Made by a program: the position numbers and the translations under genes. The notes beneath the pieces are model-generated. The model saw nothing but the letters and a program-made list of their open reading frames with translations. It made no database searches and was not told where the DNA came from. Positions 1 to 58,475 of a stretch of DNA of 58,475 nucleotides are shown piece after piece; the first letter of the stretch is position 1; every line of letters begins with the position of its first letter. This DNA is from a bacterium BMS3Bbin05 (GTDB lineage: Bacteria; Nitrospirota; Thermodesulfovibrionia; Thermodesulfovibrionales; BMS3Bbin05). The stretch spans positions 1 to 58,475 of the forward strand of contig BDTO01000061.1 of NCBI GenBank assembly GCA_002897855.1, read 5' to 3'.

Positions 1-493
1 AAAAATCACAACTGAACAAGATCCTGTCTTCTTCCAAATAGGCCGCCATAGTCTCCGGCCAGTGAACCCATGGAGTGTGTATGAACTTCAGCGTTTTGTC
101 TCCGAGAGATATTGTCTCACCATCATTAACGGTAATAAAGAATTTCTCGGGTACACGCAGAAGGTCCATAAGCATCCCTTTTGCTTTTAGGTTGCAAATC
201 AGCTTTGCGTTGGGGTATTTAGAGAGAACCTGGAGAATGCTGCCGGAGTGGTCCTGTTCAGCGTGAAGCGAAACTACGTAATCGAGTTCAGGAACATGCT
301 CAAGCTGAGCAAGCAGTTCATCGGTCATGGATGGATCAACCGTATCAATCAGAACCGTCTTTTCGCTGCCCTCGATAAGATAAGCGTTATAACTTGTTCC
401 GTCCGGAAGCGGAATCAGTGAGTCAAAGAGTCGTCTGTCCCAGTCCACTGAACCGATCCAATAGACATTGTCTTTTATCTTTCTCGGTTTCAC
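1..493 (-). CDS. FprA-like A-type flavoprotein, N-terminal part (cut by window edge)
   Basis: Only the first ~164 codons are in the window. The reverse-strand reading begins at GTG 493 behind a strong AAAGGAGG and translates to a metallo-beta-lactamase-type diiron domain. Visible ligand motifs are HAEQDH (His77, Glu79, Asp81, His82), then a His in PWVHWPE and an Asp in LFSCDF near the cut. These are the diiron ligands of flavodiiron proteins, which reduce O2 or NO to protect anaerobes. The flavodoxin domain would lie outside the window. The family call is firm; the physiological substrate (O2 or NO) cannot be read from this part. Confidence 0.88.
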   Translation of the reverse strand, partial: MKPRKIKDNVYWIGSVDWDRRLFDSLIPLPDGTSYNAYLIEGSEKTVLIDTVDPSMTDELLAQLEHVPELDYVVSLHAEQDHSGSILQVLSKYPNAKLICNLKAKGMLMDLLRVPEKFFITVNDGETISLGDKTLKFIHTPWVHWPETMAAYLEEDRILFSCDF

Positions 494-681
494 AATACCT
501 CCTTTATCCGGCTTTTGGTTTCTTCAAATATCCCGACCATCTTTTGTCTCCTGACCCGGTTTTAATCCGCCGTCAACATTGTGTAGCAACCATCCTTGGA
601 AAAGCAACAAACCTGAAGGGTCACGTCATTCCGGAAACCGCCGGGCTCCTGCTGTGCACGTTCACCCCTTTGATATTTTCT

Positions 682-1053
682 TTATTGTTTTTCCTTCCAG
701 TTCCACCATTTAAGAAGCTCCGCTTCATGGACTGTATTACCCGCATAATATACCGCACACCTGAAAACATAAAGAACACAACGGTCAATATGCCCACCAC
801 GCAAGGATATGAGTTTTTGATACATTACATCGGGGCTTTCTTCCTTCAGCTCTGTTACTTTTCGATAGCCTAAATCCACGAAATCCTGAGCAATGCTCTT
901 CCCAACCCCCGGGATTACCTGGAATTCCTTTAATGCGTCCATACATACCTGCCCTCTTTTGAATCCGGAGGCACAAACAATGCCAAAAAGATTTCCGGAT
1001 GGATTAACGGTCGTTGCAACTTCAATATTTCCTCCCACCTGCTGTGTTCCCAT
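682..1053 (-). CDS. Helix-hairpin-helix protein, Cdd1 (pathogenicity locus) family
   Basis: A 123-aa protein whose central part (about residues 43-105) carries an HhH-like stretch, IPGVGKSIAQDFVDLGYR, followed by a ...LRGGHIDRCVLYVFRCAVYYA segment typical of the small Cdd1 family (PF11731 type). HhH motifs usually bind DNA non-specifically; the family has no established reaction. The N-terminal ~40 residues look unrelated to that core and may be a lineage extension, or the true start may be internal. There is no clear Shine-Dalgarno before ATG 1053. It lies three bases after a short HicB-like relic, so translational coupling is possible. Confidence 0.7.
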   Translation of the reverse strand: MGTQQVGGNIEVATTVNPSGNLFGIVCASGFKRGQVCMDALKEFQVIPGVGKSIAQDFVDLGYRKVTELKEESPDVMYQKLISLRGGHIDRCVLYVFRCAVYYAGNTVHEAELLKWWNWKEKQ

Positions 1054-1056
1054 ATT

Positions 1057-1137
1057 CTATTCCAGTTTCGGGTGCAGACCAGGAACCCCCACAGCATAAC
1101 CTTCTTCTGTCTTCTTGAGATTTTGTTTGTATTTCAC
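1057..1137 (-). pseudogene. HicB-like (UPF0150) antitoxin N-terminal relic
   Basis: Reverse-strand reading from GTG 1137, behind GGAGG, gives a 26-residue peptide containing KYKQNLKKTEEGYAVGVPGL and then a stop. The pattern K(Y)...LKK(T/S)EEGY.V..PGL is the N-terminal beta strand region of HicB-type proteins, which normally run past 65 residues. It is therefore most likely a truncated remnant. No hicA partner is beside it. The identification rests on a short match. Confidence 0.45.
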
Positions 1138-1300
1138 AAACACCTCCGGAAATTTCAGGCTTTTATTATTCTACCTTGTATGTCCATTGCGTGCCGATAC
1201 TAAAAGTTTAATGCGATAGATTTCATGGTTTTTATTCTGTCCGGAGAAGATTTTACAGGGTCAGTCAAATGGATTTCCTCATGGGAATCAGGAACCATTT

Positions 1301-1984
1301 TCAATTTTTTAATCTCGCCTGAACTTTTTCATCAGTTAATTCCCGTAAAGCATCAGATGCAATCCACCTTGCAGTTTTAGAATCAATTTTCCGGATCATT
1401 TCAGCAACATTGATGGCACGCTTATTAAGATTTCGATTCCGTTTTCCTATCTGACGCAAGGCCCAATTAACGGCTTTTTTTACAAAGTTTCTTTCATCTG
1501 CAGCTTCCCGTTTTATGATTGTGAAAAACTCATCGAATGTATCATCGCCGGCCTCCTTATCGTGAACAGCAAGTTGAGTCATTAAAACAAAACCAGCCCG
1601 TTTGACAAATTCTTCACTTCTGTTACTCCATTCAATTGCCTTTTTGTACGCAACCTCTGTTCTCACAAACAGCTTGTTACAGCACTGGTCACAAACATCC
1701 CACGAATCGAAATCCTTGACCCAACGTTCCATTTGCGATTCAGAGACCTTTTCAGATTCATCAACCATACATGCCAAAATCCGGGCTTCGTGGATTCCGG
1801 ATACCCATAACTTTTCGGCAAGTAAATGGCTTTTCCCAATTTGCCCGGCCATCTTTCTCAGGTTGGGAATAGAAATGCCGTAAATATTTTCCGGATTAAT
1901 ACCAAATCGTGCCATCCCCGCAACAGCTTCCGGATTTGATAAAGATTTTAGCGTTTTTAGAATTTTGTTAGAATATAGGGACAC
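1301..1984 (-). CDS. AlkD-like DNA alkylation repair protein
   Basis: 227 aa with HEAT-like helical repeats and the family block WVKDFDSWDVCDQCC (about residues 88-102), followed by EFVKRAGFVLM and FVKKAVNWALRQIGKRN. AlkD-family proteins are monofunctional glycosylases that remove bulky or cationic alkylated purines without base flipping. Length matches the family. Translation starts at a GTG inside the left inverted repeat of the RAYT element, so the first few residues (MSLY) come from the repeat. No good Shine-Dalgarno is visible before this GTG. Expression may depend on the mobile element's end. Confidence 0.82.
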   Translation of the reverse strand: MSLYSNKILKTLKSLSNPEAVAGMARFGINPENIYGISIPNLRKMAGQIGKSHLLAEKLWVSGIHEARILACMVDESEKVSESQMERWVKDFDSWDVCDQCCNKLFVRTEVAYKKAIEWSNRSEEFVKRAGFVLMTQLAVHDKEAGDDTFDEFFTIIKREAADERNFVKKAVNWALRQIGKRNRNLNKRAINVAEMIRKIDSKTARWIASDALRELTDEKVQARLKN

Positions 1985-1996
1985 ATCCCATATTTT
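1972..1996. repeat. Left 25-nt inverted repeat of RAYT element
   Basis: Bases 1972-1996 are the exact reverse complement of 2704-2728 (25 of 25). The core is GGGACACATCCCAT. The repeat overlaps both the stop codon of the transposase gene and the GTG start of the AlkD-like gene. Confidence 0.9.
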
Positions 1997-2667
1997 TACT
2001 CCTTCTTCTTTCTCGGCCTCCCGGGTGATTTCAACGTAAACTTTCTCTGAAGTTTCTGCTCCATTTTACTGACAAATTGTTCACTTCCTAACGGTCTGCC
2101 TGTTCTTGTGAAATACCGTATCTCCTTCATTTCATCTTCTGAACTAATAAAGCTCACAAATTCTGAATAATCTCTTCTCTGTTTCTCAGGAAATAGCTCT
2201 TCCCCTAATACATCATCTCTTATTCCATTTATATGAGCCCTTGCACTTGAATAAGGAAAGTCTTCTGCTCTGCTTACCATATTCGCTCTCAGAGGGTTTT
2301 GTTCAATATATCTTGCTGCCGCCCACAAGTACCTATCCTTATCAACTATGCAGGAATGGTATCGGCTCTCCCATAGCCTCCCTGTTCTTTTATATCTTCT
2401 GTTTACATACTGAGTATAACAGAGCGTTACTCCCTGCATCATCTTGGAAAGCGATACGTCTTCAAGAGGTTTTGCCAGCAGGTGAACATGATTGTCCATT
2501 AAGCAATACACAAGAATTGGAGAGTGCCATCTCTCTGAATATTTTATTAATAGTGACAAGTATTTATCCTTGTCTCTTTTATGAAAAAAGACCCTCTCCC
2601 TGTTGTTGCCTCTCTGTATGATATGATGGGGAAAATCGACAGCAACGCCCCTTGCTATCCTCGGCAT
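1996..2667 (-). mobile_element. REP-associated tyrosine transposase (RAYT, Y1 family)
   Basis: 223-aa intact protein starting MPRIARGVAVDFPHHIIQRG, the usual RAYT/IS200-like opening. The HUH metal site is in LMDNHVHLL (about residues 57-65), and a Tyr in the YTQYVNRRY segment is the likely nucleophile. The C-terminus is basic (SPGRPRKKK). The gene lies between perfect 25-nt inverted repeats (1972-1996 and 2704-2728), which mark the element's ends as about 1972-2728. Such enzymes nick and rejoin ssDNA at REP-type hairpins. The open frame and perfect ends suggest recent mobility. Confidence 0.88.
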
Positions 2668-2703
2668 ACAGGATTCTAAGTAAATAAGTTTTGTGTTGTC
2701 AAG

Positions 2704-2728
2704 AAAATATGGGATGTGTCCCTATATT
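2704..2728. repeat. Right 25-nt inverted repeat of RAYT element
   Basis: Exact reverse complement of 1972-1996; core ATGGGATGTGTCCC. It lies about 40 nt upstream of the transposase start and contains a small internal dyad (GGGA...TCCC) like a REP hairpin. Confidence 0.9.
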
Positions 2729-2821
2729 TCCGGGTTCTTCATCTGTTTCTTTTGTTACGGCTAACCACCCGAAATCAGCTGCGCGGTTGTATCGCGTCCG
2801 CTGTAATGAGTCGTCAGGTGG

Positions 2822-3244
2822 TTATAACTCTACAAACTCTTTCGGTGCAAAATTGGTTTCCATTGACCAGACTGTTGCCACGCACTTCCTCATCCGGTAA
2901 ACAGCTAAAGGTTCATACCCCACCTGCTCTACCCATCGTTGCAAGAATTCACGTTTTTGTACTATCTCCTTCTTTAACTCAAGGTCTTCTATAAGCTCGA
3001 CAGTGCCACTGACTCTTACCTGAATAAGATTTTCAAAATTACTATTGTTAAAGCACATCTCTACGTGTGGATTTTCAGTTAATTGTCTGTGCAGGTCTTT
3101 CATCTTTCCAGTGTGGAATATTATCCCATCTTCATCTGCTTTATACAGGAGCATACCACGGACATGTGGCTTATCCCCCTCAACAGTTGCCAGGTGAAAC
3201 ACCGGATTGGTATTAAGGAAGCCTAATATTTCGTTTTTGTTCAT
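2822..3244 (-). CDS. Pyridoxamine 5'-phosphate oxidase-fold flavin/cofactor-binding protein
   Basis: 140 aa. The opening ILGFLNTNPVFHLATVEGDKP and the strands RGMLLYKADEDGIIFHTGKMKDLHRQL, MCFNN and QVRVSGTVELIEDLELKKEI are typical of the split-barrel PNPOx-like family that binds FMN, F420 or haem. The small single-domain form is usually annotated only as a pyridoxamine 5'-phosphate oxidase family protein and need not be a true oxidase. A clear Shine-Dalgarno (GAGAGGAG) precedes ATG 3244. It appears monocistronic. Confidence 0.82.
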   Translation of the reverse strand: MNKNEILGFLNTNPVFHLATVEGDKPHVRGMLLYKADEDGIIFHTGKMKDLHRQLTENPHVEMCFNNSNFENLIQVRVSGTVELIEDLELKKEIVQKREFLQRWVEQVGYEPLAVYRMRKCVATVWSMETNFAPKEFVEL

Positions 3245-3319
3245 GTTAATCTCCTCTCAGAATTTTTTGCCCATGACATGGGGTCTTATAAGTATTATTC
3301 GTTATTATTGTTTTTTCTA

Positions 3320-4192
3320 TTATTTACCTACTGTAAAATAAGCTCGAATCTTCTCAAGTTTTTTACGGCCAATTCCTTTTACTTTGAGTAGGTCACCTAC
3401 GGCTTTATAGGGGCGTCCGGCAATAATTCTTCCCGCAAGAACAGGACCGATTCCTTTGATAGACTGAAGCTCTTTTTCAGTTGCAGTGTTTAAGTCAAGT
3501 AACCCTTTCGGGGAGTTAGCTTTCTCAACTTGATTTTGTATTTCCTGCAGTTCCCCCTCTTCGCTGCGTTCTTTGGCACGAAGTTCAGCGATTCGATCAG
3601 GATTACTCTCCGACCAAATGCCAATGCGTTTCAACATTGCCGAAATCTCTATATCTCTAAGCCTTTTAATCATTTCATTTCGAGGTATACCGTCAGGCGT
3701 TTTTCTACCTGTACCACGTGTGCGAGCTAAACCTTCTTTAACAAGCAGACTTGCCAAATCATTTCCATCCGATGTAGTGATAAATGCATATATCCGCCCT
3801 CCGGATGACCTTCCCATCGCATTTGCAAAGGCTGTATAGACAGTAAAAGGGTTGGCAAGTCTATCTTTAACAGAAGTTTTTGCTTTGTTACCGAAATGAA
3901 TGACACGTGCCGGGTCGGACAATCCAAAATAGCGGGTTTGTTCTCTTACCCGTTGCGCATCAGCTTTAGAACTCGTTGAGGTTTCAGGACAGTCAACAAA
4001 ATAGAGTCTCACATGGAGGATTTTCCCATCTGCTTTCACAAGGAAGCTATCTCCATCATTTGCCGGGTTATTTATCAATCTTGCGTCAGAGAACTTCTGC
4101 AACCCGGCGGCATGTGACAGGGCAATTCCTGTAAACATCAATATTGCTGTAAGGAATAGAGATTTGATGAGTAATTTAATCAGGCTATTCAT
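3320..4192 (-). CDS. Secreted thermonuclease (SNase)-like protein with C-terminal HhH (ComEA-like) domain
   Basis: 290 aa. Residues 1-28 form a signal peptide (hydrophobic core LFLTAILMFTGIALSHAA). Residues ~35-195 resemble the SNase barrel: DGDSFLVKADGKILHVRLYFVDCPE, then GRIYAFITTSDGNDLASLLVKEGLARTRG. A charged linker is followed by ~232-287 with LLDLNTATEKELQSIKGIGPVLAGRII...VGDLLKVKGIGRKKLEKI, a ComEA-type double helix-hairpin-helix. The architecture suggests an exported nuclease that docks on DNA. The canonical catalytic Arg/Glu set should be checked by alignment because spacing in the middle differs from staphylococcal nuclease. Confidence 0.82.
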   Translation of the reverse strand: MNSLIKLLIKSLFLTAILMFTGIALSHAAGLQKFSDARLINNPANDGDSFLVKADGKILHVRLYFVDCPETSTSSKADAQRVREQTRYFGLSDPARVIHFGNKAKTSVKDRLANPFTVYTAFANAMGRSSGGRIYAFITTSDGNDLASLLVKEGLARTRGTGRKTPDGIPRNEMIKRLRDIEISAMLKRIGIWSESNPDRIAELRAKERSEEGELQEIQNQVEKANSPKGLLDLNTATEKELQSIKGIGPVLAGRIIAGRPYKAVGDLLKVKGIGRKKLEKIRAYFTVGK

Positions 4193-4321
4193 AGAAGCTC
4201 AATATTAAAGTAATCATCTGCACAACGCCTAATATTAATACTTTAAGGCCTCCTTATAGATACCATTACATCTAAGATATGATGGTAGTAACACCAGAAT
4301 CCAACTTAAAGGAGGCCGTTT

Positions 4322-4470
4322 ATGAAATTTTACACTAAACAACACAAATTTTACTTCGGAATCGACCTGCATGCCAAAAGTACGTGCCTTTGCATACTGG
4401 ATCAGGCAGGTAATGTTGTGCTGTATCGAAACATCCGCACTAAGCCGGAGAAATTCTTAAGCACAATCTT
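4322..4470 (+). pseudogene. IS110-family transposase, N-terminal fragment
   Basis: The first ~50 codons translate to FYFGIDLHAKSTCLCILDQA...NIRTKPEKFLSTI, the RuvC-like N-terminus of IS110-family DEDD transposases, with the first catalytic Asp in GIDLHAK. After about 4467 the similarity stops, and the DNA instead encodes, on the other strand, the C-terminus of an ICMT-like protein. The element is therefore truncated. The upstream 4236-4321 holds a short inverted pair (GGCCTCCTT / AAGGAGGCC), which may be the remaining IS left end; in intact IS110 elements that end specifies the bridge RNA. Confidence 0.8.
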
Positions 4471-5036
4471 TCGGTATCCCGATGTATCTTTGGAGTATTC
4501 GATTTATATCGGCAGTACTCTTCTCCATACAGATTTTCGAGGTAAGGCTCTGCCAACCGGATAGTATATAGATGAAGAACGGCTATGAACACTATCGTAA
4601 GAGCCAGGGCAAATCCCGACCGCCCGGCAATTGATATTCCCAAAAGCATCAGAAACCAGCCGATAAACTGCGGATTTCTGCTCCATCGGTATATCCCGGT
4701 GGTTATGAGCTTTGAAATATCCTGGCCTGTGGATCTACGCAGGGAACGAAACTCAATCATCCCCATCGGTAATATAACAACCCCAACTGTAAAGATAATC
4801 AAACCTCCGGTTAAGGCAAGGGTTCTGTTAACCGGTATCAGCCAGATACCAAACAGTGATGCCAAAACCACCGGAATATGATGAAACGCCCACAGAACAT
4901 ACCAGAAATTCAGAAGTCTGTTCGTAAAGATTCCTTTTTTATTGTAGGTCTTTTTAATCTCGGAAAAGACATATATTCCCAATACTATCCATATGCCGAT
5001 GGAAACACCCAAGCCTATGTACAACCGCATCGTCAT
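4440..5036 (-). CDS. Isoprenylcysteine carboxyl methyltransferase (ICMT)-like integral membrane methyltransferase
   Basis: 198 aa with about five hydrophobic segments. It ends in the family signature: GIYRWSRNPQFIGWFLMLLG (residues ~113-132) and EPYLENLYGEEYCRYKS (~166-182), which line the SAM pocket in ICMT/PEMT-type enzymes. The bacterial substrate is not known. The last ~15 residues (after NTPK) run into DNA belonging to the IS110 fragment, so the natural C-terminus was replaced at the junction. Shine-Dalgarno-like GAAGGA precedes ATG 5036. Confidence 0.78.
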   Translation of the reverse strand: MTMRLYIGLGVSIGIWIVLGIYVFSEIKKTYNKKGIFTNRLLNFWYVLWAFHHIPVVLASLFGIWLIPVNRTLALTGGLIIFTVGVVILPMGMIEFRSLRRSTGQDISKLITTGIYRWSRNPQFIGWFLMLLGISIAGRSGFALALTIVFIAVLHLYTIRLAEPYLENLYGEEYCRYKSNTPKIHRDTERLCLRISPA

Positions 5037-5049
5037 CCTTCTCCTATTT

Positions 5050-5214
5050 TAGAGGCTGTGTATAAATTGCTGTTTTTTATTCCTGTCATGTCCCGAAAGC
5101 GTTCGGGGCATCCGAAACTTATTGAAAAGACCGGATTCCACGACCCCCGAAAATACCTGGACAGGCAAGTCGGGGAATGACAGATAGAGAGACTTACTTT
5201 ATACACAGACTCTA
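5050..5214. repeat. MITE-like dispersed repeat, family 1, copy A
   Basis: 165 bp bounded by near-perfect terminal inverted repeats of the form TAGAG(T/G)CTGTGTATAAA / TTTATACACAGACTCTA. The interior contains TGTCATGTCCCGAA...TTCGGGGCATCCGAAACTTATTGAAAAG, shared with copies at 20462, 33571 and 49470. It has no coding capacity. Confidence 0.8.
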
Positions 5215-5544
5215 TTTAATCTTTGTGTCGCCTATCACGGGGTAGCGTGAACTACTGATAAGCAAATTATACCAGTAATAAGGTTTCAAGAAAAGATAAA
5301 ATATGCCGACGCTGCGCCTCGTCGGTCTTCATGTGGCTGTTAGGCTATCTCAGTCTCATTTTGTAAAATGTGTACGGGCTGTTGCCCAAATATGAAAATG
5401 CCCTTACTGTCATTCTGAATCCCGAATTAAGTTCGGGAAATCTAATAAAAATAATGAGGTACGAGACCCTGAAACAATATCTCGAGAGTTTTCGAGACAC
5501 ATGGTTCAGAGCCTGCCCTGAATTTATTTCAGGGGTGACAATTT
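5215..5544. other. Gene-free stretch with low-grade repeats
   Basis: About 330 bases with no convincing gene. They contain short palindromic bits (CCGAATTAAGTTCGGGA; CCTGAATTTATTTCAGGGGTGACA) of the kind found in the dispersed repeats elsewhere in this window. Probably degenerate repeat insertions. Confidence 0.5.
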
Positions 5545-5592
5545 ATGGTAGCCCGTGTAGACCTGGCCCCTCCGGGCCTTTTTTTGATAATT

Positions 5593-5739
5593 TCCCTCCT
5601 TGAGGCTATCGAGCTAAAAGAAGAGATGGAAAACAAGGGTATCGAAGAGGGCGCCCGGTTCACCTTTTACCATGATACGTCTATCCGGGCCTGTAAGTTT
5701 GATGAAGAGGGGAATATTGTTGAAAAATGGAAGGGTTGA
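5593..5739 (+). pseudogene. C-terminal relic of an unidentified gene
   Basis: A reading frame that is coding-like only from about 5593 (LEAIELKEEMENKG...) to GNIVEKWKG and the stop at 5739. Upstream it is repeat-like sequence. The final DEEGNIVEKWKG ending looks like the natural end of a small soluble protein, but I do not recognise the family. It ends immediately before a strong bidirectional hairpin shared with hcp. Confidence 0.35.
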
Positions 5740-5750
5740 ACATGATAAAA

Positions 5751-5777
5751 AAAGAGGGGGCACACCGCCCCCTCTTT
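5751..5777 (-). terminator. Intrinsic terminator of hcp
   Basis: A perfect 11-bp stem (AAAGAGGGGGC / GCCCCCTCTTT) with a 5-nt loop. Read on the minus strand it is followed by a run of seven T. It lies 24 nt downstream of the hcp stop codon. Confidence 0.85.
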
Positions 5778-5801
5778 ATGCGTATTTATCATGAGGTAAT
5801 G

Positions 5802-7463
5802 CTATGCCGAAGCTTCAGCCAACTCAAGACAGTCAGCATCTCCTGCTTCATCACCGCAGAGTATTGCCCTCAGATCGTTCTCCGGTGTAGTAATCGGCTT
5901 GATGTTATAGTTGTCAACCAGTACCTTGAGCACGTTCGGTGTGATAAATGCCGGTAGCGTGGGCCCAAGCCGGATGTCCTGAATACCCAGATGGAACAGG
6001 GTAAGCAGTATTGCCACTGCCTTCTGTTCGTACCACGAAAGTACCATCGAAAGCGGCAGGTCGTTAACCCCTACGCCAAAAGCCTCGGAAAGGGCAAGCG
6101 CTATCTTGATCGCCGAATAGGCGTCGTTGCACTGACCCACATCCAGGAGTCTGGGGATGCCGCCGATATCTCCGAGGTCCTTGTCGAAGAAGCGGAACTT
6201 TCCGCATGCCAGCGTCAGCACTATACAGTCTGAAGGGACCTTTTCTACAAACTCGGTGTAGTAATTTCTACCGGGCTTTGCCCCGTCGCAACCTGCAACC
6301 AGGAAGAAGTGCCTTATGTCCTTGTTCTTTACCGCTTCCACTATCGTTCCAGCCACGGCCAGCACAGCGTTTCTGGCAAAACCTGTCATAACCGTTTTAC
6401 CGGGCAGATCGGCCTCAAATCCCTGCAGTTCGAGGGCCCTTTCTATGACAGGGGTAAAATCATGACCTTCAATATGAGTCACTCCGGGCCACTGAACAGG
6501 ACCTGAGGTGAATATATTGTCTTTATAGATATCAAGGGGTTTCTGCAGACAGTTGGTGGTCATGACGATCGCACCCGGGAATTCAGTAAATTCCTTGTGC
6601 TGGTTCTGCCATGCAGTTCCGTAATGACCTGCAAGTTGCGGATACCTCTTAAGCCCCGGGTACCCATGGCAGGGAAGCATCTCGCCGTGGGTATATACGT
6701 TTATCCCTTTCCCTTCTGTCTGCTTCAGTATCTCCTCAAGGTCCTTAAGGTCATGGCCTGATATTAGTATGGCCTTACCTTTTTTCGCCCCGAGCGAAAC
6801 TGCGGTAGGCTCAGGATGTCCATAAGTGCCGGTGTTACCTGTATCAAGGAGTTCCATTACCCTGAGATTGACCTCTCCGCATTTAAGGGCCATAGCTACC
6901 CAGTCGTTCAGAGAGAGATCCTTGTTCAGCATTGAGGCCAGGGCCTCGTGCATGAAGGCATAGACCTTGTCGTCCTCCTGCCCGAGTGTGCGTGCATGTA
7001 CCGCATATGCGGCAACGCCCTTGAGTCCGTACATTACTGTATGCATGAGTGAGCGGATATCCGGATCATCGCTTAAGCTCATAATCCCGACCCGGCCGGC
7101 CAGTGCTACCATTCCCGCATAATCATCTGCCGGAGTAAAGGTAGCTGCCTCATGGTCAAAGGTCTTTGAAACTTTCTTTTTAAGCCCCTCTCTGAGCTCA
7201 ACACACCTTCTGACAAGGCCTGCAATACTCTGCCAGTCGAAATTCACATTCGTAAGAGTAGTAAAAAGGGCATCTGCTGTAAAGGCGTTTACATCAGGAT
7301 CAGAGATTCCTTCTTTCCTCGCTTCTACAGCATAAAGGGCTAACCCCCTTAATGCATATTCAAGCAAGTCCTGCAATTCCGAAAGCTGTGCACTCTTTCC
7401 ACACACACCTACCTTCTCGCATCCCGTTCCTTTCGCAACCTGTTCACATTGATAACAAAACAT
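5802..7463 (-). CDS. hcp: Hydroxylamine reductase / hybrid cluster protein
   Basis: 553 aa, full length for the anaerobe-type Hcp. The N-terminal cysteine motif MFCYQCEQVAKGTGCEKVGVCGK (Cys3, 6, 15, 21) holds the cubane cluster. Further ligands of the hybrid Fe-S-O cluster are seen in HGEMLPCHGYPGL, TTNCLQKP, VAGCDGAKPGRNYYTEF, LTLACGKFRFF and DVGQCNDAYSA. The protein reduces NO (and hydroxylamine in vitro) and is part of the anaerobic nitrosative-stress response in the cytoplasm. It is monocistronic, with a strong Shine-Dalgarno (AAAGGAGG), dyads upstream and a terminator downstream. Function is well supported. Confidence 0.96.
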   Translation of the reverse strand: MFCYQCEQVAKGTGCEKVGVCGKSAQLSELQDLLEYALRGLALYAVEARKEGISDPDVNAFTADALFTTLTNVNFDWQSIAGLVRRCVELREGLKKKVSKTFDHEAATFTPADDYAGMVALAGRVGIMSLSDDPDIRSLMHTVMYGLKGVAAYAVHARTLGQEDDKVYAFMHEALASMLNKDLSLNDWVAMALKCGEVNLRVMELLDTGNTGTYGHPEPTAVSLGAKKGKAILISGHDLKDLEEILKQTEGKGINVYTHGEMLPCHGYPGLKRYPQLAGHYGTAWQNQHKEFTEFPGAIVMTTNCLQKPLDIYKDNIFTSGPVQWPGVTHIEGHDFTPVIERALELQGFEADLPGKTVMTGFARNAVLAVAGTIVEAVKNKDIRHFFLVAGCDGAKPGRNYYTEFVEKVPSDCIVLTLACGKFRFFDKDLGDIGGIPRLLDVGQCNDAYSAIKIALALSEAFGVGVNDLPLSMVLSWYEQKAVAILLTLFHLGIQDIRLGPTLPAFITPNVLKVLVDNYNIKPITTPENDLRAILCGDEAGDADCLELAEASA

Positions 7464-7497
7464 CGATAAGTCCTCCTTTGACTTTTATTGTTTTTAC

Positions 7498-7513
7498 TGC
7501 TGCAATTGCATCA
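7498..7513. promoter_or_regulatory. 16-nt dyad upstream of hcp
   Basis: TGCTGCAATTGCATCA is an inverted repeat with one mismatch, about 35 nt upstream of the hcp start. It could be a repressor site (NsrR- or HcpR-type control is common for hcp). The regulator cannot be named from this sequence. Confidence 0.4.
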
Positions 7514-7549
7514 GTAAATTAATGATGCACAATATACGGGATGGCGTTC

Positions 7550-7565
7550 TATGATATAAATCATA
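7550..7565. promoter_or_regulatory. FNR-like box upstream of hcp
   Basis: TATGATATAAATCATA is a perfect dyad around the core TGAT-N4-ATCA, the half-site geometry of CRP/FNR-family regulators. It is centred about 95 nt upstream of the hcp start codon. This fits induction under anoxia or NO by an FNR/Dnr/HcpR-like activator. Confidence 0.55.
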
Positions 7566-7640
7566 AAACTTGCAATTTGAGAAATAGGGGCCATGAGAAA
7601 TTAGGGTGAAATTAGGGGACATTGTTGACTTTTTAAACTA

Positions 7641-8036
7641 ATGGGTGGAGGATTGATCAGGTCTGTGGGCGGGTGGCCTGAAGTGGTATCGATGAGAAGG
7701 CTTGGAGAGTGAAGGTTGACAGATGAGAGGATACCGGGCAGTGGGGACTTTGTGAAAGAGATACTTGAAGAAGCTGATGAGCGAGTCAAGGAACAATTCA
7801 TGCATGGTGAAAGGAAAGACAAAATCCGGGAGGTTATAAATGAAATATGCAAAAGGAGTGGAGTAAGTGTTAGAGAGGTACGCCCCGGGGGACGCAGACA
7901 TAATGTTTCTCAGGCGCGGGCGGAAGTAGCGTTCAAGCTTGTCGGGGACTATGGAATTACACTTGCTGAAATTGCAGGAAATGTCGGGGCTTCCACCTCG
8001 GAAATATTTAATATAATGCAAATGCTAAATAATTAG
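7641..8036 (+). pseudogene. RAYT transposase C-terminal relic with in-frame stop
   Basis: The frame from 7641 reads MGGGLIRSVGGWPEVVSMRR..., a TGA at 7710-7712, then DERIPGSGDFVKEILEEADERVKEQF and a C-terminal DnaA-like helix-turn-helix region (RRHNVSQARAEVAFKLVGDYGITLAEIAGNVGASTSEI). This is the C-terminal half of the larger RAYT type. The N-terminal catalytic HUH domain is missing and the frame is interrupted, so it is inactive. The preceding TTAGGGGACATT motif resembles element-end sequence. Confidence 0.75.
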
Positions 8037-8137
8037 TTGAAGTAGTTAAGAACGCCCTCTAAATTCTTACTTGTGTGTAATGAGTAAATCAAAACATCAT
8101 GGCAGAGATTGGATAGAATAAAAAAACCTTGACAGGC

Positions 8138-8157
8138 TGGTACCATATATGGTACCA
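8138..8157. promoter_or_regulatory. 20-nt perfect palindrome, candidate HicB operator
   Basis: TGGTACCATATATGGTACCA is a perfect palindrome starting 4 nt after a TTGACA hexamer (8129-8134) and ending 29 nt before hicA. HicB antitoxins with DNA-binding C-termini repress their own operon, so this is the expected site. The exact -10 element is unclear. Confidence 0.65.
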
Positions 8158-8186
8158 ATTAATATAAAGACTCGGGATGATTAGAA

Positions 8187-8444
8187 TTGAATAGAAGATG
8201 TATCGATCTACTTAAAAAGGCAAGGAATAATCCAGCAGGGGTTAGATTCTCAGAACTTCAAAGCCTTTGTAAATGTGTCGGGATGCGACATGATAGAACA
8301 CGTGGCTCACACTTTATTTACAAAAGAAATAATCCATCTTTTATACTATCCATTCAAAAAATGCCAGATGGAAAAGCAAAACCTTATCAAGTTAAGCAAT
8401 TGCTGGATTTTATTGAAGAATACAATTTAGGTAAAGAGGAGTGA
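8187..8444 (+). CDS. hicA: HicA-like mRNA interferase toxin
   Basis: 85 aa. The dsRBD-like fold is recognisable in VRFSELQSLCKCVGMRHDRTRGSHFIYKRNNPSFILSIQKMPDGKAKPYQVKQLL, with the catalytic His of the RGSH motif at about residue 46. HicA toxins cleave mRNA when not held by HicB. The likely start is TTG 8187, since no in-frame ATG gives a full fold. Three bases separate its stop from hicB. The block is AT-rich compared with its neighbours, as expected for a transferred toxin-antitoxin module. Confidence 0.85.
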   Translation: MNRRCIDLLKKARNNPAGVRFSELQSLCKCVGMRHDRTRGSHFIYKRNNPSFILSIQKMPDGKAKPYQVKQLLDFIEEYNLGKEE

Positions 8445-8447
8445 GAA

Positions 8448-8924
8448 ATGTTTAAATATTCTATCTCAATTAAATGGAGTGATGAAGATGGTGGATTTAT
8501 CGCAACTGTCTCAGAATTGCCCGGTCTTAGCGCTTTTGGGGAAACTCAGGAAAAAGCCATTTCTGAGCTTAAGGTCGCTGCTGAAGCTTATCTGGAAACA
8601 TTAAAAGAATCTGGCAAACCACTCCCGGCTCCAAAGAAACTTGTACATTATAGTGGACAAATCAGGCTAAGAATGCCTAAGCGGTTACATGCAAAACTTG
8701 CTGCCGCAGCTGAATCTGAAGGGGTTTCACTGAATACATATATAGTTTCTCTATTATCGGAAAGGCAAGGCAAGAAAGAAGCAACCCAACATATTGGAGA
8801 GCTTACTAAAATAGCTCCACAGTATAATGTATTGGGGGGCGGTACTGTAGCGAAATTCACACAAGTACATGAACCGAAACAGACTTATAGTACAGAAAAA
8901 TACTTTAAAAAGGGAGCGGCATAA
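8448..8924 (+). CDS. hicB: HicB-like antitoxin with C-terminal ribbon-helix-helix domain
   Basis: 158 aa. Residues 1-65 form the UPF0150/HicB partial RNase H fold (SDEDGGFIATVSELPGLSAFGETQEKAISELKVAAEAYLET). Residues ~68-105 (QIRLRMPKRLHAKLAAAAESEGVSLNTYIVSLLSE) are a ribbon-helix-helix DNA-binding domain, followed by an extended ~50-aa tail of unknown role. It neutralises HicA and probably binds the palindrome at 8138-8157. Shine-Dalgarno GAGGAG precedes ATG 8448. Confidence 0.88.
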   Translation: MFKYSISIKWSDEDGGFIATVSELPGLSAFGETQEKAISELKVAAEAYLETLKESGKPLPAPKKLVHYSGQIRLRMPKRLHAKLAAAAESEGVSLNTYIVSLLSERQGKKEATQHIGELTKIAPQYNVLGGGTVAKFTQVHEPKQTYSTEKYFKKGAA

Positions 8925-8927
8925 GTT

Positions 8928-9404
8928 ATGGTTAAACATATATGGTCTGTTTTATGCGAGAGAATCAGTATTGATCAAGAAACAAAATTAGCAAGTTATC
9001 TTACCTGTATTGAAGGGATTGTTGCAGTGGAGTTGCCAGCTGTTATAAATAACCTTGCCTTTGGAAGTCGCTGGTATAAGGATGGAGAATCTGAAGAGAC
9101 TCTGAGGTTCCGTTTGATGCTTTTATCTCCTGACGGGACCGAGGAAATTTTAATCGATTCAAGAAGCCAAAATATTAATAGTGATAATCATCGTACGAAT
9201 ATTATATTAAATGCTATGGATTTTAAACAGAGCGGGAACTATACTTTCAGGTTATACCAGCGACTCGATAAGAAATGGGTTGTAGTAAACGAGATACCCC
9301 TAAATATTACATTGAAACCAGAAGCCAAAACAAAAACTCCTAATAAAGAAAAAAAGACGAAGAAAGTAACCTTAAAAGGAAGAAAAAAAAGGGCCATATC
9401 TTAA
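8928..9404 (+). CDS. DUF6941-like protein, third gene of the hicAB operon
   Basis: 158 aa beginning MVKHIWSVLCERISIDQETKLASYLTCIEGI. That opening resembles the DUF6941 group (...VLCE...ID...L.S...CIEGI). The middle (LLSPDGTEEILIDSRS...NYTFRLYQRLDKKWVVVNEIPL) reads as a beta sandwich, and the C-terminus is strongly Lys-rich. It starts 3 nt after hicB and is surely co-transcribed. No function is known. The link to HicAB suggests a tripartite module or simple co-mobilisation. Its stop codon overlaps that of a RAYT relic on the other strand. Confidence 0.6.
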   Translation: MVKHIWSVLCERISIDQETKLASYLTCIEGIVAVELPAVINNLAFGSRWYKDGESEETLRFRLMLLSPDGTEEILIDSRSQNINSDNHRTNIILNAMDFKQSGNYTFRLYQRLDKKWVVVNEIPLNITLKPEAKTKTPNKEKKTKKVTLKGRKKRAIS

Positions 9405-9663
9405 AAATTAAATATATGTTTTTTGATCCTATTTACCTTACGCCTAAAGCTTTTATCGTTGGCAATTTCTTTGGCAACTTGTTTATACCTCATTGTAGTT
9501 GCAGCGCCTGACATTTTATTGAAATATGTGTCCAGGTTTTTTCAAGATATTCGAGAAATTTCTTTTTATCACCTGTACCAGTAAATACCTTCTCTCCACA
9601 GTTGCCACGGATAATTACATGATAATATGCTCCAGGATATTCTACTCGTAAGGGCCTTACCAT
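9401..9663 (-). pseudogene. RAYT transposase, internally deleted relic
   Basis: Reverse reading from ATG 9663 gives MVRPLRVEYPGAYYHVIIRG, a classic RAYT N-terminus, running to ...DKKKFLEYLEKTW and then a stop. Shifted by frame it continues as SGAATTMRYKQVAKEIANDK...RRKVNRI, the family's extreme C-terminus. The central HUH and Tyr region is gone, so this is a deletion derivative. It converges on and overlaps the last codon of the DUF6941-like gene. Confidence 0.7.
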
Positions 9664-9743
9664 TAAATGCTACCTGCCTATCAATTATTTTAGGCACTTT
9701 TATTTTCTTTTATTTTAAGGAGGCAAATTTGAGAAGTCAATAC

Positions 9744-9857
9744 TTAATATTTAAGATGTGACCCTTCCGATTTCCTTCTGACTTCGTCTTCAATTAACCT
9801 TAATTTTACATCCTTTAAGAGAATCTCATATAATTTTTTTTCGTTAATTTGTTGCAT
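9744..9857 (-). CDS. Possible 37-aa protein of unknown function
   Basis: Reverse-strand frame from ATG 9857 reads MQQINEKKLYEILLKDVKLR...EVRRKSEGSHLKY and stops. It is predicted helical, amphipathic and highly charged, with a purine-rich AGAAAGGG directly before the start. It could be a tiny antitoxin-like or relic gene in the accessory block. No family is recognised. Confidence 0.3.
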   Translation of the reverse strand: MQQINEKKLYEILLKDVKLRLIEDEVRRKSEGSHLKY

Positions 9858-9992
9858 CCCTTTCTCCAGCTAATGTCTTGATGAGGGATGCGAACCATGA
9901 AGCACATACAAGTGCATAACAGATAATTTGCACACCTCAAGCTATTCAAAGCCAAAAAAGTGCACATTCCTCTCCATCAAATTGTTATACGC

Positions 9993-10901
9993 TCATCCAA
10001 GTTCAGAAGTTCTTTTTGCTTTTTTGAAAATATCATAATCAACATATCTGCTAACCCCATAGGTATAAGGGCAAGGGTTACCATTTTTATCGACTTTATC
10101 ATTAATAATACTCACATCATCTAAGCGTTTAAGGTTAAAAACTGTCCTTATGCCACCATCTTTATAACTCGTTGAAAGTTTCTGCAATTCTTCTTTTGGA
10201 TAACTTTTCTGTTCAGGCTCACTAATAATTTCAAAGAGATGCTTTATTCTGTTATTGCGATAAAAACTTTGATACTTACTATGTCTAAATGTACGCTTAG
10301 ATTTTTCTTGGCAAACATATACGTTGTGATTTAGAGCTGCATCTTCACCAAAGCCACCAGCAACAATAAGAACTTGATTATTGTCAAAGTTCCAAGATTG
10401 AATAAGTAAATTTTCATTTTCTAATAAAGTCCTAAAATTCTTGATCAAAAACTCAAGGAGCTCACCAGTATTTTGGCTTGAAGTAAAATTTTCTAATCCA
10501 TTTTGTAGTGTTAACCAATTTGTCCAAGATATACTTTCTAAAGCTTTTGGCTTTTCATCATCCGGAGTAATATATAAAATAAAATCATTGGGTTGCGTAA
10601 TAGATTTTTTATGATTAGCTAACTGTTGTTTATCAATTGTTTTCTTTTTTATTTTGCTTTCAATAAACAATCGAAAAGAAAAATTGCTTTCAAGGTAACC
10701 ATCAGGAATACTCTCAGGCTCTTTATGTTGAGAAAAAATTTCTATTTCACTGCTCGGCAACTTTATACCTATCTCTGAAAGAACGTCTCTCATTAGGGGT
10801 TCACCACCTACCTTAAAAATCTGCAATAAAGCAGCCGTAACTCGATTTTCAACCTGCTTATATTCCCTGAAAACTGATAAGTCCTCAATATTTTTTGGCA
10901 T
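9993..10901 (-). CDS. Unknown 302-aa protein with PD-(D/E)XK nuclease-like motif
   Basis: AT-rich gene. The N-terminal ~150 residues contain VENRVTAALLQIF..., then IPDGYLESNFSFRLFIESKIKKKTIDKQQLANH. The spacing of Asp (PDGYL), the E-x-K pair in FIESKIK and a following helix matches the restriction-endonuclease-like fold. The C-terminal half (VLIVAGGFGEDAALNHNVYVCQ..., RTFRHSKYQSFYRNNRIKHLFEI) looks like a separate sensor or effector domain of unknown type. A 24-nt perfect palindrome lies 42 nt upstream. Isolated accessory location suggests a mobile defence or selfish gene. The nuclease assignment is motif-based only. Confidence 0.55.
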   Translation of the reverse strand: MPKNIEDLSVFREYKQVENRVTAALLQIFKVGGEPLMRDVLSEIGIKLPSSEIEIFSQHKEPESIPDGYLESNFSFRLFIESKIKKKTIDKQQLANHKKSITQPNDFILYITPDDEKPKALESISWTNWLTLQNGLENFTSSQNTGELLEFLIKNFRTLLENENLLIQSWNFDNNQVLIVAGGFGEDAALNHNVYVCQEKSKRTFRHSKYQSFYRNNRIKHLFEIISEPEQKSYPKEELQKLSTSYKDGGIRTVFNLKRLDDVSIINDKVDKNGNPCPYTYGVSRYVDYDIFKKAKRTSELG

Positions 10902-10942
10902 TTTTTATAATTCCGTATAACAATAATATACTCAAAGTGTAA

Positions 10943-10966
10943 ATTCTGGAATTATAATTCCAGAAT
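10943..10966. promoter_or_regulatory. 24-nt perfect palindrome upstream of the PD-(D/E)XK-like gene
   Basis: Bases 10943-10966 equal their own reverse complement; half-site ATTCTGGAATTA. It is 42 nt upstream of the start codon at 10901, in an AT-rich promoter region. It is probably an operator for a dimeric regulator; a hairpin at the mRNA leader is possible. Confidence 0.55.
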
Positions 10967-11034
10967 ATCATAGATTATATTGGAAATCCATAAATAAGAA
11001 CAGGATAACGATATGCAATTATTGACAGCTGTAC

Positions 11035-12774
11035 TCATGAAATATATATCTTAACGGTGGTGCCTTTCTCCTCTTCACTCTCTATCTTCATCTCCCAATC
11101 GTGAGCCTTAACGAGGTGTTTGACGATGGCAAGACCGAGTCCGGTGCCGCCAAGCTCGCGGGAGCGTGACGTATCTACCCTGAAGAATCGTTCGCCAAGA
11201 CGTGATATATGCTTTCCGGGGACGCCTATACCCGTGTCCTTTACAAACAGATATTTTGCCTTTTCTCCTTTGTCCAGGCCTATCGTAATATCGCCCTTCT
11301 CTGTAAATTTAATTGCATTATCCACGAGGTTCAGCAGTATTTCGATCAGCCTGTCACGGTCTGCCTGGATATGAGTTTCCGCAACATTGATAATTTTATT
11401 CAATGAAAGTCCTCTTCCCTCCGCTCTGTTTTTCAGTGTGCCGATAACGGAATCAATCAGTTCTTCAGCATCTATCTCTGTCTTGTGAATCCCCTCAATA
11501 CCGAGCTCGATTTTCGATATCGTAAGGAGATCATCGACGAGCCTGTTCAGCCGCCTGCTGTGGGACTGTATTGTCCTGAGGAAATCCAGCGCATTTTCCC
11601 TGTCATCGATCGCCCCGTCAATCAGGGTCTCGGCAAAGCCGCTGATTGCCGTCACCGGTGTCTTTATCTCATGGGATACATTTGCGACAAAGTCCTTCCG
11701 CATCTCTTCGAGCCGCCTGAGTTTTGTCGTATCATGGAGAATCGCTATGTAGCCGGACAGGTCACCTTCCCGGTAAAAAAGCGGTGAGATGCGAACCGTC
11801 ATATACCGTTCAGCAGGATCGTCAATTTTCATATCGGCAACACTGGTGGACTGTTTTTCCTTTACCTTATCGACAAGTGAAAAGAATTCAGGACTTCGTA
11901 CAACCTCATAGAAGTGCCTGCCTGTAGGTGAACCTTTTCCCATGAGATCACGCGCCGCCTCATTGGAACGTTCGACGATCCCTTCTTTGTTGATGATAAG
12001 CAGCGGATCGGGAATGCTTGTGAGCATGACATTCAGGCGGCTCGCCTCTGCATCCTTCAATGACAGAAGTGCCTTAAGGTCTTTTGACATCCTGTTGAGG
12101 TCTTTCGCTATTTCGCTGAATTCACCGCCCCCTTTGATATGAAGTCTTCTGGTAAATATGCCGCGTGCGAGTGCGCCGGTGAAGTCTGTTATCTGCCGGA
12201 CATACGAACGTATTCTCACCGTTTGCAGAACAGTCAAAATCCCCGACGCCACGAGAACAAGAACAACTCCTCCGATGATCCTGAAGCGTAATGAGTTTAT
12301 TTCCTCGTTTACTTTGTGGAGGCGGACGGCAAGTCTGACATACCCTGCCGGCTTTCCGTTCCGTTGCGCCTTAACGGCGGTATAGAACAGGTCATCATTC
12401 AGGGTATTGCTGTGTCTGATTGACCATCCGGTACCTGAAATACCCGCTTGCTGAATCTCGGGACGGTTGCCGTGGTTGTCCATGGTTGAGGGATTTTTGT
12501 CGGAGTCACCGATTACCGTTCCATCGGGTGATACAATGGTTATGCGGGATCCGGTCATTTTTTTTAGCTTTCTTAATGAGAGCCCGGCGATGGAGCCGGA
12601 GTTGAAATCGGTGGAATCGGCGATAAGTGTGGCCTGAATCGAAAGGTTTTTCCTGATATTCTCAATAAAGTTCATGCGAACAATGCGGGTTATGTAGAAC
12701 TCGGTAAAGAAGATTGAGACGATAAAAATGATCGCAAACAGGATAAAGAGTCTTCTGAAAAATGGTCTCTTCAC
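11035..12774 (-). CDS. PhoR-like sensor histidine kinase
   Basis: 579 aa. Membrane helix ~9-29, periplasmic sensor ~30-165, second helix ~167-186, HAMP-like ~187-240, PAS ~247-345 (SIPDPLLIINKEGIVERSN). HisKA has VSHEIKTPVTAISGF (His368). The HATPase has N box LVDNAIKFTEKG (Asn486), G1 DTGIGVPG and G2 GGTGLGLAIV. All catalytic elements are present. The start overlaps the response regulator stop by 4 nt, so the two are co-translated. The architecture matches PhoR (phosphate starvation), but no pst/phoU genes are here, so the signal is unproven. Confidence 0.9.
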   Translation of the reverse strand: MKRPFFRRLFILFAIIFIVSIFFTEFYITRIVRMNFIENIRKNLSIQATLIADSTDFNSGSIAGLSLRKLKKMTGSRITIVSPDGTVIGDSDKNPSTMDNHGNRPEIQQAGISGTGWSIRHSNTLNDDLFYTAVKAQRNGKPAGYVRLAVRLHKVNEEINSLRFRIIGGVVLVLVASGILTVLQTVRIRSYVRQITDFTGALARGIFTRRLHIKGGGEFSEIAKDLNRMSKDLKALLSLKDAEASRLNVMLTSIPDPLLIINKEGIVERSNEAARDLMGKGSPTGRHFYEVVRSPEFFSLVDKVKEKQSTSVADMKIDDPAERYMTVRISPLFYREGDLSGYIAILHDTTKLRRLEEMRKDFVANVSHEIKTPVTAISGFAETLIDGAIDDRENALDFLRTIQSHSRRLNRLVDDLLTISKIELGIEGIHKTEIDAEELIDSVIGTLKNRAEGRGLSLNKIINVAETHIQADRDRLIEILLNLVDNAIKFTEKGDITIGLDKGEKAKYLFVKDTGIGVPGKHISRLGERFFRVDTSRSRELGGTGLGLAIVKHLVKAHDWEMKIESEEEKGTTVKIYIS

Positions 12775-13472
12775 AGGTCTCCGTCGATGTAGTAACCGAT
12801 ACCACGTCTTGTCTTTAAATAGACAGGATGTGAAGGGTCATCTTCGATCTGCATCCTCAGCCTTCTGACATGGACATCGACGGTTCTCGGCTCGACGAAG
12901 GCCTCGTCTTTCCATACCGCATCCAGCAGCATGTCTCTGTTGAAGACACGGCCTTTCCTTTCGACTAAATACAGGAGGAGCTTAAATTCTGTTGCACTCA
13001 GTTTTAGCACATTCTTCTTTTTTGCTACCTGATACGTCTCTGTATTGATTTCAAGGTCGCCTATGGTGATGGTCTTTTTTGTTTTCGGCACCCGGCGGGT
13101 TCTTCTCAGCACGGTCTTGACCCGTGCGATCAACTCCCGCGGACTGAATGGTTTTGTAATATAATCGTCGGCCCCGAGTTCAAGGCCGAGAACCTTGTCT
13201 AACTCGTCACTTTTGGCGGTCAGCATGATAATGGGGATATGTGATGTTTTCTCGTTTTCCTTCAGGATTCTGCACAGATCCATCCCCTGGATGCCGGGAA
13301 GCATAAGATCGAGAATGATGAGATCAAAGTTTTTTCTCTTGATATTTTTCAGGGCATCTTCACCATTATAGGAACCTGTCACGGAATATCCGTCCTTTTC
13401 AAGATTGTATTTCAGGAGTTGAAGGAGGTCTTTTTCATCATCCACAACGATTATTTCCGGTTTCGTATTCAT
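12771..13472 (-). CDS. PhoB/OmpR-family response regulator
   Basis: 233 aa. Receiver domain 1-120 with acidic pocket (DDE at 11-13), phosphoacceptor Asp55 (LIILDLMLPG), the switch Thr in IIMLTAKSD and Lys in YITKPFSPREL. A winged-helix DNA-binding domain occupies ~130-230 (LKLSATEFKLLLYLVERKGRVFNRDMLLDAVW...VDVHVRRLRMQIEDDP). It is first of the pair with the PhoR-like kinase. The membrane protein upstream (13485) is only 12 nt away and probably in the same transcript. Confidence 0.93.
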   Translation of the reverse strand: MNTKPEIIVVDDEKDLLQLLKYNLEKDGYSVTGSYNGEDALKNIKRKNFDLIILDLMLPGIQGMDLCRILKENEKTSHIPIIMLTAKSDELDKVLGLELGADDYITKPFSPRELIARVKTVLRRTRRVPKTKKTITIGDLEINTETYQVAKKKNVLKLSATEFKLLLYLVERKGRVFNRDMLLDAVWKDEAFVEPRTVDVHVRRLRMQIEDDPSHPVYLKTRRGIGYYIDGDL

Positions 13473-13484
13473 TATGGTATCGGC

Positions 13485-13859
13485 CTATTTCCACACTGTC
13501 AGGATAATATCTCCGGCAACGGCGACTATGGACAGTACGAATATGATTGCATAGTTGATGTCTTCGAGTGACACCGTAATGGATGACAGGAGATACAATA
13601 GTACGCCCCTGTCTTCGTCGCTCAGGCATGCATTGGTTTTAATTTTTTCGATAAGGCGATAGTCGGCAATTGCATTTTTCCGCTTTTTGGATATCTTAAA
13701 CCTGTAGAGAAAGAAGAAAAAGTACCCTATAACCGCTATGTACCATACAGGTCTGAACCAGCCGGGTTCAAGATGCTGAAATACGATCAATGCCCTGAAG
13801 GCCAGGGCGGAAAATAGGCCGAGAGAAAAGAAGAGATAAACGACATATTTCGGAACCAT
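13485..13859 (-). CDS. Small integral membrane protein of unknown function upstream of phoB-like gene
   Basis: Two N-terminal hydrophobic helices (VVYLFFSLGLFSALAF; WYIAVIGYFFFFLYRF), a charged cytoplasmic-looking stretch (KISKKRKNAIADYRLIEKIK), and one or two C-terminal helices (YAIIFVLSIVAVAGDIILTVW). I chose ATG 13859 because the upstream extension to 13895 lacks an ATG and adds only polar residues; neither start has a good Shine-Dalgarno. Family not recognised. Its position next to the two-component pair suggests an accessory sensor or simply co-transcription. Confidence 0.6.
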   Translation of the reverse strand: MVPKYVVYLFFSLGLFSALAFRALIVFQHLEPGWFRPVWYIAVIGYFFFFLYRFKISKKRKNAIADYRLIEKIKTNACLSDEDRGVLLYLLSSITVSLEDINYAIIFVLSIVAVAGDIILTVWK

Positions 13860-14076
13860 ATGTGGGTTTTGGTTATTCACTTTATAACAAATCAATCAGC
13901 CGCTGATTAACACGGATTATCACGGATTTATAAAAAAATGCCATTGTCTGTCATAACTTATTTCACAGAATTGGTATATTTCCTCTGCGGTCTCTGTGGT
14001 TTCTCCCTTTGCATTTTTATTAAGACTGATTGTAAATTATATATTAACTAATTTATTTTGTAAAATTCAGGTTATT

Positions 14077-14439
14077 ATGGATTCTCAAACCGTTATACAT
14101 AACTGGCTCATCGATTTTCTTAAAACGAGGTTTTTAAAAGATTATGGTGAGATAGGAATTAATCCCGAAGGAGAGGATATCGAGGAGTTCGGGGGATGCT
14201 ATCCCGACCTTATACTAAAGAACCAGGGGATGATAGTGGCCATTGTAGAGGTGGAAACTGAGAGTACCATCAATGATGAAAGGGGAGCTTACTGGAAGAA
14301 ATTGTCGCAGCTGGGCACGAAGCTTATACTGATGGTCCCCGAGAACCGGAAGGCGAAGGTCACCGGCCTGCTATGGCAGCACGGTATCATGCAAAATGTG
14401 TCTGTGGGCAGTTATTCAATAAAGATCAGCATGCCGTAA
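14077..14439 (+). CDS. Small PD-(D/E)XK-like protein of unknown function
   Basis: 120 aa from ATG 14077; the longer frame from 13996 adds a hydrophobic stretch that is probably untranslated leader. The core GGCYPDLILKNQG...IVAIVEVETES (about residues 39-65) has the PD...(D/E)-x-E pattern of the restriction-endonuclease-like fold, with Glu rather than Lys-containing E-x-K. Flanking helices (AYWKKLSQLGTKLILMVPENRK) fit a small nuclease-fold protein. It might be a structural relative without catalysis. No partner gene is evident. Confidence 0.55.
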   Translation: MDSQTVIHNWLIDFLKTRFLKDYGEIGINPEGEDIEEFGGCYPDLILKNQGMIVAIVEVETESTINDERGAYWKKLSQLGTKLILMVPENRKAKVTGLLWQHGIMQNVSVGSYSIKISMP

Positions 14440-14506
14440 AGCATATATTGAAGCCGGGTCCCGTAGATATTGGATGCGGCGATAACCTCATCATACAAGA
14501 AATGGT

Positions 14507-14657
14507 AGACTCGTAAAAAGTCCGAAAAGGAGATGGCTAAGCAAAAATCGTCAGATACAAGGCGCACAAATTTCGACGAATGAGGCGTACTTGAGTACGC
14601 CGCAGTGAGGAGATAATTTGATGCAACGCAGTAGCTGGCGACTTTTTGCGACGCCAT
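14507..14657. repeat. MITE-like dispersed repeat, family 2, copy A, with 11-bp target duplication
   Basis: About 151 bp ending in inverted repeats (ACTCGTAAAAAGTC / GACTTTTTGCGACG). It is flanked by a direct repeat CAAGAAATGGT at 14496-14506 and 14658-14668, which looks like a target-site duplication. The body (CAGATACAAGGCGCACAAATTTCGA...GAGGCGTACTT) is shared with the copy at 25651. The right end abuts the mqnB start. Confidence 0.82.
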
Positions 14658-14671
14658 CAAGAAATGGTCTG

Positions 14672-15400
14672 ATGGAATACAGTAGAAACATAGGGTTGGT
14701 CTGTTCTGTTGATCAGGAATGCGGAAAGATTATGTCGGAGATGCGAGACATCAAATATTTGCATACCGGCCCGGTAACCCTTTTGTCCGGATCGATAGGA
14801 AGAAAAAAGGTGATACTTGTGATAACGGGAATTGGAAAGGTGAATGCTTCCCATGGCGCTACCATCCTTACCGGGGAATACAGGCCATCGTGTGTTATTA
14901 ACTTCGGGATAGGCGGATGTTATCCGGCCAGCGGTCTTTCTATCGGTGATGTGGCGGTTGCTTCCAAAGAGTTCTACGCTGATGAGGGGGTGATCATGGG
15001 TGACCGCTTTTTCAGTATGGAAGAGGCAGGGATGGCAATTTTGCAGATCGGCAGAAAACGTTACTATAATGAATTTCATCCGGGAGCGGCGCTTATGAGA
15101 ATATTCAGGAAGAAAGTAGCCGGAATGCCAATTAATACCGGGTACGGGATATTTCTGACTGTATCCTCCGTTTCAGGGACGATCAGACGTTCGGAATATC
15201 TTGAAAGGAGTTTTGGGGGAGTCTGTGAAAATATGGAGGGTGCAGCGGTATTTCATGTTGCGCATATGTATAAAACGGCCTGTTTTGAGGTCAGGGGAAT
15301 AAGCAATATTGCCGGAATCAGGGATAAAAGAAAATGGAATTTCCGAAAGGCCGCGGAAAACTGCCAGGCGGTTCTTCTGGAATTCATCGGAGGCTTATGA
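14672..15400 (+). CDS. mqnB: Futalosine hydrolase
   Basis: 242 aa from ATG 14672. The longer upstream frame is translated repeat and should be left out. Nucleoside-phosphorylase fold: VILVITGIGKVNASHGA, CVINFGIGGCYPASGLSIGDVAVAS, and CENMEGAAVFHVAH...VRGISNIAGIRDKRKWNF with the catalytic-region Glu-Met-Glu-type ENMEGA motif. It splits futalosine to dehypoxanthine futalosine plus hypoxanthine in the futalosine route to menaquinone. Its stop overlaps the mqnD start (ATGA). The family also includes MTA/SAH nucleosidases, but adjacency to mqnD decides the call. A repeat insertion lies directly upstream, so ribosome binding is unusual. Confidence 0.88.
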   Translation: MEYSRNIGLVCSVDQECGKIMSEMRDIKYLHTGPVTLLSGSIGRKKVILVITGIGKVNASHGATILTGEYRPSCVINFGIGGCYPASGLSIGDVAVASKEFYADEGVIMGDRFFSMEEAGMAILQIGRKRYYNEFHPGAALMRIFRKKVAGMPINTGYGIFLTVSSVSGTIRRSEYLERSFGGVCENMEGAAVFHVAHMYKTACFEVRGISNIAGIRDKRKWNFRKAAENCQAVLLEFIGGL

Positions 15401-16248
15401 TTAACACTTCGGGTAAAGAGCTTTCCATGGGATTTTCGCCCTGCCCCAATGACACGTTTATTTTTTATGCACTTATGCACGGGAAAGTTCAGGATAACGA
15501 TTTCCGGTTCCACCAGATATTTGAAGACGTGGAAACTCTTAACAGGATGGCTTTGGAGGCGGAACTGGATATTACCAAGGTATCATACCATGCACTGGGA
15601 TTTGTCAGAGATGAGTATGCGCTTCTTCATTCCGGGGGAGCCCTTGGCAGGGGATGCGGCCCGCTTATTGTAGCGAAAGATGACTTTGGGATAGATGAAC
15701 TCGCAGGGAAAAGGATAGCCGTTCCCGGCAGATATACGACTGCATTTCTTCTGTTGCAGCTTTATAATCCTGCATTCAGGGACAATATAATCTTCATCCC
15801 GTTTAATAAGATTATGAAAGCGGTAAAAGAGGGTGAAGCAGATGCGGGAGTGATAATTCACGAGAGCCGCTTTACTTACAGTCTTTACGGGTTGAAGCAG
15901 ATTATTGATCTCGGACAGTGGTGGGAGGCCGCAACCGGAGCACCCATACCACTTGGGGCGATTATTGCTAAGAGATCGCTTGGCATCGGTCTGATTGGAA
16001 AAATCGACAATATGATCCGGTCGAGTATCGATTATGCCTTTTCTCACAGGGAGGAGACATATCCATATATAAAAAAACATTCACAGGAATTAGCTGATGA
16101 GGTGATCGGCAAACATATAGATCTCTATGTAAATGACTATTCACTGGATATCGGCGGAGAGGGCCTGGCGGCAGTGGGCAGGTTGATGTACATGGCTGAG
16201 GAGAGGGGAATATTCGATAAAAACGATAAACCCCTGTTTATTGTATGA
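15397..16248 (+). CDS. mqnD: 1,4-dihydroxy-6-naphthoate synthase
   Basis: 283 aa from ATG 15397 (4-nt overlap with mqnB). It has the periplasmic-binding-protein-like fold with the family opening LSMGFSPCPNDTFIFYALMHGKV, then KVSYHALGFVRDEYALLHSGGALGRGCGPLIVAK and EADAGVIIHESRFTY. The last block includes the His of IIHESRF used in cyclic dehypoxanthinyl futalosine cleavage. It produces 1,4-dihydroxy-6-naphthoate for menaquinone. mqnA, mqnC and mqnE are not in the window. Confidence 0.93.
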   Translation: MINTSGKELSMGFSPCPNDTFIFYALMHGKVQDNDFRFHQIFEDVETLNRMALEAELDITKVSYHALGFVRDEYALLHSGGALGRGCGPLIVAKDDFGIDELAGKRIAVPGRYTTAFLLLQLYNPAFRDNIIFIPFNKIMKAVKEGEADAGVIIHESRFTYSLYGLKQIIDLGQWWEAATGAPIPLGAIIAKRSLGIGLIGKIDNMIRSSIDYAFSHREETYPYIKKHSQELADEVIGKHIDLYVNDYSLDIGGEGLAAVGRLMYMAEERGIFDKNDKPLFIV

Positions 16249-16287
16249 CACCCTTTGAAGGGGCAAGGCGTTCACTGGAGTTATGTA

Positions 16288-18303
16288 ATGCTGAATGAGA
16301 TTGATACGCAGATATTTGCGATGATAAATAATGGCATGGCCAATGGCCTTTTTGACCGCATAATGCCCTTTGTTACCAACAGGCCGTATTATCTGCTGTT
16401 GCCTTTCATCATCTGGATATTTATAAAGGATTCAAGGAAAGCCTTTCTCGCCGTCATGCTCTCCCTCTTTTCGCTTATGTTCTCAGACTGGATTGTGCAT
16501 TCCATGAAGCTGTTGGCAGGCAGACCGCGGCCATTCATGGTACTGAGTTATGCGAGGGTGCTCGTAGGCAGAGGCAACTCTTTCTCTATGCCCTCGGGCC
16601 ATGCGGCCAGCTCTTTTGCAATTGTCATTCCTATCGTAGCGCTGTTTGGCGGGGCTATAAGGCCTCTGCTGATATTCGGGGCTTTAACGGTTGCATTTTC
16701 GAGGGTATATGTCGGGGTTCATTATCCCTCTGATGTCCTGGTGGGGATGGCCGTGGGAAGCCTTTCTGCGGTAATGGTTATGTCCCTGTACAGGCGGGGC
16801 CTGGCAAAGTTCAGGGAGGCATCATACTCTTCGGTACTTCTTATCATTCTATCGGTAATTTCTGTGTTCAGGATTTATTACATCTTTACCGGTCCGCTTG
16901 ATCTCAGCCCCGATGAGGCGCAATACTGGGACTGGGCACGCAGGCTTGACCTCAGCTATTATTCCAAGGGCCCCATGATAGCGTATTTGATCGCAGTCGG
17001 AAGATTTTTCTTTGGCGATACGGTATTCGGCGTAAGGGTCGGGGCGGTTATCCTTTCTGCCTTAAGCAGTATCGTGATCTTCTTCATGACAAGACGGATG
17101 TTTGAAGAAGAGTCGGCTTTATACTCGGCTGTGCTGTTCCAGTTTATTCCGCTTTTTACCGTATTCGGCGTTATCATGACGATAGACGCACCCTTTGTAT
17201 TCTTCTGGATAATGTCTCTGTACCTCGTATGGTTAATATCTGAGCGGGTAGAAAGATCGGAAAAAACATTCCAGATATGGATATTGCTTGGGGTTACTGT
17301 GGGTATGGGACTCCTTTCAAAATACACCATGGCGCTCTTTTACATATGCACACTCATATACATGTTATCCGACAGAAGATTGAGGCCCATATTGAAAAAA
17401 CCTTACCCTTATCTTGCCTTTGTTATCAGTCTGATTATATTTTCTCCCGTCATTATATGGAATGCGGGGCATGACTGGGTGACACTGAGACATACCGTGG
17501 GACAGACCCATATCAACGACGGACTTGTGATATCTCTTAAGGATTTTTTTGAGTTTACAGGTTCGCAGCTGGGCGTTGTTACTCCGGTTCTGTTTATCCT
17601 TTTTTTTATGGCTGTTTTCAGGATGTGGAGAGGAATCAGGGGGAAGTTTATTTTCTGGTTTTCCATGCCGGTATTTGCTTTTTTCCTGTTAAAGAGTATC
17701 CAGGGGAAGGTTGAGGCAAACTGGGCGATGACTGCATATATCACAATGATAACGGCATTTTCGTATTATTACCTTAAGGGTTTTAAACTTCTGGCCAAAG
17801 GGACCAGATACCTGGTAGTCTTCGGCCTGTCTCTGGCTGTTTTATTGACAGTGGCGGCACATTATCCTGATGTCCTGCATCTGCCCCCGGATAAAAATCC
17901 GGCGGTGCGGTTAATGGGATGGAAAGAGATTGGTAAAGAAGTATCAAAAATAACCGGCAGGATGGCAGATAAGGGAAAGTTTTTTATATTTTCCAACAGT
18001 TACCAGGTGACAAGCGAACTGGCTTTTTATGTAAAGGGTAACCCCGTCACATACTGCGCCAATACGGGCAGGAGGATGAATCAGTATGATCTTTGGCCTG
18101 GATTTGAAGATATGGTTAATAACAATGCCGTTTTTGTTATGATTAATGACATTAAGATGCCGGCACGCCTGAAAGCTGCTTTTGAGAAATGTGACAGACA
18201 TTTGTACAGTATCAGGAGGAAAGGAGTTGAGCTCAGGAGGTACAGTATATTTGAGTGCTATGGATTTAAGGGGATGGAAAGACCGGGGATATCCTCTTAT
18301 TAG
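16288..18303 (+). CDS. PAP2 phosphatase fused to GT39/ArnT-like glycosyltransferase
   Basis: 671 aa from ATG 16288 (GGAG nine bases upstream). The N-terminal ~175 residues are a PAP2-type acid phosphatase with all three motifs: KLLAGRPRP, SMPSGHAAS and SRVYVGVHYPSD. From ~190 on is a multi-helix GT-C transferase: GPLDLSPDEAQYWDWARRLDLSYYSKGPMIAYLI has the Asp-Glu pair of family 39, followed by RVGAVILSA and TIDAPFVFFWIMSLYLVWL. A fused polyprenyl-diphosphate phosphatase and lipid-linked sugar transferase would act at the membrane, probably glycosylating lipid A or another envelope lipid. It heads a three-gene set with GT2 and flippase-like genes. Confidence 0.88.
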   Translation: MLNEIDTQIFAMINNGMANGLFDRIMPFVTNRPYYLLLPFIIWIFIKDSRKAFLAVMLSLFSLMFSDWIVHSMKLLAGRPRPFMVLSYARVLVGRGNSFSMPSGHAASSFAIVIPIVALFGGAIRPLLIFGALTVAFSRVYVGVHYPSDVLVGMAVGSLSAVMVMSLYRRGLAKFREASYSSVLLIILSVISVFRIYYIFTGPLDLSPDEAQYWDWARRLDLSYYSKGPMIAYLIAVGRFFFGDTVFGVRVGAVILSALSSIVIFFMTRRMFEEESALYSAVLFQFIPLFTVFGVIMTIDAPFVFFWIMSLYLVWLISERVERSEKTFQIWILLGVTVGMGLLSKYTMALFYICTLIYMLSDRRLRPILKKPYPYLAFVISLIIFSPVIIWNAGHDWVTLRHTVGQTHINDGLVISLKDFFEFTGSQLGVVTPVLFILFFMAVFRMWRGIRGKFIFWFSMPVFAFFLLKSIQGKVEANWAMTAYITMITAFSYYYLKGFKLLAKGTRYLVVFGLSLAVLLTVAAHYPDVLHLPPDKNPAVRLMGWKEIGKEVSKITGRMADKGKFFIFSNSYQVTSELAFYVKGNPVTYCANTGRRMNQYDLWPGFEDMVNNNAVFVMINDIKMPARLKAAFEKCDRHLYSIRRKGVELRRYSIFECYGFKGMERPGISSY

Positions 18304-18334
18304 AGTTCAATAAAGGTGTAAAAAGGAGATTTCC

Positions 18335-19273
18335 ATGCTTATTTCCGTTGTTGTCCCGTTATATAATGAGGAAGAAAATGTCGAACCGCTCCATGAGAGA
18401 CTGATGGAGAGTCTTAATAAAGATGGCCGTGATTATGAGATAATCTATGTTGATGACGGAAGCACAGACGGCACACTGCCTCTCCTTGAGTCCGTACAGA
18501 CGTCCGACAAGAGGGTTATTGTTATAAGCCTGAGGAGAAATTTCGGACAGACCGCCGCCTTTGCAGCGGGTTTTGACTTTGCCAGGGGAGACATAATTGT
18601 GACAATGGATGGCGACCTTCAGAACGACCCCGCCGACATACCCAAACTCCTGTCCATGATGGACAGCTACGACCTTGTCAGCGGATGGAGGAAGAAACGC
18701 AGGGACCCCTTTTTCAGCAGACGGCTGCCGTCCATGATCGCAAATTCCATAATAAGCAGAGTGACGGGTGTCAGGCTGCATGACTATGGCTGTTCTTTAA
18801 AGGCTTATAAGAGAGATGTGGTAAAGAACATAAAGCTTTACGGCGAGATGCACAGATTTATTCCTGCCGTGGCGAGCTGGTACGGAGTAAGGATAGGCGA
18901 AGTGGAGACGACTCACCATCCGCGTCTGCGGGGCAAATCAAAGTATGGAATTTCGAGGACCGTAAAGGTTGTTCTTGACCTGATAACCGTCAAGTTTCTC
19001 CAGAGTTTTTCCACCAAGCCCATTCAGTTCTTTGGACCTATGGGGCTGATAAGCGGGTTTCTCGGATTCATGATGCTTCTGTACCTGACTGTCCAGAAAC
19101 TGGCTTTCGGGATATCCATAGGGAACAGGCCCCTCCTGCTTCTCGGCGCCCTGCTGATCATAGTAGGAGTTCAGATGATAGGAATGGGTCTTATAAGCGA
19201 GATCCTCGTGAGGGTGTATCATGAGAGCCAGCGAAAAGCCATTTATGTCGTGAAGAAGATCATTGGAACATAA
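18335..19273 (+). CDS. GT2 polyprenyl-phosphate glycosyltransferase (ArnC/DPM1-like)
   Basis: 312 aa. GT-A domain: SVVVPLYNEEENVEPL, IIYVDDGSTDGTLPLL, VTMDGDLQNDPADIPKL (metal-binding D-x-D region), and HPRLRGKSKYGISRT. Two C-terminal membrane helices follow (~232-255, ~265-290). This class charges undecaprenyl phosphate with a sugar on the cytoplasmic face. It is followed with an 11-nt overlap by the flippase-like gene and preceded by the PAP2-GT39 fusion, giving donor synthesis, flipping and transfer. The sugar is unknown. Shine-Dalgarno AAAAGGAG. Confidence 0.92.
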   Translation: MLISVVVPLYNEEENVEPLHERLMESLNKDGRDYEIIYVDDGSTDGTLPLLESVQTSDKRVIVISLRRNFGQTAAFAAGFDFARGDIIVTMDGDLQNDPADIPKLLSMMDSYDLVSGWRKKRRDPFFSRRLPSMIANSIISRVTGVRLHDYGCSLKAYKRDVVKNIKLYGEMHRFIPAVASWYGVRIGEVETTHHPRLRGKSKYGISRTVKVVLDLITVKFLQSFSTKPIQFFGPMGLISGFLGFMMLLYLTVQKLAFGISIGNRPLLLLGALLIIVGVQMIGMGLISEILVRVYHESQRKAIYVVKKIIGT

Positions 19274-20177
19274 AGCCGGGAAAAAACTCTTTTACTTCGC
19301 AATTAAATTCGTTGTCAGCGGCCTTTTCCTTTATGTGGTTTTCAGGAAAGCCGGGGTGGCGAATATCTTTTCACATCTTACAACAATAAGACCCGCTTTT
19401 TTCATCTTTTCAGTAGTCCTCTATATTATAGCCACATTTATTTCTGCAATAAGATGGAAGATGCTTCTTGATGAAGATTATCCTCTGGGTAAACTTTTTT
19501 CTCTCTATATGATAGGCAGCTTCTTCAATAATATTCTCCCGGGGATAATAGGTGGTGATGCAGTAAAGGTATATTACCTGTACTCAGATACAGGGAAGGG
19601 CGGAAGCAGCCTTGGATCGGTCTTCATGGATAGATATCTCGGTTTTTTTGCACTCCTTCTGATCGGCCTGGTAGCGGGATTTTTTGCCTATGCTGACCTG
19701 AAGGTCATTGGTATGAGCCTGGCTATGCCGGCCCTGTTCGTTTTTTTTATCCTGGTCAGCCTGGTATTATTCGGTTTCCGGCTGGGTAAACGGTTCGGCG
19801 CTGTTTCAGCATTTTATGATTATTTCCATTATTATATCCGCAAAGGGAGCATAATGTTGAAAACGGTTGCTCTCTCATTTATTATTCAGATATTAAGCAT
19901 TGTGATGGTATATGTTATTGCCCTTGGTCTTGGGGAGTCGCCTTCTTTTCTGTTACTTCTGGTATTCATGCCGATTATTATCACGGCTGCAACCGTGCCG
20001 GTCTCCATATCAGGCCTGGGTATAAGGGAGGGCGCATTTGTGATACTGTTGGGGCGGGTCGGGTTCTCTCCCCAGGTTGCCATTTCAATATCTTTCCTCT
20101 GGTTTCTTTCCACGGTCGTGGCTTCTTCTATCGGTCTTTTTGAATTTCTGAGATACAGGAAAAAAGCTCTTAATTAA
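19263..20177 (+). CDS. UPF0104 / LPG-synthase-like membrane protein (putative lipid flippase)
   Basis: 304 aa, about eight membrane helices. Family hallmarks: AIRWKMLLDE, YMIGSFFNNILPGIIGGDAVKVYYL, SSLGSVFMDRYLGFFALLLIGL and PVSISGLGIREGAFVILL. The probable start is TTG 19263, overlapping the GT2 gene. Members without the C-terminal synthetase domain of MprF are widely found next to GT2/GT39 genes and are thought to move polyprenyl-linked sugars or lipids across the membrane. Function here is inferred from that context. Confidence 0.85.
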   Translation: MEHKAGKKLFYFAIKFVVSGLFLYVVFRKAGVANIFSHLTTIRPAFFIFSVVLYIIATFISAIRWKMLLDEDYPLGKLFSLYMIGSFFNNILPGIIGGDAVKVYYLYSDTGKGGSSLGSVFMDRYLGFFALLLIGLVAGFFAYADLKVIGMSLAMPALFVFFILVSLVLFGFRLGKRFGAVSAFYDYFHYYIRKGSIMLKTVALSFIIQILSIVMVYVIALGLGESPSFLLLLVFMPIIITAATVPVSISGLGIREGAFVILLGRVGFSPQVAISISFLWFLSTVVASSIGLFEFLRYRKKALN

Positions 20178-20256
20178 AGTTAAAATATGTTTGTCTGTTC
20201 GCTACAGCCTTGCGGGGGCAATGAGACGGCATGGCTCAAAAAGTTCATGCAACAGC

Positions 20257-20364
20257 ATGCAAATGCAGGGTAAAAGTATTATATTGGATTCGCTCGCTTT
20301 TAAGCTCGCTGTGCATTTTATTGAACTCGACAGGATTATTGAAAATATTAAGAGCTTGTTATGA
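20257..20364 (+). pseudogene. Possible four-helix-bundle (23S rRNA intervening protein family) N-terminal relic
   Basis: The frame from 20257 gives a 35-residue peptide with KSIILDSLAFKLAVHFIELD, similar to the first helix of S23/IVP-type four-helix-bundle proteins, and then a stop. The remaining helices are absent. Short match, so tentative. The rest of 20178-20461 shows no gene. Confidence 0.3.
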
Positions 20365-20461
20365 TAAAGATAAATGCAGCGTGGACGGGCAAGAGTACAC
20401 TAAGGTATCGAACAATAAGTTTGGGAGGCTTCGCCTCAATGAAAGGAACTATGGTATTAAT

Positions 20462-20605
20462 TAGTGTCTGTGTATAAATTGCTGTTTTTTATTTTTGTCA
20501 TGCCCCGAAAACATTCGGGACATCCGGAACTTATTGAAAAGGATAGATTCCCCGACTAAGTCGGGAAATGACAGATAGAGGGACTGTCTTTATGGACAGA
20601 CTCTA
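20462..20605. repeat. MITE-like dispersed repeat, family 1, copy B
   Basis: 144 bp with ends TAGTGTCTGTGTATAAA and GGACAGACTCTA; same orientation as copy A at 5050. Flanked by TTAAT / AATTA, so the palindrome extends into the target. It lies 37 nt upstream of mnmG. Confidence 0.8.
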
Positions 20606-20642
20606 ATTATGTGGGTTAGCAAGGTTTATTCAACGGTAAGAG

Positions 20643-22529
20643 ATGGTAAGAGATTATGATATAGTTGTCATTGGAGCCGGTCATGCCGGTTGTGAAGCGG
20701 CGCTTGCTGCTTCAAGGATGGGTATGTCGACCTGTATCTTTACAATGAATCTCGATTCTATAGCCCAGATGTCATGCAATCCTGCAATCGGGGGGCTTGC
20801 AAAGGGCCACCTTGTCAGAGAGATAGATGCACTTGGAGGAGAGATGGCCAGGGTTGCAGATTCTGCAGGGATACAGTTCAGGGTTCTTAACAGGAGTAAG
20901 GGACCTGCGGTGTGGTCACTGAGGGCACAGGCGGACAGGGTCTTATACCGTATCAACATGCGGAAGGTGCTCGAAAAACAGAAAAACCTCGATATTAAAC
21001 AGGCATCTGTAGAGAAACTGGTTGTTGATGACGGCGGTATCCAGGGGGTTATGACATCGCTGGGGATATTGTATAAGTGCAGGAAGGTCATTATCGCAAC
21101 CGGTACTTTTTTAAAGGGACTGATCCATATAGGGCTTGACAGCTATTCTGCGGGAAGGGCCGGAGAGTTCGCATCCGTTGGACTGGCCGATTCATTAAGG
21201 GAACTCGGTTTCCGTCTCGGCAGGCTCAAGACCGGGACCCCGCCGCGTATCGATGCAAGGAGTGTGGATTTTTCCGGGACCGTTCCCCAATATGGTGACA
21301 AGCCGCCGGAGCCTTTTTCATACTCCACCACTGAGATAGCAAATCCCCAGTTGCCGTGTTTCATTACCTATACGAATAAGAAGACACACGATATCATACT
21401 GAACAACCTTGACCGGTCCCCTCTTTACAGCGGCAGGATAAAGGGGATTGGGCCCAGGTATTGTCCTTCCATAGAAGACAAAGTTGTCAGGTTTGCACAC
21501 AGGGACAGGCATCAGATATTTCTTGAGCCTGAAGGCCTGGATACTGTCGAATACTATGCAAACGGAATTTCCACAAGCCTTCCGGTTAGTGTGCAGTTAG
21601 AGGTGGTCCGGAGTATTAAGGGGCTTGAAAATGCCGAGATAATGAGGCCCGGCTACGCCATAGAGTATGATTTTGTCATCCCGACGCAATTGAACCATGC
21701 GCTTGAAACAAAAAAGATTGAAGGATTATACCTTGCAGGACAGATAAACGGTACATCCGGATATGAGGAAGCAGCCGCACAGGGGCTGATGTCAGGCATA
21801 AATGCCGCACTTTCAATAAAGTGTGCGGATCCGCTGGTCCTTCAGAGAAACGAGGCATATATCGGGGTCCTGATAGATGACCTCGTTACAAGGGGTACAA
21901 ATGAGCCATACAGGATGTTTACCTCCCGGGCCGAGTTCCGGCTGCTCTTAAGACATGACAATGCCGACATGAGGCTGATGGATAAGGGCCATGAGATAGG
22001 TCTTCTTGATGATGATGTTTATGAGAGATTCATATTGAGGAGAAATGCCATCGAGAATGAAAAATCAAGGATAATGGGAGAACGTATTAAGCCGGATAAA
22101 ATAAATCCTTATCTCAGGGAAATAAATACCTCAGAGATATCGGAAGCAGAAACATTAAGCCAACTGCTCAGGCGGCCCGAATTGACATATGAATTCATAG
22201 GGAGGTTTTCCCCTCCCGATATCCGATTGAGCGGGGATGAGATGAAGGCCGTAGAAGTAGAAGTAAAATATGAGGGTTATATCAGGCGGCAACTCGACAT
22301 GGTAGAAAAGATGCGCAGGCTTGAGAAGAGGGCAATACCTCCGGGTTTCGATTTTGCAGCCATTAACGGTCTTTCAAAGGAGGTTCTCTCGAAACTGAAA
22401 GATATAAGGCCCGCGAATATAGGACAGGCATCCAGGGTCGCGGGGGTTACTCCCGCAGCCGTCTCTTTAATAATGGTTGCTCTTGAAAAAAAGAGGAGAT
22501 TTAATGCGAAAAAGAAATCAGCTTGCTGA
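20643..22529 (+). CDS. mnmG: tRNA uridine-5-carboxymethylaminomethyl synthesis enzyme MnmG (GidA)
   Basis: 628 aa, full length. N-terminal FAD-binding VIGAGHAGCEAALAASRMG; family blocks MSCNPAIGGLAKGHLVREIDALGG, RVLNRSKGPAVWSLRAQADR, GRLKTGTPPRID, GQINGTSGYEEAAAQGLMSGINA and TSRAEFRLLLRHDNADMRL. With MnmE it modifies U34 of tRNAs reading NNA/NNG codons. The partner mnmE is not in the window. Downstream genes overlap or follow closely (unknown 501-aa protein, then rsmG), a variant of the usual gidA-gidB pairing. Confidence 0.97.
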   Translation: MVRDYDIVVIGAGHAGCEAALAASRMGMSTCIFTMNLDSIAQMSCNPAIGGLAKGHLVREIDALGGEMARVADSAGIQFRVLNRSKGPAVWSLRAQADRVLYRINMRKVLEKQKNLDIKQASVEKLVVDDGGIQGVMTSLGILYKCRKVIIATGTFLKGLIHIGLDSYSAGRAGEFASVGLADSLRELGFRLGRLKTGTPPRIDARSVDFSGTVPQYGDKPPEPFSYSTTEIANPQLPCFITYTNKKTHDIILNNLDRSPLYSGRIKGIGPRYCPSIEDKVVRFAHRDRHQIFLEPEGLDTVEYYANGISTSLPVSVQLEVVRSIKGLENAEIMRPGYAIEYDFVIPTQLNHALETKKIEGLYLAGQINGTSGYEEAAAQGLMSGINAALSIKCADPLVLQRNEAYIGVLIDDLVTRGTNEPYRMFTSRAEFRLLLRHDNADMRLMDKGHEIGLLDDDVYERFILRRNAIENEKSRIMGERIKPDKINPYLREINTSEISEAETLSQLLRRPELTYEFIGRFSPPDIRLSGDEMKAVEVEVKYEGYIRRQLDMVEKMRRLEKRAIPPGFDFAAINGLSKEVLSKLKDIRPANIGQASRVAGVTPAAVSLIMVALEKKRRFNAKKKSAC

Positions 22530-24009
22530 CCTGAGACGGCTCATATCATTGCCTCCCAATGATTTGCTGAGGCATTTTATCGACTACGTTTATGAAGATT
22601 CAGAGTGTGTATTAACCATGGTTTTTGATTTGGCGAGGTCCGGACCGGGAAGGCTTGAAAGGAAGAATATTTCTTCGCTGCTTAAATATATCCTTGAGGC
22701 AAGAAAAGAACTGTACTCATCCATTCCTGTGTGGATGGTATCCGAACTTGAAGAATTCATAATGAATCCTGCTTTTTCAGTTCACGAAAAGACTGTAGTT
22801 TTGTCTGCCTTTGATCCTGAAGAACTCTTTAACAGGGTGAAAGCCTTCGGCAGGTTTGTACAGAGGTTTCTTGATATTAAGGAAAGTTTTGAAGAATATA
22901 TTGTAAGAGAGATAAGGGAAAAAAGAGCAAGGCTTTACGATATATTTACCGTTATGCGGGACAAGACCCGATATCATATCGTAAAGTCCATGATAAATGA
23001 CCTTCGCGGTTCGGAGCACGCTGAAGTTCTCGGGCTCCTCGAACTCTTTACATATGTTGAAAACCCGGAACTTTCGTCTCCTGCCTTTGCTGCCATTCTG
23101 GATTCCCGTTCAGAACGTGCGATACCGGTTCTTAAGAGCATATCCGGCCTTAATCCGGTTTTTTCGGAAAGTGTGCCGGCTGTGAAGCCGGTACTTGCGG
23201 CGGCAGAGAACGGCATTAATGTGATTGAAGAAACAGGTAAAAGGCTCGATATCAGAGTTTCACTTGCAGACGGCAGAGGAATGTTTTCTGTGATATTGGG
23301 TGGGAGGATTAAAAGGAATGAGTACTTTTTTTTCAATATGTTGTTTAAACCGGGGGTAGGCATAAAGGATGTATCGCTGTTTACTTTGCTGCCAAGGAGC
23401 AATTACAGGGCGATAAAGGATGAATATGTAAAGCAGTTGAGACTGTACAGGGTAGATAAAAAATTATTCAGAAAAATACTGAACCATTTTATTTATGTTG
23501 GAATAGATAATGGCTATGGTGTTCCTGTCGAAATTATTGCGATTAAAAACATACTCAACTGGAATTGGATATCGCCCGAAAAATTCAGATTTTCGCTGCA
23601 GAGCATAAGAAAGATTGATTATCACCTTGAGGACGTGGAAAAGTACCCCTTTGATTCATGGTGGATGAATGATAACATCATTTTTAATATGCTTATGCCT
23701 TACGAAGGGTGGGATATTGATAAGATTCCGGACGATATATTATTGCATGTCAGTGACCTGTATATCGAGTATGCAAGAGACCGGATTGCTACCAGCGCTG
23801 CAATATGTACTGAAATTATGCTGAATTCACTTCCGGTAAAGGGTAAGAGGATGGCGGGATTATTTTATACTGTACGGGAAGAAATATTACATCCCCCCAC
23901 TAACCCGATGGATTCCATTTTCTTATCTTTTCAGACTATTAATACCGTTCATAACACGATTTGCCATATCTCGTCGGGTCTTAAGTCGGTGGAGTTTATA
24001 TCCCGATAA
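22504..24009 (+). CDS. Unknown 501-aa helical protein between mnmG and rsmG
   Basis: Starts at ATG 22504 (AAAGAGGAG upstream), overlapping the last 26 nt of mnmG. No family is recognised. The N-terminal ~220 residues are helical and HEAT-like in feel (LLKYILEARKELYSS, HAEVLGLLELFTYVENPELSSPAFAAIL). Residues ~250-330 look like a small mixed domain (LDIRVSLADGRGMFSVILGGRIKRNEYFFFNMLFKPG). The C-terminal part is helical with several Trp. No signal peptide. The tight coupling to mnmG suggests a cytoplasmic role in RNA or translation, but this is inference only. Confidence 0.75.
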   Translation: MRKRNQLADLRRLISLPPNDLLRHFIDYVYEDSECVLTMVFDLARSGPGRLERKNISSLLKYILEARKELYSSIPVWMVSELEEFIMNPAFSVHEKTVVLSAFDPEELFNRVKAFGRFVQRFLDIKESFEEYIVREIREKRARLYDIFTVMRDKTRYHIVKSMINDLRGSEHAEVLGLLELFTYVENPELSSPAFAAILDSRSERAIPVLKSISGLNPVFSESVPAVKPVLAAAENGINVIEETGKRLDIRVSLADGRGMFSVILGGRIKRNEYFFFNMLFKPGVGIKDVSLFTLLPRSNYRAIKDEYVKQLRLYRVDKKLFRKILNHFIYVGIDNGYGVPVEIIAIKNILNWNWISPEKFRFSLQSIRKIDYHLEDVEKYPFDSWWMNDNIIFNMLMPYEGWDIDKIPDDILLHVSDLYIEYARDRIATSAAICTEIMLNSLPVKGKRMAGLFYTVREEILHPPTNPMDSIFLSFQTINTVHNTICHISSGLKSVEFISR

Positions 24010-24043
24010 GCCCCGACTTTGTCCCGAGTCATCTATTGAGGAT

Positions 24044-24128
24044 TGGTCGGGGGATGAATGCAGTTAGTCGGGATGTCGCCCATATTGGGGCGTCTATATC
24101 GGTACTACGGGCTTGCCCATGGGCTCCA
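24044..24128. repeat. Dispersed repeat, family 3, copy A (upstream of rsmG)
   Basis: Sequence GGTCGGGGGATGAATGCAG...GTCGGGATGTCGCCCATAT...GGTACTA(C/T)GGGC...GGGCTCCAT recurs in reverse orientation at 53031-53136 with few differences. It occupies almost the entire gap between the unknown 501-aa gene and rsmG. Confidence 0.75.
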
Positions 24129-24134
24129 TAAGTC

Positions 24135-24767
24135 ATGTCCAATGGTATTCTTGAAGAAGCGCTGAGAAAGCTGAGAATTGAGTGCAGTGAGAGCAGGGTG
24201 AAGGCCTTTTCATTGTATCTCCATATGCTCAGGAAGTGGTCACGCGCCTATAATCTTACGTCCATAGTTGAAGAGAGGGATATAATCCTTAAACATTTTA
24301 TTGATTCCCTGAGCTATCTTGAGGCCGTCCCTGAAGGCGCGAAAACACTTCTCGATATAGGGACAGGAGCTGGTTTTCCCGGGGTGCCCATGAAGATTGC
24401 GCGTCCGGATTTAAAGGTTTTTCTCATTGAACCGTCAAGAAAAAAGACGGCTTTTCTGAAAAATCTCATAAAAACCATTTCTCTCCGGGATATTTATGTT
24501 ATCAGATGCAGGTTGGAGGATTATCCGTGTGGTCATAAGAATGTGCCCGAAAAATTTGACATAATCGTTACAAGGGCATTGTATAAGGTTGATGAGTTTT
24601 TGAGAAGGGCTTCCCCTTTTTGCAATGAAAACGGATTAATGATCATCAGCAAGGGGCCGTCCTGCCCTGAAGAGATGAAGCGCATAAATGATGGAAAATA
24701 CAATATCTTCAGACCCGGGCTTTCGGAGTTTGGCCTTGATCGCCATATGGTCGTTATTAGACATTGA
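24135..24767 (+). CDS. rsmG: 16S rRNA (guanine527-N7)-methyltransferase RsmG (GidB)
   Basis: 210 aa. SAM-binding motif LLDIGTGAGFPGVPMKIARP (about residues 76-95), LIEPSRKKTAFL and IIVTRALYKVDEFL. The N-terminus (LHMLRKWSRAYNLTSIVEERDIILKHFIDSL) is characteristic. It methylates G527 of 16S rRNA at N7. There is no clear Shine-Dalgarno; the start ATG follows the repeat at 24044-24128 directly, so the leader is repeat-derived. Confidence 0.94.
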   Translation: MSNGILEEALRKLRIECSESRVKAFSLYLHMLRKWSRAYNLTSIVEERDIILKHFIDSLSYLEAVPEGAKTLLDIGTGAGFPGVPMKIARPDLKVFLIEPSRKKTAFLKNLIKTISLRDIYVIRCRLEDYPCGHKNVPEKFDIIVTRALYKVDEFLRRASPFCNENGLMIISKGPSCPEEMKRINDGKYNIFRPGLSEFGLDRHMVVIRH

Positions 24768-24774
24768 TAAATAA

Positions 24775-24802
24775 GAACCCCCGTCCTGAAGAACAGGGGT
24801 TC
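24775..24802. terminator. Convergent hairpin after rsmG
   Basis: GAACCCC / GGGGTTC stem extended by GT/AC with one mismatch, between convergent rsmG and the barrel gene. No T-run follows on either side, so termination is plausible but unproven. Confidence 0.4.
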
Positions 24803-24834
24803 CTGAAAGTCATGATCAGTCAAGGTTATAAATA

Positions 24835-25611
24835 TTAAAACTGGACACCTGCTTCTGCAAACGGCCCCTTGAATTTGATTGAGGCCTTGATGTCGCTGTG
24901 GTCGATCTTGATGTCTTCAATCCTGTAGCCGCCTGCAACAAAGATCGGCCCAAACGGCCTTATCTTGACCCTTCCTATGAAATCATAATAGTGATTGGAG
25001 CTGTATGCTATTCCCCTGCCTTCCAGCTCGACGCTGAAGAATTTAACCGGGTTAACCTGGATTCCGGCATAGATCATCGGGACAGGTATGGTAAAGCTTT
25101 GTGATTCGGATATTCCCAGGGTATTCTGGGTAATCTCCGCCTTTAAATCGATGATCCTTGCATTGATTCCGAGCTCTGCGTTCAGTTTTCCCATTGTGGC
25201 GGTCTTTAGAAAAGGCAGTGAATAATAGAATGCTATGTCATAATGATCCAGCTGCAACTTCGAGTGAAATGGGACGTTTGCATTAAATGTCTGGTTGCCG
25301 AATGTAAATGGAATATTCTTCGAACCTGTTTCTTCGAATTTCATCGGAGTAGCCATTATATAAATATTAGGGAGAAAGAGAGGGAGTTCCGCCTTGATCC
25401 TTCCAAACAGCTTGGTTTTCTTGTCGTATTTCAGATCTTTTTCAATATCCAGTGTAGTTCCGGGAGCAAGGTTGCCGTCATAGCTGATATCACCGCTGGG
25501 ACCCTGGCTCCACACTCCGGCGGCAACTTCCAGCCCGAGGGCCTGTGATTTTTGCGGCAGAAACGGTATTGCAAATAATGCTATTGCAAGGATTACTACG
25601 AATTTTCTCAT
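24835..25611 (-). CDS. TIGR04219-type outer-membrane beta-barrel protein
   Basis: 258 aa from the second ATG (25611), which sits 8 nt after AGGAGG; the first ATG (25617) is only 2 nt from it. Signal peptide about 1-25 (FVVILAIALFAIPFLPQKSQA). The mature part alternates strands (LEVAAGVWSQGPSGDISYDG, LFGRIKAELPLFLPNIYIMATPMKFEET, HYDIAFYYSLPFL) and ends in AEAGVQF, with the terminal aromatic used by the BAM machinery. Typical of the TIGR04219 group, with no known substrate. A repeat lies just upstream of the promoter region. Confidence 0.82.
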   Translation of the reverse strand: MRKFVVILAIALFAIPFLPQKSQALGLEVAAGVWSQGPSGDISYDGNLAPGTTLDIEKDLKYDKKTKLFGRIKAELPLFLPNIYIMATPMKFEETGSKNIPFTFGNQTFNANVPFHSKLQLDHYDIAFYYSLPFLKTATMGKLNAELGINARIIDLKAEITQNTLGISESQSFTIPVPMIYAGIQVNPVKFFSVELEGRGIAYSSNHYYDFIGRVKIRPFGPIFVAGGYRIEDIKIDHSDIKASIKFKGPFAEAGVQF

Positions 25612-25650
25612 AATCATAACCTCCTTTTATTTTCACTATGATAAAACATT

Positions 25651-25805
25651 GATGGACTCGTAAAAAGTCCGGAAAGGGAATGGCCAGGCAAAAACCGTCA
25701 GATACAAGGCGCACAAATTTCGAAGAACGAGGCGTACTTGCGTACGCCGCAGTGAGGAGATAATTTAGTGCAACGCAGTAGCCGGCGACTTTTTGCGACG
25801 TCATC
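25651..25805. repeat. MITE-like dispersed repeat, family 2, copy B
   Basis: About 155 bp, ends GACTCGTAAAAAGTCCGG and GGCGACTTTTTGCGACG, closely matching the copy at 14507. AACATT at 25645-25650 and 25806-25811 is a candidate target duplication. It abuts the stop codon of the next gene. Confidence 0.82.
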
Positions 25806-25809
25806 AACA

Positions 25810-26169
25810 TTAATCCGTATGTATCCTTAATAATGAGGTCGAATAAATTATACTATTACCTCTTTTTTGAATGACAGGGGTAGGCAGGGCAAACTTTACA
25901 TTCTTACCCTTTATTTCAGCCAGGCTCCTGGACTCCTGGACTCCGAAGAACAGGCCGCCTATTGTACCGACAGCTACGCCTACTCCCACTTTTGTCGCAA
26001 AGTCCTCCTGGTTTACGAGGTATATTGCACCGCCGATAATTGCACCGATCGCAGTGCCGTAAAGGGCATCACGGAATACAACATCCCCCTGAGTCTCTAC
26101 CGCTGCAAAGGCCGAGGTTTGGAAAGCAAACATCAATAACATTGTAACAATAACGGTCTTTTTTACCAT
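25810..26169 (-). CDS. Small exported glycine-zipper protein
   Basis: 119 aa. Signal peptide 1-22 (VIVTMLLMFAFQTSAFA). A Gly/Ala zipper region follows, ALYGTAIGAIIGGAIYLVN and VGVGVAVGTIGGLFFG, i.e. two glycine-patterned membrane-like helices. Such proteins associate with outer or inner membranes; function unknown. A family 2 repeat ends at the stop codon, so the final residues may have been set by the insertion. Shine-Dalgarno AAGGAGGAG precedes ATG 26169. Confidence 0.72.
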   Translation of the reverse strand: MVKKTVIVTMLLMFAFQTSAFAAVETQGDVVFRDALYGTAIGAIIGGAIYLVNQEDFATKVGVGVAVGTIGGLFFGVQESRSLAEIKGKNVKFALPTPVIQKRGNSIIYSTSLLRIHTD

Positions 26170-26209
26170 AAGTAATCTCCTCCTTGAAAAAATATACTTT
26201 TTCCGGCGT

Positions 26210-27493
26210 TTATCTGAATCCCTTCCATGCCTTTCTGAAGCCCCAGTTCATCGGAATAAAGACGCTGAGGCTCCGTCTTTTTGCAATGAGCCTTCTGAAC
26301 ATGGATGGTATGGAGTAAAACCTCCTGTTTGCCGTAACAAACATTTCCTCGAGTTCTTCAGGGGTCATATTCTGCGGTCTGAAAACAGCATGCGCCATAT
26401 CATACCTGGACCAATCGGTTGTGAGTAATCTGTCCTGCTGTTTCATCTCTTCAAATATCCTTGTCCCCGGAAATGGTGTGAGTATAGTAAATAATACACT
26501 ATCCAGCCTTGTTTTTTCCGTAAAATTTACCACTTCCTCAAAGGTATTTCTCGTGTCCCAGTCATAGCCGAAAATGAAAGAGCCCTGGATTCCGATTCCA
26601 TGGTCGTGAATCCTCTTTATCAGTTCCGCATATTTATCCACCCTGTTGAAACGCTTGTTAATCCTGTCGAGCGCCTCCTGCGACAGGCTCTCAAATCCTA
26701 TGAACATTCCGTAACAGCCGCTTTCTTTTGCCAATCTCAAAAGTTCAGGGTTTTCGGCAAATTTAATGGAGGTCTGGCTCAGCCACTTGAAAGGATATCT
26801 TTTTAGAAGATTAAAGAGGTCCCTGGCATACGCGGGATTGCCCGTAATATTGTCATCCACTATAAACAGGAAATGATTTTTACTCGTCTCTGCGATGCTG
26901 TCCAATTCAGCGGATACGTCCGAGAGCGGTCTTGTCCTGTATGTCTTCCCGTAAAATGCGGTTACTGAACAGAATTCGCAATTAAATGGACAACCCCTCG
27001 TTGTCTGGAGGGTATTTGTGAAAAAATATCCCTTTTCGGGAAGGATTTCCCTCCTTGCAACAGGGATTCCGGAAATATCGGAGTGTTTGTCCGATCTGTA
27101 CTCCCGTTTTAGATTGCCTGCCTCGAAATCCGTCAGAACTTTGTTCCATAATGATTCCGCCTCTCCAATCAGGACAGAGTCTACATACTGCAATGCTTCC
27201 CCGGGCATCCAGGTCGCATGGAATCCTCCCATAATAACCTTCACTCCGCGTTTTCTGAATTCCCGGGCGATCCGGTATGCCTCCGGCGCCAGTGGTGTCA
27301 GTGCGGTAATGGCAACGAGGCCAACGTCATCGTCAAAGTTTACAGGGGCTATATTTTCATCTTCAAAGGATACATCCCAACTGTCAGGCGTAAGGGCTGC
27401 AAGTGTGGTGACACTGAGATACGGGAACCTGAAGATGAGATTTTTCCAGATACTGGACTCGGGCCATGCGGGGATTATCAACTTAAGTTTCAC
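26210..27493 (-). CDS. B12-binding-domain radical SAM enzyme
   Basis: 427 aa. The N-terminal Rossmann-like cobalamin-binding region spans ~50-120 (VGLVAITALTPLAPEAYRIA, KVIMGGFHATWMPGEAL). The radical SAM core starts with TTRGCPFNCEFCSV (CxxxCxxC) and FLFIVDDNITGN. B12 motif D-x-H-x-x-G is not obvious, so cobalamin use is uncertain. This BchE/HpnJ-like class performs methylations, cyclisations or rearrangements on lipids and pigments. It starts 3 nt after the KS-like gene, making it the last gene of a seven-gene operon; lipid or polyketide tailoring is inferred from that. Confidence 0.88.
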   Translation of the reverse strand: MKLKLIIPAWPESSIWKNLIFRFPYLSVTTLAALTPDSWDVSFEDENIAPVNFDDDVGLVAITALTPLAPEAYRIAREFRKRGVKVIMGGFHATWMPGEALQYVDSVLIGEAESLWNKVLTDFEAGNLKREYRSDKHSDISGIPVARREILPEKGYFFTNTLQTTRGCPFNCEFCSVTAFYGKTYRTRPLSDVSAELDSIAETSKNHFLFIVDDNITGNPAYARDLFNLLKRYPFKWLSQTSIKFAENPELLRLAKESGCYGMFIGFESLSQEALDRINKRFNRVDKYAELIKRIHDHGIGIQGSFIFGYDWDTRNTFEEVVNFTEKTRLDSVLFTILTPFPGTRIFEEMKQQDRLLTTDWSRYDMAHAVFRPQNMTPEELEEMFVTANRRFYSIPSMFRRLIAKRRSLSVFIPMNWGFRKAWKGFR

Positions 27494-27496
27494 GGT

Positions 27497-28693
27497 TTAT
27501 CCCTTCTCTTCCCTCCCGGAGCCTGTTACGATCATGCAGACTTTGGATCCGCCGTGTGAAAATCCGTTTATGAGGCACGAATCGATATCCGCACTAACCG
27601 GTTGATTCATAATGTAGTTTAATCCGGGGATTTCAGGGTCATCAAGACCAAATATAGGGGGTATAACACCCTCCCGGATCGATATCAGAGATGCAGTCAG
27701 TTTCATTACGCCTGATGCCATGAAACTTCCGATCTGGCTCTTAACGGCCGTGACCGGGACTGTCCGCCCCAGGCTTGACTTTATTGCAATCGCTTCATTT
27801 CTGTCAAGCTCTACAGTTGAGTTTGCGGAGGCGGATATGAAATCCGGAGAGATTCCGGCCTTGTTGAGTGCAGAGTCTATTGTCAGCGACATGGACTCCG
27901 GAGAGGCATACGAAAATCTGCCGACTGAATCGGAACCGGTTCCAAACGCATTAATATAGCCAAGTATATTTGCGCCCCTGTTCCCGGCATCCTCAGCCCT
28001 CTCGATAACTACCGACGCCGCCCCTTCGGCAGGGATTATACCATCCCTTTTATTATCAAATGGTGCAAGCGTATCGGTGACGCTTAAGAGTTTTAGTGAA
28101 CTCAGACCGAGTAGCAGGGGCGCCGTAAGTTCATCAACCCCGCATACAATAACGGCATCCGCTGTTTTTTTTCTTAGCAGTCCGGTTGCATAAAAAACGG
28201 CTGATTCACCGGCTATGTCCCCCTGGCTGAATGTGGTGTTGGGACCTTTGATCCCGAGTTCAATGGAGATATGGGCAGCAGCAATGTTCTGGACAGTCTC
28301 AGGGAAGATCATGGGGTTTGTTTCGTGAGGCCCACGCCTGACCAGACCCTCGTAAAAAAGGTCTGTGCTTTCCACACTCCCTAATCCGGCCCCGGCTATT
28401 ACACCTGTCCTTTTTGAAATATCATCGTTTAACTCCAACCCCGACATTTCCCATGCCTCTCTTGAAGCGATAATGGCTATCTGTGAGAAACGGCTCATCC
28501 TCCTTGCCTTCATGGGGGGAATGTATTTCTTCGGGATAAAGTCTCTGATGCATCCTGCACGCCTGATCCCGTATTTTGTTGAATCAAAATGGTCGACTGG
28601 ATTTATCCCCTGGTGGCTCAGGAATCCTTTTCTGAATGCCTCAACGCCGACTCCGTAAGGTGAAACTATTCCTATGCCGGTAATTGCTATCAG
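27497..28693 (-). CDS. Chain-length-factor-like beta-ketoacyl synthase (catalytic residues replaced)
   Basis: 398 aa with a non-canonical start. The coding sequence extends upstream of the first ATG (28513) through AITGIGIVSPYGVGVEAFR, the standard thiolase-fold N-terminus, to a CTG at 28693 behind GAGGAG and overlapping the KS stop (CTGA). The nucleophile loop reads TTFSQGDIAGESA instead of STACASG (Cys to Asp). The first His motif reads SASANST instead of NAHGTGT, and the second reads KSQIGSFMASG instead of KSMIGHCLGAAG. All three catalytic residues are lost. It therefore probably pairs with the adjacent KS as a CLF-type subunit. Confidence 0.87.
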   Translation of the reverse strand: MIAITGIGIVSPYGVGVEAFRKGFLSHQGINPVDHFDSTKYGIRRAGCIRDFIPKKYIPPMKARRMSRFSQIAIIASREAWEMSGLELNDDISKRTGVIAGAGLGSVESTDLFYEGLVRRGPHETNPMIFPETVQNIAAAHISIELGIKGPNTTFSQGDIAGESAVFYATGLLRKKTADAVIVCGVDELTAPLLLGLSSLKLLSVTDTLAPFDNKRDGIIPAEGAASVVIERAEDAGNRGANILGYINAFGTGSDSVGRFSYASPESMSLTIDSALNKAGISPDFISASANSTVELDRNEAIAIKSSLGRTVPVTAVKSQIGSFMASGVMKLTASLISIREGVIPPIFGLDDPEIPGLNYIMNQPVSADIDSCLINGFSHGGSKVCMIVTGSGREEKG

Positions 28694-29889
28694 TTGTATC
28701 TCCTCAGTATGAGTGCCGTGTTGTTACCGCCGAATGCGAGTGAAAGTGAAAGCACTGTTTTTACGGATGATTTAAATGCCCGTGATACAATATTCAGGTT
28801 GCATTCCGGATCCCTGTTTTTGTAATTGGCTGTGGGTGGTATAATGCCCCTCACAAGCGGCAGAAGCGAAGCGGATGCCTCGAGTGAGCCCGCAGCCCCC
28901 AGGCAATGTCCTATCATGGATTTTGTTGAGCTTATGGGAATTGTATACGCACTATTCCCGAACATGCTTTTAATTGCAAGCACTTCGGCGAGGTCGTTAG
29001 CATGTGTTCCTGTACCGTGAGCGTTAATATAATCTATATCACCTGTCGAGATACCGGCGTTTTCAATGGCCAGTTCAACGGCATAAGCCATCCCGCTGCC
29101 TTCCGGATCCGGGGCGGTCACGTGGTTTGCATCACCTGTAATGCCGTAACCTGCAATTTCTCCAATAATCCTTGCGCCCCTCCTGGCTGCGGCCTGTGCC
29201 TCTTCAATAATAAATATGGCAGCGCCCTCTCCAAGGGATATGCCCTTTCTCTCTTTATCGAACGGCCTGCAGGGTACCTCGTCAACCAACCTCAGAGAGT
29301 TGAAGCCCGCAAACGTAGTTTCACTGAGTGATTCACTTCCGCCGGTTATTACTACATCGGCCATGTCATCAATTATCAGATCCATTGCGATGCCGATTGC
29401 AGTGGATGAAGATGAACATGCGGTGGAAACCGTAGTCCTGAATCCTCTGCTGTTGCATCTCGAAGCCGCCAGGTCTGTGAATGATGATGATGAAAATGGT
29501 ACGAGAAGAGATGGAGAGGCTTTTTTGCCATTCGCAATTGCTTTTCTGAACATCTCTCCGGACAGCAGGCCGCCGGAACCCCCTCCCATAACAGTTGCGA
29601 TCCTCCCGGGGCTCAGGCTGTGAAGATCAAGGCCGGATGATTTAACGGCCTCGTCCAGTGCAGACAAACCGAGCATATCGCATCTTGAAAGCCTTTTCTC
29701 CTTTTGGAGGTCATCGTTAATGTATTCGTCCCTGACTTCGGCTCCCGGCTTTCCCCTGAACCCCGAGGTATCAAAAAGGGTGATTTCACCAATTCCGCAA
29801 ATGCCCTCTGAAAGACTGTTCCAGTAATGTTCCAGGTTTTTGCCTGTTGAACACAAAACTCCAGCACCGGTTATTACAGCCCTTCTCAT
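28690..29889 (-). CDS. Beta-ketoacyl-ACP synthase (KAS II/type II PKS KS-alpha-like), catalytically complete
   Basis: 399 aa. Starts AVITGAGVLCSTGKNLEHYWNSL. Active Cys in TTVSTACSSSSTAIG (about residue 160), His in YINAHGTGTHANDLAE, Lys-His in STKSMIGHCLGAAGSLEA and the Gly-rich end LSLAFGGNNTALIL. It condenses malonyl-ACP with an acyl primer. It shares one base (TAATG) with LolA upstream and four with the CLF-like gene downstream, so the three are translated together. No ACP is encoded in this operon. Confidence 0.93.
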   Translation of the reverse strand: MRRAVITGAGVLCSTGKNLEHYWNSLSEGICGIGEITLFDTSGFRGKPGAEVRDEYINDDLQKEKRLSRCDMLGLSALDEAVKSSGLDLHSLSPGRIATVMGGGSGGLLSGEMFRKAIANGKKASPSLLVPFSSSSFTDLAASRCNSRGFRTTVSTACSSSSTAIGIAMDLIIDDMADVVITGGSESLSETTFAGFNSLRLVDEVPCRPFDKERKGISLGEGAAIFIIEEAQAAARRGARIIGEIAGYGITGDANHVTAPDPEGSGMAYAVELAIENAGISTGDIDYINAHGTGTHANDLAEVLAIKSMFGNSAYTIPISSTKSMIGHCLGAAGSLEASASLLPLVRGIIPPTANYKNRDPECNLNIVSRAFKSSVKTVLSLSLAFGGNNTALILRRYN

Positions 29890-30527
29890 TACTGCCGGAA
29901 TCTCTTGATTGCGGTGCCGCGGGGCAGCTTGATGTTGAAAATATTTTCCGGAAGTTTTATGTTTATTTTCCGTTTCTTGAACCTTATAATGCTTCTGTCC
30001 CCCGTTTTTTCAAACATCTTGACGATTTCCGGCACACCGGAGCGGAGGAGGATTATCACCATCTTCGAAAACATTGACGTCTTACTGATCGGGGTGAGTG
30101 TCACCACGTAACGGTTTTTCTTCTCGGCAAGATCGATCCTGAAATATTGCCTGAGTCCGGCAAGATTGAAGTTCAACGGCAGCCTGATTATACTTTTATT
30201 CAAAGGGATGATTTCGGCTTCTTTCAACTGGGGATAAAATACTGTAATATCTTTCCCGTCAGAAACAATCTGTAACTGGCCGTTATAAATCCATGCAACC
30301 TTGTCGGGGGACTTGTAAAAAAAACTCCCCTTCGAAATCAGCGGATCTTTCAGCATTGTGGAATGTTTTTCCTGGGTGAATTGTGCGGAAATTGTCTTGA
30401 TTGATTTCTGTTTTTCTATTATCCGCTCAATTGCATGATTCCCGTGGGCAAATGCGGCAGGAACAAGCGCAAAAGCAATCAGGCACAGTGGGATTACGGC
30501 AACCCGTAAAAATCCGTCTTTGATCAT
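29889..30527 (-). CDS. LolA-like outer-membrane lipoprotein carrier protein
   Basis: 212 aa from ATG 30527; the longer frame from 30659 overlaps the activase gene and lacks a signal peptide at its start. Signal sequence FLRVAVIPLCLIAFALVPAAFAHG, then the LolA half-barrel (IKTISAQFTQEKHSTMLKDPLISKGSFFYKSPDKVAWIYNG...ITVFYPQLKEAEIIPL). LolA-like proteins of this kind are standard in aryl-polyene-type loci, where they are thought to carry the lipid product through the periplasm. Linkage to KS and CLF-like genes fits that rather than general lipoprotein transport. Confidence 0.83.
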   Translation of the reverse strand: MIKDGFLRVAVIPLCLIAFALVPAAFAHGNHAIERIIEKQKSIKTISAQFTQEKHSTMLKDPLISKGSFFYKSPDKVAWIYNGQLQIVSDGKDITVFYPQLKEAEIIPLNKSIIRLPLNFNLAGLRQYFRIDLAEKKNRYVVTLTPISKTSMFSKMVIILLRSGVPEIVKMFEKTGDRSIIRFKKRKINIKLPENIFNIKLPRGTAIKRFRQ

Positions 30528-30570
30528 TCCCGGCAGGCCGGTATTTTTTTGTAGTTCATAGTTATTCTCT

Positions 30571-31533
30571 TCAATTGGAAACCTTTTCAAATTCAGCAGA
30601 CCACTTACTGCAGCTGTCTCCCCATCTTGCAATAATATTTTCTCCATCCCTGATTTCAATTATACCGCAGGAGTTGTGACAGTCGTTACAGTAAAAGCTG
30701 GAGGTTGTCAGTTGCTGGTGTGCTATTGAAAATCCCCTGAATCTTGTCTCCTTCGGGGAGAGTTCGCGTGCCAGCATTGCGGCGCCTATGGCGCCCATAA
30801 TATTAAAATGTTCCGGGATAATGATTTCTTTGTTCAACTCGCGTTCAAATGATGACTTGATACCCTCATTTGCAGCCACTCCGCCCTGAAAAATAACGGG
30901 ATCACGAAGCTCTTTCCCCCTGGCAAGATTGCTCAGATAGTTTCTGCATAAAGCATCGCAGAGTCCTGAGACAATGTCTTCTATCTCATGCCCCATCTGC
31001 TGCTTATGGACCATGTCGGATTCTGCAAATACAGTGCACCTGCCTGCTATCCGCGTAGGTTTTGTGGAAGAGATAGCGTAACCGCCGAGTTCTTCCACGG
31101 AGAGGCCGAGCCTTGAAGCCTGATGCTCAAGGAATGAACCCGTCCCTGCGGCGCAAACAGTATTCATCGAAAAATCGATGACTACACCATCTCTTATGAT
31201 TATGAGCTTCGAGTCCTGCCCTCCTATTTCCATGATGGTCCTGACTTCCGGGACCGTTTCTATAGATGCCACTGCATGAGCGGTTATCTCATTTTTTACA
31301 ATATCCGCTCCGGCAAGATAGGATGCAAGTCTTCTGCCGCTGCCTGTGGTGCCCAAGCCGAGTATGACGGGATTAAGCGCTCTTGACAGGTCTCTCAGTG
31401 CGGACTGGAGAACTCTGATAGGCTGGCCTTTAGTCTTACGGTATGTAGACCAGATTACATCATCATTCTTGTCGATGAGGGCGAGCTTGGTCGTAACGGA
31501 GCCGACATCGATACCTAAGAAACCTTCCAGCAT
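30571..31533 (-). CDS. BadF/BadG/HgdC-type ATPase (2-hydroxyacyl-CoA dehydratase activator-like)
   Basis: 320 aa. ASKHA fold: FLGIDVGSVTTKLALID, MEIGGQDSKLIII, NTVCAAGTGSFLEHQASRLG (Cys of the dimer-bridging 4Fe-4S cluster) and FQGGVAANEGIKSSFE. A C-terminal addition has CNDCHNSCGIIEIRDG and DSCSKW, a possible second metal site. Activators of this family drive ATP-dependent one-electron transfer to dehydratases or benzoyl-CoA reductase. It overlaps the preceding DUF2229-like gene by 19 nt. Its client in this operon is unknown. Confidence 0.88.
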   Translation of the reverse strand: MLEGFLGIDVGSVTTKLALIDKNDDVIWSTYRKTKGQPIRVLQSALRDLSRALNPVILGLGTTGSGRRLASYLAGADIVKNEITAHAVASIETVPEVRTIMEIGGQDSKLIIIRDGVVIDFSMNTVCAAGTGSFLEHQASRLGLSVEELGGYAISSTKPTRIAGRCTVFAESDMVHKQQMGHEIEDIVSGLCDALCRNYLSNLARGKELRDPVIFQGGVAANEGIKSSFERELNKEIIIPEHFNIMGAIGAAMLARELSPKETRFRGFSIAHQQLTTSSFYCNDCHNSCGIIEIRDGENIIARWGDSCSKWSAEFEKVSN

Positions 31534-32603
31534 TTTTTCCTCCTTTCAAGCAGGTCGACGAATGCCTCAATCCTTGTTTGAAGATTCACCTCAGATACAT
31601 TTTCGTCAAATGTAAGAGAGAGAACAGGGTAATTCATGTCTGTGCTTATCCTGTTCATGATAGTTGCCGCCACAAGCTCCGGCATGCAGGTAAACGGCAT
31701 GATGTGGATAACGCCGTCAATGCCTTCACGGCTGAATTTTACGGTTTTGCCCACACTCTCTATGCTCTCGCCGCCGGAGGCATATTTAAGATAAGGATAT
31801 GCCCACTTTTTTGCAAGTTTGTTCTGGTTTTTCCTGAACGGCTTGAACCTGAATCTGTCATTGAGCCAATCGCTGAGCCACACCCCCCTGACAATCTCAA
31901 CCCCCATATCGAGGAGCTTTTTCTCAAACATCATGTTGGCAAAAGGTTCGATAACGACAAATATTTCGCCCAGCACACCAACCTTCAGGGGTTTGTGCTT
32001 CATGTCCGCCTTGACATCTCTGAATATCTTTTTTACCTCTTTCCACGATCTGTACAGCTCCCGGTACGTGGTAGCCTTTCCTATGGTTCTGACGGCGCCG
32101 GAATATGCCTTGTCCGATTCATTGCGGTTGATTTCTCTTGGCTTGTACCAGTGGTACATGGACTGCGCCTTGTCAAGGGCGGCCATTTTTATCAATATCA
32201 GATAAAAAACAGTGAAGGCATGTTTTTTGTCTTTTATATCACTGATGTCCCTTATGGTTCCGACCATTCCCGAGAGGCTGTCGGGATTGTCCGTGAGGGT
32301 CATGTTGAATTCGTAACCGAGAGACTTCAGTATCTGTTCCTGCACAACACCGTAATATCCGAATCTGCAGGGACCCGACCCGCCCGGCATAAGGATGGTG
32401 TCGGCGCCGTTATCGAGTGATTCAATCATATTACCGAGGTTTATCTTGAAAGGAAGGCAGGCAAACTCCGGAGAATTTCTTGTTCCAAGATTCAGGGTAT
32501 TGACCGAAGGACGGGGAGGCGGCATCATGTCCACACCGTGTTTCCTGAGTATCTCCGTGTAGGCGACAGAAAGCAGGCCCATGTGGGGAACGGTCAGTTT
32601 CAT
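31515..32603 (-). CDS. DUF2229 / acyl-CoA dehydratase activase-related protein (second)
   Basis: 362 aa from ATG 32603, which overlaps the upstream stop (ATGA) after GGCGGG. Conserved cysteines in FACLPFKINLGNMIE and GGSGPCRFGYYGVVQE resemble Fe-S-binding HgdB-like folds. A second half holds VGVLGEIFVVIEPFAN...MPFTCMPELVA, and the end SLTFDENVSEVNLQTRIEAFVDLL is shared with the upstream paralogue. Such domains normally occur fused to BadF domains in ~1,400-aa proteins; here the parts are separate genes. Confidence 0.8.
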   Translation of the reverse strand: MKLTVPHMGLLSVAYTEILRKHGVDMMPPPRPSVNTLNLGTRNSPEFACLPFKINLGNMIESLDNGADTILMPGGSGPCRFGYYGVVQEQILKSLGYEFNMTLTDNPDSLSGMVGTIRDISDIKDKKHAFTVFYLILIKMAALDKAQSMYHWYKPREINRNESDKAYSGAVRTIGKATTYRELYRSWKEVKKIFRDVKADMKHKPLKVGVLGEIFVVIEPFANMMFEKKLLDMGVEIVRGVWLSDWLNDRFRFKPFRKNQNKLAKKWAYPYLKYASGGESIESVGKTVKFSREGIDGVIHIMPFTCMPELVAATIMNRISTDMNYPVLSLTFDENVSEVNLQTRIEAFVDLLERRKKCWKVS

Positions 32604-33520
32604 TTCCCGCCGCCCCACGCATTTAATGGCTTTCTCTTTAAGGTCATGTCCATGAATGCCTCGATTCTTGTCTGAAGGCCGACATCGGATGTATGCTCAT
32701 CGATGGTTATCGCCATATACGGTTTTTTACCAAGATCAAACGATCTGGTGATAAGCTCCACCAGGAAAGAATCCGGGCCGCAGGCGGAATTGACGAGATT
32801 GATTATCCCGCATATGTCATGATTGTCCAGCATAGACCTCACAGAGGTGACTACTTCCTTACCCATGCTCCAGTAGACCCATTTGGGCAGGGAATCCATG
32901 GTCTTTTCCGTGCTGAACAGGTCCGGGATGAAATAAAAGGCCCTGACCCCGAGAGAGTTGATATACCTGATTGCGCCCTTGTTCATTATATTGTCAAATA
33001 CAAGATATGGTCTGCCCGTAACAACGACAGTGATTTTACCTTCACCAAAGAAGTAATCTCTTTTTACCGGTAATCCGAGAATCCTCAACTGCTCGTCTTT
33101 ATCGGGAGTTTTGAAGTGCAGCTTTTTATTAAGCTCCGTTACGAAGTCCATGATGGTACCGGTCTTCAGATTCATTACAGGATCTATTACAGGAGGGATG
33201 TTTCTTATCGCAGCCCTTACCATATCGGGAAGCCCTATGAATTTCGGACACATGTAAGCGCCCTGCTCGATGCTTATATATCTGGGAATGAAGACTGCGT
33301 CAACACTATCCTTCAGGACATTTACATGTCCGAGAAAGACCTTAATGGGCATGCACAGGTCGCAGACGCTGAGGCTGAGTCCAATGTCCCGGATGGATTC
33401 GGTTGTCCCGGGCGAGGTTATGACCTCGAACCCCATTGATTTAAGGAGTTCTTTCCAGATATCTCCGTACCTGTGGTACAGAAGCCCTCTTGGTATGCCT
33501 ATGCGTTTAATGCTTTTCAT
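32600..33520 (-). CDS. DUF2229 / acyl-CoA dehydratase activase-related protein (first)
   Basis: 306 aa. Begins RIGIPRGLLYHRYGDIWKELLKSMGF, then SVCDLCMPIKVFLGHV and GAYMCPKFIGLPDM with conserved Cys, and ends MAITIDEHTSDVGLQTRIEAFMDM, the same terminal block as the next gene. This is the first gene of the seven-gene minus-strand operon. A family 1 repeat lies 50 nt upstream in the presumed promoter. Biochemical role unknown; Fe-S protein related to 2-hydroxyacyl-CoA dehydratase subunits by family. Confidence 0.8.
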   Translation of the reverse strand: MKSIKRIGIPRGLLYHRYGDIWKELLKSMGFEVITSPGTTESIRDIGLSLSVCDLCMPIKVFLGHVNVLKDSVDAVFIPRYISIEQGAYMCPKFIGLPDMVRAAIRNIPPVIDPVMNLKTGTIMDFVTELNKKLHFKTPDKDEQLRILGLPVKRDYFFGEGKITVVVTGRPYLVFDNIMNKGAIRYINSLGVRAFYFIPDLFSTEKTMDSLPKWVYWSMGKEVVTSVRSMLDNHDICGIINLVNSACGPDSFLVELITRSFDLGKKPYMAITIDEHTSDVGLQTRIEAFMDMTLKRKPLNAWGGGK

Positions 33521-33570
33521 TGTTATCTGCGCTCACATCTGTCCAGAAAAAATCATTGTGGAACTGTATT

Positions 33571-33717
33571 TAGAGTCTGTGTATAAAGTAAGTCTCTCTA
33601 TCTGTCATTCCGGCAGTCCTTAAGCCGGAATCTATTCTTTTCAATAAGTTCCGGATACCCGACTACAGACTTCGGGTATGACAAAAATATAAAACAGCAG
33701 TTTATACACAGACACTA
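33571..33717. repeat. MITE-like dispersed repeat, family 1, copy C (reverse)
   Basis: 147 bp, TAGAGTCTGTGTATAAAGT at the left and TTTATACACAGACACTA at the right. Inverted relative to copies A and B. It lies in the ~330-nt gap upstream of the seven-gene operon, which otherwise holds no gene. Confidence 0.82.
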
Positions 33718-33853
33718 TTTAACTTTGACCTCGTCGTTTCCGGGCGGACATTTTTTTATTTTATAACTGAGCATTATATTATAAAACTTATTGCCTGGCA
33801 GTAATAAACGAGGAATGAAAAAACTGCATAAATCTGCCTTTATCTGCGGCCTC

Positions 33854-34309
33854 TTACTTTTTCTTTTTCCTGAAGTCGACCTTGACTACCTTGTCATTTT
33901 CTTTTTCAGGAACACGTCTGAGCTGCCTCTCCTTTTCTGTCTTACCGGCGGGTTTTTCTTCAATCTCAGGAGGGGCGACCAGAAACTGGGCATGTGCCTC
34001 GGGTGAGTATACGGCTATAATGTCGTCGGCCGGGATAAAACACTTCTCGGGCGCTCCCCCGAACATCAGCCTTACATCTATTCCCTCTTCTTTCCATCTG
34101 AAATTCATTTGAGAATTCATGACAAGCACGAGCCCGTTCTCCTTTTCTTCGTCCGTGAATCCCCTCCTTCCTACTGAAACATTTTCCGAGTATCTGACTA
34201 CTATGAATACCCTCCCGGCAATCTCCAGAAGATCATGGAAAACCCTTTTTTTGAGATCATTAATAAGGTGTCCCTGTGATTCATGCATTGACAATAATAA
34301 CATAATCAC
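33854..34309 (-). CDS. SspB-like ClpXP adaptor protein
   Basis: Up to 151 aa. The fold signature is VLVMNSQMNFRWKEEGIDVRLMFGGAPEKCFIPADDIIAVYSPEA, equivalent to the SspB Sm-like barrel that binds ssrA tags. After a flexible Pro/Glu/Lys linker the C-terminus DKVVKVDFRKKKK resembles the short XB peptide that docks on ClpX. Start uncertain among GTG 34309, ATG 34303 and ATG 34288, none with a strong Shine-Dalgarno. It delivers stalled-translation products to ClpXP if the assignment holds. Confidence 0.72.
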   Translation of the reverse strand: MIMLLLSMHESQGHLINDLKKRVFHDLLEIAGRVFIVVRYSENVSVGRRGFTDEEKENGLVLVMNSQMNFRWKEEGIDVRLMFGGAPEKCFIPADDIIAVYSPEAHAQFLVAPPEIEEKPAGKTEKERQLRRVPEKENDKVVKVDFRKKKK

Positions 34310-34456
34310 GGTTTCCAGTTACCCGGGAATTATGTAGTTATGCTCCTTAATAATCATGGAAGACTTTCTTACTATTATATGGTAATATATAACGAGGCAT
34401 AAAAGAGCATTAGACTAAAAAATGAATACATTTATAGATATATATAGGAGGTATTG

Positions 34457-36133
34457 ATGAATAAGTTTTTCACTATATTGATAACATTTACCTTTCTCGT
34501 TTTAATTCAGATACCTCAAGCTGATGCCTATACTTTAAACGGAGGGGTTTTTTGTGTAAACGATACAACCAATCCTGCATCGGATTTCCAGTCGGCGCTT
34601 AATGATGCTACTGCCGTGAATAATGAAATCAGACTTGCCTCCAATGTAACGGATTATATTATTACTAATAACACCCCTGGAAATACGCACTTTGAATTTA
34701 TAGGTGGTTTTTCTCTTACAATCAGCGGCGGATGGGATGCGGGCTGTATATCACAGACAAACGATCCGTCCCTGACGGTGCTTGACGGAGGAAGTGTTCA
34801 TCTTGCGGACGACGGCGGTGTTTTGTCAATTGTTATACAGGATAACACCTCCCAGGCAACCGTATCTGTTTCCAATTTGACAATCCGGAACGGGGTTACG
34901 GACGGCAGCGGCGGCGGGTTCTCATTTGACCATACAGAGACTACGGCTGGTACGGCTCTTAGTGTAACATTATCGATTGGTAATGTGATCCTGGATTCAA
35001 ACATGACGGATACTTATGGAGGCGGTATCTCGATATTCAATACCGTAAAAACGGGTGTGCTGACCGTAAATATTACCGGCAGCGTACTGAAAAACAATAG
35101 TTATGTTCAGCCTGCAGTGGGTGGCGGCGGCCCGGGGGGCATATCCATAATCGACTGGAGTGGCGCCGGGGCGGACGTCCTGATATCAAAGTGCCGGATA
35201 CTCGATAATTCGGCGGATAATTCGGGCGGTGGGCTTTACATCGATACGGATAATAAGAATGCGCTTATCGTGAATAATATAATTGCAGGCAATATCGATG
35301 AGAACGACAGCGGCGGCGGGATATATATAGAAAATTCCAGCACGGGGACCTATACAATTGTAAACAACACTATTGCCGGCAACAGCAGTAAAGGAACTCA
35401 GGCCGGTTTTAATGACGGCGGGGGACTGTATGCCCTCATTGATACGAACACATTAAATGTATACAACAATATAATATACAACAATTCGGCTTCGGTCGGC
35501 TCCGATATCAGTATCATTAATACGTCATCAACTTCCGGCAGGATAAATAACAATGATTTTGATACCGGTCCGAATGGTTTGAATATTGATGTTGCCGGTT
35601 TTATTACACAGGCCAATAATCTTCCCGATACTGATCCGCAGTTCGTTGATTCGGCCAATGGCGACTACCATCTGAAGGCCGGATCCATGGTCATCAACAG
35701 GGGAGACAATAATGCCCCGTCCGTTCCTTCCGATGACCTCGACGGGAATGCCCGCCCGCAGGATGGTGTTGTTGACATGGGTGCGTATGAGGCTGCCTTT
35801 GCCTCGGGCAGCGGCGGCTCGGATAGCGGTGGCGGCGGCTGTTTTATTGCCACGGCGGCATACGGGAGTTACATGGCGGATGATGTGGTGGTGCTGAGGC
35901 GGTTCAGGGACCGGGATCTCCTGACCAATGCACCGGGCAGGTTGTTTGTGAAGCTCTACTACAGATATTCACCTCCGGTGGCAGACTATATAGCAAAACA
36001 TGATTCACTGAGATTTATGACACGGCTTGCATTAACCCCGCTTGTCTATTCTGTAAAGTATCCGTTCGGCGCCCTGTTTATCCTGGTTATAGGCGGCGTG
36101 GCATTTATTACGAAAAAGGTGAAAACCCGGTAG
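34457..36133 (+). CDS. Secreted parallel beta-helix protein with CFI-box C-terminal anchor
   Basis: 558 aa from ATG 34457 (AGGAGG five bases before). Signal peptide ~1-24. Residues ~100-420 are right-handed beta-helix repeats ([48 protein letters not shown]) with a choice-of-anchor-Q-type ending [20 protein letters not shown] Gly/Ser linker leads to [29 protein letters not shown]...LARNAPGR-like CFI-box, and a final hydrophobic helix and basic tail ([18 protein letters not shown]). The CFI-box is a C-terminal sorting-type module of unknown enzyme. It forms an operon with the subtilase. Confidence 0.85.
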
Positions 36134-36153
36134 AGAACGGTAATCAATTCGTC

Positions 36154-38934
36154 ATGATCCTTAATAGAAAGTTTTTTTTACCTGTACTTTTCTGCCTGCT
36201 GTGTCTTGTCCTCTTTCTTGCCCCCGCTTACGGGATGTATCATAAAAAACTTCCCCTGCACAAAGGAATTGCAAAGGCGGGCCTGCTGCTGTCTTCAAAA
36301 GGGATAAAACCCCTGTACAGGAGTGGCGAGGTAATCGTCAAATTCAGGAGGAATGTTTCACCTGTCGCCATAAAGAGCGGTGTGTTTGCCCGTTCAATAT
36401 CCATTGCTAAAGAGTTCAGGTTTTTGTCTGAAAAGACGGGGCACAAATATATGCTCTTACGGTCTAAAATTAAAACAACCGAAGAGATGCTGGAGCAGCT
36501 TGGAAAAGATCCCGGTGTCGAGTATGCAGAGCCTAATTACATATGGAAAATCCAGGCCGTGCCGAACGACCCTGAATATGCAGCAGGCAATATGTGGGGG
36601 CTTGCCAGGATAAGCGCTCCAGCGGCATGGGATACGGCGACCGGTTCAAATACGGTCGTAATCGCCGACCTCGATACAGGTGTGGATTATAGCCATCCGG
36701 ACCTCACGGCAAATATGTGGGTAAATACGGGTGAGATACCCGGGAATGGAATCGATGATGACGGAGACGGGTATGTGGATGATATATATGGCTGGGATGC
36801 AACGACATGCGCAAAGTTTGATACATCGGGTCAATGTGTGACTCCGAAACCTGCCGACGGAAACCCGATGGACGATAACGGCCACGGCACTCATACGGCC
36901 GGGACTATCGGGGCGGCAGGAAATAACGCCACAGGAATAACCGGAGTCAACTGGGATGTGAATATAATGGCTGTGAAATTCCTTGGCCCCGACGGCTCCG
37001 GGACAACGGCGGATGAACTTGCTGCCATCCAGTATATTCTCGATATGAAAAACAGGGGAGTAAATATAGTTGCCATAAATGCCTCGTACGGCGGCCCGGA
37101 ATTCAGCCGGTTCCAGAAAGATGCCATTAAGATGGCCGGTGATGCCGGTATCCTCTTTGTGACTGCGGCGGGAAATGACGGGACAGACAATGAAGTGACC
37201 CCCGAATATCCATGCGACCATGACCTGCCCAATATCATTTGTGTTGCTGCAACCGACCAATCGGACAATCTGACTTCTTTTTCCAATTTCGGCGCCGGTT
37301 CGGTAGATCTCGCGGCCCCCGGGGAGGGGATACTGAGTTCAATCCCTTCTGCGCTTGCGGAAAAAACAGCGGGCCTGCATTATACCGATGCTGTTAAAAA
37401 CTATAAACTCGTCTATTTTTCTTTCGGTTTTGAAGGAATCAATGGAGTTGCGACACGTCAATCCGTTATGCAGGAGGCTCTCGCTTTCTTCGGAAATCCT
37501 TCGACGATCCTGCTTGTTGACGATGACGAGACCGGAAATTATGGGACCGATTATACTTCATTCTATACGCAGGCCCTTACCGCCAACGGGAAAACCTATA
37601 CAACCGTGACCGTCGGGAATTCCGATTTCTCCAGTTATCCGGCATCCGTTTCGTGCAGGGATTTCCCTGCATCGTTATATCCATTGTCTGACCATGACCT
37701 CGTTATCTGGTTTACGGGTGATGATTTTCTCTGCACCCTGACGGCCTCCGACCAGGACGCTATAAAAACATATCTTGATGGCGGAGGGAAACTGCTCATT
37801 ACAGGGCAGGACATAGGGTATGATCTTGTTGAAGATCCTTCATTAGGTGCGGCTGATTCCGGTAGCTTCTATAGCGGCTATCTGAAAGCCTCTTATGTTG
37901 CGGACTCCCAGCTCGCCAATCTTTTTAATGGTGACGGTACCGTCTTTTCCGGGAGAATAGATATTTCTTCATCAGGCGACGGCGCCGGAAATCAGTCTTT
38001 TATTGATGAGATAAGCCTCGTTTCACCAGCTTCGAGTGCCTTTACAGGTGATATTTATTCATACTTTAACGGCACTTCCATGGCGGCGCCGCATGTTGCG
38101 GGTGCTGTTGGTCTCATCTCCGCTCGATATCCTTCCGAGGGGCTGAGCTGCAGGCTGAACAGGGTCCTTTCAGGGGTTGATCCGGTAACTGCCCTGAACG
38201 GCAAAGTAGCAACCGGTGGGAGACTGAATCTGTATAATTCATTGGCTTCAGGTGCTATCCTGCAGAAGCAGATAACGGCAATACCGGCATCCGTTCCGTT
38301 CGGTTCGTTAAACACAGGCGGTTCGGCTTCACGCACGATCACTGTAATGAACAGCGGAAACGCCGGTCCATTGAATATCGCTTCCATTGCCGTCAGCGGG
38401 GCGGGCAGTTCGGATTTCAGCGTGTCGCCGGATACCTGCCCGGGTCTTACCCCTGCAATATCCGCCTGCGGCAGTTGTTCGGTTACCGTTACCTTTTCGC
38501 CGTCTTCACCCGGTTCAAAGAGTGCAATCCTTGCCATCTCTTCCGACGACCCTGCAAACCCTGTTATCGATGTGTCATTGACCGGGTCAGTGCCCGGTTC
38601 ACCCCCTGGTTACGGTACATCCGGCGGTGGCGGCGGCTGTTTCATAGCTACGGCGGCATACGGGAGTTACATGGCGGACGATGTGATGGTCCTGAGGCGG
38701 TTCAGGGACCGGGATCTCCTGACCAATGCACCGGGCAGGTTGTTTGTGAAGCTCTATTACAGATATTCACCACCAATAGCTGACTATATAGCAAAACATG
38801 ATTCACTGAGATTTATGACACGGCTTGCGTTAACCCCGCTTGTCTATTCTGTAAAGTATCCGTTCGGCGCCCTGTTTGTCCTGATGTTCGGGGGTGCGCT
38901 TATTATAAGGAGAAGGGTCAGAGAAGTTGATTAG
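36154..38934 (+). CDS. Subtilisin-family (S8) serine protease with inserted domain and CFI-box C-terminus
   Basis: 926 aa. Signal ~1-27; I9-like propeptide ~50-133 ([11 protein letters not shown]...[11 protein letters not shown]). Catalytic triad complete: Asp174 ([13 protein letters not shown]), His244 ([14 protein letters not shown]), Ser642 ([14 protein letters not shown]), oxyanion Asn341. About 230 residues (~400-632) are inserted between the Asn and Ser motifs, including [16 protein letters not shown] and [17 protein letters not shown] choice-of-anchor-D Ig-like domain (~710-820) follows, then the same CFI-box and helix as the upstream gene. Probably a cell-surface protease; the neighbour may be a substrate or partner. 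Confidence 0.92.
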
Positions 38935-38972
38935 TGTAACTGGACAGTAGCCGGATAAAGTGGGTAGTGGAT

Positions 38973-39003
38973 AAAAGGGCGGCGCTTAATACGCCGTCCT
39001 TTT
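38973..39003 (+). terminator. Intrinsic terminator after the subtilase
   Basis: AAAAGGGCGGCG / CGCCGTCCTTTT stem of 12 pairs with one G-T wobble and a 7-nt loop; the T-run forms the 3' arm. It starts 38 nt after the subtilase stop codon. Confidence 0.7.
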
Positions 39004-39277
39004 CATGTGGTTTGCCCCGGATTTTAAAATTTCAATGTCTTCGTGTTAGAATTAAAATTGTTTCCGGCAGTGGACTGAGACGGACTAAAGACTTGAGAAA
39101 AGAGTTAAAAGCATGTTGCACTGATTTAAACAGACTTAAGAAAAGGCTTAAAGAATATATTCAGCCACAGACTGACACAGACATAAAGAGAAGAATAAAG
39201 GGCTATATATGGTTTTAAAATAAAAAGAAAGAATTTTTTTAAAAAGTCTGTGTAAGTCTGTGGCAAAGAAGAAAAAG

Positions 39278-39568
39278 ACATATTCAGCCGCGGATTTGCG
39301 CGGAGGAACACTGATAAGAAAATTTAAAAGTTATTTAAATCTGTGATAATTTGCAGATATCTGCGGCAAAGAAAGAAAAGACTTTTTTGGCCACAGACTG
39401 GCACGGACTAAAAACTTAAGAAAATGCTGAAGGCTTGAGACTAAAAATAAATGGAGATATTATGGTTTTAAATTAATAAGGATTCTTTTAAAAAAGTCTG
39501 TGAGAGTCTGTGGCTGAAAGTTTTTTTTGTAGTTGTGGTTATATTGTTCGAAGAACTACCGGAAGAAC
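39278..39568. repeat. Long dispersed repeat, family 4, copy A
   Basis: About 290 bp nearly identical to 50514-50812, e.g. AAAAGTTATTTAAATCTGTG, CTGCGGCAAAGAAAGAAAAG, AATAAATGGAGATATTATGG. It is rich in imperfect AGTCTGTGGC / GCCACAGACT and CAGCCACGGATT motifs; similar shorter ones fill 39060-39277. The whole 38935-39594 gap has no convincing gene. Confidence 0.8.
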
Positions 39569-39594
39569 TTATATTTTATTCAGGAGGTTTATAA

Positions 39595-40086
39595 ATGTCT
39601 GAAGAAAAAGAAATTGCAGAACTGGATGAGAAGCTGGGAGACTATAAAACGAAGGTGAAGACGGCAACGAGGGGCATCCTTACATGGGACAAGGACCTGA
39701 TATTTACCGGCAGGACTTCAAGCGGGTATCCCATAGAGTTCGATGCAAGGGTTGAATGGGGATGCATGCCCACCGAAGGCCTTTTACTGAGCCTCGCCGG
39801 TTGCATGTCGATAGATTCGGTCTCGTTTCTCCGGAAGATGAAATGTGAGTTTAAAAGTTACAAGCTGGAAATTAGTGGAGACCGGAATCCTGTGCCCCCA
39901 CAATATTACAAGTCAATTCATATGAAACTCATATTTGAGGGAGAGGGTTTTACGGATAAAAAAATCCGGAGGGCAATCGCCCTTTCTCAGGAAAAATACT
40001 GCTCTGTATATCACTCGCTCAGAAAGGACCTTAAGGTGAGTGTCGGTTATGTTATCAATAACGGTGAAGAAGTTAAGTACAAATAA
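39595..40086 (+). CDS. OsmC/Ohr-family protein
   Basis: 163 aa. Blocks TGRTSSGYPIEFDARVEWGCMPTEGLLLSLAGCMSIDSVSFLRKM and QEKYCSVYHSLRKDL hold the two reactive-type cysteines (about 63 and 139) in the OsmC arrangement. Ohr/OsmC proteins reduce organic hydroperoxides with thiol cofactors. This sub-group with a leading charged segment (EEKEIAELDEKLGDYKTKVKTATRG) is less studied. Strong Shine-Dalgarno CAGGAGG. Not obviously in an operon with selB, 104 nt downstream. Confidence 0.85.
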   Translation: MSEEKEIAELDEKLGDYKTKVKTATRGILTWDKDLIFTGRTSSGYPIEFDARVEWGCMPTEGLLLSLAGCMSIDSVSFLRKMKCEFKSYKLEISGDRNPVPPQYYKSIHMKLIFEGEGFTDKKIRRAIALSQEKYCSVYHSLRKDLKVSVGYVINNGEEVKYK

Positions 40087-40190
40087 AGTTCTCTGTCACG
40101 GATTAATGCGGATGACCACGGATAAATTCTTTTAAAATAAAATCTGTTCTGGTCTGCGCCGGTCTGCGGCTAAAATAGAGAGGCACCACA

Positions 40191-42068
40191 ATGCGTTATA
40201 TCATAATGGGTACGGCGGGTCATATTGACCATGGCAAGAGTGCCATTGTCAAGGCCCTTACAGGTACCGACCCCGACAGGTTAAAAGAGGAGAAGGCGAG
40301 AGGTATTACTATAGACCTCGGGTTTGCGGAGCTTTCCTGGCCGGGCGGTCCCGATGTCGGCATAGTCGACGTCCCGGGGCATGAAAGGCTGATAAAAAAC
40401 ATGCTTGCCGGTGCCGGCGGTCTTGATATCGTTCTCTTTGTTATTGCCGCTGATGAGGGTATAATGCCTCAGAGCAGGGAACACCTCGCCATATGCAACC
40501 TTCTTGATATCCAGACAGGCCTTATTGCAGTAACCAAATCCGACCTCGTTGAGCCCGACTGGCTCGAACTTGTCATGGAGGAAGTCAGGGATTTTGTGAA
40601 GGGAAGTTTTCTTGAAGGGGCGGATATTGTCGCGGTTTCTTCTAAAACAGGGGAAAACATAGAGAATCTAAAAGAAAAGATAAAAGGACTTGCACTCGGG
40701 GCAGAACCAAAGAGGTCCAACGGTATGTTCAGACTGCCGATGGACAGGGTATTTACCCTTAAAGGTTTTGGCACGGTCGTAACCGGCACTGCCCTTTCCG
40801 GGAGGCTCAATGTAGATGACAAGGTTGAGATACAGCCCTCCGGGATCAAGAGCAGGGTGAGGGGGCTTCAGAGTCATGGCAAGTCCATTCGGACCGCCCT
40901 TGCAGGACAGAGGGTGGCGGTGAATCTCCAGGGTGTGGAAAAAGACGACCTGCACAGGGGTGATGTTGTGGTACTTCCGGACAGGATATACCCGACCAGG
41001 TCGCTCGATGCAGCTATAGAACTGCTTAAGGGCGCCCCGGAAGTGAAAAACAGGAGCCAGGCCCATCTGCATATCGGGACCTCCGAGTCGGTCGCACGTA
41101 TCATTCTTTATGATTCGGATGCAATAAAAGGAGGGCAGAAGGGGTTTTGCCAACTCCGGCTTGAGTTTCCGGTCACAGCAATGTCCGGGGACCGTTTTGT
41201 AATAAGGAGGCTTTCGCCTGTAAAGACCATTGGCGGGGGGGCTGTACTCGATCCACACCCTTACAGGAGGCGAAAGAAAGACGGGGTTGATGATCTCAGG
41301 GTGTACGATCAGGGGTCGGTGAAGGATAAGATATCTGTCAAGATAAGAAAAACCGGTGCGAAGGGGATGGCGCTGAAACTCATAGAGGGATGGATCGATG
41401 AGCAGAAGGATGAAATTAACAGATGCATCGAGGAATTAAAAAAAGAGGGCAGGATTATCCTGTTTGATAATGTTCTGCTTCATTCTGATACTTTTAACGT
41501 TCTTGGCGATAAAATTCTGGGGATGCTGAGTAAGTATCATAAGGAAAACCCCCTGGAAGCCGGTATGCCGAAAGAGGTCCTCCGCAGGAGGCTCCGGATG
41601 GAAAACAGGATGTTCATGGCTGTTATTTCGAGGATCAGGGGAGCAGTTATGACCGGTGATCTTGTCCATTTAGAGGGGTTTAAAGTCGCCCTTTCAGGCG
41701 CTGATGAAGAAACGAAAGAGAGGATAGTTGATATGTTGAGGAAAGGGGGATTCAGACCACCGTTCAAGGAAGAGATTGCGAAAGAGTTGTCAAGAAGCCC
41801 GAGGGAGATCGGGGATATATTGAAAATACTTTCAAAGGAGGGCCATGTTGAGAGGATCAACGATTCGGTCTATCTGATCCGTGAACTTGTGGACCCGCTC
41901 CTTTCGAAGGTCCGGGGGTTTTTTGCCCGGAAAGGGGAGATGACAGTTGCAGAGTTCAGGGATCTGCTGGATACATCGAGGAAATATGCGCTCCCGTTCC
42001 TGGAATATCTTGACACAAATAAGGTTACAATAAGAGTCGGTGAAGTGAGGAAGATGGTGAAAAAATAA
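40191..42068 (+). CDS. selB: Selenocysteine-specific translation elongation factor SelB
   Basis: 625 aa, usual length. G1 [19 protein letters not shown], the [12 protein letters not shown] switch region, G3 [15 protein letters not shown]4 TKSD. Domains II and III follow, and the C-terminal third has winged-helix repeats that bind the SECIS hairpin ([58 protein letters not shown]). It delivers Sec-tRNA to UGA codons. Its stop overlaps the start of the M16 peptidase gene by one base. With selC and selD in the window this shows that UGA can be read as selenocysteine. Confidence 0.96.
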
Positions 42069-43492
42069 TGAGGATGAAAGATTTGAAAATCCCCCTTTAT
42101 CCCTCCTTGCCGGGGGGGAATCACAAGGTTGTATTTCAGACAGCCCCTTTTTATAGCAAAAACGGGCAAGGGAAGGGTGGCAGGCGGATTTTTTGCAATG
42201 CTTTTTTCGTAATTCTTTTTATCTTTTTTCTTTCAGTGTTCCCACCTCCTCTTTGTGCAGAGGTCAGGGAATATCATCTCGACAACGGCCTCAAGATTCT
42301 CGTGGCAGAAGACCACAAGGCACCCATTGCTACATTTCAGGTATGGTACAGGGTCGGGTCGATGGATGATCCGTCCGGCGAGAAGGGAATCAGCCACCTG
42401 CTCGAGCATATGATGTTCAAGGGCACGCCAAAGTACGGCTCCAAGGTATTTTCAAGGATTATACAGAAAAACGGCGGCCAGGATAACGCATATACTACGA
42501 GGGATTATACTGCATATTTTGAAACACTTTCTTCCGACAGGCTTGATATACCCATAAACTTCGAGGCTGACAGGATGCGGAACCTGCTGCTCGATCCTGC
42601 ATCTCTCAAGTCTGAGGAGAAGGTGGTTATGGAAGAGAGAAGGCTGCGCAATGAAGATGACCCGCGGAGTTCTCTGTTTGAGGAGGTTATGGCGGCGGCT
42701 TTCAAGGCGCATCCGTATCAATATCCCGTAATAGGCTGGATGTCCGACATAAAGTCCGTCAGCCATGATGAGATATCCAAGTATTACAGGGCATATTATT
42801 CTCCTGATAATGCATTTATTGTGGTGACAGGTGATGTTGAACCCGGGCAGATCTATAAAAACATAAAAAGGGCCTTTGGTGATATCCCCGTCGGCAAAGG
42901 CAGGTCCGAAATCAACACGGTTGAACCCGTGCAGAGGGGAGAAAAGAGAATCTTTCTGGAGATGGAGGCCAAGCTGCCTTATGTTCTGATAGCATATCAT
43001 ACCCCGGTTTTTCCCGATGATGACAGTTATGCATTAGATGTGCTTGAGAGTATACTGTCCGGCAAGAGCGGAAGACTGTACAGAAATGTGGTACACAACA
43101 GCGATGCCGTACTGGATGCCTTTGCGGAATATATGGAGATGTATGTTGACCCGATGCTCTTTCTTCTGGGAGGGACAGCGGCTCCTGGTAATGACCCGGG
43201 CCGGGTTGAGAAGGCGCTTTATGGACAGATTGATCTACTGAAAAAAGAAGCTCCTGCCGATAGAGAGGTTCAGAAAGCAAAAAACCAGGTAGAAGCGTCT
43301 TTTATCATGCAGCAGGATTCACTCTACATGCAGGCGAGGGTGATAGGGATGTTCGAGATCCTTGGGGGATGGAGGCTGAAGGATAAATACCTCGAAGGCA
43401 TCAGGAACGTCACGCCTGAAGATGTCCGGAGGGTAGCGAAGAAATATTTCACCAGGGAGAACAGGACTGTCGGGATACTGATACCAAAATAA
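42068..43492 (+). CDS. M16 zinc peptidase (active subunit)
   Basis: 474 aa. An exported protein whose signal helix (FFVILFIFFLSVFPPPLCA) is preceded by ~40 residues encoded by a CCCCCTTTATCCC...GGGGG dispersed-repeat-like sequence. Zinc motif HLLEHMMFKG (HxxEH) and the downstream Glu in EKVVMEERRLRNEDDP. Second half has the inactive M16 lobe. It is followed by a second M16 gene lacking the zinc motif, the usual alpha/beta-type heterodimer of periplasmic PqqL-like proteases. Confidence 0.92.
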   Translation: MRMKDLKIPLYPSLPGGNHKVVFQTAPFYSKNGQGKGGRRIFCNAFFVILFIFFLSVFPPPLCAEVREYHLDNGLKILVAEDHKAPIATFQVWYRVGSMDDPSGEKGISHLLEHMMFKGTPKYGSKVFSRIIQKNGGQDNAYTTRDYTAYFETLSSDRLDIPINFEADRMRNLLLDPASLKSEEKVVMEERRLRNEDDPRSSLFEEVMAAAFKAHPYQYPVIGWMSDIKSVSHDEISKYYRAYYSPDNAFIVVTGDVEPGQIYKNIKRAFGDIPVGKGRSEINTVEPVQRGEKRIFLEMEAKLPYVLIAYHTPVFPDDDSYALDVLESILSGKSGRLYRNVVHNSDAVLDAFAEYMEMYVDPMLFLLGGTAAPGNDPGRVEKALYGQIDLLKKEAPADREVQKAKNQVEASFIMQQDSLYMQARVIGMFEILGGWRLKDKYLEGIRNVTPEDVRRVAKKYFTRENRTVGILIPK

Positions 43493-43533
43493 GTTCAGCC
43501 ACGGATGGACACGGATTATACAAGGATATCGGC

Positions 43534-44877
43534 ATGATTAGGGAAAAGAATAAAATTAATAGGAGATCAGGGGCTCTCTTAATACTGATCTATGCACTAT
43601 TGCTGTTGATGCCCCGATTTTCTTATGCACTTGATGCACAACGGGAGGTCATGGATAATGGGCTGGTGGTTTTGCATTCCGAAAGGGATAATCTTCCCAT
43701 TGTTCAGGTGACACTTCTGATAAAGGGTTCACCTCTTGATGAACCTGCAGATAAGGGAGGGCTTGCGAACCTTACCGCGAGGATGCTCGTTGAAGGAACG
43801 ACAGCACGTACCTCGGAGCAGATAAGCGGGGAGATAGAGTTTGTAGGCGGAAGTATAGGTGCATCCGCTGATTATGATTATACCCTTGTGACACTCTCTG
43901 TCCTGAAAAAAGATATAGATAAAGGTTTTGCTCTCTTTTCCGATATAGTTCTGAATCCGTCTTTCCCCAACAATGAACTCGCGAACAAAAAGAGACTCAT
44001 CAGGGGGGAGATCAGGCAGAGCGGGGAGGATCCCCAGTATGTTGCCGGCAGGGCATTCAGTGAGGCCGTTTACGGAAACCATCCATATGGCAGGCCGGTT
44101 ACCGGGACCATAGAAAGCATCGGGAATATCTCGCGCAAAGACCTTGTCGATTTTCATCGCGCCTATTATCTTCCCGATAACAGTATACTTTCTGTTTCAG
44201 GAGACCTCGGCATTTCCGAACTCAGGCAACTGATTGGAAAATATTTATCAAAATGGAAGAGGGGTGTTGTGCCTGCAAGAAAGCAATATACTGCAAATTC
44301 CATTTTATCTCCAAAGGTTATAATGATTGACAAAAAGATCGAGCAGGCAAATATCATACTCGGCCATATAGGTATAAAAAGGTCCAATCCTGATTATTAT
44401 GCAGTGTCTGTAATGAACTACATCCTCGGCGGTGGAGGATTTTCATCGAGACTCATGGAGACTATAAGGGATAAGATGGGCCTTGCATATGATGTGCACA
44501 GTTATTTTACAGTTTCAAAGCAGAGAGGCGTATTTGAGGTAGGGGTACAGACGAGGAATAAAACTGCAAATAGAGTAGTGGCAGAGATCCTTAAGCAGAT
44601 TAAGAGGATGCAGAACGAAAATGTAACAGGAACTGAACTTACGGATGCAATCTCCTATCTGACCGGAAGTTTCCCCAGAAGGCTTGACACAATGGCAAAG
44701 TTTTCGCGACTGCTTGCACTTGTTGAATTTTACGGTCTGGGACTTGACTACGATTCCAGTTACATGGAAAATGTTAAAAAAGTAACCATTGCAGATGTCC
44801 GCAGGGCAGCGAAAAAGTATCTGCATCCCGACAAATATGTGCTGGTTATAGTTGCAGACCGGAAAAAGGTCAGGTAA
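43534..44877 (+). CDS. M16 peptidase-like protein (zinc ligands absent)
   Basis: 447 aa with signal helix (LLILIYALLLLMPRFSYA). The HxxEH position reads GLANLTARMLVEGT, so it has no zinc site. The rest keeps the family pattern (GEIEFVGGSIGASADYDYTLVTLSVLKKD, RKQYTANSILSPKVIMIDK, YILGGGGFSSRLMETIRDKMGLAYDVHSYF with the R/Y substrate-binding pair). It probably forms the non-catalytic half of a heterodimer with the preceding gene, 41 nt away. Confidence 0.9.
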   Translation: MIREKNKINRRSGALLILIYALLLLMPRFSYALDAQREVMDNGLVVLHSERDNLPIVQVTLLIKGSPLDEPADKGGLANLTARMLVEGTTARTSEQISGEIEFVGGSIGASADYDYTLVTLSVLKKDIDKGFALFSDIVLNPSFPNNELANKKRLIRGEIRQSGEDPQYVAGRAFSEAVYGNHPYGRPVTGTIESIGNISRKDLVDFHRAYYLPDNSILSVSGDLGISELRQLIGKYLSKWKRGVVPARKQYTANSILSPKVIMIDKKIEQANIILGHIGIKRSNPDYYAVSVMNYILGGGGFSSRLMETIRDKMGLAYDVHSYFTVSKQRGVFEVGVQTRNKTANRVVAEILKQIKRMQNENVTGTELTDAISYLTGSFPRRLDTMAKFSRLLALVEFYGLGLDYDSSYMENVKKVTIADVRRAAKKYLHPDKYVLVIVADRKKVR

Positions 44878-44952
44878 AAGAGATTTTGCAAGAGATAAAC
44901 ACCGAGGCAGCATGGAAACCAAAGACATACATTTAGCCATATCTGTAAAAAA

Positions 44953-45033
44953 ATGACTCATATTCTCCATGAAGAGGAGGATCATCTTGAAGAGTTCAGG
45001 GAGCAACTTGAATCCCTGACCGGGAGGAAATAA
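44953..45033 (+). pseudogene. Ferritin-like/bacterioferritin-type C-terminal relic
   Basis: A 26-codon frame reading MTHILHEEEDHLEEFREQLE...TGRK, like the last helix of bacterioferritin-type proteins (I..EEEEH...). Its TAA overlaps the ATG of the methyltransferase (TAATG), so it may now act as a leader peptide. The remaining ferritin-like gene is absent. Confidence 0.4.
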
Positions 45034-45566
45034 TGGTATGCCCGTCTGCATTGGCATTTATCCTGAACAATCCCGTGAGGCGAGCGCTCACCGACAGGCA
45101 TGCCGTCATCGCGGAGTCGCATATCGATAAAAAATCCATCGTTCTTGAAGTCGGGGCGGGAAACGGATTTTTTACAGAAGTGCTTGTCCATGAGGCAAAA
45201 AAGGTATATGCCGTTGAACTCCAGAGCGGGATGATCAGGAAACTTCGGAAGAGGATTCCTGCCTCTGCAGATAATGTAGAAATTATAGAAATGCACATAG
45301 CGGACCTGGAGCTTGTTCCGGGTATTGTTGATGTGGCATTTTTTTATTATGCATTTCATGAGGTGGACAACCAGGAGAAGGCGGCGGAAAAGACCGGCAG
45401 GGCTGTGCGGAAGGGCGGCTGGCTGAGCCTGTATGAGCCGAGAGTGGAAGTCAGCGCCGCCATGATGGAATCCTCGGTAGCCATGTTTGAAAAAACGGGC
45501 TTTGTGAGGGAGGCCGGCAGGGAATCTTTTTTTACCAGGTTTGCGGGGTTGAGAAAGGAGAGATAA
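45033..45566 (+). CDS. Class I SAM-dependent methyltransferase
   Basis: 177 aa. Motif I VLEVGAGNGFFTEVLV (about residues 38-53), motif II YAVELQSGMI, motif IV VDVAFFYYAFHEVDNQEKAAEKTGRAVRKGG. Length and layout match small Methyltransf_11/31-type proteins. Substrate unknown. GGGAGGAAATA is the Shine-Dalgarno, located in the preceding relic frame. Confidence 0.85.
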   Translation: MVCPSALAFILNNPVRRALTDRHAVIAESHIDKKSIVLEVGAGNGFFTEVLVHEAKKVYAVELQSGMIRKLRKRIPASADNVEIIEMHIADLELVPGIVDVAFFYYAFHEVDNQEKAAEKTGRAVRKGGWLSLYEPRVEVSAAMMESSVAMFEKTGFVREAGRESFFTRFAGLRKER

Positions 45567-45636
45567 TAGCCGTTTGTGATGATTATTCTGGTATAATAAA
45601 TGATTCTTGCCTGTATAGTCCGGGAGGAACTGTCAA

Positions 45637-45849
45637 ATGGAATGTCTACAGGAAAACAATATTCGGCACTGCAACTGTTCGTACGGAAGTTGTGAGAGGA
45701 AGGGTAAATGCTGCCTCTGTATCAGTTATCACAGGAAGAGCAGAGAATTGCCCGCGTGTTTTTTTTATGATGACTATGAAAGGACATATGACCGCTCTCT
45801 TGATAATTTCCTTAAGATGGTTGGTAAGGTCGGTATGCGAACAGAATAG
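45637..45849 (+). CDS. DUF6485-type Cys-rich small protein
   Basis: 70 aa. Starts [33 protein letters not shown] and contains [22 protein letters not shown], the pattern of the DUF6485 family found in anaerobes. Eight cysteines suggest a zinc or Fe-S site. Shine-Dalgarno GGGAGG precedes ATG 45637. Function unknown. It ends 6 nt before the tRNA-Leu gene. Confidence 0.78.
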
Positions 45850-45855
45850 TATCGG

Positions 45856-45942
45856 GCCGGTGTGGTGGAACTGGCAGACGCGCCGGATTCAAAATCCGGT
45901 GGGGGCAACTCCGTGCGGGTTCGACTCCCGCCACCGGCACCA
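45856..45942 (+). tRNA. tRNA-Leu (anticodon CAA)
   Basis: Acceptor GCCGGTG pairs with CACCGGC, followed by encoded ACCA. The anticodon stem-loop CCGGATTCAAAATCCGG gives anticodon CAA. A long class II variable arm (TGGGGGCAACTCCGT) and T arm CGGGTTCGACTCCCG are present. Confidence 0.95.
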
Positions 45943-45971
45943 GTTATAATGGCCAATTCAGGGGACGAGAC

Positions 45972-46502
45972 ATGAATAGATTTTATGCATTCATCACTTC
46001 ATTTCTTTTCGGCATATTTTGTTTTGCTGTTATAGCCGGAGCGGTTCCTCCGGCTCCCTGGGAGATAGATGAACTGGTAGGCCAGACGGCCCCTGGTTTT
46101 ACGCTGAAGACTCTTGACGGAAGAGATGTTTCCCCTGCAGATTTCCGCGGCAAGATATTATTTATTAATTTCTGGGCTTCATGGTGTCCACCGTGCAGGC
46201 AGGAGATTCCTGATCTTAATGAACTGTACGAAAAATATAAGGGAAGAGGCCTGGTTATAATAGGTGTATCGACTGATAATTCAGAGAGCGATATAATTAA
46301 ATTCGTAAAGAAATATAAGATAAAATTTTTAATCGTTCATGATAAGGACAATAAAGTAATGAGGGAATATAAGGTATACTCGTTGCCGATCTCATTTCTC
46401 ATAGATAAACATGGAAAAGTCGTGCAAAAGTATCTCGGCGCCCGGGACTGGGCTGGAAGAGATTTCCTGGATAAGATAGAAAAACTCATGCAGGATTACT
46501 GA
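45972..46502 (+). CDS. TlpA/ResA-like thiol-disulfide oxidoreductase
   Basis: 176 aa. Signal/anchor helix ~5-24, then AhpC/TSA-type thioredoxin fold: VGQTAPGFTLKTLDGRDVSPADFRGKILFINFWASWCPPCRQEIPDL with redox CPPC and cis-Pro in YSLPISFLID. It acts in the periplasm, typically in cytochrome c maturation or disulfide reduction. Its presence with a multihaem cytochrome in the window is consistent, though the genes are not adjacent. Monocistronic. Confidence 0.92.
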   Translation: MNRFYAFITSFLFGIFCFAVIAGAVPPAPWEIDELVGQTAPGFTLKTLDGRDVSPADFRGKILFINFWASWCPPCRQEIPDLNELYEKYKGRGLVIIGVSTDNSESDIIKFVKKYKIKFLIVHDKDNKVMREYKVYSLPISFLIDKHGKVVQKYLGARDWAGRDFLDKIEKLMQDY

Positions 46503-46515
46503 CCGCCTTACGGTA

Positions 46516-47481
46516 TCACGAATACAGCAGGCATCTCACAGAATGACCTTCAAATTTCTTTAGTTGCGGGATGATCCTGTTGCATGCATCAAATCTCTTT
46601 GGGCACCTCGTGTAAAAAAGACATCCGTCAGGGATGTCTACCGGACTTGGGATCTCTGTAGCATTCATCCGGTTGCTCACGTGTTTTGATCTGTTTTTAA
46701 CCCCGATCTTCGGCGCCGATTTCAGCAGGAGTTCCGTATAGGGGTGGAGAGGGCGCTCAAACAGCTCGTCGGTATCGGCAAGCTCCATGATCCTGCCCAG
46801 GTACATTACCGCAACCATATCACTGAAATAGTGAACAACATTGAGGTCATGACTTATGAATATGAATGACAGGTGGTGTTTTTGCTTGAGGTCCTGCAGA
46901 AGGTTTATGATCTGGGCCTGAATAGACACATCAAGGGATGACAGGGGTTCGTCAGCAACGATCATTTCAGGGGAAAGACTCAGCGCCCGTGCGATACATA
47001 TCCTCTGCCTCTGTCCGCCGCTGAACTCATGAGGATATTTGTCCATCATATCCGGCGTCAGGCCGACAGACGTCAGGAGTTCAGCAACCCTTTCCTTTAA
47101 ATCACCCGAAGGCACGATCCTGTGTATTTTCATAGGTTCGGATATGGTTGAATAGACACGCATACGCGGATTCAATGAGGCATATGGATCCTGGAAGATT
47201 ATCTGGACGGACCTCCTGAACTTCTTTAAGGCAGTCCTTTTTAAGTTGAACAGATCTTCACCATTGAAACTTACCGTTCCCGACGTCGGCTCTATCAGCC
47301 TGACAAGTATTCTTGCAAGTGTTGACTTGCCGCATCCGCTTTCACCGACTATGGCGAATACTGAATCCTTTTCTACCTTGAAGCTTACGTCGTCAACAGC
47401 CTTAAGTACTTTGCCCTTTCCCCGAACCCCTTTTTTTAATTGAAAATGTTTTTTAATGTTTTTAACATCTATGAATGCCAT
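46516..47481 (-). CDS. Oligopeptide/dipeptide ABC transporter ATPase (OppF/DppF-like)
   Basis: 321 aa from ATG 47481 (GGGGAG before it); the frame upstream to 47505 overlaps the DppD-like gene. Walker A GESGCGKSTL, signature FSGGQRQRICIARAL, Walker B MIVADEPLSSLDVSIQAQ, C-terminal oligo_HPY domain with LFYTRCPKRFDAC. It energises peptide or nickel uptake with its DppD partner. Permease and binding-protein genes are not in the window. Confidence 0.9.
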   Translation of the reverse strand: MAFIDVKNIKKHFQLKKGVRGKGKVLKAVDDVSFKVEKDSVFAIVGESGCGKSTLARILVRLIEPTSGTVSFNGEDLFNLKRTALKKFRRSVQIIFQDPYASLNPRMRVYSTISEPMKIHRIVPSGDLKERVAELLTSVGLTPDMMDKYPHEFSGGQRQRICIARALSLSPEMIVADEPLSSLDVSIQAQIINLLQDLKQKHHLSFIFISHDLNVVHYFSDMVAVMYLGRIMELADTDELFERPLHPYTELLLKSAPKIGVKNRSKHVSNRMNATEIPSPVDIPDGCLFYTRCPKRFDACNRIIPQLKKFEGHSVRCLLYS

Positions 47482-48437
47482 AGCGACTCCCCTGCCCTTA
47501 TACATCTTGCAAGGTGCCCCGGTGCGGCCTCGGCAAGTTCAGGCTCCACGTCGTGACAATCGGACATGGCAAATCTGCATCTGTCCGAAAACCTGCATCC
47601 TTCAGGAAGGTCCTCAGGCCTTGGGACATTACCCGGAATCGGTTTCAGGGGTTTGCCTTTTACAGTTGGAAGTGAATCAAGAAGGCCCATGGTGTATGGA
47701 TGTCTTGGAGAATTCAGGATATTCGATACCGTAGCGCTTTCTACAATTCTTCCGGCATACATTACACCGACACGATCCGTTATTTCGGATACTATGCCAA
47801 GATCATGAGTAATGAAGAGCACCGACATATTATCCTCATCCTTCAGATTCCTTATCAGTTGCAGTATCTCCGCCTGAATGGTTACATCAAGGGCGGTTGT
47901 GGGTTCGTCCGCTATGAGAAGCGAGGGGCGGCAGGCTATCGCCATTGCTATCATAATCCTCTGACGCATCCCACCGGACATCTGATGAGGATATTCATTA
48001 ACGCGCAGTTCAGACGATGGTATGCGAACTGCCTTCATGAGCTCCACGGCCCTTGAAAGCGCCTCTTTTTTTGAAGTTCCATAATGCGCCATGAAGACTT
48101 CTGCTATCTGGTAGCCAACCTTCAGCACCGGGTTAAGCGACGTCATGGGTTCCTGAAAGACCATTGAGATATCTTTACCACGCAGTTTTCTGAGTTCTTC
48201 CCTGTCAATTTCAAGCAGATTTTTGTCTTTGAAAAATACGGCGCCTTCCGCATATGCATTTTCCGGGAGGAGACCCATTATGGAGTATGCCGTGAGGCTT
48301 TTGCCGCAGCCGCTTTCACCAACAAGGCCGAAAACCTCACCATGATCCACATGGATGCTCAGATCTGAAATAACCTTTATTGAAGAATACAAAGAGCTGA
48401 AGCCAACGCTGAGCTCCCTTACATCGAGGAGTGTCAC
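47469..48437 (-). CDS. Oligopeptide/dipeptide ABC transporter ATPase (OppD/DppD-like)
   Basis: 322 aa. Walker A GESGCGKSLT, signature MSGGMRQRIMIAMAI, Walker B LLIADEPTTALDVTIQAE and the C-terminal GCRFSDRCRFAMSDC oligo_HPY cysteine motif. Overlaps dppF-like by 13 nt. It begins 6 nt after the TPR gene, so all three form one transcript. Start ATG 48437 follows the TPR stop; Shine-Dalgarno AAGGAC is weak. Confidence 0.9.
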   Translation of the reverse strand: MTLLDVRELSVGFSSLYSSIKVISDLSIHVDHGEVFGLVGESGCGKSLTAYSIMGLLPENAYAEGAVFFKDKNLLEIDREELRKLRGKDISMVFQEPMTSLNPVLKVGYQIAEVFMAHYGTSKKEALSRAVELMKAVRIPSSELRVNEYPHQMSGGMRQRIMIAMAIACRPSLLIADEPTTALDVTIQAEILQLIRNLKDEDNMSVLFITHDLGIVSEITDRVGVMYAGRIVESATVSNILNSPRHPYTMGLLDSLPTVKGKPLKPIPGNVPRPEDLPEGCRFSDRCRFAMSDCHDVEPELAEAAPGHLARCIRAGESLWHS

Positions 48438-48443
48438 CTTAAA

Positions 48444-49148
48444 TCAGAGGTCCTTCTTTAGTAGTTTCAGGTAGGTCATGGCCTGTTTCAGATCGGGATT
48501 ATGAATGAGGGCGTTTTCCCATTCTTCAAATGCCATACCGGAAAGCCCCTTGATGTAGTAGGTAAGCCCAAGCTGAATCCATGCAGGACCGTAATCGCGA
48601 TTGAGTTCTTTTGCAGTGTTGAAGTGGATGATAGCCTCTTCGATCTTGCCCATGCTTCTCAGGGCAATGCCGAGTTTGGTATGGACATCAGGGAATCTGG
48701 ACTGGAGTTTTATGGCCTTTCTGTATTCCACAACAGCATCTTCGTACATGGCCAGGTCGAGATAAATATTCCCTATCTTGAAATGTTCGTTCGCAAGTTT
48801 TCCTGCAGCAAACGGGTCAATTGCTGAAGGTACCGGCGCTGCGGCCTGGGCGGCAAGGGAAAAAACTTCCTTTGCCTGGTCGAACTCGCCCAGGTGGTTA
48901 AGAGCTACCGCGAGGTTAAGAGAGGCCTCTGTATATCCCGGGTTTATCTGTACCGCTTTCTGAAAATAGTCCCTGGCCTGAGCGACTTCATCACGAAGAT
49001 GACTGATTACGCCGAGCTTATTAAGCACATCGGCATAATTGGGGTTTTTCATGATTACCTCTTTAAGAAGAGGTTCGGCCTGGGAATATTTGCCCTCTTC
49101 GAAGAGTCTTGTGCCTTCCTGGTGCAGTTCCTGTATCGTATCGTCCAT
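48444..49148 (-). CDS. TPR repeat protein
   Basis: 234 aa with about six tetratricopeptide repeats throughout (EEGKYSQAEPLLKEVIMKNPNYADVLNKLGVI; VAQARDYFQKAVQINPGYTEASLNLAVALNHLGEFDQAKEVF; MGKIEEAIIHFNTAKELNRDYGPAWIQLGLTYY). No signal peptide, so cytoplasmic scaffold. First gene of an operon with two peptide-ABC ATPases; the functional link is unknown. Confidence 0.88.
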   Translation of the reverse strand: MDDTIQELHQEGTRLFEEGKYSQAEPLLKEVIMKNPNYADVLNKLGVISHLRDEVAQARDYFQKAVQINPGYTEASLNLAVALNHLGEFDQAKEVFSLAAQAAAPVPSAIDPFAAGKLANEHFKIGNIYLDLAMYEDAVVEYRKAIKLQSRFPDVHTKLGIALRSMGKIEEAIIHFNTAKELNRDYGPAWIQLGLTYYIKGLSGMAFEEWENALIHNPDLKQAMTYLKLLKKDL

Positions 49149-49291
49149 ACTTGAATGAGTATATTGTAAATGGTTTTTTTTGTCAAGAAGTGCAGGTCGT
49201 TGTTGTTGGGAACCGGTAAGGCAACTTCAAGCATCGCAAAAGATAATAAATAGTATATAATATCATGGTTATTCCATCTTGATTAACGCAT

Positions 49292-49391
49292 GGGAGCGGA
49301 TAGGGTTCTGGTGTCCCTCATGGACTTCAAATCCAGTGTTGCCCCGACACAATCGGGGCAGGGTGGGTTCGATTCCCACACGCTCCCGCCA
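49292..49391 (+). tRNA. selC: tRNA-Sec (anticodon TCA)
   Basis: Acceptor GGGAGCG pairs with CGCTCCC, then G and encoded CCA. The anticodon arm CTGGA-type stem reads TGGACTTCAAATCCA, anticodon TCA (reads UGA). A very long variable arm follows (GCCCCGACACAATCGGGGC, itself a hairpin). T arm GTGGGTTCGATTCCCAC. The D arm has an extended stem (AGGG...CCCT) typical of bacterial selC. Confidence 0.95.
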
Positions 49392-49469
49392 TATTTTTCA
49401 TATGGTTTAATGGGTTAGCTTTATCTGCATACCTTGGGATTGTCATCAATAATTCCTCAAGTGATAGTT

Positions 49470-49720
49470 TAGAGCCTGTGAATAAACTCATTGTGTCTGC
49501 CTGTCATTCCGGCGCTCCTTAAGGCGGAATGCGTGTGAGTCCTGCGTCTCTGAGTTTTTCTCTGTCTGGCATACCCCGGCTTGCCTGTCCCGACATTTTC
49601 GGAGCCTGTTCCGGTATTTTCGGGGATCGGGTAATCCGGTCTTTTCAAAGAGGTCCGGATGCCCCGAACGCTTTCGGGACATGACAGGAATAAAAAACAG
49701 CAATTTATACACAGGCACTA
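49470..49720. repeat. MITE-like dispersed repeat, family 1, copy D (reverse, enlarged)
   Basis: 251 bp with ends TAGAGCCTGTGAATAAA and TTTATACACAGGCACTA. The right ~90 bp is the reverse complement of the left part of copy A. The extra ~100 bp of the middle includes several TCCCGA / GTCGGGA-like palindromes, i.e. nested small repeats. Confidence 0.75.
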
Positions 49721-49815
49721 ATTTATGCAGGTATCCGGGTTAATGATTAGATGTGAAAATTACCTTGACAGTGGAGTATTACTGATATAGAATTCAAGTG
49801 GAACTATAAAAATAT

Positions 49816-49958
49816 CCTTAACAAGCTGTCCGGGAATTGTCATCCTGAACTTGATTCAGGATCTCAAGCAGTTATACCATGTTGTAAAAACGAGATTCCT
49901 CCAAAAAACTTAAATGACAAAATAGGCACTCTCTGCATTCCGGGACAGCTTGTTAAGG
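49816..49958. repeat. Inverted-repeat element (143 bp)
   Basis: CTTAACAAGCTGTCCGGGAAT at the left and ATTCCGGGACAGCTTGTTAAG at the right are near-perfect inverted ends. It has no coding capacity. It sits just upstream of a truncated surface-protein gene and may have contributed to its loss. Confidence 0.7.
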
Positions 49959-49973
49959 GGGGTATAAAATTGG

Positions 49974-50390
49974 TTGGAAAGCCCCTGGAGGACATTAGAG
50001 AATCATAATCCTGTGGTTTCCGGGGGAGATTACCTTGCGATAACCTCGGACGGCACATTCAGCTTTTCGACGGCCATTGCAGATGGTTCTACTTGCAATG
50101 TGACCGTCAAGGAACAGCCTGCGGGACAGAACTGTTTTGTTACCAATGGTTCAGGGACGGTATCGGGGGCGAATGTGACTGGTATACAGATAGGCTGTTA
50201 CAATTCAGGATCACTCGATCCCGCCTTCGATACAGACGGCATCGTGGTGCATAACAATGCCGCAAGCGGAAATGGTAAGGATGTAGGCAATTCCATCACC
50301 ACGGATGCAACCGGGAAGATCCTCGTTACGGGAGGTAGCTATAACAGCTCAGGTAATTATGACATGGTCATCTGGAGATACATACCTTAA
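49974..50390 (+). pseudogene. Fragment of a delta-60-repeat-type surface protein
   Basis: 138 codons without signal peptide: AITSDGTFSFSTAIADGSTCNVTVKEQPAGQNC...VTGIQIGC (a bacterial Ig-like repeat), then GSLDPAFDTDGIVVHNNAASGNGKDVGNSITTDATGKILVTGG, one delta-60 beta-propeller repeat. Full proteins carry many such repeats; this one keeps the end of the first domain and a single repeat. It is probably a deletion relic. Confidence 0.65.
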
Positions 50391-50513
50391 CCATCAAACG
50401 GCGGCGGGGACAGCCCTGCCGCCTTACCCCGCCCGGCCCGAAAAGAGATGACCGTCAGCTACCAACAGGCACAGCCGGAAGACTTGAGAAAGGGCTGAAG
50501 AAAAGGCTTAACG

Positions 50514-50812
50514 ACATGTTCAGCCACGGATTTACGCGGATAAACGCGGGTAGAAAATATAAAAGTTATTTAAATCTGTGATAATCTGCGGATATCTGCG
50601 GCAAAGAAAGAAAAGACTTTTTTGGCCACAGACTGACACGGACTAAAAACTTAAGAAAATGCTGAAGGTTGAAGACTAAAAATAAATGGAGATATTATGG
50701 TTTTAAATTAATAAGGATTCTTTTAAGAAAGTCTGCGAGAGTCCTGTGGCGAAAAGTTTTTTTATCCCGGATTCTCTATAGTTATATTGCTCATAGAAAT
50801 ACCGGAAGAACA
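50514..50812. repeat. Long dispersed repeat, family 4, copy B
   Basis: Near-identical to 39278-39568 in the same orientation, including the CCGGAAGAAC right end. It fills most of the 50391-50921 gap, which has no convincing gene. Confidence 0.8.
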
Positions 50813-50921
50813 GGAATAATAATGCGGTTTTGTGAAGGCAGGCCGGGTCTGCTTTAGCTTGATAATTCCCTGCAGTTTGCCGCGGGAAGGTTCATTAAAC
50901 TGATTTATCGAGGTTGTGATC

Positions 50922-51266
50922 ATGAGATTAGGTGAAAGAGGTGAAGACCTGGCAGTGAGCTATCTTAAGAAAAGCGGATACCGTATTATCGAGCGCAATT
51001 ACAGGAATCCCTTTGGGGAGATTGACATTATAGCCCTTCACAGCGGCACGATAGTATTTGTAGAAGTAAAGACGAGGAAGACCGATGAATACGGAATGCC
51101 GTTTGAAGCGGTTAATTATCATAAACAGAGGAAACTGAAGAATACGGCCCTTATGTATTTAAAGAGGTTTAAAAAAGGGGTGAGCGCCAGATTTGATGTG
51201 GTCAGTATTTTTATGAATAACGGCGAGGAAAAGGTAAGACTCATCAAGGATGCCTTTGAATTTTAA
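50922..51266 (+). CDS. YraN family (UPF0102) endonuclease-like protein
   Basis: 114 aa from ATG 50922 (GAGG 8 nt upstream); an in-frame GTG at 50916 is too close to that site. Family opening LGERGEDLAVSYLKKSGYRIIERNYRNPFGEIDII, then TIVFVEVKTRK with the E-x-K of the PD-(D/E)XK fold. Conserved across bacteria, often near rnhB/rsmI; precise role unsettled. Confidence 0.92.
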   Translation: MRLGERGEDLAVSYLKKSGYRIIERNYRNPFGEIDIIALHSGTIVFVEVKTRKTDEYGMPFEAVNYHKQRKLKNTALMYLKRFKKGVSARFDVVSIFMNNGEEKVRLIKDAFEF

Positions 51267-51312
51267 TAATTAAAACTTGACCTTTTATCAATAAATCAAT
51301 AGAATAAGAAAT

Positions 51313-51651
51313 ATGAAAACCTATAAAACTCTCTATGAACTTCAGGCCGATGTATGCAAAACGCTGGCCAGCCCCAAACGTCTTGAGATCCTGAGTGTTC
51401 TGAAGGACGGAGAAAAGAGCGTCGGAGAGCTTGTGGATATTCTGGGTGTGCCCAAGGCAAATGTGTCACAGCATCTGTCCGTAATGCGCTATAAGGGGAT
51501 ACTTCACTCCAGGCGCGAAGGTGTTAATATTTATTACAGTATTGCCAATGTCAAAGTGATCAAGGCCTGCATGCTCATGAAAGAAGTCCTTACAGAGCAG
51601 CTGAAGGAAAAGAACCAGTTGCTTGAGCTCGTAATCAACGGGAAGAAGTGA
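51313..51651 (+). CDS. ArsR-family transcriptional regulator
   Basis: 112 aa. Winged helix: CKTLASPKRLEILSVLKDGEKSVGELVDILGVPKANVSQHLSVMRYKGILHSRREGVNIYYSI. One Cys in the first helix and one near the C-terminal dimer helix (KACMLMKE) could bind metal or respond to thiol state. The upstream ATCAATAAATCAATAG resembles dyad pieces at 52977-52991 in front of the TauE gene, a possible shared operator. Runs convergent with selD. Confidence 0.88.
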   Translation: MKTYKTLYELQADVCKTLASPKRLEILSVLKDGEKSVGELVDILGVPKANVSQHLSVMRYKGILHSRREGVNIYYSIANVKVIKACMLMKEVLTEQLKEKNQLLELVINGKK

Positions 51652-51695
51652 GATGCCGGTTCTTCTTAAGTCCTGAATTCTGAAATTCTGAAGTA

Positions 51696-52751
51696 TCAGA
51701 TAATCCTGACACCCGGTTTTTTACCTGAAACCGCTTCACCTATTATAACAGCGATACCGCCCCCCATATCCTTGATATCCCTTACGACATTTTCTGCATC
51801 GTTTGATGGTACTGAAATAAGCAGCCCGCCTGAGGTCTGTGGATCAAAAAGCACTTCTTCTTCCTCCCGGGATAACTTTGCGGATATTTCGAGAGAGCCT
51901 TCGGTTAATTTCCTGTTTGCATCGTTAATTCTTGTAGTTTCACCCTTTCGATACATTTCAGGTGCGTTTGGATAAAACGGCAGATCACTGTAGTGGATGT
52001 TGACCTGCAATCCGCTACCCTGCGCTATTTCCAGAACGTGGCCCGATATGCCGAATCCGGTTATATCCGTACATGCGTGAATGTTGTGTTTCAGGGCAAT
52101 CTCAATGGTCTTGCCGTTGAGCGATGCAACATCCGGAAGGATAGGTTCGAGTTCCTTATACGGGAGTTTTCCCGAGCGGCAGGCGTTGAACAGCACGCCC
52201 GTACCGAGGGGCTTTGTAAGAATCAGGGCATCCCCGTCTTTAGCCCCGCAGTTGGTAAGAATTTTGTCCGGGTGAACAACTCCGGTGACCGCAAGTCCGT
52301 ACTTTGGCTCCTCATCTTCAACAGAGTGCCCACCGGCCATAGATGCCCCCGCCTCCATTACTTTGTCATGGCCTCCACGGAGTATTTCCCTTAAAATACT
52401 AATATCAAGTTTCCCGGTGGGGAACATGACAAGGTTCAGGGCAGTCAGGGGCCTGCCTCCCATTGCATAAACATCTGATAAGGAGTTCGCAGCAGCGATC
52501 TGCCCGTACCACCATGGGTCATCAACGGGCGGTGTAATGAAATCCACTGTTGCAATCAGGGCGATATCATCTGTAATTTTATATACAGCAGCATCGTCAC
52601 TTGTCTCGATACCGACGAGAAGATTGGGGTCCCGGGAAGTCTCAAGCCCCTTCAGTGCGTCCGACAGGTCTGTCGGGCCGATCTTTGCCGCTCAACCGCA
52701 TGTGCGGGCCAGTCCGGTTAATGTATTTTTATTTTTGCCAAACAGAGCCAT
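51696..52751 (-). CDS. selD: Selenide, water dikinase SelD, itself with in-frame UGA (Sec20)
   Basis: 351 aa when UGA at 52694-52692 is read as selenocysteine. From ATG 52751 (AGGAGGAG upstream) it reads MALFGKNKNTLTGLARTCGU then AAKIGPTDLSDALKGLE. The active-site position is therefore C18-G-U20 with Lys23, the normal SelD layout. The rest (SDDAAVYKITDD, ATVDFITPPVDDPWWYGQIAAANSLSDVYAMGGRP, ASMAGGHSVEDEEPKYG, DITGFGISGHVLEIAQGSG) is complete. It makes selenophosphate from selenide and ATP. A 7-bp hairpin starts 15 nt after the UGA. Confidence 0.94.
52661..52676 (-). promoter_or_regulatory. Candidate SECIS hairpin in selD
   Basis: CCGACAG / CTGTCGG perfect stem with a 2-nt apex (or a 6-bp stem with a 4-nt loop), 15 nt downstream of the in-frame UGA on the minus strand. 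The position is right for a bacterial SECIS recognised by SelB. Confidence 0.65.
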
Positions 52752-52976
52752 TATTTGTTCTCCTCCTGCATGATTTACTAACAATACCAAAGTTTGAGTA
52801 CATAGTCAAATACATAATCAGGATACCAATAGAGTAATCTATCGGTTTTTTTTAATGAGTAGCGAGCGTATTCCCCGTGGTCTTCTGCCTGGGCGCAGCA
52901 CCTGTCTGCGTGCACCGCACAGGTAGACGCAGACAGGCTGAAGGGAATCTTCAATTGTATACTTATCCATTCTTGC

Positions 52977-52991
52977 ATTGATAATATCAAT
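52977..52991. promoter_or_regulatory. ATTGATAATATCAAT dyad upstream of TauE gene
   Basis: 15-nt inverted repeat with 6-bp arms; a second TGATATATCA palindrome follows at about 52998-53007. AT-rich imperfect dyads of this type are typical ArsR operators. They could control the TauE-cytochrome transcript. The remaining 52752-53187 sequence has no gene. Confidence 0.4.
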
Positions 52992-53030
52992 GGATTATGA
53001 TATATCAATAGATAATTTCAATGGAGCCCC

Positions 53031-53136
53031 ACAGGCAGGCCCATAGTACCAACCCCGACAAGGTCGGGACAGGTGTAAACGCCCCGATATGGGCGACATC
53101 CCGACCGGCTGCATTCATCCCCCGACCTTGTCGGGA
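53031..53136. repeat. Dispersed repeat, family 3, copy B (reverse)
   Basis: Reverse complement matches 24044-24128 (GGGATGTCGCCCATAT, GGATGAATGCAG, GGGCTCCAT), with an extra CCGACAAGGTCGGGAC palindrome inserted. Confidence 0.75.
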
Positions 53137-53187
53137 CAGGCACGGCAAATGCTGTGGTCTTCCGGCTGTCGGGATAAATGGAGTATG

Positions 53188-53958
53188 ATGTTTTATCTTT
53201 TTCTTTTTGCAGCCGGTTCATCAGTTGGATTTCTTTCAGGTCTCCTTGGGATTGGAGGGGGGATTGTCATGTTTCCCCTGTTGCACTATCTGACACCGGC
53301 CCTTGGATTCGACGCTATTGACGTCAGGAGCATAACCGGCCTCACGATGATACAGGGGTTTTGTGCGTCCGCCTCTGCAATGCTTTTTTATAATAAACAC
53401 AGGCTGGTAAATAAATCACTTGTATTTTCCCTTGGAGGAGCGCTTTTTCTTTCATCCCTTACCGGGGCACTCCTGTCTGAGAGAATGCCCGATGAGCCAC
53501 TGCTGCTGATCTTCGGGCTGCTTGCTCTTATTGCCGCCGTCATGATGTTCATGCCCCGAAGCTATGCCAATGATTATCTGACTGAAGACCAGGTGACGTT
53601 TAACAGGGGCATTGCCATTGCTATCGGTATTGCACTTGGAGTGTTTCTCGGGATGGTCGGGCAGGGCGGCGCTTTTATTATTATTCCCATAATGTTATAT
53701 ATACTCAAGGTGCCCCTCAGGGTTGCCGTGGGGAGCATGCTCGCCATAGGGATCTTTTCCTCCGGCGCCGGACTTGCGGGAAAGGTAGTTACGGGGCAGG
53801 TTCCATTCCTTATGGCAGGAGCGATGCTTCTTGGCGCAATACCCTTTGCACGTGTAGGGGGCTATGTTGGTAAAAAGACCAATACAAGAATACTCAAGTG
53901 GCTCCTCGCATTAATTATAGCGGGCACTGCAATTAAGATAATGATGGATATTGTTTAA
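53188..53958 (+). CDS. TauE/SafE-family membrane transporter
   Basis: 256 aa from the second ATG (53188; GGAG 4 nt upstream); the longer frame from 53089 is repeat-derived. About eight helices; GFLSGLLGIGGGIVMFPLLHYL and GVFLGMVGQGGAFIIIPIMLYILKVPLRVAVGSML are the paired family repeats. TauE/SafE proteins export sulfite or organosulfur anions. Followed directly by the pentahaem cytochrome, so the substrate may be a sulfur oxyanion handled with it. Confidence 0.9.
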   Translation: MFYLFLFAAGSSVGFLSGLLGIGGGIVMFPLLHYLTPALGFDAIDVRSITGLTMIQGFCASASAMLFYNKHRLVNKSLVFSLGGALFLSSLTGALLSERMPDEPLLLIFGLLALIAAVMMFMPRSYANDYLTEDQVTFNRGIAIAIGIALGVFLGMVGQGGAFIIIPIMLYILKVPLRVAVGSMLAIGIFSSGAGLAGKVVTGQVPFLMAGAMLLGAIPFARVGGYVGKKTNTRILKWLLALIIAGTAIKIMMDIV

Positions 53959-53962
53959 AAAG

Positions 53963-55120
53963 ATGAAAAGACCGTACTTCAGCCCGGCAAAAAAACTTGT
54001 TTTATTAATTGTGATCTTCTCATGCATATTTCTCATATGGCGGTTTGTTCGTCCAATGAATATATTTGTGGTGGATGAACGCTTTGCGAGACCCATTAAG
54101 ATAGAGATACCACGGGGACTGGGCGCGGTCAGTGCCCTGGAATGCAGGAAATGCCATGAAGAGGAGTATCGGGAATGGTCGGGGAGCATGCATGCAAAGG
54201 CATGGACCGATCCGTATTTTCAGGTGGACTCCGCCTATGACGGTTCTCAGCAAATATGCATGAACTGCCATATCCCTCTTGAGAATCAGCAGAAAAACCT
54301 TGTCCTCGGGTTCAGGGACAAAGAAAAATTCAACCCCATACTGAAGCCCAATCCGGATTATGATCCCAGTTTGCAAAATGAAGGTGTTACCTGTGCAGTC
54401 TGTCACATAAGGGACGGCAAAATCGTCGGCCCTTTTAAAACCGGAAATGCCCCTCATGCAGTTGAATACGATCCGGAATATTTCTCTGGGGTAAACCCGT
54501 GTATGAGGTGTCACGTGGTGTCGGGAAAGAGATGGGACACATTCTACCGGGTGCCTCCCTGCGGGACTGTTGCGGAAATCCGGGAGGGGGATGAGGAGCC
54601 GGACTGTATCGGCTGCCACATGCCGGTGCGGGACGGAGGTCCCCGGGGAGCCCGCAGGGGAAGGATGCATACCTTCCGGGGAGGACATCATCCATCGATG
54701 GTTAAGAGTGCGCTGAAAGTTGAATATAAGAAAGAAACAGGCGGGAGCAACGATATTACATTTACTTTCACTCTGACAAATACCGGAGCCTATCATTATC
54801 TGCCGACGGGCACTCCGGACAGGTATCTGACTCTCGAGTTCAGACTGCTCAACACTGACGGCAAAGTCGTAAAGCAGGAAACCTATACCATGAAGAGATA
54901 TATCCTCTGGAGGCCTTTTATTATTGATCTTAAAGACACACGTCTTCCCTATAATAGACCGGTAAGTTATTTTTTCTCTTTCAGGAAAGAGAAAACCCAG
55001 GCATTCCTCGAGGTTACCGTGAGATATCATTTGCTGGATGAGAAAAGGAGAAAGAGGATAGGATATAAGAACACGGAACCTATAGCATATCCCGTCTATA
55101 ATATGAAAATACCATTGTAA
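53963..55120 (+). CDS. Membrane-anchored pentahaem c-type cytochrome
   Basis: 385 aa from ATG 53963; a TTG at 53951 overlapping the TauE stop is an alternative. N-terminal anchor LVLLIVIFSCIFLIWRFV. Five haem-binding motifs: CRKCH, CMNCH, CAVCH, CMRCH, CIGCH, arranged as in cytochrome c554-like proteins. The C-terminal ~150 residues form a beta-rich domain (DITFTFTLTNTGAYHYLPTGTPDRYLTLEFRLLN). Probable periplasmic electron carrier or oxidoreductase. It follows TauE within a few bases. Confidence 0.9.
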   Translation: MKRPYFSPAKKLVLLIVIFSCIFLIWRFVRPMNIFVVDERFARPIKIEIPRGLGAVSALECRKCHEEEYREWSGSMHAKAWTDPYFQVDSAYDGSQQICMNCHIPLENQQKNLVLGFRDKEKFNPILKPNPDYDPSLQNEGVTCAVCHIRDGKIVGPFKTGNAPHAVEYDPEYFSGVNPCMRCHVVSGKRWDTFYRVPPCGTVAEIREGDEEPDCIGCHMPVRDGGPRGARRGRMHTFRGGHHPSMVKSALKVEYKKETGGSNDITFTFTLTNTGAYHYLPTGTPDRYLTLEFRLLNTDGKVVKQETYTMKRYILWRPFIIDLKDTRLPYNRPVSYFFSFRKEKTQAFLEVTVRYHLLDEKRRKRIGYKNTEPIAYPVYNMKIPL

Positions 55121-55130
55121 AGATTTTTTC

Positions 55131-55159
55131 TTGACAAATAAATTTGTTTTATTTATCGT
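55131..55159 (+). promoter_or_regulatory. Promoter of the ArsR-Met-rich-selenoprotein operon
   Basis: TTGACA at 55131-55136, 17-nt spacer, TATCGT at 55154-55159. A good sigma70-type match directly followed by an 18-nt palindrome. Confidence 0.6.
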
Positions 55160-55176
55160 ATGAGTATATACTCATA
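55159..55176. promoter_or_regulatory. 18-nt perfect palindrome, candidate ArsR operator
   Basis: TATGAGTATATACTCATA overlaps the end of the -10 element and lies 19 nt before the ArsR start. This is the usual autorepression position for ArsR/SmtB regulators. Confidence 0.7.
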
Positions 55177-55194
55177 TATGTGACTGCTAATATT

Positions 55195-55548
55195 ATGATA
55201 AATAATCTGCCGGAACAACTTGCAAGGATATTCAAGGTGCTGGGAGACACCAATCGTCTCGGCATTGTTATGGCCATAGGGAAAGGGTCCCATTCGGTCA
55301 CCGAGATTATAAATGCTACGGGGCTGTCCCAGACATTGGTATCGTTTCACCTCAGGGTATTACGAAAAGCCGAAGTTGTGACCACCCGGAGAGAAGGGCC
55401 TTTTATTTACTACAGCCTCTCAGATCCATCGCTCATGGATATACTTGATGATCTTTCAAAAATAATCAATAGTGGTCGCTCAGAGACGCAAAAATATACT
55501 GCAACGGCCTCTGAAAAGGCGTTGGCAAGGCAGGGGAGAGAAAAATGA
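55195..55548 (+). CDS. ArsR-family transcriptional regulator (second), operon head
   Basis: 117 aa from ATG 55195; upstream codons lie in the promoter palindrome. Winged helix LARIFKVLGDTNRLGIVMAIGKGSHSVTEIINATGLSQTLVSFHLRVLRKAEVVTTRREGPFIYYSLSD. No Cys, so the classical metal-Cys site in the recognition helix is absent; the ligand is unknown. Its TGA overlaps the start of the Met-rich gene (4 nt). It probably represses the whole operon through the palindrome at 55159. Confidence 0.88.
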   Translation: MINNLPEQLARIFKVLGDTNRLGIVMAIGKGSHSVTEIINATGLSQTLVSFHLRVLRKAEVVTTRREGPFIYYSLSDPSLMDILDDLSKIINSGRSETQKYTATASEKALARQGREK

Positions 55549-55811
55549 TTAAATTGTTTGAAGAGATGATGCAGAAGATGATGGGTGGCATGATGAAACC
55601 CGGGGACATGCCGAAGATGATGAATACCATGATGGACAAGATGTTCAGGAATATGAAGACAGAGGACAAGATGGAATTCATGAGTAATATGATGCCAAGG
55701 TGTATGAATATGATGTTTGAGAACATGAGTACGGAAGACCGGAAGGCCTTTGCAGAGAAAATGATGAACCGGATGTATGATGAGATGAAAAAACATGCGA
55801 CGAACATATAA
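55545..55811 (+). CDS. Methionine-rich small protein
   Basis: 88 aa, of which about a quarter are Met. It reads MIKLFEEMMQKMMGGMMKPG, PKMMNTMMDKMFRNM, and FMSNMMPRCMNMMFENM, with a single Cys. It is helical, without signal peptide. Met-rich clusters bind Cu(I)/Ag(I) or soft metals, and regular M-x-x-M-M spacing on helices fits this. Overlaps the arsR stop by 4 nt, so co-translated. No family name is assigned; a metal or metalloid buffer is an inference. Confidence 0.8.
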   Translation: MIKLFEEMMQKMMGGMMKPGDMPKMMNTMMDKMFRNMKTEDKMEFMSNMMPRCMNMMFENMSTEDRKAFAEKMMNRMYDEMKKHATNI

Positions 55812-55835
55812 ACACCTTGAAGGGAGGTGAAGCCC

Positions 55836-56021
55836 ATGGCGAAAGATAACATCGCAGAAATTCTGTCTGATTTGACCCCCGCTGTTAAAAGAGAGCTTCT
55901 TGACGGTCTGGTGAAGTCTCTTCTGAGCGAGCTGATAGAAACGGAAAAAAAGGAATTACTGCAGAAAATAGTTTCCGGTGGCAGGGAAAACCGTCAGATG
56001 ATTGATATGGTTGAGCATTGA
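55836..56021 (+). CDS. Small helical protein of unknown function
   Basis: 61 aa from ATG 55836, 8 nt after GGGAGG; the frame's first GTG (55827) lies inside that site. Reads MAKDNIAEILSDLTPAVKRE...LVKSLLSELIETEKKELLQKIVSGG. Two amphipathic helices, no Cys. Probably a small partner in the operon; no family recognised. Confidence 0.65.
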   Translation: MAKDNIAEILSDLTPAVKRELLDGLVKSLLSELIETEKKELLQKIVSGGRENRQMIDMVEH

Positions 56022-56045
56022 ATAAGCGAATGTACGGATTCGGGT

Positions 56046-56315
56046 GTGAATCCGATAGACATGAGCAAGGAAGTGATCACTGCCATAAGCCATTCTTACG
56101 AACTGGCGACATATTCGACTCCGGAGTTAAGAGGACTTTTTGATGACTGGCTTGGCGAAATTGAAGAGGAGGTGCTTGAGTTCGTTAAGGACAGGAACAG
56201 GGTTGATTATGACGAGATCGCCCGGCACTTCAGACTAAAGCATGAGAGCGTTATCTTTATTCTGGGGAAACTGGCCCAGGAAGAAAAGATAAACATGCAG
56301 GCATCGGGTAATTAA
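56046..56315 (+). CDS. Small winged-helix-like protein
   Basis: 89 aa. Middle part LRGLFDDWLGEIEEEVLEFV, C-terminal half RNRVDYDEIARHFRLKHESVIFILGKLAQEEKINMQ, a typical helix-turn-helix/winged-helix pattern. Start GTG 56046 or ATG 56061, neither with a clear Shine-Dalgarno. The preceding Met-rich and helical genes and the following selenoprotein-like gene are in the same direction. It may be a second regulator or a structural DNA-binding partner. Confidence 0.65.
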   Translation: MNPIDMSKEVITAISHSYELATYSTPELRGLFDDWLGEIEEEVLEFVKDRNRVDYDEIARHFRLKHESVIFILGKLAQEEKINMQASGN

Positions 56316-56386
56316 TGTGAATGGGTTGCATGCATGCAGAGGGCGGATGGGGTAGTATGGAATTTTACCTGTAAAGGAGAGAGAAT

Positions 56387-57855
56387 ATGCCGGATGATAA
56401 ACAGGAGAAAGATAATTCCTTCTGTTGACCCTCTGAATCGGATACCGGGGAGCATTCTGAGGGCCGGGAGTCAGGGGCCGGGAGCAAGAAATCAGAAGGT
56501 TCGGGACTGAAGACTGAAGACAAAAAGACTGAGCACTGCATGGTCTGCGGGGAGCCTCTTGTATACCGGGACAGGGCTGATGAAGTAAAATGTGTCTCTG
56601 CGGCAGGGTTGATCAGGGGCATATCCTGTGTCCCAAAGGTCACCACATCTGTGATATTTGTCATAACCAGGATGCAATGCGGGTCATTGAGAATACCATG
56701 TTCACAACCCGGTCATCAAACCCATTCGAGATATCGGAAGTGGTAATGAGCTTTTCAGGACTACCCATGCTTGGCTGCCAGCATGCCTATATAGCGGGCG
56801 GGGCGCTCATGGCGGCAATCAGGAATATGAATCCCCCCTTTTGTAAAGAGGGGATTACCAATGATGACATAAAAGAGGTCTTTAAACGGACAAAAAGGCA
56901 GGCCCATGGCGGATACTGCGGACTTACAGGTGTATGTGGCATTGCTCCCGCCATCGGGGCATGTTTTGCAGTGCTTGCGGGTTCAAGGTGCGGGAAGGAT
57001 GAAGAGCAGAGGATAACGATGGAGGCGGTGACAAGGATATTCCGGGCAATCACGGATCTTACAGGGCCAAGTTGCTGCAAGGCGTATGTGAGGACGTCCC
57101 TTGATGCGGCTGCGAGGTATCTCAAAGAAAGCGCCGGGATTGAATTGCCTGCGGCCGGAAAGATACATTGTACTTATAGTAATAAACATCCCCATAGTTG
57201 CAGAGGAATTAAATGTCCTTATTTTAATGGAGGCATTTCCTGGGAGTCGAATAACGAAAGAGAAGAAACCGCAAGTTGTACTTACAACTACTCAGGAGTT
57301 ATTAAGGCAGAAAGCATACAGGAGGAAGGTATGGAATATTTACTGAATAAGGCCATTGAATCAGGCGCTGAAAAGGCAAAAGTGATAGATACAGATACTA
57401 TCGTGGTTGAAGAGTGGGTCAGATGGAAGTGTAAGTATGGATGTCCTTTTTATGAGAAAGATGCCTTTCATCCTCCATGTGCACCTGACGCTGAAAGCAC
57501 AGGGAAGGTTGTAAAGGAATACAGCAGGGCAATCCTTATGAATGGTCCTAAAGGAAAGATTCTTACTGAAGCGGTGGTCAAACTTGAGGGCGAAGCATAT
57601 CACATGGGCTATTACAGGGCATTTGCACTTACCGCGCTGTCATCCGGGCCTCCCGGCGCCACCTGACCGTCCGGTGAGAAGGATACCCAGGATGGGTCTC
57701 AGACAGAAGAACAGAAGAAAAAGAGGATCAGGCCGCTGATGGAGGCATGCGGAATAGATGTATTCAGGACCGCAAGGGCAAACGGCTTTGAAATAGACAC
57801 AAAAAAAGAAACGTATGGGAGATGGAATTATTTCGCCCTGCTGCTGCTTGAGTAA
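56387..57855 (+). CDS. DUF5714-DUF2284-like putative selenoprotein with two in-frame UGA codons and one apparent frameshift
   Basis: From ATG 56387 (AAAGGAGAGAG) it reads MPDDKQEKDNSFCU (UGA 56426-56428), a Ser/Glu/Lys linker, then CMVCGEPLVYRDRADEVKCV. At 56594-56598 a one-base shift joins the frame LCGRVDQGHILCPKGHHICDICH, giving two zinc-knuckle-type CxxC pairs. DUF5714 features follow (GCQHAYIAGGALMAAIR, QAHGGYCGLTGVCGIAPAIGACFAVLAGSRC, KIHCTYSNKHPHSCRGIKCPYF). DUF2284 features come next (AKVIDTDTIVVEEWVRWKC, HPPCAPD, EGEAYHMGYYRAFALTAL), then UGA 57664-57666. The frame stays open to TAA 57853 through LMEACGIDVFRTARANGFEI...YFALLLLE. Both UGAs are followed by hairpins. An internal ATG 57331 behind GGAGGAAGG could start DUF2284 separately. 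Confidence 0.72.
56429..56463 (+). promoter_or_regulatory. Candidate SECIS hairpin 1
   Basis: CCCTCTGAAT (56429-56438) pairs with ATTCTGAGGG (56454-56463) with one T-T mismatch; the loop contains an inner CGG ATA CCG. It begins directly after the UGA at 56426. Confidence 0.6.
56830..56856. repeat. Short hairpin repeat inside the coding sequence
   Basis: AATCCCC / GGGGATT arms enclosing CCTTTTGTAAAGA. It encodes NPPFCKEG, a peptide produced when the widespread AATCCCCC(T)TTT hairpin repeat lands in a gene. In-frame insertion in the DUF5714 part. Confidence 0.65.
57676..57700 (+). promoter_or_regulatory. Candidate SECIS hairpin 2
   Basis: ACCCA-GGA-TGGGT apical stem-loop (57685-57697), extended below a one-sided bulge by GAG/CTC pairing (57676-57678 with 57698-57700). 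Starts 9 nt after the UGA at 57664. Confidence 0.5.
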
Positions 57856-58285
57856 AAAGGCGAAAGCCGGTTATGCAGGATCAAGAGTGGAAATTGATGC
57901 AGCACATTTCTGTCCAGAATAAATATATGAGATAGTTCAAATGTTGAATACACCTGTAATTATCACTATACGCGCATGAAAAAGAGTTACTTGACAAGAA
58001 ACATAATAATATAATAATATTTGAATATATTAATGGAATAATTTCATATCTGTCCAGACAGATATCAGGGGAAAACGGAACACATCATGATGAACCGTTT
58101 AAACAGTTTGAACCGTTTTAACGGTTCAAACTGCTGGAACTGTATTTAACAAAGGTGTTGTTTTTGTGTTTTTTCGGCATACCGTTTTTTTCTTGTAAAG
58201 GGAGGTTCAGTTATCCTGGACAGCAGTGAAATAAATTATGATTCATGAATTGTTTTTGGTTCTTTCTCATTTCAAGTGGGTGAAT
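57856..58285. other. Gene-free AT-rich stretch with palindromes
   Basis: No coding gene seen. It contains a 9-bp-arm dyad ATATCTGTCCAGACAGATAT at 58046-58065 and a 30-nt hairpin at 58104-58133 (arms of 14 nt, CAGTTTGAACCGTT), plus a TTGACA-like hexamer near 57992 in AT-rich DNA. Confidence 0.6.
58104..58133. repeat. 30-nt near-perfect palindrome
   Basis: 14-bp arms (CAGTTTGAACCGTT and its complement) around a central TT. The half-unit TGAACCGTTT also occurs at 58091-58100 just before it. Could be an operator array or a transcription-stopping hairpin. Confidence 0.6.
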
Positions 58286-58397
58286 GTGAGCCTGTCATGG
58301 TGAGCCTGTCATGGTGAGCTTGTCATGGTGAGCTTGTCATGGTGAGCTTGTCATGGTGAGCTTGTCATGGTGAGCTTGTCATGGTGAGCTTGTCGAA
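58286..58397. repeat. Tandem array of a 14-bp unit (8 copies)
   Basis: Unit GTGAGC(T/C)TGTCATG repeated eight times; the first two copies have C, the rest T, and the last ends GTCGA. 14 is not a multiple of three. It directly replaces the expected N-terminus of the GIY-YIG relic. Confidence 0.9.
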
Positions 58398-58398
58398 C

Positions 58399-58475
58399 CA
58401 TGGCAGTTATTATACTGGTGTAACCAACGATGTAGAGAGGCGTTTCTATGAGCATCAGGAAGGTCTCATTGAAGG
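58399..58475 (+). pseudogene. GIY-YIG nuclease-like fragment (runs off window)
   Basis: The frame from 58399 reads HGSYYTGVTNDVERRFYEHQ then EGLIE to the window end. This is the second half of a GIY-YIG domain of the small COG2827 type (usually YIGVTNDLERRVYEHK), with Tyr-Thr-Gly in place of YIG. The first strand is missing and replaced by the tandem repeat, so it is probably a broken gene. Confidence 0.6.

Follow-up and report, generated by a model that had tools for sequence, protein, structure and literature searches.

The closest described relative of the locus considered here is the metal-binding double selenoprotein MbdU (NCBIfam NF045648, cut-off 600 bits), which a 2026 review lists with the motif CU and two selenocysteine (Sec) residues and credits to Haft & Tolstoy 2025 (PMC13188914). 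The family is defined by two UGA codons, one in the N-terminal CU motif and one in the DUF2284 domain, within an intact single reading frame. Its Sec-containing DUF2284 half is shared with the arsenite methyltransferase/DUF2284 domain selenoprotein (NF041536), the N-terminal half of which is a methyltransferase instead of the DUF5714 domain of MbdU. TsoA (NF045695, cut-off 170 bits), a protein of the three-selenoprotein operon with the motif LULAXC, is the model closest to the gene adjoining mbdU in the window, by which the whole 58,475-nucleotide stretch of BMS3Bbin05 DNA analysed is meant.

The window copy of mbdU

The window gene (56387..57855; all features lie on the + strand unless stated otherwise) encodes a protein that matches DUF5714 and DUF2284 when Sec is written as Cys and a break in its frame as X. 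In this form it scores 750.2 bits against NF045648, aligned over positions 3-468 of 468, and the unmended genome sequence still reaches 695.7 bits, likewise above the cut-off. Architecture and both Sec positions are those of MbdU, and the gene is thus a member of a known family, since this family is curated as NF045648 and listed in the review (PMC13188914). The domain pair and the loop GPPGATU, both recognized in an earlier note made from the DNA letters alone, are borne out by domain matches and sequence; the pair is not new, the family having been described already in 2025. What sets the window copy apart from the family is that its frame is shifted by 1 base and its first stem is weakened.

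Canonical DUF2284 proteins (PF10050) belong to the same domain family and have the same KCxYGC region; in related genomes they carry a GPCxxCxxC cluster, in place of which the MbdU loop GPxGxxUPSGE has just one Sec. Alignment with distant DUF2284 proteins puts this residue, the second Sec of the protein, at the second Cys of GPCxxC, an assignment that is likely but not certain because the alignment is gapped around the loop. The claim that Sec replaces Cys consequently holds for this site in its likely alignment; the homologues yielded no Cys counterpart of the N-terminal CU, and the two UGA-free DUF5714 proteins examined (L021, L029) are devoid of the CU segment. A shorter form, DUF5714 with the N-terminal CU UGA and no DUF2284 in the same ORF, is present in six loci (L018, L019, L020, L028, L055, L064) and scores ~335-409 bits, well below the MbdU cut-off. 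A structure model of the mbdU product is poor (mean pLDDT 58.9), and its confidence is low around both Sec sites, as flexible segments would allow, though this is in itself no evidence for flexibility; a fold search with this model gave no match at E <= 0.001, and a sequence search of solved structures returned a weak ovotransferrin match alone (E 0.0035, profile positions 167-228).

The ATG at 56387 is directly preceded by a AAAGGAGAGAGA-type ribosome site, and the UGA at codon 14 (56426..56428) directly follows a Cys codon, so that start, Shine-Dalgarno sequence and CU context are as the earlier note had described them. The same applies to the downstream part: the ORF 56590-57666 (358 codons), which is the product of standard gene calling, terminates at the UGA of the GATUPSGE motif (57664..57666) and is followed by 62 sense codons up to a TAA (57853-57855), with a protein-like codon-position bias. 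The one continuous reading claimed for 56387-57855 fails, a 1-base frameshift between the two UGAs having been overlooked. From the ATG, the frame reads MPDDKQEKDNSFCUPSES...EHCMVCGEPLVYRDRADEVKCV and meets repeated TAA/TAG codons beyond approximately residue 120; CGRVDQGHILCPKGHHICDICHNQD... lies in a different frame, and the DUF5714/DUF2284 ORF is not in the frame of the ATG. Translation thus rules out a single-frame reading, and the two frames join only if a base is missing at 56597/56598. There, the window has GTA AAA TGT GTC T-C TGC GGC, with a Tyr codon lacking one base, compared to GTG AAA TGT GTC TAT TGC GGC in the nearest relative (L011, protein ~81% identical), and all aligned full-length relatives (13/13) are in frame at the equivalent site. 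The two UGAs occupy places homologous to those of MbdU, though the base absent between 56597 and 56598 puts them in different frames of the window.

Conservation of the two UGA codons and their stem-loops

Homologues were found in metagenome-assembled genomes labelled Nitrospirae, Nitrospirales, Syntrophales and Deltaproteobacteria, as well as in related genomes. By motif matching, the first UGA is kept in 22 distinct sequences including the window, 21 of them clean (the match counted for L054 is anchored on another CU further upstream); 17 distinct sequences keep the second. From the second UGA onwards, the window and 15 relatives differ at 87, 109 and 461 places at codon positions 1, 2 and 3, respectively, with 365 synonymous versus 184 non-synonymous differences, both sums being taken over pairwise comparisons that have common ancestry and hence do not count independent events. 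To judge from these substitutions, the codons beyond the second UGA are under purifying selection and evolve in the pattern of a protein. The comparison of homologues that had been proposed as a check, with missing Sec or Cys and unconserved hairpins as the adverse outcome, was run and found UGAs and hairpins conserved; the reading of two selenocysteines is thereby supported. As separate observations, the mbdU N-terminus of L015 (genome G048), AGUDUEPGDDAGGHQ, has Asp where the other copies have the Cys, along with an additional UGA two codons 5' of the conserved UGA, and the L010 copy has an internal TAG.

A bSECIS-like stem-loop site follows the first UGA (56441..56456). Among relatives, its stem of 6 bp with a G-rich tetraloop is paired in 90% of cells and covaries: four pairs have two-sided changes, amounting to 14 such cells, a value as high as which was reached in 0/500 shuffles, and slid versions of the stem are only 20-58% paired. 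In the window, two of the six pairs are mismatched. The stem after the second UGA (57684..57698; 5 bp) is 87.5% paired, with two-sided changes limited to one pair, and has moderate support from relatives. The hairpins noted earlier after both UGAs are hence conserved features, but not ones that the window reveals by itself: 45 nt after each UGA, folded from the window alone, were no better than shuffles (z +0.60 for the first, -0.14 for the second). Single-sequence hairpins were rejected as evidence, the support coming from the relatives.

The machinery for Sec insertion is encoded in the same genome. The window itself contains selB (40191..42068) and selD (51696..52751, - strand, with an in-frame UGA of its own in GUAAK), and selC, the tRNA-Sec gene (49292..49391), in agreement with what had been read from the letters; selA lies on contig 27, and selA, B, C and D are thus all present. 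In the 18 genomes searched, which include all 14 whose mbdU match exceeds the MbdU cut-off, selB scores above its own cut-off in 17; the remaining genome is 84% complete and contains a fragment of selB. To go by the conservation described above, SelB and tRNA-Sec, together with the stem-loop after each UGA, would insert Sec at both mbdU UGAs.

It is very improbable that the UGAs are ordinary stops, with the 358-codon ORF 56590-57666 as the whole protein and the 62 codons downstream and 70 codons upstream as leftovers. Standard gene calling does yield exactly this ORF, and the hairpins of the window alone are not significant; yet both UGAs are invariant in distant relatives with the flanking protein conserved, third-position bias beyond the second UGA is strong, the stem after the first covaries, and the curated family NF045648 covers both codons. 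There is hardly any doubt that both UGAs encode selenocysteine, and we hold with considerable confidence that the locus is an mbdU copy with Sec at both, a judgement that covers identity and Sec coding as opposed to activity.

The missing base, in turn, results from an error in assembly or from a recent lesion. The former is favoured because the remaining mbdU sequence is strongly constrained and the tsoA-like neighbour is intact, and single indels are a common error in draft assemblies; the mismatched first stem favours decay. A genuine, recently inactivated allele, correctly assembled, is a possibility to be taken seriously, if the less probable one: besides the two mismatched pairs of an otherwise conserved stem, the single base lost within a Tyr codon fits this explanation, and decay is seen elsewhere, as in the internal TAG of L010 and the tsoA-like deletions of L009/L043. 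The window allele may then be dead, since it could not be translated through without a change of frame and since its first stem is impaired. Extremely improbable is a programmed frameshift uniting the two frames, for which the exact abutment of the halves at the break may be cited; the site, AAATGTGTCTCTGCGG, shows no slippery heptamer, and the frame is unbroken at this point in all full-length relatives.

The tsoA-like neighbour and the gene cluster

The gene directly upstream of mbdU (55836..56315, starting at ATG 55836) is, as predicted from its sequence, a third selenoprotein, similar to TsoA, whose in-frame UGA the earlier note does not mention. This UGA (56019..56021, codon 62, in VEHUISECTDSGVNP) is shared by all 15 relatives in which the sequence extends across the site, and no Cys version of the motif was seen among the loci examined. 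It is followed by a bSECIS-like hairpin with an 8-bp stem (56035..56054), which, unlike the mbdU hairpins, beats shuffles in the window (z -2.07) and has a similar counterpart in all loci folded (9/9). The likeness to TsoA comprises alignment over the full length of the NF045695 model, the UGA falling within the aligned part, and an ArsR-type neighbour that resembles TsoR; the differences lie in the score (99.2 bits, below 170) and in the motif, U-I/L-x-x-C-T/S-D-S-G instead of LULAXC. The window has VEHUISEC, and relatives have UIKEC, UIEEC, UIREC or ULKAC, with the U-x-x-x-C spacing kept. Across the class, sub-cut-off TsoA matches occur in 17 genomes and matches over the cut-off in 0/231. 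In some relatives (L009/L043 and L004/L047), the tsoA-like gene is internally deleted or truncated beside an intact mbdU, the deletions being those of L009/L043. Standard gene calling overlooks the Sec codon of this gene as it does both Sec codons of mbdU.

The cluster begins with an ArsR/SmtB-family gene (55144..55548; PF01022), the probable cluster regulator, which is TsoR-like (NF045707, 84 bits, below the cut-off of 115) and precedes the tsoA-like gene in the same position in several or many of the relatives' loci. It is followed by a small Met-rich ORF (55545..55811) with no Pfam or NCBIfam match, then by the tsoA-like gene and by mbdU as the final gene. Of the 14 genomes whose mbdU match exceeds the cut-off, nine have a tsoA-like gene 5' of mbdU (the window, L002, L003, L004, where the copy is truncated, L005, L015, L042, L044 and L050). 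In G205 and G206 (L084, L085, L101), the mbdU slot after arsR and the tsoA-like gene is filled by an ArsM-like methyltransferase gene, which itself has an N-terminal UGA (MKHNKKPxxUPSSKGAVV). The model NF041536 calls for a methyltransferase N-terminal half and more than 575 bits, and the DUF2284 half of MbdU alone matches it, with 309.6 bits. Whether arsR, the tsoA-like gene and either mbdU or the ArsM-like gene make up, in this class, a selenoprotein module in which the last gene can be exchanged, and whether the tsoA-like proteins (U-I-x-x-C-T-D-S-G) and the stand-alone DUF5714 proteins with a single N-terminal Sec are subfamilies below the current curated cut-offs, is in our estimate evenly balanced.

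Several features of the surroundings may be recorded alongside. In L101, DedA/TVP38-like and rhodanese-like ORFs seem, by eye, to come next after the ArsM-like gene. In L012 (contig RBG_13_scaffold_4168, 2357-4117), one stretch free of TAA and TAG holds a DsrE-like segment with a UGA (GVUIPC), a methyltransferase and a Sec-DUF2284. Upstream of the ArsR gene, the window encodes a TauE/SafE-type permease and then a multihaem cytochrome c with C554/C7 domains (53089-55120); a similar permease is also found near mbdU in L004. A short tandem repeat, GGTGAGCTTGTCAT, is situated close to the window end (58295-58395).

A possible role in soft-metal(loid) chemistry

The context of ArsR, tsoA-like and ArsM-like genes points to soft-metal(loid) chemistry as the putative activity. 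The mbdU product may be a handler of soft-metal(loid) or reactive-sulfur/selenium species, presumably intracellular, that may bind, reduce or hand over soft species by means of a mobile N-terminal Cys-Sec tail and of the DUF2284 Sec, located where the Cys loop used to be; expression of the cluster would be under ArsR control. As a whole, this putative mechanism is tentative, and taken by itself we regard it as rather doubtful. With respect to the family, the data confirm MbdU independently, by covariation and codon-level evidence, in another set of genomes. That an ArsM-like selenoprotein takes the place of MbdU after arsR and the tsoA-like gene provides a concrete functional lead for MbdU.
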